From NCBI RefSeq assembly GCF_003574655.1, contig NZ_QNUM01000015.1:1-41137 (forward strand): a stretch of 41,137 nt of DNA, read 5' to 3'. Numbering within the stretch: position 1 is the stretch's first letter; each line of letters opens with the position of its first letter. The stretch comes from Cohaesibacter haloalkalitolerans. GTDB lineage: Bacteria; Pseudomonadota; Alphaproteobacteria; Rhizobiales; Cohaesibacteraceae. Under the pieces are notes generated by a model that was not told the origin of the DNA, searched no databases, and saw only the letters and a list, made by a program, of their open reading frames with translations. A program made the position numbers and the translations under genes. Positions 1-41,137 of the stretch are shown piece after piece.

Positions 1-1
1 A

Positions 2-406
2 TTCATCGTGCATCGCTGGTACGACATCTCGCTCAACGGTCTGGCCAAGTTCCACACCCGCAACCTGCCGCGTTTCGAGAGTGCAATGGCTGCCACCGGC
101 AAGGCGCCGCGCTGCATGAGCCTGTCGTTGGCCGCCTGGCTTGCCTTCTACACCGGCGCCTTTGCGGGCAGTGCCGAGCTGCCGCCGCGTGATGCCGAGG
201 ATGTGATTGCGACCATGGCAAAGATCGGTGCGCTGAAGGACAGTGATGGTGTTGCCGCGATGGTCAAGGCCTATCTCGCCGAAGAGAGCATCTGGGGCAA
301 GTCCCTTGCGTCCGACACCCTCGTTGCCGCCGTGGCCGATGCCTATGAATTCCTGACCAAGGGATCCTTCGCTCTTGATGACCTCACCAAGTGGGTCAAT
401 GCCTGA
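2..406 (+). CDS. uxaB: Tagaturonate reductase-like protein (UxaB-type), 3' end only
   Basis: The reading frame is open from the window edge, so the start lies outside. The visible ~134 residues resemble the C-terminal helical domain of the mannitol dehydrogenase superfamily, closest to UxaB (altronate oxidoreductase): a KFHTRNLP stretch followed by LSLAAWLAFYTG matches the KF.aR.LPs...SLAA..afY pattern at the end of UxaB. UxaB reduces D-tagaturonate to D-altronate with NADH in the cytoplasm. The catalytic Rossmann part is not visible, so UxuB or another polyol dehydrogenase cannot be excluded. Two stem-loops follow, so the gene is probably transcriptionally separate from the TRAP operon downstream. 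Its place next to uronate genes supports the call. Confidence 0.65.
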   Translation, partial: FIVHRWYDISLNGLAKFHTRNLPRFESAMAATGKAPRCMSLSLAAWLAFYTGAFAGSAELPPRDAEDVIATMAKIGALKDSDGVAAMVKAYLAEESIWGKSLASDTLVAAVADAYEFLTKGSFALDDLTKWVNA

Positions 407-436
407 GCGAGTTGGTGTCTTTTAGACAATGAAAGC

Positions 437-465
437 GATGCTGGCGGGCGCGGCCTGCCAGCATC
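437..465 (+). terminator. Stem-loop after uxaB (first of two)
   Basis: The 9-bp perfect arms GATGCTGGC and GCCAGCATC enclose an 11-nt GC-rich loop, 30 bp after the uxaB stop. The following CTTGTCAGTTTTC is only weakly T-rich. It is a terminator candidate or a 3' stabilising hairpin. Confidence 0.5.
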
Positions 466-480
466 CTTGTCAGTTTTCAG

Positions 481-520
481 GAAGTCCGAAGTGTGAAAGC
501 TTTCGGGCTTCTTTCTTTTG
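481..520 (+). terminator. Probable rho-independent terminator after uxaB (second)
   Basis: The arms GAAGTCCGAA (481-490) and TTCGGGCTTC (502-511) pair over 10 bp with one G-T wobble and are followed by TTTCTTTTG. This fits an intrinsic terminator better than the hairpin just upstream. Confidence 0.6.
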
Positions 521-709
521 CCTGCCCGGGCATGGGCTCTCCCTCAAGATGCACAGAATTTTCTCTGGAATTGCGGGCAACTTTTTCCTGAAATCGATCC
601 GCCGGTTCGTGTGTTTTTCTCGGATATGGTCTTTTGCATATGATTTTTACCAAATCGGCAAAACATAGGATGTATATCGGAAAACATGCAGATTAATTGG
701 GAATCAAAG

Positions 710-747
710 TTGACATTCTTGCGCATTTTATGTCAATCATGGGATGA
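710..747 (+). promoter_or_regulatory. Promoter/operator region of TRAP operon 1
   Basis: TTGACAT (710-716) and ATGTCAA (730-736) form a perfect inverted repeat with a 13-bp spacer. TTGACA is also a good -35 hexamer; the -10 is not clear. TCATGGGATGA (737-747), itself an inverted repeat around GGG, follows at once. Both elements recur in the gntR/alcohol dehydrogenase intergenic region at 4680-4726, so they are probably operators of that GntR regulator. The remainder of the 407-838 gap holds the two stem-loops above and no convincing gene. Confidence 0.55.
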
Positions 748-838
748 AATGGAGGGCTGGAGGCTCGACCCCCATATCCTTTGCAAGACACGCTTAGACG
801 GGCCTTATTGGTTTCAAGATCCATACATGGGAGGGATT

Positions 839-1813
839 ATGAAAACTCTGCTGAAATACTCATTGGCGGCCGCAGTGGCTTTGACGACTATGGTTGGCGC
901 TGCCTGGGCTGACGTGACGATCAAGGTTGCCTACGAAAACAACCCGGGTGAACCGCTCGACATCGTGGTCAACAAATGGGCCAAGGATCTCGAAGCAAAA
1001 AGCAACGGGACCATCAAGCTTGAGCTGTATCCTAGCTCCCAGCTGGGTTCCAAGCAGGACGTGACCGAGCAGGCCATGTTCGGTTCCAACGTCATCACCA
1101 TCAGTGACGTTGGCTTTCTTGCCGACTTTGTGCCAGACCTTGGCATTCTGTTTGGCCCTTACCTGACCGAAGATCCGGCAAAGCTCTTCGCTATCTACGA
1201 GAGCGACTGGTTCAAGGAAAAGGAAAAGGAACTGAACGAAAAAGGCGTTCATCTGGTCATGAAGAACTACCTCTATGGTGTTCGTGAACTGATCGCCAAC
1301 AAACCGGTTCGTACCCCTGAAGACCTGAAGGGTCTGAAGATCCGTACTCCGAATAACGTCATGCAGATCAAGGCTATTGAAGCCATGGGCGGCACGCCGA
1401 CCCCGATGCCGCTTGGTGAAGCATACACGGCTCTGTCCCAAGGTATCATCGACGGTGTCGAGAACCCGCTTGCCGTTATCTACGGTGCAAAGTTCCAGGA
1501 AGAAGCCAAGTATCTTTCCATGATCAACTACCTGACCAACACGTCCGTGTTCATCGGTGGTGAAGCCTTCTTCAAGACCCTTGATCCGAAAGATCTGGAA
1601 CTGATCCATCAGACCGCTTACGACGCTGGCGTCTACAGCCAGCAGCTGGCCGCTGAAAGCGAAGCAGACTTCATTGCGAAGTTCAAGGAAGCTGGTGTGG
1701 AAGTAATCTATCCTGACGTAGCACCGTTCCGCGAAAAGGCAATGGCTGTCTACTCCCAGTTCCCTGAGTGGAGCGAAGGTCTCTACAACAAGATCCAGGA
1801 ACAGTTGAAGTAA
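839..1813 (+). CDS. dctP: TRAP transporter solute-binding protein DctP (set 1)
   Basis: This is a periplasmic ligand-binding subunit of a tripartite ATP-independent transporter, 324 aa, the usual DctP length. Residues 1-24 are a signal peptide ending AWA before DVTIK. The binding domain carries the family's conserved segment LKGLKIRTPNN with the carboxylate-binding arginine at about residue 169, then the QGIIDGVENPL segment near 201-211. The ATG at 839 is preceded by GGGAGG; an in-frame ATG at 686 is rejected because it would bury the signal peptide. dctQ and dctM follow in order. The family binds organic acids; the neighbourhood suggests a uronate or aldonate, which is inference. Confidence 0.92.
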   Translation: MKTLLKYSLAAAVALTTMVGAAWADVTIKVAYENNPGEPLDIVVNKWAKDLEAKSNGTIKLELYPSSQLGSKQDVTEQAMFGSNVITISDVGFLADFVPDLGILFGPYLTEDPAKLFAIYESDWFKEKEKELNEKGVHLVMKNYLYGVRELIANKPVRTPEDLKGLKIRTPNNVMQIKAIEAMGGTPTPMPLGEAYTALSQGIIDGVENPLAVIYGAKFQEEAKYLSMINYLTNTSVFIGGEAFFKTLDPKDLELIHQTAYDAGVYSQQLAAESEADFIAKFKEAGVEVIYPDVAPFREKAMAVYSQFPEWSEGLYNKIQEQLK

Positions 1814-1831
1814 GTTCCGATACAATGCCTC

Positions 1832-1858
1832 TGCCTGTCGCAGTCCCTGCGGCAGGCA
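1832..1858 (+). other. Stem-loop between dctP and dctQ (set 1)
   Basis: The arms TGCCTGTCGCAG and CTGCGGCAGGCA pair over 12 bp with one G-T wobble and a 3-nt loop (TCC). There is no T-tract, so it more likely protects the upstream dctP mRNA 3' end or modulates read-through than terminates fully. Confidence 0.6.
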
Positions 1859-1890
1859 CGTTCAACGCCTTGACTTGAAACGGAATTCAA

Positions 1891-2379
1891 ATGTCTATAA
1901 CGCGTCGAATCTTCACGATTCTGCTGGGCCTGCCACTTGCCTATCTGGTCCTGGCTACTTCCTATTCGGTTTTCATGCGCTACTGGATGGAAGATCCCAT
2001 TTTGTGGATGGAAGAAACGTCCGGCCTTGCCATGATCTGGGTTGTCATGGTCGGAGCAATGTGCGCCGAGCGGGATGGCGAGAACCTCTCCATCGCATTC
2101 CTGACAGAGCTGATGGGAGAAAAGACCCGACTGATCTGCTCGGTGGTGGTTTCCCTGTTCTCGATCGGGCTGCTGCTCTATATCGCCTATCTCGGGCATA
2201 GCCTTGCCAACCGTGTTGCATTCAAGCTGACGGGCGTGCTGAAGATCTCCTGGTACTGGATCGATATTGCCGTACCGGTTGGCATGGTCGGTGCAGCGGT
2301 CTTCGTTGCCATCAACATGGTCAAGAAAATCCGTGGACTGGACCATCAAGAACATAACAACGAAGGAGAAGCAGCATGA
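1891..2379 (+). CDS. dctQ: TRAP transporter small membrane subunit DctQ (set 1)
   Basis: This 162-aa protein has four predicted hydrophobic segments (about 7-27, 43-60, 85-105 and 122-144), the pattern of DctQ subunits. The DPILWMEETSG stretch after the first helix matches the W.EE motif typical of this family. DctQ links DctM and DctP in the inner membrane. The ATG at 1891 lies 77 bp after dctP, across a stem-loop; its ribosome site is weak (GGAATTCAA). The 3' end overlaps dctM by 4 bases (ATGA), showing translational coupling. Confidence 0.88.
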   Translation: MSITRRIFTILLGLPLAYLVLATSYSVFMRYWMEDPILWMEETSGLAMIWVVMVGAMCAERDGENLSIAFLTELMGEKTRLICSVVVSLFSIGLLLYIAYLGHSLANRVAFKLTGVLKISWYWIDIAVPVGMVGAAVFVAINMVKKIRGLDHQEHNNEGEAA

Positions 2380-3659
2380 CCTGGCTGTGGATCATCCCTC
2401 TCATGTTGTTGGCCTTTGCGCTCAACATGCGCCTCTATCTCGGCATCCTTTTGGCCGTTCTCTGCTACTTCACCTTTTTCTCCTTCACGCCGCCTGAAAT
2501 CGCCATCCAGCGTTTCATCGCACCGGCGCTGAACACATCGCTGCTGGCTATTCCATTCTTCGTCATGCTCGGCACGCTGATGGCCCACTCCGGGGTTGCC
2601 GAGCGCATCATCGACGTTGCGCTGCTGATGGTTGGCCGCATCCGTGGTGGTCTTGCCCTGACCAACATTCTGGTATCGAGCCTTCTGGGCGGTCTTTCCG
2701 CATCGAACCTTGCCGACAGCGCCATGCTGACCCGCATGATGGTTCCGGAAATGGAACGTCATGGCTATGACCGTGGCTTCTCTGCTGCTGTTACCGCTGC
2801 CGGTTCGCTGATCACGCCAATCATTCCTCCCGGAATTGCGCTGATCATCTACGCGCTGATCGCCGACGTCTCCGTTGCCTCCATGTTCATGGCTGGTATC
2901 ATACCCGGCCTGCTCTGCGCCTTCCTCTTGATGGTCACCGCCTATCTGGTTTCGGTCAAGCGCGGCTATCTGCCAAAGAGCATGAAGCGTCCGACCCCAC
3001 GCGAAGCTGGCATTACGCTGCTGCGCTCCTGGCCAGCCTTCCTGCTGATCATCGTCATCATCGGCGGTATCCGTCTTGGCATCTTCACGCCAACGGAAGC
3101 CGGTGCTGTCGCTGTGCTTGCCATCATCCTGATCGGTACCCTGCTGCACCGCACGATGACCTTTGGTGACATTCTCAACTCGGTTTATTCCGCTGGCAAA
3201 TCCACGGCATCCGTGCTGCTGATCATCATGGCCAGTGGTGCTCTTGGCTGGATCTTCTCGAACGAAAAGGCCGGTCTGGCATTCGCCGAGATGATCACCC
3301 ACTTCACCACCAACAAGTATCTGTTCCTTATCACGCTCAACATTGCCCTTCTGTTTTTCGGCATGTTGATCGAAGGAACGGCGCTGATGATCATTCTGGT
3401 GCCGCTGCTCAAACCGACCCTGATGAGCATGGGGATCGATCCGGTGCATTTCGGCATCATCATGATCCTCAACATGTCCATCGGCACGCTGACGCCGCCG
3501 GTTGGTACGGTGATGCTGGTTGTCTCGCAACTCGCCAATGTGGACGTGATGCGCTTTACCAAGGCTGCGGTGCCGTTCTACATCGCCCTGTTCATTGCGC
3601 TTGGTCTGGTGATCTTCATTCCGGAGATCTCCCTGCTGCTGCCACACATGAGCCAGTAG
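2376..3659 (+). CDS. dctM: TRAP transporter large permease DctM (set 1)
   Basis: This 427-aa, highly hydrophobic protein has about 11-12 membrane segments and is the ion-coupled substrate channel of the TRAP system. Family landmarks are visible: IPFFVMLGTLM near residue 60, the GSLITPIIPPGIALIIYA segment near residue 142, and GIIMILNMSIGTLTPPVG in the C-terminal half. The last two are the two inverted-repeat substrate-site hairpins. It overlaps dctQ by ATGA and ends 20 bp before a strong terminator, so dctPQM is a self-contained operon. Confidence 0.92.
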   Translation: MTWLWIIPLMLLAFALNMRLYLGILLAVLCYFTFFSFTPPEIAIQRFIAPALNTSLLAIPFFVMLGTLMAHSGVAERIIDVALLMVGRIRGGLALTNILVSSLLGGLSASNLADSAMLTRMMVPEMERHGYDRGFSAAVTAAGSLITPIIPPGIALIIYALIADVSVASMFMAGIIPGLLCAFLLMVTAYLVSVKRGYLPKSMKRPTPREAGITLLRSWPAFLLIIVIIGGIRLGIFTPTEAGAVAVLAIILIGTLLHRTMTFGDILNSVYSAGKSTASVLLIIMASGALGWIFSNEKAGLAFAEMITHFTTNKYLFLITLNIALLFFGMLIEGTALMIILVPLLKPTLMSMGIDPVHFGIIMILNMSIGTLTPPVGTVMLVVSQLANVDVMRFTKAAVPFYIALFIALGLVIFIPEISLLLPHMSQ

Positions 3660-3679
3660 GCTTCAGGAACACACCAATC

Positions 3680-3714
3680 AAAAAGCCCCGTGGAGCGATC
3701 CGCGGGGCTTTTTT
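3680..3714 (+). terminator. Rho-independent terminator of TRAP operon 1
   Basis: AAAAAGCCCCG pairs with CGGGGCTTTTTT and the transcript ends in six T. The A-run on the left arm makes it potentially bidirectional, which suits the convergent gntR gene ending at 3822. Confidence 0.85.
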
Positions 3715-3821
3715 CATGTCTGGCTGTTTGCGATGTCGGTCAAGATGGCCTTGGCTGTCGAGAGGCAAAGTGGCATGACGCGGGGACCTGAGCATGGAGC
3801 AGCAAGGGCGCTTGGCGCCTT

Positions 3822-4559
3822 TTAACGCGCAGCTTCCGGGGCCGTATCGGCCTCGTTGTCGCCGCCATTCTTGGAAAAGAAGTCGGGGTTGTTTCTGACC
3901 CAGCTCTGCACACCGGAAACATGGGCATACATGGCGTATTTCGCTCCTTCCACATCCTGAGCCTCAATGCAGTTGAGCACGGCTTCGTGCTCGATGCGCA
4001 GGTTGTTGGTGGCGCTTTCGGTTAGCCGGTTGCGCCAGATGCGGGCACGCAGGGCAGGGGCGGAGACCACATTGAGCAGGGATGCCATGATCGGATTCTT
4101 GGTCGTTTCCGCGATGATGTGATGGAACTCGGAGTCCTTCTTGAGCAGGGTGTCCGTGTCCTCGGCCCTGACCATCGCCATGTGGCATTTCTTGAGCCGG
4201 TCGAGATCGGCCTTGGTGCGCCGGGCGGCGGCGATGGCCGTGGTGTGCAGTTCCATCAGGATGCGGATTTCGAGGAACCAGAGCACGGCTTCCGGCCCGG
4301 AGACGTCAACCGCGAAGCGCAGGGTTTCAATCATCTGGGTCGGATCCAGTCCGGAGACATAGGTTCCATCGCCTTGCCGGGCTTCAAGAATTTTCATCGC
4401 GCTCATGGCGCGAACGGCTTCTCTGAGAGAGTTGCGCGAAACACCGAGCTGGGCCGAGAATTCGGTTTCGTTTGGCAGTCGATCCCCCGGCTTGATTTCA
4501 CCGGAACGAATCAGGTTCTGAACCAGTGAAATGGCCAAATCCACCTTTGGGCTACTCAT
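3822..4559 (-). CDS. GntR-family transcriptional regulator, FCD (FadR-type)
   Basis: This 245-aa protein has an N-terminal GntR winged helix: GDRLPNETEFSAQLGVSRNSLREAVR at about residues 25-50, then the wing GDGTYVSG. An FCD effector domain follows, in which EFHH and later IEHEAV histidines fit the family's metal/ligand site. Such proteins repress sugar-acid genes and release DNA on binding a uronate or related acid. The start at 4559 is chosen because AGAGGTG lies 8 bases upstream; an ATG 36 bases earlier lacks a ribosome site. The gene is divergent from an alcohol dehydrogenase and its upstream region shares operator-like dyads with the TRAP promoter at 710-747. It most likely regulates itself, the dehydrogenase and TRAP operon 1. 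Confidence 0.88.
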   Translation of the reverse strand: MSSPKVDLAISLVQNLIRSGEIKPGDRLPNETEFSAQLGVSRNSLREAVRAMSAMKILEARQGDGTYVSGLDPTQMIETLRFAVDVSGPEAVLWFLEIRILMELHTTAIAAARRTKADLDRLKKCHMAMVRAEDTDTLLKKDSEFHHIIAETTKNPIMASLLNVVSAPALRARIWRNRLTESATNNLRIEHEAVLNCIEAQDVEGAKYAMYAHVSGVQSWVRNNPDFFSKNGGDNEADTAPEAAR

Positions 4560-4679
4560 GTTTGTGGGCACCTCTTCAAAGAATGTCGGAACCACACATT
4601 AGCAATTGGTGGCCGTAAGTCAATGATCCTATCAATGGCAAAAAATTGGCACAAATCACCCCGAATTTTCCAGCAGTTA

Positions 4680-4726
4680 TTGACATTCATCCCATGAATA
4701 TGTCATAAACATCCCATCAATGATGG
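4680..4726. promoter_or_regulatory. Operator/promoter cluster between gntR and alcohol dehydrogenase
   Basis: TTGACA at 4680 overlaps TGACAT-N13-ATGTCA (4681-4705), the same dyad with the same spacer as at 711-735. Inside it is the perfect palindrome ATTCAT-CCC-ATGAAT (4685-4699), sharing TCATCCCATGA with 737-747. A second palindrome, CCATCA-A-TGATGG, lies at 4714-4726, and a weaker TGATCCTATCA at 4624-4634. The cluster is the likely binding site of the adjacent GntR protein; the direction of the promoter(s) is inferred. Confidence 0.6.
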
Positions 4727-4729
4727 ATA

Positions 4730-5023
4730 TTTGAGAAAAGTATCAGGTAAAACACTGAATTTTTCCGTATTCATGGGAGCTATCTTTAAAATGCGTTGAG
4801 AAGCATCCAAGAGTTATCAAACATGCCCGGGCGGTCGAGACGGGCCTGACGATTGACGTAGAGCCATCTATCACAGGCCAAATCCTCCCAAGACGCTTGG
4901 TTCCACCGCAATCCCCCTCAAGAGGTGAGTGGTTCCAAAGGTCTCCTGCCCGGGCGTGAAACCAATACCAAGAATTGGGGGCGGGTGCCGTTCCCGAAAG
5001 AAATATCGCTAAGGAGTTAAGTG
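4730..5023 (+). other. Long leader of the alcohol dehydrogenase gene
   Basis: About 300 bases separate the operator cluster from the dehydrogenase and hold no credible gene. The decamer TGCCCGGGCG occurs twice as a direct repeat (4824-4833 and 4947-4956), each with a self-complementary core, and TGCCCGGGCA also occurs at 523-532 upstream of TRAP operon 1. TTCATGGGA at about 4771 is a partial copy of the operator core. The stretch could be a structured 5' UTR, or the true promoter may be closer to the gene. No known riboswitch was recognised. Confidence 0.35.
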
Positions 5024-6040
5024 ATGAAAGCGCTTTGCATTGTAGATGCTGAGAAAAGTGAAGTTCGCGATGTCGAACCAATGACCATGGGGCCGGACGA
5101 TGTGGTCGTTCAGGTCTCTTACGTTGGCTTCTGCGGCAGTGACCTCAACACCTATATGGGCAAGAACCCGCTGGTTCAGCTGCCACGCATTCCCGGTCAT
5201 GAAGCATCTGGCTTCATCATCGAAAAGGGAGCCAATGTCAGCGCGGATCTGAAGATCGGCCAGTCTGTCATCCTGTGGCCTTACTCCGCCTGTGGCCATT
5301 GCAGCAGCTGCCGCGCCGGCCGTTACAATGCCTGCCGCTACAACGAAACCCTTGGCGTTCAGCGCGATGGCGCTCTGCGCGAGAAAATGGTCATCCGCGC
5401 CGATTGCGTCGTGCCGAACGACAGCCTGAGTCCGAAACGTCAGGTTCTGGTCGAGCCGCTTTCCGTTGGTTTCCATGCTGCTGCCCGTGGTCGTACCCAG
5501 GCTGGCGAAACCGTGGTCGTTCTGGGCTGTGGCATGATCGGCGTTGGCGCCATCATGGGCGCTGCTGCCCGCGGCGCACGTGTCATTGCCGTTGATACCA
5601 GCACCGACAAGGAAGCTATTGCGAAACTGGCTGGTGCTTCCGAGTTCCTCAGCCTCAGCGGTGAAGAGCTGGTCAAGAAGGTCAACGAACTGACCGACGA
5701 CAACGGCGCCAATGTGGTCATCGAGGCTGTTGGTCTGCCGATCACCTTCACCACCGCTGTTGACATTGCCTGCTTCTGCGGTCGCGTGGTCTATGTCGGC
5801 TACTCCAAGGCTCCGGTTACCTATGAAACCAAGTTCTTCAACCTCAAGGAACTGGACATCATGGGCTCCCGCAATGCCATGCGCGAAGACTTCGATGCGG
5901 TTATCGCTGCCCTGCTGAAGATGGGTGACGACATGGACAAGCTGATCACCAAGACCTTCCCGATGGATGAAGCCGCCGACGTGCTGCCTTATTGGGAAAA
6001 GAACAAGAACGACGTTCTCAAGCTGGTTGTTGAACTCTGA
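5024..6040 (+). CDS. Zinc-dependent alcohol dehydrogenase, sugar-acid type (RspB/LgoD-like)
   Basis: This 338-aa medium-chain dehydrogenase is probably cytoplasmic. Catalytic-zinc ligands are Cys37, His59 and Glu60, with Glu144. The structural-zinc cysteines 90, 93, 96 and 104 are complete (CGHCSSC...C). The NAD-binding GCGMIG motif is at 168-173. The RspB/LgoD branch oxidises C5 of aldonates such as L-galactonate to tagaturonate. That would fit the nearby UxaB-type reductase, but the substrate is inference. AAGGAG lies 8 bases before the ATG at 5024; a GTG immediately upstream (5021) is an alternative. The gene is divergent from gntR and ends in its own terminator. Confidence 0.85.
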   Translation: MKALCIVDAEKSEVRDVEPMTMGPDDVVVQVSYVGFCGSDLNTYMGKNPLVQLPRIPGHEASGFIIEKGANVSADLKIGQSVILWPYSACGHCSSCRAGRYNACRYNETLGVQRDGALREKMVIRADCVVPNDSLSPKRQVLVEPLSVGFHAAARGRTQAGETVVVLGCGMIGVGAIMGAAARGARVIAVDTSTDKEAIAKLAGASEFLSLSGEELVKKVNELTDDNGANVVIEAVGLPITFTTAVDIACFCGRVVYVGYSKAPVTYETKFFNLKELDIMGSRNAMREDFDAVIAALLKMGDDMDKLITKTFPMDEAADVLPYWEKNKNDVLKLVVEL

Positions 6041-6113
6041 GACTGACGTTATCCTGCCCTTAGTGGCAGTTTCCGGGGTGACCGGAAGAAAACAAGTCTG
6101 ACCCGAAACGAAG

Positions 6114-6151
6114 CAGGGGCGAATTGCGTGAAAGCGGTTCGCCCCTGTTTT
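6114..6151 (+). terminator. Rho-independent terminator after alcohol dehydrogenase
   Basis: Perfect 10-bp arms CAGGGGCGAA (6114-6123) and TTCGCCCCTG (6138-6147), a 14-nt loop and four T. It separates the dehydrogenase from the lactonase-ABC transporter run. No clear promoter was identified in the rest of the 6041-6363 gap. Confidence 0.8.
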
Positions 6152-6363
6152 GCATCGAGCTGACAGTGCAATTCCCGCTGCGTCCTTGTGGCCAGGAGTG
6201 AACTGGAACGGCTCAAAAACTGCTGAAATCTGAGCTTCTTGCGAGAAAGGGCGCAGCAGATATGCGGGAATCCGCATGCGATTTGTCATATCCACCCTGT
6301 GACCGAATTCGGGAGCTGATAGCCTCTGGTCAACGCGAAGACCAAGAGAGTGGGAGCAGGAAC

Positions 6364-7269
6364 GTGCCAACAGCGGAGATCTATCGTTTTAGCGACGACT
6401 ATATGCAATTGACCTTGCCGGGCGCTTCAATCGAGCGACTGAATACAGGCAATCTGTGGGCCGAAGGTCCGGTCTATTTCCCCGCAGGAGATTTTCTCAT
6501 CTGGTCGGACATTCCCAACGACTGCCAGTGGCAGTGGGTGCCCGGGCTTGGCTGTCGGGTCTACAGCCACCACTCCAACAATTCCAACGGCAACACGCGG
6601 GATCGTCAGGGGCGACTGGTTTCATGCCAGCATCTGACCCGTTCGGTTGTCCGGACCGAATGGGATGGCAGCACCACGACCCTTGCCGATGGCCACGATG
6701 GCAAACCTCTCAATTCCCCCAATGATGTCATCGTTGCTTCCGACGGGGCTGTCTGGTTCACGGATCCGAGCTACGGCATCCTCAGCGACTATGAAGGCAA
6801 GAAGAGCACGCCGGAACAGGCGGGCTGCTATGTCTACCGCATTGATCCGGATACCGGCGCTGTGACGGCCATGATAACCTCGCTGAAAATGCCGAACGGA
6901 TTGGCATTTTCACCGGATGAAAAAACGCTTTATGTGGCTGACTCCAGCCGGTCGCACTATAGCGATGGCTATCATCACATCTTTGCCTTCGATGTTGGGC
7001 CGGACTGGTCGTTGAGCAATCAGCGGGTCTTCGCCGAGATCGAACATGGTGTGCCCGATGGTATGCGGACTGATGAACTGGGCAATCTATGGTCTTCATC
7101 AGCAAGGGGGGTCGAGACCTACGGGCCGGATGGCTCGCACAAGGGCTACATCGCGATACCGGAAACAGTTTCAAATCTTTGTTTTGGTGGCAGGAAGCGC
7201 AATCGCCTCTTCATCACGGCGTCGACATCCGTCTATGCCGTCTATGTTGCCGTCAAAGGGAGTGAGTAA
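6364..7269 (+). CDS. SMP-30/gluconolactonase family protein
   Basis: This 301-aa six-bladed beta-propeller lactonase hydrolyses sugar lactones to aldonates. Landmarks are WAEGPVYFP near the N-terminus (metal-ligand Glu), NSPNDVIVASDGAVWFTDPSYG in the middle (Asn ligand) and ADSSRSH (Asp ligand), so the divalent-metal site looks complete. I prefer the GTG at 6364, with GGGAG seven bases upstream, because it gives the usual family length. An ATG at 6262 would add 34 residues without similarity to the family. It precedes an ABC sugar importer in the same direction, suggesting that the imported sugar is oxidised to a lactone and opened here. No signal peptide is evident. Confidence 0.85.
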   Translation: MPTAEIYRFSDDYMQLTLPGASIERLNTGNLWAEGPVYFPAGDFLIWSDIPNDCQWQWVPGLGCRVYSHHSNNSNGNTRDRQGRLVSCQHLTRSVVRTEWDGSTTTLADGHDGKPLNSPNDVIVASDGAVWFTDPSYGILSDYEGKKSTPEQAGCYVYRIDPDTGAVTAMITSLKMPNGLAFSPDEKTLYVADSSRSHYSDGYHHIFAFDVGPDWSLSNQRVFAEIEHGVPDGMRTDELGNLWSSSARGVETYGPDGSHKGYIAIPETVSNLCFGGRKRNRLFITASTSVYAVYVAVKGSE

Positions 7270-7275
7270 GAAAGA

Positions 7276-7297
7276 CCGCCGGCGATCTGGCCGGCGG
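7276..7297 (+). other. Stem-loop between lactonase and binding-protein gene
   Basis: Perfect 8-bp arms CCGCCGGC and GCCGGCGG with a 6-nt loop, no T-tract. It is a possible mRNA processing or stability element just before the gene for the abundant periplasmic protein. Confidence 0.5.
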
Positions 7298-7343
7298 GCA
7301 GGACTGACAATCGGAGTTGAACATTTTTCAATGGGAGTAAGAA

Positions 7344-8366
7344 ATGTCCAATAAGAAGGAAAGAGCCGAACAGGAAGGTCGCCGTGATTTCCTCAAGGGA
7401 GTGGTGCTTGGCTCGGCCGCTCTTGGCAGTGGTCTGGTAACGCCCGGCCTCGTCATCGGCGAGAGCGGAAAGGCCATGGCCGCACAGGATGAACGGGTCA
7501 AGATGGCCTTTGTGCAGATCCAGCCGCACACTGTGTCGTCAGCCTGGAGCGTTGGACTGGAGGAAGTCCTTTCGACCCAGCAGACCATCGACTATCAGCA
7601 ACTGGACGGCCAGAACAAGGTCGAGGTTCAAGTCAGCCTGATGGATACGCTGATCAACGAGGGCGCCAAGGTCATCTTCCTGCAGCCCATTGACAGTGTG
7701 GCGCTCGGGCCATCCATCAAGAAGGCGCGCCGTCGCGGCATTGCCGTCATCACCCTCAATATCGATGCTTCCGAGGAACATGCCGCCCATGTGGAAATGA
7801 ACCACTATTATGGTGCCATGGATATTGCCAAGGAAATGGGCAAACGGATGGGTGGCAAGGGCAAGGTCGCCATTCTCAATGCGCCTCCGGGCATCATCAT
7901 CCGTGACCAGCGCACCAACGGCTTCGTGGATGGCATGAAGAAATATTATCCAGACATCCAGATCGCCGCTGATCAGGTTGCCGACTGGTCGCGCAAGAAG
8001 GCTCAGGATGTGCTGTCCAACATTCTGACCGCCCAGCCCGACATCACGGGCGTTTACGGGGTCAACGATTCCATGGCGCTTGGTGGCGTTGACGTCTGCA
8101 AGCAGAAGGGCATTCTCGACAAGATGGTGATCTTTGGCAACGACGGTGAAACCGCCGCTCTTGAATCCATCGAACGGGGCGAGTTGACCGGAACCCAGTT
8201 TACCGACGTCTATCAGCAGGGGCGCTTTGCTGCCGCAGCCGCATCGGTCTTCGTTTCCGGTGGTGTGACAGCAAAAGAGTTCAAACAGCAGGGCAAGCTG
8301 CTGATGCCTTATGTCATCGCAACGTCCGAGACGGTCGGTTCCATTCAGCCAGCCCAGCGCTGGTAG
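7344..8366 (+). CDS. Sugar ABC transporter substrate-binding protein (CUT2 type, Tat signal)
   Basis: This 340-aa protein belongs to the ribose/LacI-like periplasmic binding family (Peripla_BP_4 type). The N-terminus carries a twin-arginine motif, GRRDFLKG at residues 12-19, followed by a hydrophobic stretch and AMA near 46, predicting folded export by Tat rather than Sec. Family features include VIFLQPIDSVALGPSIKKARRRGI in the first lobe and GVYGVNDSMALGGVDVC in the second. GGGAG lies seven bases before the ATG. Permease, ATPase and second permease genes follow, completing an importer. The substrate is unknown; the adjacent lactonase points to an aldose. Confidence 0.9.
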   Translation: MSNKKERAEQEGRRDFLKGVVLGSAALGSGLVTPGLVIGESGKAMAAQDERVKMAFVQIQPHTVSSAWSVGLEEVLSTQQTIDYQQLDGQNKVEVQVSLMDTLINEGAKVIFLQPIDSVALGPSIKKARRRGIAVITLNIDASEEHAAHVEMNHYYGAMDIAKEMGKRMGGKGKVAILNAPPGIIIRDQRTNGFVDGMKKYYPDIQIAADQVADWSRKKAQDVLSNILTAQPDITGVYGVNDSMALGGVDVCKQKGILDKMVIFGNDGETAALESIERGELTGTQFTDVYQQGRFAAAAASVFVSGGVTAKEFKQQGKLLMPYVIATSETVGSIQPAQRW

Positions 8367-8386
8367 TTCGGCATTGTCCATTGAAG

Positions 8387-8414
8387 CCGCTGCCCATCGG
8401 GCAGCGGTTTTTTT
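8387..8414 (+). terminator. Intra-operon terminator/attenuator after the binding-protein gene
   Basis: Perfect 9-bp arms CCGCTGCCC and GGGCAGCGG, a 3-nt loop and seven T make a canonical intrinsic terminator 20 bp after the stop codon and 30 bp before the permease. Partial read-through would give more binding protein than membrane components. Confidence 0.85.
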
Positions 8415-8443
8415 CCACTCACCTCTCGCGCAGGGTTCTCAAT

Positions 8444-9469
8444 ATGGTACGCCTCCGCCAGTTGCCCAACATCGAGTTGTTGGCATTTTTCTTACTTCTG
8501 TACGCCTTCTTCTGCTTCTATGCCCCGCATTTCAATACCGCATCCAATCTGGAGAATTTGCTCGTTGGCTATTCCTTCATTGCGGTGCTGGCGATCGGGC
8601 AGTCCTTCCCGATCATGGTGCGCGGCATCGATCTGAGCATCGGCTCTATCATGGCGCTTGGCGGTATGGTGCTGTTCGACCTCAGCGTCATCTATGAGGT
8701 TCCGGGCTATGTGGTCATTCCGGCGGTGCTGCTGGTCTGCCTTCTGGCCGGATTGCTGAACGGGGCGCTGGTCGTCTGGCTGCGGTTGCAGCCGTTTGTT
8801 GCGACGCTGTCGACGCTGGCGGCCTATCGTGGTGTCGTCTATGCGATTTCAGGTCGGCAACTGTTTCCGGAAATGGCGACCAGACCGATCACCGACCCGT
8901 GGCTGACGGGCATGGATTCCTATCTCGATATCGGCGGTGTCACCGGGCTTGACCAGTATATGGAGATGCCCTGGCTGCCGCTGTCCTTCTTCCTGCTGGT
9001 CGGTATTTTCATCATCATCCAGACGATGCACAGCAAGACCCAGTTCGGCATGAATTTCAAGATCGTCGGCGGCAACCCGGAAGCGGCGCGGCTGGCGGGT
9101 ATCAATGTCAAGCTGACGATCCTCAGCGCCTACGGCCTGTCCGGATTGAGCGCCGGTATTGCCGCGATCATTCTGGTGACGCGCCTGACAACGGCAACAG
9201 AGGCGCTCGGCAACGGCATGGAACTGACGGCCATTGCCTCGGCGGTCATCGGCGGCATTAGCCTGCAGGGTGGCATCGGCAACGCCTTCGGGCCGATCAT
9301 CGGCGCGATGCTGCTTGGCATCATCCTGCTTGGCCTTACGCTGCTCGGCATCTCGCAGTTCGTCCAGCAAATCATTTCTGGCCTGATCCTCATTGGCGCG
9401 ATCGGATATGACAAGCTTCTGTCCGACTTCCGAATGCGCAAGGCCCGCGCCATGCAGAGTGGGAGTTGA
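8444..9469 (+). CDS. Sugar ABC transporter permease (RbsC/XylH type), first
   Basis: This 341-aa hydrophobic protein has roughly nine or ten membrane segments. It carries GQSFPIMVRGIDLSIGSIMALGGM, the family's periplasm/membrane signature, and the GGNPEAARLAGINV cytoplasmic loop that contacts the ATPase. GGISLQGGIGNAFGPIIGAMLLG near the end is also typical of BPD_transp_2 permeases. The start is put at ATG 8444, after the attenuator; an upstream TTG at 8381 would run through the hairpin. The stop lies 2 bases before the ATPase start. Confidence 0.9.
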   Translation: MVRLRQLPNIELLAFFLLLYAFFCFYAPHFNTASNLENLLVGYSFIAVLAIGQSFPIMVRGIDLSIGSIMALGGMVLFDLSVIYEVPGYVVIPAVLLVCLLAGLLNGALVVWLRLQPFVATLSTLAAYRGVVYAISGRQLFPEMATRPITDPWLTGMDSYLDIGGVTGLDQYMEMPWLPLSFFLLVGIFIIIQTMHSKTQFGMNFKIVGGNPEAARLAGINVKLTILSAYGLSGLSAGIAAIILVTRLTTATEALGNGMELTAIASAVIGGISLQGGIGNAFGPIIGAMLLGIILLGLTLLGISQFVQQIISGLILIGAIGYDKLLSDFRMRKARAMQSGS

Positions 9470-9471
9470 TC

Positions 9472-10986
9472 ATGTCCAAACAGATCCTTCTTGAAGGCAG
9501 GAAGCTGAGCAAGACCTTCGGGCGCTTTGTTGCCCTGCAGGAGACCGACTTTGCCATACATGCGGGGGAAGTCCATGGCCTGTGCGGCAGCAACGGCGCG
9601 GGCAAGTCAACCCTCATCAAGATCCTCACCGGGGCGCATCGACCAACCGGTGGCGAGGTTCATGTCAATGGTACACTGGCGCCAGCGGGCAGTCCGCTGG
9701 CCATGCTGGAGCTTGGGGTGGCCTGCATATATCAGCACTCCAACCTGATCCCGGCGCTCACCGTGCTGGACAATGTCTTCCTCGGTCGGCCGCCAAAAAC
9801 CAAACTCGGCTTCATTGATGCGACCGAGCAGCGCCGCAAGGCGGAAGCGCTGCTTGAGAAATACAATATCGACCTTGATCTTGATGCTCAGGTGTCGACG
9901 CTGGCCACCGTCAAGCAGAAGGAAGTGGAGATCCTGAAGGCGTTGGCGCTTGACGCGCAGGTGATCCTGATGGACGAGCCGACGGCCTGGCTGTCCCATT
10001 CGGAAGTTCGCAAGCTGCACGACACCATTGCCCGCCTGCGGGCGCTCGGGGTCGGGTTGGTCTACATCTCCCATGTTCTCGACGAAGTGTTTCAGGTCTG
10101 CGATGCCGTTACCGTCATGCGGGACGGTGCCGTGGTCTGGAACGGGTCGATTGATGAGATCACCCGCCCCGAGTTGGTTGACCGCATGGTGGGCAACGAT
10201 CTGGGGGAAGCCTCGCGATCGGTAGCCGCCGAGCCAAGGCATCCGAAGGGAACCGGCGAGATTCTGCTTTCAGCGCGTGATCTGGGCATGACCAACACCT
10301 TCGAAGATATCAGCTTCGATCTCTATAAGGGCGAAATTCTCTGCCTTACCGGTCTCATCGGGTCAAAGCGGACCGAGCTGCTGCACAGCATTTTCGGCTC
10401 GGCCAAATTCTCGGCCGGAACGCTGGACGTGTTGGGGCGGTCGGTGCGCTACTCCTCACCTTCAGAGGCCATCGCGGCGGGCATTGGCTTTGTACCGGAA
10501 GACCGGCTGCGAGACGGATTGCTGCTGGATCATTCGGTGTCTGACAACCTGATCTTTGCCGCGCTCGACAAGGTCTCCCGGTGGGGGTTCTGGAACAACA
10601 GGGCTGTGCGGGAGCTGACCGAGCGCCAGATCCGCGACCTCAATGTGAAGCCGGCGGATGGCAGCAAAATCGTCAAGCGCCTGAGCGGTGGAAACCAGCA
10701 GAAAGTGCTGCTCGGCAAATGGCTGGAAATAGAACCGAAGATCCTGTTCCTCGACGAGCCGACGGTTGGTGTCGACGTGGGAGCCAAGGCCGAGATCTAT
10801 GCCATTCTGCGCAAATTGCGCGCACAGGGAACGGCGATCCTTCTGGTCTCTTCCGACATGGAAGAGGTGATGGCCATCGCTGACCGTATTGCCGTCATGG
10901 TATCCGGTCGGATGACCATGACCTGCGCCGCCGATGACATCACCCAGGAAGAACTGGTGCTTCAGATCAGTGGAGGAAACAAGTAA
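9472..10986 (+). CDS. Sugar ABC transporter ATP-binding protein, tandem domains (RbsA/MglA type)
   Basis: This 504-aa cytoplasmic ATPase has two fused nucleotide-binding domains. The N-terminal one has an intact Walker A GSNGAGKST (39-47) and Walker B VILMDEPTA but a degenerate signature. The C-terminal one has a degenerate Walker A (GSKRTEL in place of GKST) with a full LSGGNQQK signature and LFLDEPT. This asymmetry is normal in RbsA-type proteins. GGGAG lies upstream of the ATG at 9472; an earlier TTG at 9466 is less likely. The 3' end overlaps the next permease by one base. It energises the importer formed with the genes at 7344, 8444 and 10986. Confidence 0.93.
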   Translation: MSKQILLEGRKLSKTFGRFVALQETDFAIHAGEVHGLCGSNGAGKSTLIKILTGAHRPTGGEVHVNGTLAPAGSPLAMLELGVACIYQHSNLIPALTVLDNVFLGRPPKTKLGFIDATEQRRKAEALLEKYNIDLDLDAQVSTLATVKQKEVEILKALALDAQVILMDEPTAWLSHSEVRKLHDTIARLRALGVGLVYISHVLDEVFQVCDAVTVMRDGAVVWNGSIDEITRPELVDRMVGNDLGEASRSVAAEPRHPKGTGEILLSARDLGMTNTFEDISFDLYKGEILCLTGLIGSKRTELLHSIFGSAKFSAGTLDVLGRSVRYSSPSEAIAAGIGFVPEDRLRDGLLLDHSVSDNLIFAALDKVSRWGFWNNRAVRELTERQIRDLNVKPADGSKIVKRLSGGNQQKVLLGKWLEIEPKILFLDEPTVGVDVGAKAEIYAILRKLRAQGTAILLVSSDMEEVMAIADRIAVMVSGRMTMTCAADDITQEELVLQISGGNK

Positions 10987-11945
10987 TGCTGAGCCTGATT
11001 TCCTACCTCAGAACCGCCATCCCGACCTATGCCATGCCGGTGGCGCTGCTGATTGTCATCGGCCTGTTTGGCGCTTTGGCGCCGGTGTTCCTGACTCCGG
11101 CCAACTTCACGGCCATCATCTATCAGATGTCGATCACCGGCATCATGGCGGTCTGCATGACCTTTGTCATCATGACCGGCGGCATCGACCTGTCGGTTGG
11201 GCCGGTGCTGGCGACATCGGGGCTGGTGGTCTTCTTCCTGCTTCATATCGCCCACTTCCCGCTGTTTCCGGCGGTGGTCTTGGGCATCCTGACGGGGGCG
11301 GTGACCGGAGCCATCAGCGGGTTGGTAATCGCGCTGTTCAGTCTGCCTGCCATGATCGTGACGCTGGGCATGCTGTCCATTGTCAGGGGCAGCGCGCTTC
11401 TTGCCGGTGGGCCGGATCTGCATCTGGTGCGCGAACAGCCTGGGTTCGAATTCATTGGCAATGGCTTCCTGTTCGGCATTCCGTTTGCCATCTGGATTTT
11501 CGTTGCAGTCAGCCTGCTGCTGATCTTCATCCAGAAGCGCACGACTTTCGGGCTGCAGGTGGCGGCTGTTGGTGACAATGAACGGGCGGCCTATCTTTCG
11601 GGCCGGCGCGTCAAGCTCGTCAAGATGATGACCTACGTCATCTGTGGTATGGGGGCGGCACTGGCCGGTATCATTCAGAGCTCGCAGGTCCACACTGCGG
11701 CGGCAACCTATGGCGAGTTCGGCACGGAGCTGGATGTGATTGCCGCAGTCGTGCTGGGCGGTGCCAGCCTTCTGGGTGGCAAGGGGTCTGTGGCCCGCAC
11801 CATTCTGGGCGTGCTGTTCCTTGCGGTGCTCAACAATGGCTTCAACATTCTCAATGTGCCGATCGACTATCAGCTGATCATCAAGGGAGGCATCATCGTG
11901 ATTGCGCTGTCCCTCACAGAATGGGCCAACAGCAAGGTTGCCTAG
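10986..11945 (+). CDS. Sugar ABC transporter permease, second
   Basis: This 319-aa BPD_transp_2 family membrane protein is a paralogue of the first permease. It has MTFVIMTGGIDLSVGPVLATSGL near residue 60, AVGDNERAAYLSGRRV in the ATPase-contacting loop, and GGASLLGGKGSVARTILG near the C-terminus. The start ATG overlaps the ATPase stop (TAATG), with AGTGGAGG upstream. Two distinct permease genes around one ATPase suggest a heterodimeric channel. Confidence 0.92.
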   Translation: MLSLISYLRTAIPTYAMPVALLIVIGLFGALAPVFLTPANFTAIIYQMSITGIMAVCMTFVIMTGGIDLSVGPVLATSGLVVFFLLHIAHFPLFPAVVLGILTGAVTGAISGLVIALFSLPAMIVTLGMLSIVRGSALLAGGPDLHLVREQPGFEFIGNGFLFGIPFAIWIFVAVSLLLIFIQKRTTFGLQVAAVGDNERAAYLSGRRVKLVKMMTYVICGMGAALAGIIQSSQVHTAAATYGEFGTELDVIAAVVLGGASLLGGKGSVARTILGVLFLAVLNNGFNILNVPIDYQLIIKGGIIVIALSLTEWANSKVA

Positions 11946-11947
11946 CG

Positions 11948-11997
11948 ACCGGCTCTGCCGGTTGCCAAGAGAAAATCAGGGAGCGGCTCCGCCGCTC
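11948..11997 (+). other. Two short stem-loops after the ABC operon
   Basis: ACCGGC-TCT-GCCGGT (11948-11962) is a perfect hairpin directly after the stop codon. GAGCGG-CTCCG-CCGCTC (11981-11997) follows and is succeeded by TTTGTG. The second could be a weak terminator. The sensor kinase gene begins 110 bp later, so partial read-through into it is possible. Confidence 0.5.
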
Positions 11998-12108
11998 TTT
12001 GTGCCGTTTCTGGCAGGGCGCCGGTCTGGTGCGGGCGCTGAGATGCGAGCGGAGGATCAACGGCCGGTTTGTGTTGTCGTCTCCAATGCTCTGGTTTAAG
12101 GTGTTGCA

Positions 12109-13341
12109 ATGACAGAACAAACGTCCATCCCCGCGACATTTTCGACAGAGCAGGTCATCAATATCACCCGCGCGATTGCCGGTCGTGTCGGCTATCAGGC
12201 CGTTATCGACGCGATGAGCGAGGAGATTCAGGAGATTCTGCCACACAATCATTTCGATGTGGTGATCCTTGATGAGGCCAAGGAGAATCTCGTCGCCTAT
12301 GAAACGGGTATCCAGACCGAGTGGGGCGGGGTCAACCGGAAGAATGTCTCCACCAGCCCGATCCGTGACATCCTTCTGGGCAAGGTGGATTATCTCATCA
12401 CCCCCAACGCGATGGAGGACACCCGCTTCAACAATGCCGCGATGTTCAACCAGCCGATCTTTGAGCACACGCTGCGCTCGCGCCTGCATGTTCAGGTCAG
12501 GGTGGCTGGTGAACTGATCGGTGCACTGTCGATTTCCTCCACCCGTCCCGGCCTTTATTCCCTGCAACATATCGAGAATGCCAAGCTGCTGAGCGATCTC
12601 ATCGGTCCCTATTTCTTCGCCCTGTGGCAGTCGGAGCTGGTGCGGGCTGCGGAAATCGAGCGGGTGAAGGAAGCCGCCCGGCTGGAAGGCCTGCGCACCG
12701 GCGCGCGCTATGTCACCGACGAGCTGGAGCGGGCCCGCGCCCAGATCGGCATGGACCTGCACGACCAGACGCTGGCCGATCTTTCACGCACCTTGCGCTG
12801 GCTGGGCTCGGTGGATGAACTTGATCGCGATGAGCTGGATGAACTTAAAGAAGAGCTGGGCAGCTGTCTTCTGGGGCTCAGGCAGATCGTCGATGACGCC
12901 AAGCCGACGGTTCTGGAGATGTTCGGCCTGATGGAGGCGGTGGAAGCCCAGCTTGACCGACAGATCAAGACGGCGCGACAGGAGATCGATGTCGAGCTTG
13001 TAGACCAGTCGGATGGTCGCATCGACGAATTGCCGCTGAGCCTCAGGATTGTCTTCTACCGCATCCTGCAGGAAGCGGGCAACAATGCCATTCGCCATTC
13101 GGGCTGCGACCGTCTCCTCGTCACCTTCCGGAGCGATGATGACAGGCTGATCATTTCCTTTCGGGACAACGGATGCGGCTATCGCCAGGAAAATTACGCC
13201 AGCCGCGGTGGCATGCTGAACATGCAGATCCGGGCGTCACTGGTCGGGGCGAAGGTGCGCTTTTCCTGTCCGGGCGAGCCGGCGGAGCTGACCATTTCCT
13301 ATTCTCGGGACCAGGATGCAGGGGAGCCGATAGCGCTATGA
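12109..13341 (+). CDS. Soluble GAF-domain sensor histidine kinase (NarX/DegS type)
   Basis: This 410-aa protein has no membrane segment or signal peptide, so it should sense a cytoplasmic cue. Residues about 20-165 resemble a GAF domain. A coiled segment (about 175-215) leads into a HisKA_3-type dimerisation helix with the phospho-acceptor His218 in MDLHDQTL. The ATPase domain has N-box EAGNNAIRH (322-330), G1 box DNGCG (353-357) and GGMLNM downstream. The stop overlaps the response regulator start (ATGA), so the two are co-translated. Its position after the lactonase-ABC operon suggests control of that uptake system, which is inference. The start ATG has only a weak ribosome site (AAGGTG). 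Confidence 0.85.
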   Translation: MTEQTSIPATFSTEQVINITRAIAGRVGYQAVIDAMSEEIQEILPHNHFDVVILDEAKENLVAYETGIQTEWGGVNRKNVSTSPIRDILLGKVDYLITPNAMEDTRFNNAAMFNQPIFEHTLRSRLHVQVRVAGELIGALSISSTRPGLYSLQHIENAKLLSDLIGPYFFALWQSELVRAAEIERVKEAARLEGLRTGARYVTDELERARAQIGMDLHDQTLADLSRTLRWLGSVDELDRDELDELKEELGSCLLGLRQIVDDAKPTVLEMFGLMEAVEAQLDRQIKTARQEIDVELVDQSDGRIDELPLSLRIVFYRILQEAGNNAIRHSGCDRLLVTFRSDDDRLIISFRDNGCGYRQENYASRGGMLNMQIRASLVGAKVRFSCPGEPAELTISYSRDQDAGEPIAL

Positions 13342-14057
13342 AGGCACGCTCGATACTGATCGTTGAAGATGACCTGCTGCACCGGGAATTCCTGCGCAAG
13401 GTGGTCAGCAATCCGGACATGGGCTTTGTCGATGTGCAGGAGGCCAGCGACGGCGAGGAGGGTCTTGCGCTCGCGCTCAAGTTTCGTCCCGATGCCATCA
13501 TTCTCGATCTGCAGATCCCCAAGATTACCGGTGTTGACGTGGCCAAGGCGGTCTGGGCCCACTTTCCCGATCTGCCGATCATGTTCTGGTCGAACTATGC
13601 TGACGAGGCCTATGTGCGCGGTGTTGCCAAGGTGGCGCCGTCGAACACCGCCTATGGCTATCTTCTCAAATCCTCGTCGTCTGATCGGCTTGAAAGGGCC
13701 ATGCGGGGGATTTTCGAGGACCGGCAGACCATCATCGACTATGAAGTGGTGGGCATCCAGAAGCGGGCCAAGAACAGCTATCACGCGCTCACTGATGCGG
13801 AATATGAGGTGCTGCTCGATATTGCGCTGGGGCTGACGGACAGTGCCATTTCGGAGCGGCGCAATATCTCGATGCGCACGGTGCAAAGCCGGTTGCAGAG
13901 CATCTATGCCAAGATGGGGATCAGCGAGGTGCCGAGCAGCAAGGGCGGTGCGGTGTTCAACCGGCGCAACCGGGCGGTCGTTCTGGCCCTGATGGCACGG
14001 CAGATCAACAGCAAGACCCTTGAGGCGCTCAACAACGAACTGGCGTTTGACGAATAG
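13338..14057 (+). CDS. Response regulator, receiver plus LuxR-type HTH
   Basis: This 239-aa protein has a receiver domain (about 5-125) with acidic pair Asp11/Asp12, phospho-acceptor Asp57 (ILDLQIP), Ser85 and Lys111, all expected positions. A C-terminal LuxR/NarL helix-turn-helix follows (about 150-197), including LTDAEYEVL, the DSAISERRNISMRTVQSRLQ recognition region and IYAKMGI. A 40-residue tail follows the HTH. The ATG overlaps the kinase stop, making a cognate pair. It ends at a terminator shared with the convergent yhcH operon. Confidence 0.9.
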   Translation: MKARSILIVEDDLLHREFLRKVVSNPDMGFVDVQEASDGEEGLALALKFRPDAIILDLQIPKITGVDVAKAVWAHFPDLPIMFWSNYADEAYVRGVAKVAPSNTAYGYLLKSSSSDRLERAMRGIFEDRQTIIDYEVVGIQKRAKNSYHALTDAEYEVLLDIALGLTDSAISERRNISMRTVQSRLQSIYAKMGISEVPSSKGGAVFNRRNRAVVLALMARQINSKTLEALNNELAFDE

Positions 14058-14083
14058 CCGTAACGCAAGCCGGGCAGAATGGC

Positions 14084-14130
14084 AAAAAGGCTGGCCGGTT
14101 CTGTTAAGAGCCCTGCCAGCCTTGTTTTTT
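14084..14130. terminator. Bidirectional terminator between response regulator and yhcH
   Basis: AAGGCTGGC (14087-14095) pairs perfectly with GCCAGCCTT (14115-14123), followed on the plus strand by GTTTTTT. On the minus strand the same stem is followed by TTTTT (AAAAA at 14084-14088). It sits between two convergent genes and can serve both. Confidence 0.8.
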
Positions 14131-14168
14131 GAGGCGCTTTCCGCGCCAGTCTCCGGTTGCTTGTCGCT

Positions 14169-14630
14169 TCAGAGAGCGATCTTGACAACAACCTTGCGCA
14201 CCATGGTCGGTTCGCCAGCGGCACAGCCGGGGCGGTGCACATCCCACGGATAGACAACAGCATAGCTGCCTTCGGAAAGGCAGAGCATGCTTTCATCCGG
14301 CACGGACGCAAAGAAGCAGACGTCTTTTTCAGCCAGCAGGTCTTCGGACATGGCAGGGGCTTTTGCCAGCTGGGCAATGCCGATCAGTTCCTTGCCTTTG
14401 GCGACATACTGGATGTCGAGATAGCGTTTGTGTGCCTCGGGGCGGGCTTCTTCCAGCGATTTGGATTCGTATTCCTGCACCAGTGCAAAAATCCGGTCGC
14501 CATCGATCTCATGGCGTCCCAGAGGAAGGGACATCACGTCGGACTTGGCGATGAAACGAAGGCCTTCAAGGATGTTGGCCGGCAAGTTGGCTTCATCCAG
14601 AGACAGGTTTTCTATAGAACCATAAATCAA
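14169..14630 (-). CDS. YhcH/YjgK/YiaL family protein
   Basis: This 153-aa protein belongs to the YhcH/YjgK/YiaL family, a cupin-like fold often found in sialic-acid, uronate and ketose operons (DUF386). Landmarks are EAHKRYLDIQYVAKG and the C-terminal metal-site region VYPWDVHRPGC. It starts with TTG at 14630: AAGGAG lies seven bases upstream and the protein then begins at the family's usual N-terminus, whereas an ATG at 14720 adds 30 unrelated residues. It is the last gene of the minus-strand run that includes kduD. It probably acts on a sugar anomer or acid; the reaction is not known. Confidence 0.82.
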   Translation of the reverse strand: MIYGSIENLSLDEANLPANILEGLRFIAKSDVMSLPLGRHEIDGDRIFALVQEYESKSLEEARPEAHKRYLDIQYVAKGKELIGIAQLAKAPAMSEDLLAEKDVCFFASVPDESMLCLSEGSYAVVYPWDVHRPGCAAGEPTMVRKVVVKIAL

Positions 14631-14729
14631 GGTCAGTCTCCTTGTTGAATGACGGCCCGGCCAAAATGGCCGGGCCGAGCGAGGTGAATGAACGTTCCAT
14701 CCGGTCGGAGGGAGGAACAATCGCTCTGG

Positions 14730-15683
14730 TTAAAGCGTATTGACCGGATAGTGGACGGGTTCACCTTTCGCAAACCGTACGGCCTCCTCGGCAACCTTGC
14801 GCTTCAACTCAGCAGAAGATTCCTCGGAATAATAGGCCATGTGAGGGGTCAGAAATACATTGTCCATGTCGAGAAGACGCGATTTCTTGTCGATCGGTTC
14901 CTGAGCAACGCAGTCAAGGGCTGCCCCGCCCAGAACGCCTGCTTCGAGCAGATCGGCAAGAGCCTCTTCGTCAACGATGCCGCCGCGGGCGGTGTTGATG
15001 AGGAAGGCACCCTGCTTCATGCTCTTGAGCCGCTCGGCATTGATCAGATTGCGCGTTTCATCGCTGAGAGGGCAATGGATCGAGAGCACATCCGACTTGG
15101 CGAGAAGCTCGTCGATGTCGACCTGTCGAACGCCCGGAATTCTGCTTTCCAGGTCTTTCTTGTTGAGGTCGCACACCAGAACTTCCTTGCCGAGCGGCAG
15201 GGCTTTCCTGGCAAACAGTCCGCCGATGCGGCCTGCGCCGAGCACACCGATGGTCATCTCGGTGATGCGGCGAATCGGGGCCATCTTGCGGAAATCCCAA
15301 TCGCGGTTGCGGGTATGGGAAACGGTTGCCGGGATCTTGCGGATGAGGGCCATCATCAGGGCAAGGGCGTGGTCGGAGACTTCATGCATGCCGTAGTCGG
15401 GCACGTTGCAGACCTGAACGCCGTGGCGGGTGGCCGCTGCCAGATCGACGTTGTCGACGCCAACGCCGTAACGGACGATCTGCTTGACTTCCGGCAGGGC
15501 GGTGAAGACGCGTTCATCGAACTTGCCATACTGGTTGAGGATGATGTTGCCACCCTTGCACTGCTCGATGACTTCGTCCTGGGTGCGTGCGGCCATGTGC
15601 GTGAAACCGAGCCCGGCCTTGGCGAGCACGTCAGTTTCGATCTGCATGGACTCGTGGTCGCAATCGGAAACGATGACTTTCAT
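14730..15683 (-). CDS. D-isomer-specific 2-hydroxyacid dehydrogenase (NAD-dependent)
   Basis: This 317-aa protein is of the SerA/CtBP/glyoxylate-reductase superfamily. The catalytic triad is Arg233 (NTARGG), Glu262 (QEP) and His281 (TPHMAYYSEES). The Rossmann motif GAGRIG is at 149-154. RYGVGVDNVDLAAATRHGVQVCNVPDYG is typical of the substrate/cofactor domain. The TPHMAYYSEES version resembles CtBP-like dehydrogenases rather than phosphoglycerate dehydrogenase. An ATG at 15683 is taken; a GTG 15 bases upstream is possible. It lies between kduD and yhcH with 33- and 99-bp gaps, implying reduction or oxidation of a keto/hydroxy acid in the same pathway. The exact substrate is unknown. Confidence 0.85.
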   Translation of the reverse strand: MKVIVSDCDHESMQIETDVLAKAGLGFTHMAARTQDEVIEQCKGGNIILNQYGKFDERVFTALPEVKQIVRYGVGVDNVDLAAATRHGVQVCNVPDYGMHEVSDHALALMMALIRKIPATVSHTRNRDWDFRKMAPIRRITEMTIGVLGAGRIGGLFARKALPLGKEVLVCDLNKKDLESRIPGVRQVDIDELLAKSDVLSIHCPLSDETRNLINAERLKSMKQGAFLINTARGGIVDEEALADLLEAGVLGGAALDCVAQEPIDKKSRLLDMDNVFLTPHMAYYSEESSAELKRKVAEEAVRFAKGEPVHYPVNTL

Positions 15684-15716
15684 GTGATTGACTTTCACTT
15701 TCTCAATTTGGCTCGA

Positions 15717-16475
15717 TTAACGACCCAGATAGCCGCCATCGACGGGGATGATGGTGCCGTTGACATAGTCGGAAGCGCCCGATGCGAGGAACAGCAGCGG
15801 CCCTTTCATGTCTTCCGGGGTGCCCCAGCGATGGGTCGGAATGCGGGCCGAAATCTCGGCGTTGCGTCCTTCATCGGCGAGCAGGGCGCTGTTCATGTCC
15901 GTTGCCATGTAGCCGGGGGCCAGAGCGTTGATGCAGATTCCCTTGCTGGCCCATTCGTTGGACAGGGCCTTGGTCAACTGGGCAATGCCGCCCTTGCTGG
16001 CTGCGTAGGCAGGCACGGTGAAGCCGCCAAAGAAGCTCAGCAGCGAGGCAATGTTGACAATCTTGCCGCGGCCCTTTGGCAACATGACACGGGCGGCGCG
16101 CTGGCAGAGGTCGAAGACGGCAGTCAGGTTGACTTCCAGCACGGCGTTCCAGTCTTCAAGGGGGAACTCTTCACTCTTGTGGCGCTTCTGGACCCCGGCG
16201 GCGGTGACCAGAATGTCGAGGTCTCCACCGAGCAGTTCGAGAGCCTTGTCGAAGCCTTCGGCACGGGCCTTGGCGTCGGCAAGATCAACGGTCAGACCGT
16301 GGCAGGCAAAGCCGCGGTCGCAGAATTCCTTGGCGACGTCCTTGACGCTTGCGCCAGAGCCAAAAATGACAACCTCGACACCGGCTTCGAGCAATACTTC
16401 GGCCATGCCCTTGCCAAGGCCGCGGGTGCCGCCGGTTACAATGGCTTTCTGGCCGGTTACATCATATGGATTCAT
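15717..16475 (-). CDS. kduD: 2-dehydro-3-deoxy-D-gluconate 5-dehydrogenase KduD
   Basis: This 252-aa short-chain dehydrogenase has TGGTRGLG (14-21), catalytic Ser144, Tyr157 and Lys161 (YAASK), and the C-terminal DYVNGTIIPVDGGYLGR. RHKSEEFPLEDWNAVLEVNL and the RWGTPEDMKGPLLFLAS segment match KduD closely. KduD interconverts 2,5-diketo-3-deoxygluconate and 2-keto-3-deoxygluconate, the step after KduI in breakdown of unsaturated uronates from pectin, alginate-like or glycosaminoglycan chains. The ATG at 16475 has AGGAG nine bases upstream. kduI lies about 6 kb away at 22001 in a different transcript. Confidence 0.88.
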   Translation of the reverse strand: MNPYDVTGQKAIVTGGTRGLGKGMAEVLLEAGVEVVIFGSGASVKDVAKEFCDRGFACHGLTVDLADAKARAEGFDKALELLGGDLDILVTAAGVQKRHKSEEFPLEDWNAVLEVNLTAVFDLCQRAARVMLPKGRGKIVNIASLLSFFGGFTVPAYAASKGGIAQLTKALSNEWASKGICINALAPGYMATDMNSALLADEGRNAEISARIPTHRWGTPEDMKGPLLFLASGASDYVNGTIIPVDGGYLGR

Positions 16476-16495
16476 GATCAATAACTCCTGATATC

Positions 16496-17518
16496 CTAAG
16501 CCTGGCAGTCAACGAGGACCTTGACCGTGTTAACGGCCGGGTCGGCGATCATGTCGAAGATGCCTTCGGACTGTGTCAGTGGAACAATCTGGGTGATGAC
16601 CTTCTTTAGGTCTTCGGTAATGGTCTGGGCATAGGCGACGGAGACCTCGAACTCGTTCTTGGTGTAGACGCGCGAGCCGATCAGGTTCTGTTCCTTGAAG
16701 TTCATGTCGCGCAGATCAACCGGGCGTGGCTCCTTGTGAATACCGGTCATGCAGATGGTGCCGCCGATGCGGGTGATCTTGGTCATCTCGGCAGCGGAAC
16801 TCGGAGCGCCGGAACATTCGAAGACAATGTCGACGCCTTCGCCGTTGGTGCTGTCATTGATATAGTCGACCAGATTTGTGTCCTTGACATTGACGGTTTC
16901 CAGACCAAGGTCCTTGCAGACGTCGAGGCGGGCCTGATCCACGTCGGAAACGACAATCCGGGAGGCGCCGGAATGCTTGAGGACGATGGCGGTGAGGACG
17001 CCGATCGGACCGGCACCGGTCACGACGGTCGAGTCGAGCACGTTGAACTTGGCCTGATGCAGCGAACGAACGACCACGGCGAGCGGTTCAACCAGCGCGG
17101 CGATCTCGTTGGTCATGGTGTCCGGCACCTTGAACAGCACGTCTTCATCGATCCAGGCGTGGTCGGCGATGCCACCATCCATGTCTATGCCGATCAGCTT
17201 GAGCGACTTGCAGACGTGCGGATGGCCGGTGCGGCAGGCAAGGCATTCGCCGCAGGAAATGAGCGGATAGGCAACGACGCGGTCGCCGACGGCAAAGCGG
17301 CCAGATCCGTCCTTGATTTCCTCGATGGTGCCGACGAACTCATGGCCCAGCACGAGAGGAGCCTTTGCGCGCGGATGCTTGCCTGCGAAAATGCCGATAT
17401 CCGATCCGCAAATGCCGCAGTAGTGCATTTTCACCTTGGCTGCTCCACTACGACCTTTGGGCTCCGGAACGTCCTGAACTTCAACCTTGTGCGGGGCCGT
17501 ATAAACTAGCGCTTTCAT
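16496..17518 (-). CDS. Zinc-dependent alcohol dehydrogenase (second)
   Basis: This 340-aa medium-chain dehydrogenase has catalytic zinc ligands Cys37, His59 and Glu60, Glu144, structural cysteines 89, 92, 95 and 103, and the NAD motif GAGPIG at 168-173. The family includes L-idonate, L-galactonate and sorbitol dehydrogenases; the neighbourhood favours a sugar acid. It is only distantly similar to the dehydrogenase at 5024, so they are not recent duplicates. The ATG at 17518 has AGGAG seven bases upstream; the open frame extends 47 codons further but without a ribosome site. kduD starts 20 bases after its stop. Confidence 0.88.
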   Translation of the reverse strand: MKALVYTAPHKVEVQDVPEPKGRSGAAKVKMHYCGICGSDIGIFAGKHPRAKAPLVLGHEFVGTIEEIKDGSGRFAVGDRVVAYPLISCGECLACRTGHPHVCKSLKLIGIDMDGGIADHAWIDEDVLFKVPDTMTNEIAALVEPLAVVVRSLHQAKFNVLDSTVVTGAGPIGVLTAIVLKHSGASRIVVSDVDQARLDVCKDLGLETVNVKDTNLVDYINDSTNGEGVDIVFECSGAPSSAAEMTKITRIGGTICMTGIHKEPRPVDLRDMNFKEQNLIGSRVYTKNEFEVSVAYAQTITEDLKKVITQIVPLTQSEGIFDMIADPAVNTVKVLVDCQA

Positions 17519-17624
17519 TTCATTTCTCCTAGATGAGGCGTCATCGTTCCAATCGCTCCGATTGCCGAAGATGCGCCTGCTTGACCATTGCGCCCTAGCG
17601 CGCGAAAAAGTCAAAGATCTCCTG

Positions 17625-17648
17625 TTGCCGCGCACGGATGCGCGGCAA
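17625..17648 (-). other. Stem-loop between dctM (set 2) and alcohol dehydrogenase
   Basis: Perfect 10-bp arms TTGCCGCGCA and TGCGCGGCAA with a 4-nt loop lie in the 157-bp gap. No T-run follows on the minus strand, so it is unlikely to be a full terminator; it may protect the transporter mRNA or mark a processing point. Confidence 0.55.
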
Positions 17649-17675
17649 TTCCTTGTCATGGTCTGCTCCTGATGA

Positions 17676-18983
17676 CTAGTTCATCAGGCCTGCTGCGCGG
17701 GGCAGCATGAGAGAGATTTCCGGAACAAAGGTCACAACCATCAACAGAGCGGTCAGGATCAGGAAGTAGGGAAGCAGAGGTTTGACAACCTGTTCGATCT
17801 TCAAGTCCGCTATTCGACAGCCCACGAATAATATGGGTCCGACCGGCGGTGTAATGGTTCCGATGCAGAGGTTGAAGACCATCAGCACGCCGAAATGCAC
17901 CACGTCAAAGCCGAGTGACAGGGCAATGGGCAGGAAGATCGGTGCGAAGATGAGAATTGCCGGTGTCGGGTCCATCACGCAGCCGAGCAGCAGCATGACA
18001 ATGTTCATGATGATCATGATCAGAACCGGGCTGTCGGTAACGCTCAGAAGCGAGCTTGCGATGATGTTCGGGATTTTGGCAAAGGCCATGATCCAGCCCA
18101 TGATGGCGGAAACACCGATCATGAAGATGATCATTGCGGTTGTCTTGACGGTTGCCAGCAGAAACTGCGGGATCATGTCCACCGTGATGGTGCGGTAGAT
18201 GAAGGACAGGATCGTGACATAGACAACGGCGATGCAGCTGGCTTCGGTTGGCGTGAAGATACCGGAGATGATCCCGCCGACGACCACGAAGATCAGGAAG
18301 AGCGAGGGAACTGCATCAATGGTGATCTTCAGGTTGTCCTTGAAGGAGCCGAGCTTTTCGGACTTGTAGCCGGCCTTGCGGGCAAAGAACAGGGCAGGGA
18401 TCATGCAGCCCAGACCCCACAGGATGCCCGGACCGTAACCTGCCACGAACAGGGCCGCAACGGAGGCGCCACCACTGGCAAGCGAGTAGATGATGAAGGT
18501 GTTGCTCGGGGGAATGAGCATGCCGGCAGGGGCAGACGCGATGTTTGCGGCGGCTGCAACGTTCGGGTCATAGCCTTCGTTCTTCTGCTGCGGGCCGATT
18601 GCGCCGCCGATGGCTGCCGCTGCTGCCACGCCGGAGCCGCTGATGGCGCCGAACAACATGTTGGCAACGATGTTGGTCTGGATCAGCGCGCCGGGGATGA
18701 ACCATATCACCGCCTTGGCGAAGTTGATCAGCCTTTGCGCGATACCGCCGTTGGTCATGATGATGCCAGCGAGCACGAAGAAGGGGATCGCCAGCAGCGA
18801 GAAGGAGTTGATGCCAGCAAAAATGCGCTGTGCTGCGGTGATTGCCATCTTGTCGAAGCCGAAGATGGTGGTCATGGCCAGCACCGAGCCAATGCCCATG
18901 CTGATACTGATGGGCACACCGATCGCAAGCAGGATCGGTATGGAGATAAGCATGATAAGGCCGATATCAGCTGCGTTTGCCAT
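17676..18983 (-). CDS. dctM: TRAP transporter large permease DctM (set 2)
   Basis: This 435-aa polytopic protein has the two substrate-site hairpin regions of DctM: PAGMLIPPSNTFIIYSLASGG near residue 155 and MVFNLCIGTITPPVGPILFVGCRIAD near residue 360. IPFFVLAGIIMTNGGIAQRL near residue 65 is also typical. The start is 3 bases after the dctQ stop. It is clearly divergent from the DctM at 2376, so the two transporters probably handle different acids. Confidence 0.92.
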   Translation of the reverse strand: MANAADIGLIMLISIPILLAIGVPISISMGIGSVLAMTTIFGFDKMAITAAQRIFAGINSFSLLAIPFFVLAGIIMTNGGIAQRLINFAKAVIWFIPGALIQTNIVANMLFGAISGSGVAAAAAIGGAIGPQQKNEGYDPNVAAAANIASAPAGMLIPPSNTFIIYSLASGGASVAALFVAGYGPGILWGLGCMIPALFFARKAGYKSEKLGSFKDNLKITIDAVPSLFLIFVVVGGIISGIFTPTEASCIAVVYVTILSFIYRTITVDMIPQFLLATVKTTAMIIFMIGVSAIMGWIMAFAKIPNIIASSLLSVTDSPVLIMIIMNIVMLLLGCVMDPTPAILIFAPIFLPIALSLGFDVVHFGVLMVFNLCIGTITPPVGPILFVGCRIADLKIEQVVKPLLPYFLILTALLMVVTFVPEISLMLPRAAGLMN

Positions 18984-18986
18984 GGA

Positions 18987-19496
18987 TCAGCCCTCCATTT
19001 TGCTTGGTTGGTCCTGGTTCATTCCGACCAGGGTTCTGAAATCGTTCCAGATATTGTAAAGGCAGTAGAAGACCGAGAAACCACCGCACAGGGGAAGAGC
19101 CAGATAGATCTGTCCCGTCTTGATATAGGGAATGGCGGCGTTGGTCTGGCGCATCGTTCGCTGCACCGCATCGATCCCGCCGATGAGCAGAATGCTCGCG
19201 ATGAAGCCGAGGATCAGGATGCTGATGATGATCTGGAAAATGGTCTGCGTCCGGGGGGGCATGATATCGAGGCCAAATTCGATGGCCATATGTCCCTTTT
19301 CGCCGAAGAGAAGGGCTGCGCCCAACAGGACAAACCAAACGAACATGATCTTTGCCAGCTCTTCGGACACGGCCCCGGAGCTATTGAAGAAGAAGCGGCC
19401 GATGACCTGCCAGGTAACGGCGATCACCAGAAGTCCGCAGAGAATTGTGCAAGTCGTCGCCAGAATTCTGTCAGCCCAGCGCTTGATCGCATGCAT
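18987..19496 (-). CDS. dctQ: TRAP transporter small membrane subunit DctQ (set 2)
   Basis: This 169-aa protein has four hydrophobic segments and the DctQ pattern SSGAVSEELAKIMFVWFVLLGAALLFGEKGHMAIEF around residues 40-75. The ATG at 19496 has GGGAGG eight bases upstream; an in-frame upstream ATG at 19541 is less likely. It lies between dctP and dctM in the standard order, with a stem-loop ahead of it. Confidence 0.88.
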   Translation of the reverse strand: MHAIKRWADRILATTCTILCGLLVIAVTWQVIGRFFFNSSGAVSEELAKIMFVWFVLLGAALLFGEKGHMAIEFGLDIMPPRTQTIFQIIISILILGFIASILLIGGIDAVQRTMRQTNAAIPYIKTGQIYLALPLCGGFSVFYCLYNIWNDFRTLVGMNQDQPSKMEG

Positions 19497-19526
19497 CGAA
19501 AATACCTCCCTCGAGCCGGAGTGAGG

Positions 19527-19546
19527 TCCGGATGAAACCACCCGGA
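19527..19546 (-). other. Stem-loop between dctP and dctQ (set 2)
   Basis: On the minus strand TCCGGGTG and CATCCGGA pair over 8 bp with one G-T wobble and a GTTT loop. It lies directly after the dctP gene with no T-run. The position matches the stem-loops after the other three binding-protein genes. Confidence 0.5.
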
Positions 19547-19575
19547 GCCTCTCGGCGTCGAAATTCCGCTAAAGA

Positions 19576-20568
19576 TTATTCACCGTGGATCTGCGCGTAG
19601 ATCTTCTTAGTGACATCGCTGCTGAGTTTCTTTTCGGTCAGCGGCTTGACAGCGTCACGGAAGGACTGCAGATCAACTTCGTTGAACTTTGCACCAGCCT
19701 TTTCAGCGTCGGCTTTTGCAACGGCTACGGCTTCAGCGAAGGAAGAGAACTCGTAGTCGACAGCCTTCGGCAGCTCTTCAGCGAAGATCTGCTTTACGTT
19801 GTCCGGCAGGTCGTTGTAGACGTCGGCGCTCATGATGAGATAGTCAGGCATCATCAGATGCTGGGTGTAGGAGTAGAACGGTGCGATTTCGCTGTGCTTC
19901 AGGGAAGAATAGACGATCTCGTTGTTTTCGCCACCGTCAAGCACGCCGGTCTGGATGGCGGTGTAGACTTCGCCCTGACCCATTGCGATGCCGTTGCCGC
20001 CCATCAGGTTCATCATTTCGATGTTGGTGTCAGACTGCATGACGCGGATCTTGTCGCCGCCCAGATCAGCCGGTTTGGTCACCGGACCGGATTTGCGGTA
20101 TACGTTGCGAACACCACCATGGAAGGCAGCCAGAACAACGATGCCCTGATCTTCAACGGAGTGATACAGATCGCCAACGATGGCAGGATCATTCACAACC
20201 TTGCGCTGCTGTTCGATGCTGTCGAACATGTAAGGCAGGTTGAAGACAACGAAGTCAGGGTTCCAGCTTTCCAGAAGACTTGCGGCAGCCAAAGACATGG
20301 CAATGGTGCCGGTCTGGGTCATCTCGATGGCTTCTTTCTGGGCACCCAGCAGTTCGTTCGGGTAGACTTCGACCTTGTATTCGCCGTTGGTCCGTGCAGC
20401 AAGGGCTTCGCCGAATTTCTGCATGGCCTTGAACTGCGGATGGGTTTCAGGCTGGTTGAAAGCAACCTGGAATACGGTTTCAGCCAATGCCGGGGTTGCG
20501 CTGTAGACGGCAGAGAGGGCGAGAGCGCCCATGCCTGCGAATGCAGCGATTGCACTGAAATGTTTCAT
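19576..20568 (-). CDS. dctP: TRAP transporter solute-binding protein DctP (set 2)
   Basis: This 330-aa periplasmic protein has a signal peptide of about 29 residues ending ALA before ETVFQV. Family segments include YPNELLGAQKEAIEMTQTGTIAMS, a binding-arginine region GDKIRVMQSDTNIEMMNLMGG, and GEVYTAIQTGVLDGGENNE. The start ATG at 20568 has GGAGG six bases upstream; an ATG at 20613 would prepend 15 residues. The gntR gene ends 60 bp upstream in the same direction, so the TRAP genes may share its promoter. Confidence 0.92.
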   Translation of the reverse strand: MKHFSAIAAFAGMGALALSAVYSATPALAETVFQVAFNQPETHPQFKAMQKFGEALAARTNGEYKVEVYPNELLGAQKEAIEMTQTGTIAMSLAAASLLESWNPDFVVFNLPYMFDSIEQQRKVVNDPAIVGDLYHSVEDQGIVVLAAFHGGVRNVYRKSGPVTKPADLGGDKIRVMQSDTNIEMMNLMGGNGIAMGQGEVYTAIQTGVLDGGENNEIVYSSLKHSEIAPFYSYTQHLMMPDYLIMSADVYNDLPDNVKQIFAEELPKAVDYEFSSFAEAVAVAKADAEKAGAKFNEVDLQSFRDAVKPLTEKKLSSDVTKKIYAQIHGE

Positions 20569-20628
20569 AACTTCCTCCATATAAGAACAAAGACAGCAGC
20601 AAGCCCCTTTCATTGAAGACGCTGGCTG

Positions 20629-21396
20629 CTAGTTTGGAGAAGAGATGTCTCTTCCCCATCTATCGAGGACTTGATCCAAGTCTCCGACAAAATAGCTTGG
20701 GTTGTGGTCCCGAATGACACGAAGGTCTTCGGCACTCAGGCCATCCAAATGCAACCGCATGGCTTCTGCGGCGCGGTGCTCATCGTGTTCGGCAATCGCC
20801 TCGACGATATTCCTGTGTTCTTCCAGCACGCGTTCCATGCGCAGCGGATGCTGCAAGGTGAGAAGCCGGTAGCGGTCTACCTGGATCTTGATGCGGTCGA
20901 TGATGGTCCAGATCCCCGGATACCCGCCCGCAAGGGCGATCGCATGGTGCAGATCCTCGTCCGACTCATAGAACTTCTCGTAGTTGACGGCTTCCTTCTG
21001 CTCCTGCTGTACAACCAGCAGGGCCTGCATGCTTGCGATGTCACTGCCCTTGGCGCGTTTGACGGCAGCGATGGTCGTCACCTGCTCAAGGGCGGCTCTG
21101 GCCACCTGTGATTCAAGAACGTCGGCAATCGGAATCTTTGCCACAGACGTTCCGGACTTCGGGACAATGTCGACCAGACGCTCTTCTGACAGCCGGAGCA
21201 GAGCCTCGCGGATGGGGGTACGGCTGACGCCGATTTCCAACGCAATCTCTTTTTCGCTTATCGGTTCTCCGGGGAGACGTTGCATGGAGATGATTTCATC
21301 TCGAAGGCGCTGGTGCACGATCTGGGTCGTGGTCAACGCTCTCTGACTATATCCTCCAGCGGCATTTCGCCTCTCATCAGCCAGGCTACTGATCAT
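20629..21396 (-). CDS. GntR-family transcriptional regulator, FCD (VanR-type)
   Basis: This 255-aa protein has a GntR winged helix at about residues 25-85 (ISEKEIALEIGVSRTPIREALLRLSEERLV) and an all-helical FCD effector domain. The latter has DLHHAIALAGG, EEHRNIVEAI and AMRLHLDG supplying the usual metal-site histidines. The ATG at 21396 has GAGAGGAAA upstream. It heads a minus-strand array with the second TRAP set, a dehydrogenase and kduD. The palindrome CTTGTATACAAG, typical of VanR-type GntR sites, lies 32 bp upstream and is probably its operator. Confidence 0.88.
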   Translation of the reverse strand: MISSLADERRNAAGGYSQRALTTTQIVHQRLRDEIISMQRLPGEPISEKEIALEIGVSRTPIREALLRLSEERLVDIVPKSGTSVAKIPIADVLESQVARAALEQVTTIAAVKRAKGSDIASMQALLVVQQEQKEAVNYEKFYESDEDLHHAIALAGGYPGIWTIIDRIKIQVDRYRLLTLQHPLRMERVLEEHRNIVEAIAEHDEHRAAEAMRLHLDGLSAEDLRVIRDHNPSYFVGDLDQVLDRWGRDISSPN

Positions 21397-21427
21397 CGCA
21401 TTTTCCTCTCAAGCATATCTCGTATAT

Positions 21428-21439
21428 CTTGTATACAAG
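21428..21439 (-). promoter_or_regulatory. Putative GntR operator CTTGTATACAAG
   Basis: A perfect 12-bp palindrome lies 32 bp upstream of the gntR start. TTGTATACAA cores are characteristic of VanR-subfamily FCD regulators (established knowledge). Autoregulation, and regulation of the array behind it, is inferred. Confidence 0.6.
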
Positions 21440-21943
21440 TTTGTAAAGCCCGTTTCTCGGGTTCCGTTTATGAAATGATAATCGGGCGGTGGCTTTCACA
21501 CGAAATGCAGAAACAACTGGGTATGCGGTAAAATACTGATGTGACCCCAGCTTCTTGACAAGATTATCGTTTAAAAACGGAAGGTGATCCCATTGCCGTA
21601 GCAAACAGTTCCTCTCCGCACTAGTAATTTTTAACTAGCGTGTTGATAGTGGGGATGGTTTTTTCTGTTGCGCGATGGAGATCATGAATCTTGGGGACAT
21701 CTTTTGCTGCATTGGGAAGGCGCTGTCTGGTGCTCGTTTGTGAGGGCCGCCGAGGTGCCCCGCTGTTGGGCCGACCTATTGGGTAGGGCTGTGTCGAGGC
21801 AAGGGGGATGCCTCCTGCCTGCATGGATGAGGCAGCAGTGTCGAACAGTCGCCGGTGGGAGCAACGGAGAGAATGCCGGGTCAGTGGCTTGTCGGCTCTT
21901 GTTGCTGGAGGCGTGAGGATTGTTTGCGGTTATGTGCGGACGC
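21440..21943. other. Gene-poor gap between gntR promoter and kduI terminator
   Basis: About 500 bases hold no convincing gene. Short open frames exist on both strands but lack ribosome sites and recognisable products. The gntR-proximal part is AT-richer (TTTAAAAACGG at about 21571), the rest is GC-richer and low in features. It may be remnant sequence. Confidence 0.4.
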
Positions 21944-21980
21944 AAAAAAGCCGACCGGAGGCGTTCGTTCCCCGGTCGGC
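21944..21980 (-). terminator. Rho-independent terminator of kduI
   Basis: On the minus strand GCCGACCGG and CCGGTCGGC form a perfect 9-bp stem with a 13-nt loop, followed by TTTTTT. It lies 20 bp after the kduI stop. Confidence 0.85.
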
Positions 21981-22000
21981 TCAAGAATGACGCAGATCGT

Positions 22001-22837
22001 TTAGCGCAGTTCGCTGATCTTCAGGTGGTCCATGTCGTCAAAGACCTGGTTTTCGCCAACCATGCCCCAGATGAAGGTGTAGGCCTTGGTGCCGACGCCG
22101 CTGTGGATCGACCAGCTCGGAGAGATCACGGCCTGTTCGTTGTGAACCAGAATGTGACGGGTCTGGGTTGGCTCGCCCATCATGTGGAAGACGGCGTTGT
22201 CCTCGTCGATGTCGAAATACAGGTAGACTTCCATGCGCCGGTCGTGGGTATGGCAAGGCATGGTGTTCCAGATGCTGCCCGGAGCCAGTCGGGTCAGACC
22301 CATGGTCAGCTGGCAGGTTGGCAGGACATCGGGGATGATGAATTTGTTGATGGTGCGCTCGTTGCAGCTTTCCTTGTCACCCATGGCGACCTGCACAGCA
22401 TCGTCCTTGCTGATCTTGGTGGTCGGATAGGCGCAATGGGCCGGAGCGCTGTTGTAGTAGAGCTTGGCGGGATTGGACGGATCGACGCTGGCGAAGGACA
22501 CATTGCGTGAGCCCATCGAGATGTAGAGGGCCTGCTCGTTGTCGATGTCATAGACCGTGCCGTCGACGGTGACCTTGGCCGGACCGCCGATGTTGATCAG
22601 GCCAAACTCGCGGCGTTCGAGGAAATAGCTGACGCCGAGGCCCTTGCCGAAATCATCGGACAGAACGAGCGTCTTGCCAACCGGCTTGATGCCGCCGACG
22701 ATGATCCGGTCGACGTGGCTGTAGGTCATCGTGATGGTGTCTGGTTTGAAAATTTCCGGAATGAGGAACTCGTTCCTCAATTCGTCGGTGTCCAGCTGCT
22801 TTGCCTCTTTGCGGCTGATGCTTTCGCGGACTTCCAT
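22001..22837 (-). CDS. kduI: 5-keto-4-deoxyuronate isomerase KduI
   Basis: This 278-aa cupin isomerase converts 4-deoxy-L-threo-5-hexosulose uronate (DKI) to 2,5-diketo-3-deoxygluconate in the cytoplasm. The zinc ligands of characterised KduI are all present at their standard numbers: His196, His198, Glu203 and His245. Length and the motifs [16 protein letters not shown] and [13 protein letters not shown] match the family. AGGAGAAG precedes the ATG. It is a single-gene transcript, divergent from an IclR-type regulator, and its product feeds KduD. Confidence 0.95.
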
Positions 22838-22995
22838 GGTCGACTTCTCCTGCTGTTAGTGGTCTGGGCGAAGCCTGCGAACAAGATGCTCGCGGTTCTG
22901 GCGCGGCTATGCATAATCCTGATTATGCCAAAAGCCGCTCGAACAGCCGGTCAAGCAGGTGTCAGCCTGAGTGCCCAGAGCCTGAAGTTTGCCAG

Positions 22996-23024
22996 ACCAT
23001 TGCACGATATTCAAATTTGGTCAA
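22996..23024 (-). promoter_or_regulatory. Candidate kduI promoter with IclR operator-like motif
   Basis: On the minus strand TTGACC (23024-23019) and a weak AATGGT (23001-22996) are 17 bp apart. The spacer contains AAATTTGAAT (23018-23009). The same ATTCAAATTT decamer occurs at 24301-24310, upstream of the cupin-TRAP operon on the other side of the IclR gene, suggesting a shared operator. The rest of the 22838-23227 gap shows only AT-rich sequence near 23020-23045. Confidence 0.4.
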
Positions 23025-23227
23025 ATAATTTTGTATTTAAATAGCTTGTGTGCTAAATGGAATGGTGTCGTTGAAGTGGCGGCATTTTGCCTTGGATTTC
23101 GCGCAGGATCTCGCTCCTTGCGCTGTTATTGCGTGGAAAAGAAAGGCACTTTGAAAGCTGTGGAATCGTCGGGTGGGTGACTGTCGCATTCCTGTCGGGA
23201 CTGTGATTGCGGAGGCGAAAGAGTGAA

Positions 23228-24007
23228 ATGAGCGAGACGACATCCAAATACAAGGCCCCGGCGCTGGAGCGCGGACTTGATATTCTCGAGTTGCTCAGCG
23301 AACAGGACGAGGCGATCTCCAAGAAGGACATGGTGGCAAAGCTCGGGCGGTCGGTGAACGAGCTCTATCGCATGCTGGCCATTCTGGAGGCGCGCGGCTA
23401 TATCACGACCGAGCCCGAAAGTGGCAAATATCGCCTGACCCTCAAGATGTTCGAATTGTCGAACAAGTTCCCGCCGATGCAGCGGTTGCTGAATGCTGCC
23501 GGTACGGAGATGGCCAAGCTGTCGGAAAAGACGCAGCAATCCTGTCACCTGTCGGTGCTTCATGATGCGGAGATGGTTGTCATTGCCGTGCAGGACAGCC
23601 CCTACAAGATGGGCTTTTGCATTCGCCTCAGTGCGCGGATCGATGTGCATGGGTCCGGCTCCGGTTTCGCCATGCTGGCCTTTCAGCCAGAAGATCAGCG
23701 GCGGGCCATTCTGGAAGCATCGGAAACGCCGGAACCGGTGATCGAGAGTGTGCTGAGCCAGATGGACAAGGTGCGCCAGAAGGGCTATTTCATCGGGGCA
23801 AGCCCGCAGATCAGCGGGGTTACCAACATCAGCTATCCGATCTTCAACAGCAACCGGCAGGTCGAGGCGGTTCTGACAATGCCGTTTCTCACGCTGAACT
23901 CGGACAGCTTGCATCATCAGGTCGTCAGTTTCGAAGAATCGCGCCTAGCGGTCGCAGACGCTGCCGACAACCTCATCCATGCCATCGGTGGCTGCACGCC
24001 CGAGTAG
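23228..24007 (+). CDS. IclR-family transcriptional regulator (KdgR-like)
   Basis: This 259-aa protein has an N-terminal winged helix (ALERGLDILELLSEQDEAISKKDMVAKLGRSVNELYRMLAILEARGYI, about residues 11-60) and a C-terminal IclR effector domain. The latter includes HLSVLHDAEMVVIAVQDSP, GSGFAMLAF and SYPIFNSNRQVEAVLTMPF. KdgR of this family represses pectin and KDG genes, releasing DNA on 2-keto-3-deoxygluconate binding. The position between kduI and the KdgF-like/TRAP operon supports a similar role, but the ligand is inferred. The ATG at 23228 has GGAGG 12 bases upstream and AAAGAG closer. Confidence 0.87.
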   Translation: MSETTSKYKAPALERGLDILELLSEQDEAISKKDMVAKLGRSVNELYRMLAILEARGYITTEPESGKYRLTLKMFELSNKFPPMQRLLNAAGTEMAKLSEKTQQSCHLSVLHDAEMVVIAVQDSPYKMGFCIRLSARIDVHGSGSGFAMLAFQPEDQRRAILEASETPEPVIESVLSQMDKVRQKGYFIGASPQISGVTNISYPIFNSNRQVEAVLTMPFLTLNSDSLHHQVVSFEESRLAVADAADNLIHAIGGCTPE

Positions 24008-24699
24008 GGCGTTGTTCCTTTCAGCTTGCACCAGCCTTCATCTGGTCTGATGGCCGGAGGGCTTGCTGTTGGGCGAGCCTGTCGTGATATGATCCCGATC
24101 TTCCCCTTTTGCCGGACCCCGCCAGGCTTGTTACGCCTGACGTGTTGTGTCTGATGTGTGGTGTCTGGGCTGATGTTGTTGTCTGCCCGAGCGCTGCCGC
24201 CTCTAATCTTTCGATGATTGCTGAGCTTGCCTGATGCTGGTGGTAAGGGGTGATGGTCGTGACGACCTGGCTAGATGAATCGAGTTCCTGTTGGTTTGGA
24301 ATTCAAATTTAAATTATTTTTCCGCATTCAGAAAATTCCCCAAATTTTCCTATACGATGGTTGTACGACAAACGTCCTTGCTGTTTGTTTCTGATCAGGT
24401 GTGACTGCGAGTTTTTCCAAAATTGTAAAATATTATTCTTCAATGAAATAAATTTATGTATGAAACTTGTTTAGATTTGAATTTTGAGGAATTTATTTTC
24501 CTGCTTCGCCTTTTGCTTCAGGTGGCGGATTTCGCCCAAAGTTCGAAATCTACGCTAAGATGTTGAAGAGACTGTCTTACAAAATCGGATCACAATTTGC
24601 ATGTTTTGTGTTTGAAAATTCATACTTGACTAGATCGATTTATTTATGAATAGTTTCGTCATCCGTGATACGAGACACATGAAAAGAGCGAGACATCCC
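24008..24699. promoter_or_regulatory. Long AT-rich regulatory gap before the cupin-TRAP operon
   Basis: About 690 bases have no gene. GC falls sharply from about 24290. Candidate sites are a perfect palindrome GGTCGT-G-ACGACC (24255-24267), ATTCAAATTT (24301-24310, shared with the kduI promoter), a degenerate opposite copy GATTTGAAT near 24474, TTGT-ACG-ACAA (24361-24371) and TGAA-AA-TTCA (24613-24622). TTGACT at 24626 could be a -35, but no good -10 fits. The promoter of the downstream operon must lie here, and its AT-richness fits a strongly regulated or curved promoter. Confidence 0.45.
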
Positions 24700-25113
24700 A
24701 TGACAGAGCGTAAGAAGTTTGTTTACACGATCAAGGATCTGCCCCTGACCCCGATTGTTGAAGATCAAGGTATCTGCACACGGTTCCTGTTAAGCGAAAA
24801 CATTATGGTCAGCTTCATCGAAAACCCTCCGGGGGCGACCTTCCCGATCCATCAGCATGAATGCGAGCAGATCATGATCATGACTGAAGGGTCCGAGGCA
24901 CATGAAGTGAATGGCGAGATCATCATGATGAAGGCGGGTGATGTTGCTGTGCATCCGTCCAATGTGCCGCATGGCGGCAAAACGGAAACCGGCATGAAAG
25001 CGATCGATATCTTTGCGCCGCATCGCGATGCCCATCTCGAAAAAATGAAGCAATACGGCACCATGCCCAATCCGGATGGTACCTATCCTGCCAAAAACAA
25101 CATTGAAGAGTGA
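24700..25113 (+). CDS. Cupin-domain protein, KdgF-like
   Basis: This 137-aa single-domain cupin has metal-ligand pattern His51, His53, Glu57 (HQHECEQ) and His91 (VPHG), with the second motif AGDVAVHPSNVPHG. KdgF proteins promote ring-opening of unsaturated uronate to DKI, the substrate of KduI. The sequence pattern and the genomic setting fit, though similarity to KdgF was judged by eye only. The start is uncertain: ATGs at 24646, 24679 and 24700 are in frame, and 24700 is chosen for family length. It is first in the run leading to TRAP set 3. Confidence 0.75.
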   Translation: MTERKKFVYTIKDLPLTPIVEDQGICTRFLLSENIMVSFIENPPGATFPIHQHECEQIMIMTEGSEAHEVNGEIIMMKAGDVAVHPSNVPHGGKTETGMKAIDIFAPHRDAHLEKMKQYGTMPNPDGTYPAKNNIEE

Positions 25114-25170
25114 GATTCTGAAGACCGTCTGAATATTTGAAAATAGATCGACACGCAGCGGGAGGAAATT

Positions 25171-26151
25171 ATGCGTAAATTGTCGAACCTGTTGAAGGTA
25201 TTAGTCTGTGGCTCGACCATGAGCCTCATGGTCATGGCCTCGGCTCAGGCCATCACGCTGAAACTGGGGCATTATGTGGAGCTGGATCATCCCGGTAACC
25301 TTGCTGCCCAGCAAATGGCTGATCGTGTGAAGGAGAGGACACACGGCGAAGTCACCATCCAGATTTTCCCGGCCAACCAGTTGGGCTCGCCCGATGAGGT
25401 TCTGGAACAGAATGTTCTGGGCGCCATCGACATGGCGTTGCCGACACAGGGACATCTGGATAAGTATTCCAAGAAATTTGCCACCGTCATGACGCCATTT
25501 GCTTTCCGTGACAGACAGCATGTCTATCAGGTGCTGGATGGTCCGTTCATGAAGTGGGCGGCACCGGATCTGGAAGCTCAGGGGCTGGTCTATCTGTCCA
25601 ACTGGGACTATGGCTTCCGCAACATCACCAACGGCAAGCATCCGATCAATGTGCCTGAAGACGTCAAGGGACTGAAACTGCGTACGCCACCGGAAGTCCA
25701 GCTGCAGTCTGCCATGTCTGCTCTGGGTGCCAACGTTACCCAGATGGCCTTCAATGAGCTCTATCTGGCACTGCGGCAGGGCGTGGTCGATGGTCAGGAA
25801 AACCCTCTTTCTGTCATCTACCACAACAAGCTCTATGAAGTTCAGGACAATCTGGCCATCACCCAGCATGTCTACAACTCCATGGTCAGCGTCATCTCCA
25901 AGCGCAGCTGGGACAAGCTGACCCCGGAACAGCAGACGATCCTGAAGGAAGAAAGTGCCTCTGCCGGTCAGATGATGCGCGATCTGATGGAAAAGGAAGA
26001 CGGCGAGCTAATCAAGAAGCTCGAGGAAAAGGGCATGAAGGTCACTTATCCTGACAAGGCTCTGTTCAAGGACAAAATGGGCCCGGCCTATGAAGCCGTT
26101 GGCAAATATGCAGGTGAAGAAAACCTGAAGACATTCCTTGAAATGCTTTGA
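25171..26151 (+). CDS. dctP: TRAP transporter solute-binding protein DctP (set 3)
   Basis: This 326-aa periplasmic protein has a signal peptide of about 27 residues ending AQA before ITLKLGH. Family segments include IFPANQLGSPDEVLEQNVLGAIDMA, LKGLKLRTPPEVQ with the conserved arginine, and LALRQGVVDGQENPLSVIY. It resembles the set-1 DctP (DGVENPLAVIY) more than the set-2 protein. GGGAGG precedes the ATG. A strong terminator-like hairpin follows immediately. Confidence 0.93.
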   Translation: MRKLSNLLKVLVCGSTMSLMVMASAQAITLKLGHYVELDHPGNLAAQQMADRVKERTHGEVTIQIFPANQLGSPDEVLEQNVLGAIDMALPTQGHLDKYSKKFATVMTPFAFRDRQHVYQVLDGPFMKWAAPDLEAQGLVYLSNWDYGFRNITNGKHPINVPEDVKGLKLRTPPEVQLQSAMSALGANVTQMAFNELYLALRQGVVDGQENPLSVIYHNKLYEVQDNLAITQHVYNSMVSVISKRSWDKLTPEQQTILKEESASAGQMMRDLMEKEDGELIKKLEEKGMKVTYPDKALFKDKMGPAYEAVGKYAGEENLKTFLEML

Positions 26152-26160
26152 GATCATGGC

Positions 26161-26193
26161 GGCTGGCAGGGGATGACCCTGCCAGCCGTTTTT
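26161..26193 (+). terminator. Intra-operon terminator/attenuator after dctP (set 3)
   Basis: Perfect 11-bp arms GGCTGGCAGGG and CCCTGCCAGCC, a 5-nt loop, then GTTTTT. It lies 10 bp after dctP and 28 bp before dctM. It should reduce transcription of the membrane subunits relative to the binding protein. Confidence 0.85.
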
Positions 26194-26220
26194 CGGGAGG
26201 GAATACCGGGAGGGAATACA

Positions 26221-27495
26221 ATGTCACCGGCAATCATATTCTTGGGGCTGATCGCCCTCATTTCCATGGGCGTGCCCATCGCCATTTCCCTTGGAACCAT
26301 TTCACTGGCTGCGATGACTGACAACCTGCCGGCCCTCGGGCTGATGGCCCAGCGCATGTATTCCTCGACAACGGGGTTCACGCTGCTGGCGATCCCCTTT
26401 TTCATTCTGGCCGGCAACCTGATGAATACCGGTGGTATTACGGAGAAGATCTTCCGCTTTGCCAAGGCGGCCGTTGGCCACTATTGGGGCGGACTTGGTC
26501 AGGTCAACATCTTTTCATCCATCATCTTTTCCGGCATGTCCGGCGCTGCGGTTGCCGATGCTGCCGGTCTTGGCAAGATCGAGATCAAGGCCATGGTCGA
26601 TGATGGCTATGGCAAGGAATTTGCTGGCGCCATCACGGCAGCTTCTTCGACCATCGGACCGGTGATCCCGCCGTCGATCCCGTTTGTCATCTATGGTTCG
26701 ATGACCGGTGTCTCGGTCGGCAAGCTGTTCATGGCGGGCATGGTGCCGGGGCTGCTGATGGCGGTTGCCATGGCGCTGGCCGTCTATGTCATCTCGCGCA
26801 AACGCAATTATCCGCGTCGCCCCAGGGCTGCCTGTTCGGAACTGTGGCGCAGCTTCGTTGATGCCTTTCTGGCGCTGCTGACGCCGATCATCATCATCGG
26901 CGGTATTCTGGGCGGCTGGTTCACGCCAACGGAAGCGGCCATCATCGCCTGCATCTATGCAATCATCCTGTCCGGCCTTATCTATCGGGAGCTGACCTGG
27001 AGCAAGCTGCTGTTCATTCTGGAGGACACCCTGCTGCACACGGTGCGAGTCATGTTCATCATGGCGACAGCGGGCTTCTTTGCCTGGGTCCTGATCCTCA
27101 ATCAGGTGCCGCAGGCGCTGATTTCAGGCCTGACGACCGTGACGCAATCGCCAACCCTCTTGCTGCTGATCATGATCGGGGTGCTGCTCATTCTGGGCAT
27201 GTTCCTTGAAGGGATCGCCGTCATCTTGATCTGTGTGCCGATCTTCATGCCCGTCGTGGACATGATCGGCATGGACCCGATCCAGTTTGGCGTCATCATG
27301 ATCCTGGCCTCGATGATCGGCCTGCTCAGCCCGCCGGTTGGCATGTGCCTTTATGCCGTCGCTTCCATCGCGGATGTGAAGATCGGAACGCTCAGCAAGG
27401 AGGTGATGCCCTATATCCTTGGCATTCTCGTCGTGCTGCTGCTGATCGCCTTCATTCCGGCGCTGTCCCTTTCCACCACTTACCTGATCGGGTGA
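26221..27495 (+). CDS. dctM: TRAP transporter large permease DctM (set 3)
   Basis: This 424-aa polytopic protein has IPFFILAGNLMNTGGITEKIF near residue 60, the hairpin SSTIGPVIPPSIPFVIYGSMTG near 145 and VIMILASMIGLLSPPVGMCLYAV near 358. GGGAGGG precedes the ATG at 26221; an ATG at 26173 lies inside the terminator hairpin and is rejected. It is placed before dctQ, the reverse of the usual order. Confidence 0.92.
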   Translation: MSPAIIFLGLIALISMGVPIAISLGTISLAAMTDNLPALGLMAQRMYSSTTGFTLLAIPFFILAGNLMNTGGITEKIFRFAKAAVGHYWGGLGQVNIFSSIIFSGMSGAAVADAAGLGKIEIKAMVDDGYGKEFAGAITAASSTIGPVIPPSIPFVIYGSMTGVSVGKLFMAGMVPGLLMAVAMALAVYVISRKRNYPRRPRAACSELWRSFVDAFLALLTPIIIIGGILGGWFTPTEAAIIACIYAIILSGLIYRELTWSKLLFILEDTLLHTVRVMFIMATAGFFAWVLILNQVPQALISGLTTVTQSPTLLLLIMIGVLLILGMFLEGIAVILICVPIFMPVVDMIGMDPIQFGVIMILASMIGLLSPPVGMCLYAVASIADVKIGTLSKEVMPYILGILVVLLLIAFIPALSLSTTYLIG

Positions 27496-27499
27496 CACC

Positions 27500-28021
27500 A
27501 TGATGAAGTTCATCAAGTCCTTAGACTGGGCCGTCTTCACCTTCTTTCGGGTTCTGGCTGTCGGTCTTCTGTGCCTGCTGTTCGTGCTGATGTCGCTCAA
27601 TGTGATCCTGCGCTTCTATCCGGTGTTTTCCATCGGCTGGTTCGACGAGATCGTCGAGCTGTCCTTTGCCTGGATGGTGTTTGCGACGGCGGCCATCCTG
27701 TGGCGCGGGCGCAAGCATCCCAAGATCGACTTTCTGGAGATTCTGCTCAAGGGCACACGCTGCCAGCCGGTGCTGCTGGCGGTAGTCGAGGTGATCAATA
27801 TTCTCTTCCTGAGCATCTTCACCTATTACGGCTTCATGCTGGTGATGACGGCGGCCGCGACGTCGCCGATCTTCAAGATCCCGCGCAAGGTCTTCTATGT
27901 CGCCATGCCAACGGCTGGCGTCTACATGACCATCCTGTCGGTGATCTTCTTGGCAGGCTATCTCAGAAAGATCGTTGCCTTCGAAAGCACAACGACACAA
28001 CCAGTTGAAAAATCAGTCTAG
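27500..28021 (+). CDS. dctQ: TRAP transporter small membrane subunit DctQ (set 3)
   Basis: This 173-aa protein has four hydrophobic segments and the motif SIGWFDEIVELSFAWMVFATAAILWRGRKHPKIDFL near residues 38-75, as in DctQ. It starts 4 bases after the dctM stop (ATGATG, so the second ATG at 27503 is equally possible). Gene order dctP-dctM-dctQ is less common than P-Q-M. The SDR gene follows after 18 bases. Confidence 0.87.
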   Translation: MMKFIKSLDWAVFTFFRVLAVGLLCLLFVLMSLNVILRFYPVFSIGWFDEIVELSFAWMVFATAAILWRGRKHPKIDFLEILLKGTRCQPVLLAVVEVINILFLSIFTYYGFMLVMTAAATSPIFKIPRKVFYVAMPTAGVYMTILSVIFLAGYLRKIVAFESTTTQPVEKSV

Positions 28022-28039
28022 AAACGAAAGGAATTTGTT

Positions 28040-28768
28040 GTGAGCAAAATATTGATCACGGGGGCAAGTACCGGCATCGGAGCGGAAACAGCCCGCATGC
28101 TGGCCGCAGGAAACGAACTGTTTCTGGTCTATAATCGGTCGGTTGAAAAGGCCAGAAAGCTTGAGCAGGAACTCAAGGAACTCGGAGCCACGACCCATAT
28201 GCTCCAGTGCGACATCACCAGCGAGATCGCCTGCATCGATCTGTTCAACCAGATCGGTGAATTGACCGACAGTCTGGATGTGCTGGTCAACAATGCCGGT
28301 GGGCTGGTTCGCCGTCAGGCAGCCGATGCGCTCGAATGGCAGCTGATGCAGGAGGTCTTTGCTCTCAATGTCTTCTCGCTGATGAAGATCACCTCTCTTG
28401 CCATCCCGCTGTTGCGCAAGGGCGTCAACCCCAACATCGTCAACACGACATCGGTCGTGGTGCGCCATGGTGGTCCGACAGCAACGATCTATGGCGCAGC
28501 CAAGGGCGCGGTCGATACCTTCACGCGCGGGTTGTGCAAGGAGCTGGCTCCGGTCATTCGCGCCAACTCGGTCTGCCCGGGCGTGATCGACACGCCGTTC
28601 CACGAGAAGGTTTCGACGCCTGACCAGATGAAGGCCTGGGCCGAAGGCAACCCGCTCAAGCGCAATGGCTATCCCAAGCATATTGCGCTGGCGATCAAGT
28701 TCCTGATCGAGGATGACTTCGTCAATGGCGAAAGCATCGACGTCAACGGTGGCCTGACCATCCGGTAA
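28040..28768 (+). CDS. Short-chain dehydrogenase/reductase
   Basis: This 242-aa classical SDR has TGASTGIG (7-14), NNAG (84-87) and catalytic Ser138, Tyr151 and Lys155 (YGAAK). The C-terminus VNGESIDVNGGLTIR is usual for 3-oxoacyl-ACP-reductase-like SDRs. It starts with GTG at 28040, with AAAGGA about 8 bases upstream. Its place behind the cupin and TRAP genes suggests reduction of a keto-uronate; bacterial DEH reductases of alginate breakdown are SDRs, so that is one candidate. The sequence alone does not decide. Confidence 0.85.
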   Translation: MSKILITGASTGIGAETARMLAAGNELFLVYNRSVEKARKLEQELKELGATTHMLQCDITSEIACIDLFNQIGELTDSLDVLVNNAGGLVRRQAADALEWQLMQEVFALNVFSLMKITSLAIPLLRKGVNPNIVNTTSVVVRHGGPTATIYGAAKGAVDTFTRGLCKELAPVIRANSVCPGVIDTPFHEKVSTPDQMKAWAEGNPLKRNGYPKHIALAIKFLIEDDFVNGESIDVNGGLTIR

Positions 28769-28852
28769 GGCCTTTTTCGGGCTGGGCTGATCGATCCTTG
28801 TCGGTCCTGCCCAACCCGCGCCCCGGACCCTTCAACATAACAGGAGCTGGAC

Positions 28853-29191
28853 ATGAACAGTGCGGCAAAGGCTCGCGATCTGATCTATAGCAATATCGAT
28901 GCCATCATGAGGAACTCCCAACGTCTGCAGGCGCTTGAAACCGTCTCTCTTGTGACGCTTCTTGATGAGGCGTTCATGCGGGAGCATTGCACGGTGAAGA
29001 ACATCGCGGCCCTGTTTGCTCTGGCTGGGCAATCAGAAGTCAGTGAGCAGGCTCTGGATGCTATCCCGGATTCGCTCTGGGACGAACTCGTCAGACGCCA
29101 CAGCACGTTCAACTCGTGGGACGAGATGTACAACAAGGCAGCTCAGCGGTTCGTCAGGGCGCGTCTGCTGGAAGGGATCGAGCAGGACTGA
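28853..29191 (+). CDS. Conserved-looking hypothetical protein, 112 aa
   Basis: Not recognised. AGGAG lies 7 bases before the ATG, and base and codon use match the neighbours, so it is probably real. The protein is soluble, rich in helix-forming residues and acidic at the end, with no signal peptide or membrane segment. Features are LETVSLVTLLDEAFMREHCTVKNIAALFALAG in the middle and an aromatic/charged SLWDELVRRHSTFNSWDEMYNKAAQRFV near the C-terminus. It is the last gene of the cupin-TRAP-SDR run, 84 bp after the SDR, and could belong to that operon. Confidence 0.65.
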   Translation: MNSAAKARDLIYSNIDAIMRNSQRLQALETVSLVTLLDEAFMREHCTVKNIAALFALAGQSEVSEQALDAIPDSLWDELVRRHSTFNSWDEMYNKAAQRFVRARLLEGIEQD

Positions 29192-29247
29192 GGGCTTGCG
29201 GGGGCGGGTGTCTGTCCTCCCATCCGGCCCTGTGAGTTTTCTCAAAA

Positions 29248-29285
29248 CCGGCGTCCTTGATCGTGTTTCAGGTCTCGGACGCCGG
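29248..29285. other. Stem-loop between hypothetical gene and hydrolase
   Basis: Perfect 9-bp arms CCGGCGTCC and GGACGCCGG enclose a 20-nt loop. AAAAA follows on the plus strand and TTTTGAG would follow on the minus strand, so it would terminate better on the minus strand; the nearest minus-strand gene ends at 30305. Confidence 0.45.
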
Positions 29286-29340
29286 AAAAATCGCCAATAG
29301 TGGCTCCATCACATCATCTTCATGTTTGTCTGGAGGCACC

Positions 29341-30357
29341 ATGCACTTATTCGCACTTCTCTTTGTTGTCCTTATCGCAGGCTGGGGTGGCGGCTCGGCA
29401 TCAGCCAGTGAAGAAACTGGTTTTCGTCAGATCGTCCTTGCTGATGGTCCTGTCATGGTCTGGTATCCGACTGCGCAGGACGCGCCTGTCACCATGGTTG
29501 CGGACAACAAGGCATTTTTCGGCGTTGACGTCATTCGGGATGCTCCCGTATCCGGCGCTAACCATCCTCTTGTCATCCTGTCTCACGGCTATAGCGGGCT
29601 CTGGCGCAATCAGGCGTGGCTGGCCGGGTATCTGGCCCGGGCGGGCTATGTTGTGGCGTCGTTCAACCACGTCGGGACCAGCTTTGGCAGCATGGACCCG
29701 TCATGGGCAAAGGATCTGCATCGGCGGCCCGCTCAGGTTTCCCGGGTGCTTGACGCCCTGCTTGCCGACGAAGACCTCGCGCCAGTCATCAATGCTGAAC
29801 GGATTTCGGTGATCGGGCATTCGTTGGGGGGATCAACTGCCCTGTTGGTGGCTGGGGGTGTGTTCGACCCAGCGCGCCTGCTCGATGCCTGTGGTGATGA
29901 CAGCCGCAAGCTTGTCTGCACGGTCTATCGCAAGGGTGGTCTCAGCCGCGATATGGCCTCCGTTTCTGCTGCTGATCCGCGCGTCGCTTCCATCGTGTTG
30001 CTTGACATGGAGGGCATTCGGGCCTTCACGCCGGAGAGCCTCAAGGGTATCGGCATCCCGGTGCTGGCGCTGGTGTCGGGGGTTGAGGATCCGGCTCTGC
30101 CGCTTGGCTGGGAGGGCCGGGAGCAGGCGGCGCTGTTGCCAGCCGCAACCAGCCGCTATGCCGAGGTCATCGGTTCAACGCATTTCAGCTTCATGAGCCA
30201 GTGCAAGCCGGGCGCAGTCGAGTTGCTGGAAGAGGACGCCTATGTCTGTCAGGGGGAGACTGCACCACGGGAGCAATTGCACCGGCGTATTGCCGAGACG
30301 ATTGTCACGTTCCTGACTGCCGGAAAGCAGTTGGTGTCTGCCCTTCAAGTTCCTTGA
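29341..30357 (+). CDS. Secreted alpha/beta hydrolase (dienelactone hydrolase/PAF-acetylhydrolase-like)
   Basis: This 338-aa protein has a signal peptide (hydrophobic 3-15, cleavage near ASA at 22). Family motifs are the oxyanion HG (82-83) in LVILSHGYSGLWRNQ, nucleophile Ser161 in GHSLGG, VSGVEDPALP for the acid and GSTHFSF for the catalytic histidine. The SHGYSG...GHSLGG layout matches the predicted dienelactone hydrolase group (COG4188 type). It acts outside the cytoplasm on an ester of unknown identity. GGAGG lies 4 bases before the ATG at 29341. The last 53 bases overlap the convergent AraC-family gene. Confidence 0.85.
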   Translation: MHLFALLFVVLIAGWGGGSASASEETGFRQIVLADGPVMVWYPTAQDAPVTMVADNKAFFGVDVIRDAPVSGANHPLVILSHGYSGLWRNQAWLAGYLARAGYVVASFNHVGTSFGSMDPSWAKDLHRRPAQVSRVLDALLADEDLAPVINAERISVIGHSLGGSTALLVAGGVFDPARLLDACGDDSRKLVCTVYRKGGLSRDMASVSAADPRVASIVLLDMEGIRAFTPESLKGIGIPVLALVSGVEDPALPLGWEGREQAALLPAATSRYAEVIGSTHFSFMSQCKPGAVELLEEDAYVCQGETAPREQLHRRIAETIVTFLTAGKQLVSALQVP

Positions 30358-31360
30358 AAACGCGGTTGAAATTGGACTTTGTCTGGAAGCCGGCGTCCAG
30401 CATGATCTCGGTGACGGGCAAGTTCGATCCTTTCAGCAAACGCCTTGCTTCCTCGACGCGATAGCGGTTGACCAGATCGGTGATGCTGAAACCATGCAGC
30501 TGATTGACGGCCCGGGAAATGGTCCGGGCCGGGATATGGGCTCGACGCGCCAGCCGCGCCAGCGTGAGGTCGTGGTCCTTGTAGAGACCCTGTCGCAGCA
30601 GGGCCTCCACGGTGGCAAGGGTCTCTCGGGCTTCTTCCTCGGCAAGGAGCGGAGCAGAGGTTGCCGGTTCCTCTGGGAAGGCTTGCGAAGCAATGGCTTC
30701 CGGGATCTCTGTTTCCGGTGCCTCCGTTTCTTGCATCTGATGGTTGGGCTCGGGCGGCATTTCCAGCCCGGTCCGTCCCAACAGGCCGCCGATGATGACA
30801 AGCAGCACGGCGCTGAGTGTCGTGGCGACCACGGGGGCGGCAAGGCTGGTGTAGCCAAGGTTGAGCACGGCCGAGACAATCACGTCAGAGGCGGCACTGA
30901 GGACCAGCGCCGCCGCTACACCCTTTCGCATGTGGGCAATGGTGGTCTCGCTGCCAAGGCGCGCGTTGGGTGACACGCCATCGGCGGGTTTGCCCGTGTA
31001 GATGAACCAGCCGTAGCAAAGAAATTCCAGACTCAGCAGCATGTCGATGGCGGCTGGCAGCCACAGAAGGGCTATGACCATGGCCAGAGGCCATACCATG
31101 TGGCGCCATGAGGGACGGCGACCATCGAGATCCGAAAAGGCAAGGAAGGCCGAGAGCGGAACGATGGACGCAAACACCGGCTGTATGTGGTGCAGCCAAC
31201 TGAGGTCCGTGCTCCATCTGAGCCCGACAATGGTGGTCTGAAGGGCAGCAACTCCCAGAAAAATCAGAAACCAGCGATTGCGCATCCCGCGCAGCAACAG
31301 GGCTGCAATGACTGCCAGCAGTATGCCGGTGGCAATGAAGGGCAGGGGGATGGTCGGCAT
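30305..31360 (-). CDS. AraC-family regulator with N-terminal membrane domain
   Basis: This 351-aa protein has about seven hydrophobic segments in residues 5-205, a charged linker rich in Glu/Pro (about 210-240), and a C-terminal AraC helix-turn-helix (about 255-350; LTLARLARRAHIPARTISRAVNQLHG...AFRQSGT). This architecture places DNA binding at the inner face of the membrane and implies sensing of a membrane or periplasmic signal. The ATG at 31360 has GGAG 5 bases upstream. It is convergent with, and overlaps, the hydrolase, and divergent from opgC. Its target is not evident. Confidence 0.85.
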   Translation of the reverse strand: MPTIPLPFIATGILLAVIAALLLRGMRNRWFLIFLGVAALQTTIVGLRWSTDLSWLHHIQPVFASIVPLSAFLAFSDLDGRRPSWRHMVWPLAMVIALLWLPAAIDMLLSLEFLCYGWFIYTGKPADGVSPNARLGSETTIAHMRKGVAAALVLSAASDVIVSAVLNLGYTSLAAPVVATTLSAVLLVIIGGLLGRTGLEMPPEPNHQMQETEAPETEIPEAIASQAFPEEPATSAPLLAEEEARETLATVEALLRQGLYKDHDLTLARLARRAHIPARTISRAVNQLHGFSITDLVNRYRVEEARRLLKGSNLPVTEIMLDAGFQTKSNFNRVFKELEGQTPTAFRQSGT

Positions 31361-31687
31361 GGAATCTCCGGTGGGCTTGGTGGGCTGGGCCGTTGCTGCA
31401 CGGTGCCACAGAAAAGGCATGGGTGAAAAGGGCAATCAGGCGAATTCCAACGGCTGTTGCCTGTTAAACCTGCGGTTTGACCCTGCCTGTCTGCTTGGCC
31501 TTGGATAGAGCCTGAAGAGCGGTGTCAATCGTACGGAGGTATACATCCATGCCGTGGGGAAACTGTGTGTTGCCTCTCTTTCTCCCTTTTTGTGTCGCTT
31601 TTCTCCTCTATTGCAGCAGACCGCCAAGCGAAGGACGGCCAGCTCCTACCGGGGAGGAGGAGCGCCGTCGATGAAAAGGATGATGGT
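31361..31687. promoter_or_regulatory. Divergent promoter region of AraC-type regulator and opgC
   Basis: This 327-bp gap holds the perfect palindrome AAACC-TGC-GGTTT at 31466-31478 and TTTCTCCCTTTTT-rich sequence at about 31580-31595. No gene is supported. GGGGAGGAGG at 31651 precedes an out-of-frame ATG at 31671, which opens no useful frame. Confidence 0.35.
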
Positions 31688-32872
31688 GTGAGTGCAATGT
31701 CGACAACCCATGGGGCTCCGAATGCCGGACGTGATATCAGGATTGACGTGCTGCGCGGTCTGGCGCTGATCACGATTTTCATCAACCACGCGCCTTATAC
31801 GCCCTGGTCGAACTACACCATGGGCCACTTCGGCTTTGCCGACGCTGCCGAGGCTTTTGTGCTGATGTCCGGTATTGCCGCCGGGCTTGCCTATTCCCGC
31901 AGCTTCTTTGAGGGGAGTGTCAGACAGGCCTGCCTGAAGATCTGGCACCGTGCCGGCGTGATCTACAGTGCCCATGTCATGGCAACCGTCGTGGTGATGG
32001 CGCTTCTTCTGACGCTTTCGCTGGTCTGGCCGTTGCAAACCCTGATCAGGGAATTGAATGTGGTGCCGTTTCTCGCCAATCCTGTCAAAGCGGTCGCCGG
32101 TCTGTTTTCCCTTGCCTATCAGTTGGGCTACTTCAACATCCTGCCGCTCTATTGCGCGTTGCTGCTGGTGCTGCCAGCGCTGTTGTGGATTGCCCGGTGG
32201 CGACTGGACGTGTTGCTGTTCCTGTCTGCAGGCCTTTGGCTCATCAGTCATCTGTTCGGTCTCTATGTGCCCGGTTGGCCCGCAGGGGCTCGCTGGTTCC
32301 TCAACCCGTTCGGGTGGCAGCTGCTGTTCGTGGTCGGGCTGATGATCGGCATCCGCAAGAAACAAGGCCGTGAGCTGGTGCCGTTCAACGGCTGGCTCTT
32401 TGGGGGCTGTGTTGCCTATCTGGCTGCAAGTCTGTTGTGGCAGCTGACGGGGCGCCCCGATTTTCCCCGTTTCGAGCTTGTGCCGGGCTTTGTCTATGAC
32501 ATGGACAAGGGCAACCTTGCCTTTGTGCGGTTCTTGCATATTTTCGCTCTGGCTTATGTCTTTGCCCATAGTGCAATGATCGGGTGGCTGCTGGAGCGGC
32601 CTTTCTTCCGTTTCTTTGCCGTGCTCGGACAGGCCAGCCTCACGGTGTTCGTCACCGGATCTCTTCTCGCCGCCTTCCTGCAAATGCTGCGGGTTGTCGT
32701 GCCCGAAAATGTCGCACTCGATACGGTGCTGCTGCTGGTCGGTATGGCGGTGCAATATGGCCTTGCACGTCGAGCTGTCGGAGCAAAGAAGACCCGGGTT
32801 GAGCGCCAAAAGCGCCTGTCGCTTGAGGTTTCCAGCCCGCTAGTTCAAAGCTCGGCGTCCCAGAAGGGCTGA
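31688..32872 (+). CDS. opgC: OpgC-family integral membrane acyltransferase
   Basis: This 394-aa protein has about ten membrane segments. The N-terminal RDIRIDVLRGLALITIFINHAPYTPW and the loop FGFADAAEAFVLMSGIAAGLAY are hallmark OpgC/acyltransferase-3-like motifs. OpgC succinylates periplasmic glucans in other proteobacteria; that function here is by family. I choose GTG 31688 because AAGGA lies 7 bases upstream. ATG 31697 is nine bases further and its ribosome site would be too distant; an open frame from 31565 lacks a ribosome site. The 3' end overlaps the convergent lysR gene by 28 bases. Confidence 0.82.
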   Translation: MSAMSTTHGAPNAGRDIRIDVLRGLALITIFINHAPYTPWSNYTMGHFGFADAAEAFVLMSGIAAGLAYSRSFFEGSVRQACLKIWHRAGVIYSAHVMATVVVMALLLTLSLVWPLQTLIRELNVVPFLANPVKAVAGLFSLAYQLGYFNILPLYCALLLVLPALLWIARWRLDVLLFLSAGLWLISHLFGLYVPGWPAGARWFLNPFGWQLLFVVGLMIGIRKKQGRELVPFNGWLFGGCVAYLAASLLWQLTGRPDFPRFELVPGFVYDMDKGNLAFVRFLHIFALAYVFAHSAMIGWLLERPFFRFFAVLGQASLTVFVTGSLLAAFLQMLRVVVPENVALDTVLLLVGMAVQYGLARRAVGAKKTRVERQKRLSLEVSSPLVQSSASQKG

Positions 32873-33759
32873 GGGCCAAAATAGTCGACCATGAAATCGA
32901 TGAAGGTTCGCACCTTGGGGAGCAGGAACTGGCGGTGGGGATAGACCGCATAGGCCCAGAAGGTGTCGGTTTCCCACTCCGGCAAGAGGCGCACGAGGCG
33001 TCCGTTGCGCAGATGGTCATAGGTCAGGAAGGTCGGCTGGTAGATGACGCCCAGCCCGCTGGCGGCTGCATCGCACAGCATGTTGCCGTTGTTGCCATGC
33101 AGTTTGCCATGTACCTTCACGCGGGTGGTAGTGCCATCGCGCCGAAAGCGCCATTCTCCAGCGGTGTCCGATTCCGAGAAGATCAGGCATTCGTGGTCAG
33201 CAAGGTCCGCTGGTTCCAGAGGGTGTCCGCGCCTGAGCAGATAGTCCGGTGCAGCGCAGACGACAAACCGGACGGGCGTCAGGCGGCGGGCGATCAGACT
33301 GGGGGAGAGGTCGTCGGCCACGCGCAACGCCAGATCGAAGCCCTCCTCGACCAGATTGACGATGCGTTCGCACAACACCACTTCCACTTTCACATCGGGA
33401 TAGCGTAGCAGATAGGCGGCGATGGCCTTGCTCAGCTGCGTGCCACCAAAGGCGACCGAGCAGCTGATACGTAGCGTGCCTCGCGGCTTTGCCGTGTCAC
33501 TGGCGGCGTCCTCTTCGGTTTCCGCCACCAGCGCAAGGATCTGCATCGACTTGTGATAGTAGGTGTTGCCTGCCTCCGTAATCGAAAGCTGTCGCGTTGT
33601 CCGGTTGAGCAGTCTCACGCCGAGATTTTCTTCAATGTTGGCGACATAGCGCGATGCCATTCCGCGCGACATGCCAAGCGTATCGGCGGCCTTGGCGAAA
33701 CTCTTCAGCTCCACGACCTTGGTGAAGACCTGCATGCCTTTGAAGACATCCATTGTCAT
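32845..33759 (-). CDS. LysR-family transcriptional regulator
   Basis: This 304-aa protein has an N-terminal LysR helix-turn-helix (about residues 5-65: FTKVVELKSFAKAADTLGMSRGMASRYVANIEENLGVRLLNRTTRQLSIT) and a type-2 periplasmic-binding effector domain (about 92-300). RGTLRISCSVAFG and the RVADDLSPSLIARRL region place it near the CrgA/AaeR-like group. AAAGGA lies nine bases before the ATG at 33759. It is divergent from an SDR-MBL-quinone oxidoreductase cluster that it probably regulates. Confidence 0.88.
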   Translation of the reverse strand: MTMDVFKGMQVFTKVVELKSFAKAADTLGMSRGMASRYVANIEENLGVRLLNRTTRQLSITEAGNTYYHKSMQILALVAETEEDAASDTAKPRGTLRISCSVAFGGTQLSKAIAAYLLRYPDVKVEVVLCERIVNLVEEGFDLALRVADDLSPSLIARRLTPVRFVVCAAPDYLLRRGHPLEPADLADHECLIFSESDTAGEWRFRRDGTTTRVKVHGKLHGNNGNMLCDAAASGLGVIYQPTFLTYDHLRNGRLVRLLPEWETDTFWAYAVYPHRQFLLPKVRTFIDFMVDYFGPQPFWDAEL

Positions 33760-33849
33760 GGGGAACATTCCTTTGGTTCCGCGCTCTGGCCGAAATGCCA
33801 TGTGCCGGGCGCGCGAGGGCTTTCAATTGATGCGTGATAGTAAATTATG

Positions 33850-33861
33850 AAGTTCAAACTT
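33850..33861. promoter_or_regulatory. Candidate LysR-type site
   Basis: AAGTT-CA-AACTT is a perfect inverted repeat within an AT-rich stretch in the lysR/SDR intergenic region (33760-33990). LysR proteins usually bind interrupted dyads between divergent genes. The assignment rests on position and symmetry only. Confidence 0.4.
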
Positions 33862-33990
33862 AGTTATTTATCTCATTTGATGCAACTCGTATTGTGCGGC
33901 TCTCAATGATGGGCTTGTCAGCGCGGAGCGATGTGATGCGCTGGGTAGGCCAAAGAACCAGTGCAGATAATAAAAAACAAGAGGCACATC

Positions 33991-34755
33991 ATGACTGAAA
34001 AACTGCTCGATTATGCCGGCAAGGTCGTTCTCGTCACAGGAGGAAGCACCGGCATTGGCCGGGCCACGGCTCTGGCTTTTGCCCGGCAGGGCGCCCGGGT
34101 TGCCATCGGCAATCCGACCGGGGCGGGAAAGGATACCGCCGAGGAGATCCGCGACTGCGGAGGAGAGGCGATCTTTGTACCAACCGATGTGACAAGCGCC
34201 GCATCGGTGGAAGCGTTGGTGAATGCCACGATCGATGCCTTCGGGCGACTGGATTGCGCCTTCAACAATGCCGGCATCCTGCCGCCGACCAAACCGCTTG
34301 CCGAGATGACGGAAAAGGATTTCGACAGCGTCATCAATGTTGATCTTCGGGGCGTGTTCCTCAGCATGAAATATGAGATCCCTGAGATGCTGAAGACCGG
34401 CGGTGGGGCCATCGTCAACACCGCATCGGTGGCCGGTGTGATCGCCGATCCGGGCATGGCGCCCTATGCCGCAGCCAAGCATGGCGTTGTGGGCCTGACC
34501 AAGGCCGCCGCGCTCGATTATGCCACACAGGGGATCCGTGTGAATGCGCTGGCCCCCGGAATCGTGCGCACGCCGATGATCGAGCGCTGGCTTCAGGATG
34601 AGGCTTTCGCGGCAAACCTACTTGCCGGCAGCCCGATGCATCGCGCCGCTGACCCCGAGGAAATCGCCGGGACTGTGCTGTTCCTCTGCTCTCCGATGGC
34701 AAGTTTCACCACCGGACAGGTTTATCTCGCCGATGGCGGGCAGACTGCCCACTGA
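33991..34755 (+). CDS. Short-chain dehydrogenase/reductase (LysR-linked)
   Basis: This 254-aa classical SDR has TGGSTGIG (16-23), NNAG (92-95) and catalytic Ser146, Tyr159 and Lys163. The C-terminus SFTTGQVYLADGGQTAH is of the glucose-1-dehydrogenase/3-oxoacyl-reductase type. The ATG at 33991 has AAGAGG six bases upstream; an ATG at 33961 lacks one. It is first in a plus-strand run with an MBL-fold protein and a quinone oxidoreductase. The substrate is unknown. Confidence 0.87.
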   Translation: MTEKLLDYAGKVVLVTGGSTGIGRATALAFARQGARVAIGNPTGAGKDTAEEIRDCGGEAIFVPTDVTSAASVEALVNATIDAFGRLDCAFNNAGILPPTKPLAEMTEKDFDSVINVDLRGVFLSMKYEIPEMLKTGGGAIVNTASVAGVIADPGMAPYAAAKHGVVGLTKAAALDYATQGIRVNALAPGIVRTPMIERWLQDEAFAANLLAGSPMHRAADPEEIAGTVLFLCSPMASFTTGQVYLADGGQTAH

Positions 34756-34838
34756 GGACCGCTCCGGCCCTTGGTGAAACCGCCGGCGACCTCTGTGGTC
34801 GTCCGTATCTAAAAACAACAAAAAAGGATCGGTTCATC

Positions 34839-35948
34839 ATGTCCAACCCAAAAGACCATCACCACCATCACGCCCATCCCAATGGCGTGTGCGACTGTAT
34901 CCCCAAATGGTATGTCGACAACCTCGGTCAGGTCGGCCTGCCTTACAGCAAGATCGAAGATTATGCGGTTCCGCCTGAAGAATCCTATGGCAGCCTGTTC
35001 ATGCCGGATCGTCTCAAGAAGGGCTATCACATCGAGGAATTGCGTGATGGCGTCTACTGGGTTTCCGGCGGCTGGTATGACTGCATGTTCGTATGCACCG
35101 GCAATGGTGTCATTGCTGTCGACGCACCGCCGTCGCTTGGCGAACGCCTGCTGGATGCCATCGCCAGCGTTACCGACGAGCCCGTCACCCACATGGTCTA
35201 CAGTCACTGGCACGCGGACCACGTCGGTGCTGCATCGATGTTCGGCCCGAACATCAAGCGGGTGGCCCATGAGAAGACTGCCGAACTGCTGACGCGCTTC
35301 CCGGACAAGGATCGCCCGGTTCCGACCGAGACCTTCTCCAAGGATGCGACGCTCGATGTCAACGGTGTCAAGCTGGAGCTGTCCTACAAGGGGCAGAACC
35401 ACAGTGAAGGCAACATCTTCATTTATGCTCCCAAGCAGAAGGCGCTTGCCGCCATCGACATTCTTGCTCCGGGCTGGGTGGCCTTCAAGGATTGCGATTC
35501 CTCGGAGAATATCAGTGGTTGGATCGAGGCACATGACCAGATCCTGGAGTATGATTTCGACGCTATTGTCTGTGGTCACGTCTCCCGCTACGGCACCCGC
35601 GAGGATGTGCTGACGGCACGCGAATATACCCATGACATCATCCGCTTCTCGCGGGAAGCGCTGCTGGCGGTGGATCTTGAGTATTTCGTCAAAGATCTTG
35701 GCAATGGCCCCTACAAGGGTGCCTTCCGGGCTGCAGAGGAAAACTATTTCTCTGCAATCACCAATCTGGTGACCAGGAATGTGCTTGAGGTGACCACGTC
35801 CAATGGCCAGCGTTGGGCCGAGCGGTTGAACGGTGCTGACGTCATGACCAAGAACAATGCCTACACGATGATCCAGAAGATCCGTCTGGAACAGTCGCAC
35901 AATGGCTATGTGACGCGCGAAGGTCACCCCGAAGGCTTCTTCCTGTAA
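34839..35948 (+). CDS. Metallo-beta-lactamase-fold hydrolase with His-rich N-terminus
   Basis: This 369-aa protein has the core MBL motif SHWHADH (122-128), then His188 (GQNHSEGN), Asp207 and His in VCGHVSRYG, giving a complete dinuclear metal site. The N-terminus is odd: five consecutive histidines at 7-11, His13, then Cys18 and Cys20, a possible metal-capturing tail. There is no signal peptide. It is 83 bp after the SDR and 90 bp before the quinone oxidoreductase. MBL proteins of this general kind hydrolyse lactones, thioesters or similar bonds; the substrate is not known. Confidence 0.83.
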   Translation: MSNPKDHHHHHAHPNGVCDCIPKWYVDNLGQVGLPYSKIEDYAVPPEESYGSLFMPDRLKKGYHIEELRDGVYWVSGGWYDCMFVCTGNGVIAVDAPPSLGERLLDAIASVTDEPVTHMVYSHWHADHVGAASMFGPNIKRVAHEKTAELLTRFPDKDRPVPTETFSKDATLDVNGVKLELSYKGQNHSEGNIFIYAPKQKALAAIDILAPGWVAFKDCDSSENISGWIEAHDQILEYDFDAIVCGHVSRYGTREDVLTAREYTHDIIRFSREALLAVDLEYFVKDLGNGPYKGAFRAAEENYFSAITNLVTRNVLEVTTSNGQRWAERLNGADVMTKNNAYTMIQKIRLEQSHNGYVTREGHPEGFFL

Positions 35949-35964
35949 GCGGTTCGCCGCGTTC

Positions 35965-36018
35965 GGCCCGTCGCATTTCCAGTTCCGATTTTCGGGAAGG
36001 GCTGCGGCGGGCCTTTTT
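35965..36018 (+). terminator. Possible terminator after MBL-fold gene
   Basis: GGCCCGTCGC (35965-35974) pairs with GCGGCGGGCC (36004-36013) over 10 bp with one G-T wobble, followed by TTTTT. The loop is long (29 nt) but contains a small inner hairpin CCGA-TTT-TCGG. The quinone oxidoreductase starts 20 bp later, so read-through may be partial. Confidence 0.55.
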
Positions 36019-36038
36019 CATTTCAAGGATATGCACTC

Positions 36039-36986
36039 ATGAAAGCATTGCGTTTCAACGAATATGGCCAGCCTGACGTGCTGCAGGTGACCGACATGGA
36101 ACAGCCAACCCCCGGCCCCGGCGAGGTCCTCGTGCGAGTTGCCGCCGCAGCCATCAATCCCAGCGACGTCAAGAATGTAGCCGGTTTGTTTTCCGCCACT
36201 CTGCCGCGCACGCCCGGCCGCGACTTTTCCGGAATCGTGGTGTCGGAAGGGGCATGGCAAGGCAAGGCGGTCTGGGGGAGCGGCGCCGGTTTCGGCGTGG
36301 TCCGTGACGGCGCGCAGCGCGAATATCTCTGCCTGCCAGCCGACTGGCTGTCGGAAATGCCTGCCAACCTTTCCCTGCCCGAGGCTGCCACGGTCGGCGT
36401 GCCCTATGTGACCGCCTGGACGGCGCTTGTTCGGGCCGGTGATATCCGCTCTGGCGAAACGGTGCTGATCACCGGCAGCAACGGGGCGGTTGGTCGCGCG
36501 GCCATCCAGATTGCCCACTGGAAAGGGGCGCGGGTGATCGCCGTTGGGCGTTCGGATCATCCGTCTGAAGCCGACGTTGCCATCAACACCAGCAAAGAGG
36601 ATCTGCAAGCCGTCGTGGTTGAAGCGACTGGCGGGCGGGGCGTCGACATGGTGCTGGATGCGGTTGGTGGTCCGATGTTCGAGCCAGCGCTCAAGACCCT
36701 ACGTCAGGGCGGACGACAGGTTGCCATCACCAGTGCGGGCATGCGACGGGTCGAGTTCGACTTGATGGACTACTACCACAGCCAACTGCATCTGATCGGC
36801 GTGGACACCATGAAGCTGACAGGCATCGAGATCGCCTCCATTCTTGACGCCCTCCGTCCCGGCTTTGAAAGTGGCGCATTGACGCCCGCGCCCTATTCCC
36901 TTTCGTCCATTGAGGGCGCGCGCAAGGCCTACGCCAGCCTGAGCGCGGGAAAGGACAGCCAGAAACAGGTCATCGTCTTCGATTGA
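36039..36986 (+). CDS. Zinc-independent quinone oxidoreductase-like MDR protein
   Basis: This 315-aa medium-chain reductase lacks the zinc-binding cysteines. It has AAAAINPSDVKNVAGL near residue 35, the NADPH-binding loop GSNGAVG (146-152) and a C-terminal SLSSIEGARKAYASLSAGK, as in the QOR/Zta1 group. AAGGA lies ten bases before the ATG. It probably reduces quinones or enals with NADPH. It is last in the LysR-linked run and the last gene of typical genomic base composition before the AT-rich block. Confidence 0.85.
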   Translation: MKALRFNEYGQPDVLQVTDMEQPTPGPGEVLVRVAAAAINPSDVKNVAGLFSATLPRTPGRDFSGIVVSEGAWQGKAVWGSGAGFGVVRDGAQREYLCLPADWLSEMPANLSLPEAATVGVPYVTAWTALVRAGDIRSGETVLITGSNGAVGRAAIQIAHWKGARVIAVGRSDHPSEADVAINTSKEDLQAVVVEATGGRGVDMVLDAVGGPMFEPALKTLRQGGRQVAITSAGMRRVEFDLMDYYHSQLHLIGVDTMKLTGIEIASILDALRPGFESGALTPAPYSLSSIEGARKAYASLSAGKDSQKQVIVFD

Positions 36987-37038
36987 GCGGGAAGAGCTTA
37001 TGCCTCATGGGCCTAATGGAGGTCCGGGTCGGTAGACA

Positions 37039-37066
37039 TCATCGCCAGGAGACCGCCTGGCGATGA
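37039..37066 (+). other. Stem-loop after quinone oxidoreductase gene
   Basis: Perfect 11-bp arms TCATCGCCAGG and CCTGGCGATGA with a 6-nt loop, no T-run. It lies 52 bp after the stop codon and near the left border of the AT-rich block. It is perhaps a 3' end hairpin. Confidence 0.5.
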
Positions 37067-37238
37067 CACCCTCTTGTCTTCCGATCGCCTTGGGCGGGGT
37101 GGAAGGGCTGTTGCCGACGAAAGGCCAAGGTTGTGCCTGAGTGACCATTTGCACAGGGAGACCATCAAGCTTCATCCCAAAATGTGAATTTTTCTGAAAA
37201 GCATTCTGTTCGTTTTGCAATTTTGATCTGAACCATAT

Positions 37239-37270
37239 ATAGGTTGTGTAAATTTTTTCACGCAACCTAT
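37239..37270 (+). promoter_or_regulatory. Stem-loop just upstream of the glycosyltransferase fusion
   Basis: ATAGGTTGTGT (37239-37249) pairs with ACGCAACCTAT (37260-37270) over 11 bp with one G-T wobble and a 10-nt loop AAATTTTTTC. It ends nine bases before the start codon and occupies the place of a ribosome site, none of which is evident. It could control translation initiation, or be a mobile-element end. Confidence 0.5.
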
Positions 37271-37279
37271 TGGCGCATT

Positions 37280-39859
37280 ATGAGCATGGAAAATATTAGT
37301 ATTGTCATCCCAGTATACAACACTGGAAATCTGCTATTTGAATGTTATGATTCAGTAAAAATGCAGGTGTTTAAGCCGCATGAAATAATAATTGTCGATG
37401 ATGGCAGTGAAACTCCGACAAAAACGATAATATCTTATCTTCAATCGATCGATGGAAGGGTCAAAGTAGTAGAATTTGGAGAAAACCGGGGTCTTTCTGC
37501 TGCCCGAAATGCGGGGCTGAAAGCTGCAACTTCTGAAATAGTCCTGTTTCTTGATTCAGACGATATGCTGTCGAATCCCAGGGTCTTGGAATATGTTGCA
37601 GATGAGTACGGCAAAAACAAATTTGATATGCTTCGCCTTCCGACTGTATTCTACTCACAAAATCAACTGACCGGAAAGATTAGTCTTTCAGAAGATCCGA
37701 TAGATACAATAATCCCGAATTTTCTGAGGGAAGTAACTCTGAATTCAGCCCCGTTCCTGATTCATAATAGGACATGCTGGCAATTTGCCTATCGTCGGGA
37801 GTTTCTGACTTCAAATGGCATTTACTTTTTGGAAGAGTTGAGAAGGCGAGAAGATGTTCCCTTTTTGCTTACTGCTCTCTGTCAGGCGAAGGCCATCTAT
37901 ACGGGGGCGATGACAGGAACGTTCTACCGGCAAAGGGCAAACAGCATTATGAGTAGCCCTCAGTTGGGTGACCTTGAATATATCACTACAGCATATCAAT
38001 ACTGCAACAATATTATAGAAAAATATGAATGTGATGACTATGTAAAGAATATCGTGAATATTCGATATGTAGCTTCGTTCGAGGAATGCATTTCAAAGAT
38101 AGATTTTCATGAGCAAGATATTGTTGCTGCTTCATATTTGATCGATAATTTCAAATCTGTTTCTACGATTGAATTTTTGGAAAAGCTATCAACTGATCAA
38201 GACAGAATGATAGAAGGCATCAAGTTTGCTCCAGGGCTTCAGAATAAAATCGAGAACGGCATTATTGTTGATTTTGCCAGGAAGTTACTAAGAGTAACTC
38301 CAAGCACGGTTTCGGAGCTTTGTCCCTTAAGCGGATCTGGAACATCGGAAACGAGCGGTATCGAAATCGCCAAGACAGGCATACATGAAAACAACATTCA
38401 GTTGCCTGCGGTTGAACATAAAGAGCGGCCGAAATTGTTTCTCCATGTTGGACTAACAAAGACAGGATCTACTTCAATCCAGAATTTTTGCGAAGTAAAT
38501 CGTGCATCGCTTCGGGCCGAGGGACTTTTGTATCCATTTACCGGGGTGTATAAAGAAGAGGGCGGAGATAGAGGGTCTGGGCACAATTTCCTGATTAGAG
38601 ATATTGTTGACGATGATTCTGTTCTTCTTGAAAAATTTAAAACTGAAGTACAGCACGCAGAATGCCCAAATGTTATAATTTCATGCGAAAACATTTCCTA
38701 TAATCCGCTTTGGAGAAGCAAGGCCAGTCTGGAGAAGATTTCGAAAGCGTTCTCTGAATTTGATGTCATTCCTATATTGGTAAAGCGATCCAAGCTTGAT
38801 TGGGCCTTTTCGATGTATAAAGAGGCGGCAATTGGGGGCTGGTTGCGCCGAGAGGACAGCTTTTCTCATTATCTGGATGCTGAGACCGCTGTTGGCTCAT
38901 TGGATTTTGACAATATTTCTGAACTTCTTGCCACATGTTTGGGTAGCGAAGTTCAGGAAATCAGTCTTGACCGGGATGGCGGCGACCTGATCGCGGACTT
39001 TCTGTCTGTTGTTGATATTGATCGCAAGAAAGCGTCAGAAATATTTGTTCTTCCTAATGACGTCAATATTGGTGCTGTCGACAATAATATTTCGGCGTTT
39101 GTTTCGATCAACAAGCTACTAAACTGGCTTGGTTACGATAGGCGCTTTGTGAATAAAATTCGAAGCAAATACGCATTTGAAAGAAATATTGCCGATACAA
39201 ATATCGAAGAATTAAAGATTAGAATAGAGAATTCGACCGATGAGAAGGTTCCGGAAAAACTGTTAAAAAGAATCGTCGAGACAGAGCCGTCAAAAGACTT
39301 GAGATTGTTCAACTGTTTGCTGGATGAACTGGTTGTTCACGCGGGAATGAAGAATTTAAGATCATATCGAAAGGCTGCTCTGCTGGGGAACGGGTCGCCG
39401 ATAATTAAGAAAAACCAAAATATAGAGGCTGTTTTCTCATCAAACCTCGGGGACGTTATTCGGTATTGCAACAATGAAGTGGACAGAAGAAGCGCAGGTC
39501 GAAATGGTCGTCCAAATGATTACGCTTGTCTTGTTGACCTTTATTCTATGGAAAGAAGGGTCGTTGTCCATTCAAAGTTACCTATCTGGTCCTATCAGAT
39601 TCTTTGTATGAGGCCAAATGGTGATGGGATCTCCGCTTGTGATTGGATTGAAGCCGAAGTCTCTGACACAAAAGACTTGATCGTAGATATTCCAGTATAT
39701 TTGTTTCAATTAAACGCCATTCTAAAAATACGCCTAAAAACCTCTGATGGAGAGCCCGTCAGGCAAGTTTGCGCGATAAGCGTTGATGGGGAGCCAAAAC
39801 TATTAGAAGTTAGTTATTTGAAGGAGTATGACGCGGAGGGGGATTTAATAGAAGGCTGA
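37280..39859 (+). CDS. Fusion protein: GT2 glycosyltransferase + sulfotransferase-like domain + unknown C-terminus
   Basis: This 859-aa protein with no membrane segments has a GT-A glycosyltransferase family 2 domain at about 5-215: SIVIPVYNTGN, EIIIVDDGSE, GLSAARNAGL and the metal-binding DSDD at 92-95. After a helical linker, residues 386-402 read FLHVGLTKTGSTSIQNF, matching the 5'-phosphosulfate-binding loop of bacterial sulfotransferases (HxGxxKTGTTSLQ type). VIPILVKRSKLDWAFSMY (about 496-513) could supply the 3'-phosphate-binding Arg/Ser. Residues about 620-859 are unrecognised. The start is uncertain (ATG 37280 or 37286). DNA is AT-rich, unlike its left neighbours. I infer that it adds a sugar and a sulfate to a surface glycan. 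Confidence 0.75.
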   Translation: MSMENISIVIPVYNTGNLLFECYDSVKMQVFKPHEIIIVDDGSETPTKTIISYLQSIDGRVKVVEFGENRGLSAARNAGLKAATSEIVLFLDSDDMLSNPRVLEYVADEYGKNKFDMLRLPTVFYSQNQLTGKISLSEDPIDTIIPNFLREVTLNSAPFLIHNRTCWQFAYRREFLTSNGIYFLEELRRREDVPFLLTALCQAKAIYTGAMTGTFYRQRANSIMSSPQLGDLEYITTAYQYCNNIIEKYECDDYVKNIVNIRYVASFEECISKIDFHEQDIVAASYLIDNFKSVSTIEFLEKLSTDQDRMIEGIKFAPGLQNKIENGIIVDFARKLLRVTPSTVSELCPLSGSGTSETSGIEIAKTGIHENNIQLPAVEHKERPKLFLHVGLTKTGSTSIQNFCEVNRASLRAEGLLYPFTGVYKEEGGDRGSGHNFLIRDIVDDDSVLLEKFKTEVQHAECPNVIISCENISYNPLWRSKASLEKISKAFSEFDVIPILVKRSKLDWAFSMYKEAAIGGWLRREDSFSHYLDAETAVGSLDFDNISELLATCLGSEVQEISLDRDGGDLIADFLSVVDIDRKKASEIFVLPNDVNIGAVDNNISAFVSINKLLNWLGYDRRFVNKIRSKYAFERNIADTNIEELKIRIENSTDEKVPEKLLKRIVETEPSKDLRLFNCLLDELVVHAGMKNLRSYRKAALLGNGSPIIKKNQNIEAVFSSNLGDVIRYCNNEVDRRSAGRNGRPNDYACLVDLYSMERRVVVHSKLPIWSYQILCMRPNGDGISACDWIEAEVSDTKDLIVDIPVYLFQLNAILKIRLKTSDGEPVRQVCAISVDGEPKLLEVSYLKEYDAEGDLIEG

Positions 39860-39904
39860 ACTTTTAATATGAAATATTACAGCACTATTAAATGAGGGAA
39901 TGAC

Positions 39905-40891
39905 ATGAATCCTTTTATCTCTATCGTAATGTCTACTTACAATAACGAAAAGACAATAGCTCATAGTTTGATGTCTGTTTTGACATTTGAGAATGTAGAC
40001 TATGAAATCATTGTTGTGAATGATGGTTCAGATGACGCGACTGAGAAAGTTGTTGTATCCCTCTCCAATGTAGATGGAAGGATAAAGCTTATTAGCTTGT
40101 CGAGGAATTCCGGGGCTGCTTTTGCCAGAAATGTTGGTTTGGCGAATGCGTCGGGAGACTACATCATGTTTCTTGACGGGGATGATCTCTTTTTCCCGGG
40201 CGTTGTTGATGATGTTTTTGCAAATGCAAAGTCTTCGCGACCGGATCTCCTCCGGGGAGGAATCCTCGTTAAAGAACCAAAGACACAATGGAGCGATTTT
40301 CACAAGAACTCGAAGTTGGTTTCTTTTGATGGGAGCAACAGATCAACTTTTGTTTCATATTCTCATTTTACGACTTTTGCTTATAGTCGCGACATGATTA
40401 ATAGTATGGATATTCAGTTTCCAGTTGATCTTTCTATTGGGGAAGACCGTTTGTTCTTGTTAAAGGCTCAAATGTGTGCGGAAACTTTATACTTATCTGA
40501 TAAAATGTATTATCAGTATAATGTGGGGTTGGGTTCTGCGATTTCTGGCGCGTGGACAGAGAAAAAGGCCGACGATACGATTGAGTTCCTGTATCGAATG
40601 AAAAGGACATTGCTTGATAACGAAGATCGAAAAAGCAAAGATCTTTTGTATACCTGGCTTCCTAATTCCTTTAAATGGCAAATGAATTTGCTTGAAAAGT
40701 CGCTCAAGGGGAACAACTCGCAAAGAATAATGAAAATCATTAATAGCCTTGAGGATATCTATTTTTCAGGGATTAGTCCGTTTGATGATAATTACTTTGA
40801 AAAAGTATCGAAATTTCCTGCTGCGACACGAAAAAAATTCAATTTCCTATTTGAGAGGAATCACGAAAAGCTGATCGACTCCTTTATGTGA
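39905..40891 (+). CDS. Glycosyltransferase family 2 protein
   Basis: This 328-aa GT-A protein has SIVMSTYNNEKTIAHSLMSV at the N-terminus, EIIVVNDGSDDAT, GAAFARNVGLANASGDYIMFLDGDD with the metal-binding DGDD at 91-94, and SIGEDRLFLLKAQ. Its N-terminal 100 residues align with the first domain of the preceding fusion protein (shared VDGRI/IDGRV, FAR/SAARNVGL, FLDGDD/FLDSDD), suggesting ancient duplication. GAGGGA lies six bases before the ATG. It is 45 bp after the fusion gene, probably one operon, and is equally AT-rich. The substrate is unknown. Confidence 0.88.
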   Translation: MNPFISIVMSTYNNEKTIAHSLMSVLTFENVDYEIIVVNDGSDDATEKVVVSLSNVDGRIKLISLSRNSGAAFARNVGLANASGDYIMFLDGDDLFFPGVVDDVFANAKSSRPDLLRGGILVKEPKTQWSDFHKNSKLVSFDGSNRSTFVSYSHFTTFAYSRDMINSMDIQFPVDLSIGEDRLFLLKAQMCAETLYLSDKMYYQYNVGLGSAISGAWTEKKADDTIEFLYRMKRTLLDNEDRKSKDLLYTWLPNSFKWQMNLLEKSLKGNNSQRIMKIINSLEDIYFSGISPFDDNYFEKVSKFPAATRKKFNFLFERNHEKLIDSFM

Positions 40892-41055
40892 TTGTCTTTG
40901 ATGCCGGGTTGAGCATTTGAGTTGCTTGCCGGGGACCTGCAACAGTCAGCCTGATTAGGATTGTCTGAGGCCTGCTGTGGGGCAGTTATGGCTCATTGCT
41001 GGGCTTGCCCTGACCCATTGAAATTCTGCTCATGCTATAGGTAAGGAAAATAGCG

Positions 41056-41137
41056 ATGAGTACGACCATGGACGATAAGATCAAACGTTGGACAGCAAAG
41101 CGGAAATCCGCATTGGTTATCGAGATCATACAAGGCA
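41056..41137 (+). mobile_element. IS3-family transposase OrfA, 5' end (cut by window edge)
   Basis: From ATG 41056 (AAGGA eight bases upstream) the 27 visible codons read MSTTMDDKIKRWTAKRKSAL and then VIEIIQG. I recognise this as the N-terminus of IS3-family OrfA proteins common in alphaproteobacteria (DDKIKRWTAKRKSALV.EIIQGKTT type). The gene continues beyond the window. The left inverted repeat could not be placed with confidence in 40892-41055. Its position at the end of the AT-rich block suggests a role in acquisition or rearrangement. Confidence 0.7.

Follow-up and report, generated by a model that had tools for sequence, protein, structure and literature searches.

The window analysed here is the whole 41,137-nucleotide stretch of Cohaesibacter haloalkalitolerans DNA forming contig C6 of the assembly. 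Near its end lie a gene joining a glycosyltransferase family 2 (GT2) domain to a sulfotransferase-like domain, a second GT2 gene, and the start of an insertion-sequence-like element (Table 1). The fusion gene runs from an ATG to one terminal stop and encodes 859 residues; an alternative upstream start, TTG at 37244, would yield 871 residues, and the ATG is the likelier of the two. Under the base composition of the frame itself, taken base by base, a run of 859 codons would stay free of stops with a probability of about 2e-26, and the opposite strand, translated in one reverse frame, contains stops throughout. The chain is ordered as GT2 domain, P-loop domain with approximate boundaries, and tail. 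Only 45 bp separate it from the second GT2 gene, and the two genes are probably in one operon.

Table 1. Features of the fusion gene and its surroundings, in window coordinates
Feature	Position	Strand	Residues or length	Basis
GT2-sulfotransferase fusion gene	37280..39859	+	859 aa	ORF, translation, Pfam, profile match
GT2 glycosyltransferase domain, DSDD at 92-95	37298..37807	+	7-176	PF00535, E 2e-30
RRRED	37841..37855	+	188-192	motif position
Sulfotransferase-like domain	38429..39151	+	384-624	profile match, model, fold matches
HVGLTKTGSTSIQ, predicted 5'-phosphosulfate-binding loop with Lys394	38444..38482	+	389-401	conserved in both family alignments
ISCEN, with invariant Glu470	38678..38692	+	467-471	34/34 and 31/31 in the two alignments
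VKRSKLDWAFSMYKE, predicted 3'-phosphate-binding Arg503 and Ser511	38780..38824	+	501-515	conservation, alignment to sulfotransferases
Unplaced C-terminal tail	39152..39856	+	625-859	no Pfam or NCBIfam match
Second GT2 glycosyltransferase gene	39905..40891	+	328 aa	PF00535, E 9.4e-29
Insertion-sequence-like element, start at contig end	41011..41137	+		identity to contig C9 end

Domains of the fusion protein

The N-terminal domain exceeds the curated PF00535 cut-off of 23.3 with 106.4 bits in the Pfam scan, and its metal site of the DXD type is the DSDD. The ED of the downstream RRRED stands at what we take to be the usual position of the GT2 catalytic base. Pfam assigns the protein nothing beyond this domain, and NCBIfam returns glycosyltransferase models alone, at the N-terminus and every one below its cut-off. 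The preliminary description had read a single open frame, a glycosyltransferase with a DSDD site, a P-loop resembling the PAPS site of sulfotransferases in the same chain, and about 240 C-terminal residues that it could not place; each of these readings holds, the P-loop one through the loop itself and a domain-wide profile match.

To characterize the middle domain, two family alignments were used, one of 34 P-loop domains obtained by search, the window domain included, and one combining the window domain and 30 relatives found on contigs of a viral collection. Seven residues are invariant in the 34-domain alignment (His389, Gly391, Lys394, Thr395, Gln401, Glu470 and Arg503, in the numbering of the window protein), and Ser511 and Asn596 are among its positions conserved at 90% or more. 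Ser511 reaches that level in the 31-sequence alignment as well, as does Arg503. Because the members of both alignments were chosen by the loop pattern, conservation of the loop HVGLTKTGSTSIQ is not independent evidence; Glu470, Arg503, Ser511 and Asn596 lie outside that pattern. In hhalign and PDB profile alignments, the stretch carrying Arg503 and Ser511 falls on the R...S pair of sulfotransferases.

With the window domain left out, the profile of the 33 other domains matches the window protein at E 8.9e-39 over residues 384-587 (search space set to 20000), and a profile lacking any of ten fused members still matches at E 2e-31; the best value among 200 shuffled copies of the middle domain was E 220. 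The structural model of residues 378-645 has a pLDDT of 84.6, and the best 10 rows of its fold search are all sulfotransferases, so that fold analysis of the region around residues 380-620, the check proposed in the preliminary description, returned a sulfotransferase fold. Searched against solved structures, both family profiles place the Alicyclobacillus sulfotransferase 3rnl first: the 34-domain profile at E 3.3e-6, with 4 of its 5 matches up to E 10 being sulfotransferases, and the viral-collection alignment at E 3.5e-8, with 13 of 15. Pfam sulfotransferase models miss the domain: Sulfotransfer_1, _3 and _4 (PF00685, PF13469, PF17784) gave no match up to E 0.1, and no Pfam sulfotransferase family appeared in the whole-protein scan up to E 10. 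Among the 34 family members, Pfam at E 0.1 or better recognised Sulfotransfer_3 in three, Sulfotransfer_4 in three and Sulfotransfer_1 in two, the window protein not being among them, and sulfotransferase models were absent from the NCBIfam matches of the family. The family is thus poorly recognised by Pfam. The identities of the GT2 and sulfotransferase-like domains in one chain are well supported, and judged from sequence and modelled fold the middle domain very probably adds sulfate.

The tail offers less to compare. A search with residues 641-859 across 199 genomes of the order found relatives only in the protein's own genome and none in the 198 others; plasmids gave four records, none convincing (best E 2), and PDB sequences gave no match. 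Weak matches in seven other genomes among 289 of the class (E 0.001-0.083, four of the seven with internal stops) were taken as chance. The full-length model from the single sequence, at a pLDDT of 35.7, is unusable for this region.

Genomic setting and spread of the family

The GC content of the two-gene stretch is 40.5%, against 57.0% for window positions 1-36999. The insertion-sequence end begins 120 bp past the second GT2 gene; the final 127 bases of the contig recur unchanged at the end of contig C9, and this contig-end DNA resembles stretches annotated as a DUF1153 protein or a transposase. Positions 36987-37279, to the left of the pair, occur only once in the genome. Because of the low GC and the adjoining insertion-sequence end, the fusion gene and its neighbour look laterally acquired. 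Elsewhere in the window, positions 22001-28768 hold, by eye, a KduI-like gene and TRAP-transporter-like genes, suggesting uronate catabolism.

Genes for PAPS synthesis, which the preliminary description had proposed looking for, occur in the same genome: a region of about 40 kb on contig C11 carries cysD (by eye) and cysNC (APS_kinase, E 1.3e-71). It is a capsule locus with three Capsule_synth genes, a Poly_export gene and ABC transporter genes, an inositol-monophosphatase-family gene where cysQ would stand, and a stand-alone second member of the sulfotransferase family of the window protein. The PAPS-synthesis and sulfotransferase genes thus sit in this capsule cluster, while the two window genes are on C6, a different contig, where no capsule gene was seen by eye beside them. 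The C11 locus also encodes a 1001-residue GT2-Sulfotransfer_3 (E 1.4e-31)-GT2 protein (L007:13814-16819; G000:C11, about 673.8-676.8 kb), which is another glycosyltransferase-sulfotransferase fusion architecture. A polyketide-synthase-like frame (by eye; L006:15569-20000) and an aminotransferase-family gene (L007:3462-4823) of the same locus resemble, as we presume, the rhizobial rkp region. On contig C9 (L079:10545-11375), a second APS kinase and what reads like the C-terminal part of CysN stand near heptose-like genes (by eye).

Family members within 10 kb of an APS kinase were also found in G003 and G007, of the same genus, and in G250, of another family. Over the 36 genomes common to both listings, with one further place added, 4 of the 106 family matches listed lie this close, against 0.47 expected; only two of them count as independent (P about 0.08). 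The APS kinase itself was rejected as a sulfation marker because it does not discriminate, 266 of the 297 genomes of the order carrying one. In G003 (L109:4188-15518), a family member and two GT2 genes lie between two cysD-cysNC pairs that are identical over the 70 leading residues compared, an arrangement suggestive of duplication or insertion of a sulfation cassette.

Across the order, matches to residues 383-641 occur in 45 of 297 genomes, and the sulfotransferase-like family in 67 of 297 at E 1e-10. The presence of GT2 was checked in six long frames of the former search and four from the latter, the four further frames of the E 1e-10 search lacking a Pfam GT2. A GT2 domain followed by the sulfotransferase-like domain is found in at least 7 of the 297 genomes, namely that of the window and G304, G007, G115, G031, G034 and G195, and also on plasmids of Qingshengfaniella, Cereibacter and Leisingera (Rhodobacterales). 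An N-terminal Capsule_synth domain precedes the pair in four of the nine fusions scanned. In two relatives from a scan of genome contigs with the whole window protein, similarity is confined to the GT2 part. Contigs of the viral collection hold 40 distinct family stretches at E 1e-3 or better (L118-L172).

In a tree built from 51 domains, the 12 from fusions group together, with 3 changes where shuffling gives a mean of 10.9 and none of 500 shuffles went as low; nine were labelled as fused from Pfam, the window from its own Pfam scan, and two (L068:18223 and L070) from BLAST. A single clade of fused domains is not rejected (p-AU 0.305); the bootstrap had not converged, and the window domain forms a long branch of unsure exact placement. 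The 34-domain alignment holds 10 of the 12, G031 and Leisingera S132 falling outside the motif filter. The fused relative in G031 (L063:6445-8895) has Gly in place of the loop Lys and Gln in the 3'-phosphate Arg column, with an Arg following it; because both residues are replaced, its sulfotransferase domain may be inactive. The window protein is one divergent member of a little-described fusion group, and in open-licence PMC text we found no description of a bacterial glycosyltransferase-sulfotransferase fusion.

Proposed function and significance

We consider it likely that the protein combines two glycan-modifying enzymes in one chain, in which GT2 adds a sugar, the middle domain sulfates from PAPS, and the tail possibly binds. 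The N-terminal GT2 would extend a growing surface glycan with sugar taken from a nucleotide-sugar, and the middle domain would bind PAPS via the Lys394 loop, Arg503 and Ser511 and transfer the sulfate to a glycan hydroxyl. With both enzymes in one chain, sulfation might take place as the sugar is added or just after. The cysD-cysNC genes in the C11 capsule locus can supply the PAPS, and the tail may, speculatively, bind either the glycan or the machinery that assembles it. Sugar and sulfate are most likely placed by the protein on the same surface glycan, a reading in which reaction, glycan and coupling are inferred, and the fusion group probably makes a sulfated surface polysaccharide. The statement in the preliminary description that the protein builds and sulfates a polysaccharide is supported at this level, with activity, substrate and coupling as its conditional parts. 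More tentatively, the group may be a bifunctional family, outside current protein-family libraries, that couples elongation to sulfation and of which the window protein is a divergent, laterally moved member; a sulfation pattern would then be written during polymer synthesis, the larger members carrying the capsule-synthesis domain in the same chain, as a bacterial functional parallel to the NDST-type two-enzyme modifiers of heparan. What is new is the fusion and a family without a model; the chemistry itself is not.

That the middle domain is some other P-loop enzyme sharing the fold, such as a sugar or lipid-carrier kinase, is very improbable, because the best 10 fold rows are entirely sulfotransferases, kinases are absent from the 5 and 15 sequence-profile matches listed, the Arg...Ser pair sits at the sulfotransferase 3'-phosphate site, and four family genes among the matches listed lie less than 10 kb from an APS kinase. 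A sulfotransferase relic, folded but serving GT2 as a non-sulfating scaffold, would agree with the long branch of the window domain, with the loss of the lysine and arginine in G031 and with the position of the gene in an apparently acquired fragment outside the capsule locus; it is nevertheless improbable, since the window protein retains every family-invariant residue in an intact frame.

The remaining alternatives concern the pair as a whole. Its GC content and the nearby insertion-sequence end would also suit a silent fragment gained by transfer, which the intact state of both frames makes rather unlikely. Unlikely, too, is a target other than capsule, whether a protein glycan, lipopolysaccharide or a lipid: no capsule gene was seen next to the pair, and the second APS kinase of C9 keeps company with heptose-like genes (both by eye), whereas four of the nine fused relatives scanned have Capsule_synth in the same chain.

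The closest counterparts are fusions on Rhodobacterales plasmids. Those of the Capsule_synth-GT2-sulfotransferase-like type, such as WP_146365827.1 from a Qingshengfaniella alkalisoli plasmid, share with the window protein the order of GT2 and sulfotransferase-like domain (identity 25.5% over 647 residues) and differ in having an additional N-terminal capsule-synthesis domain and a tail dissimilar in sequence; they are annotated merely as "glycosyltransferase". The Leisingera plasmid proteins WP_260019193.1 (854 aa) and WP_259966063.1 (782 aa) share the two-domain order and the size. Their sulfotransferase domains match that of the window at 27% identity over 249 residues and 33% over 157, and their tails are dissimilar in sequence; their genes adjoin genes annotated as sulfotransferases and glf. 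Further afield, the best fold match of the middle domain is a human glycan-acting chain that likewise holds two enzymes, at only 8-9% identity and with a deacetylase rather than GT2 as the partner; 3rnl is a 311-residue chain that, judged from its length alone, lacks GT2.

Sulfated capsule clusters with cysNC/cysD and sulfotransferase genes are described in Vibrio sp. KMM 8419 and Cobetia marina KMM 1449 (excerpts of PMC11641403 and PMC11766843), and, like the C11 locus, they combine an ABC-exported capsule with these genes; their sulfotransferase genes are separate, and the excerpts name no glycosyltransferase-sulfotransferase fusion. WbbB of Aeromonas salmonicida, according to an excerpt of PMC4483657, resembles the fusions as a large chain with capsule-synthesis and glycosyltransferase domains for an ABC-exported glycan, but the chain is described there without a sulfotransferase, a sulfotransferase-like protein coming from a separate gene. 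Bias in Pfam seeds potentially limits the finding of bacterial polysaccharide sulfotransferases (excerpt of the review PMC11625862).

Enzymes that sulfate bacterial polysaccharides are poorly catalogued, and the family of the window protein is such a case, with some members fused to GT2. The GT2 fused to these members may make the sulfotransferase's own substrate, and if the two steps are coupled, sugar and sulfate alike would be specified by one gene, a useful property when sulfated glycans of defined structure are to be engineered.
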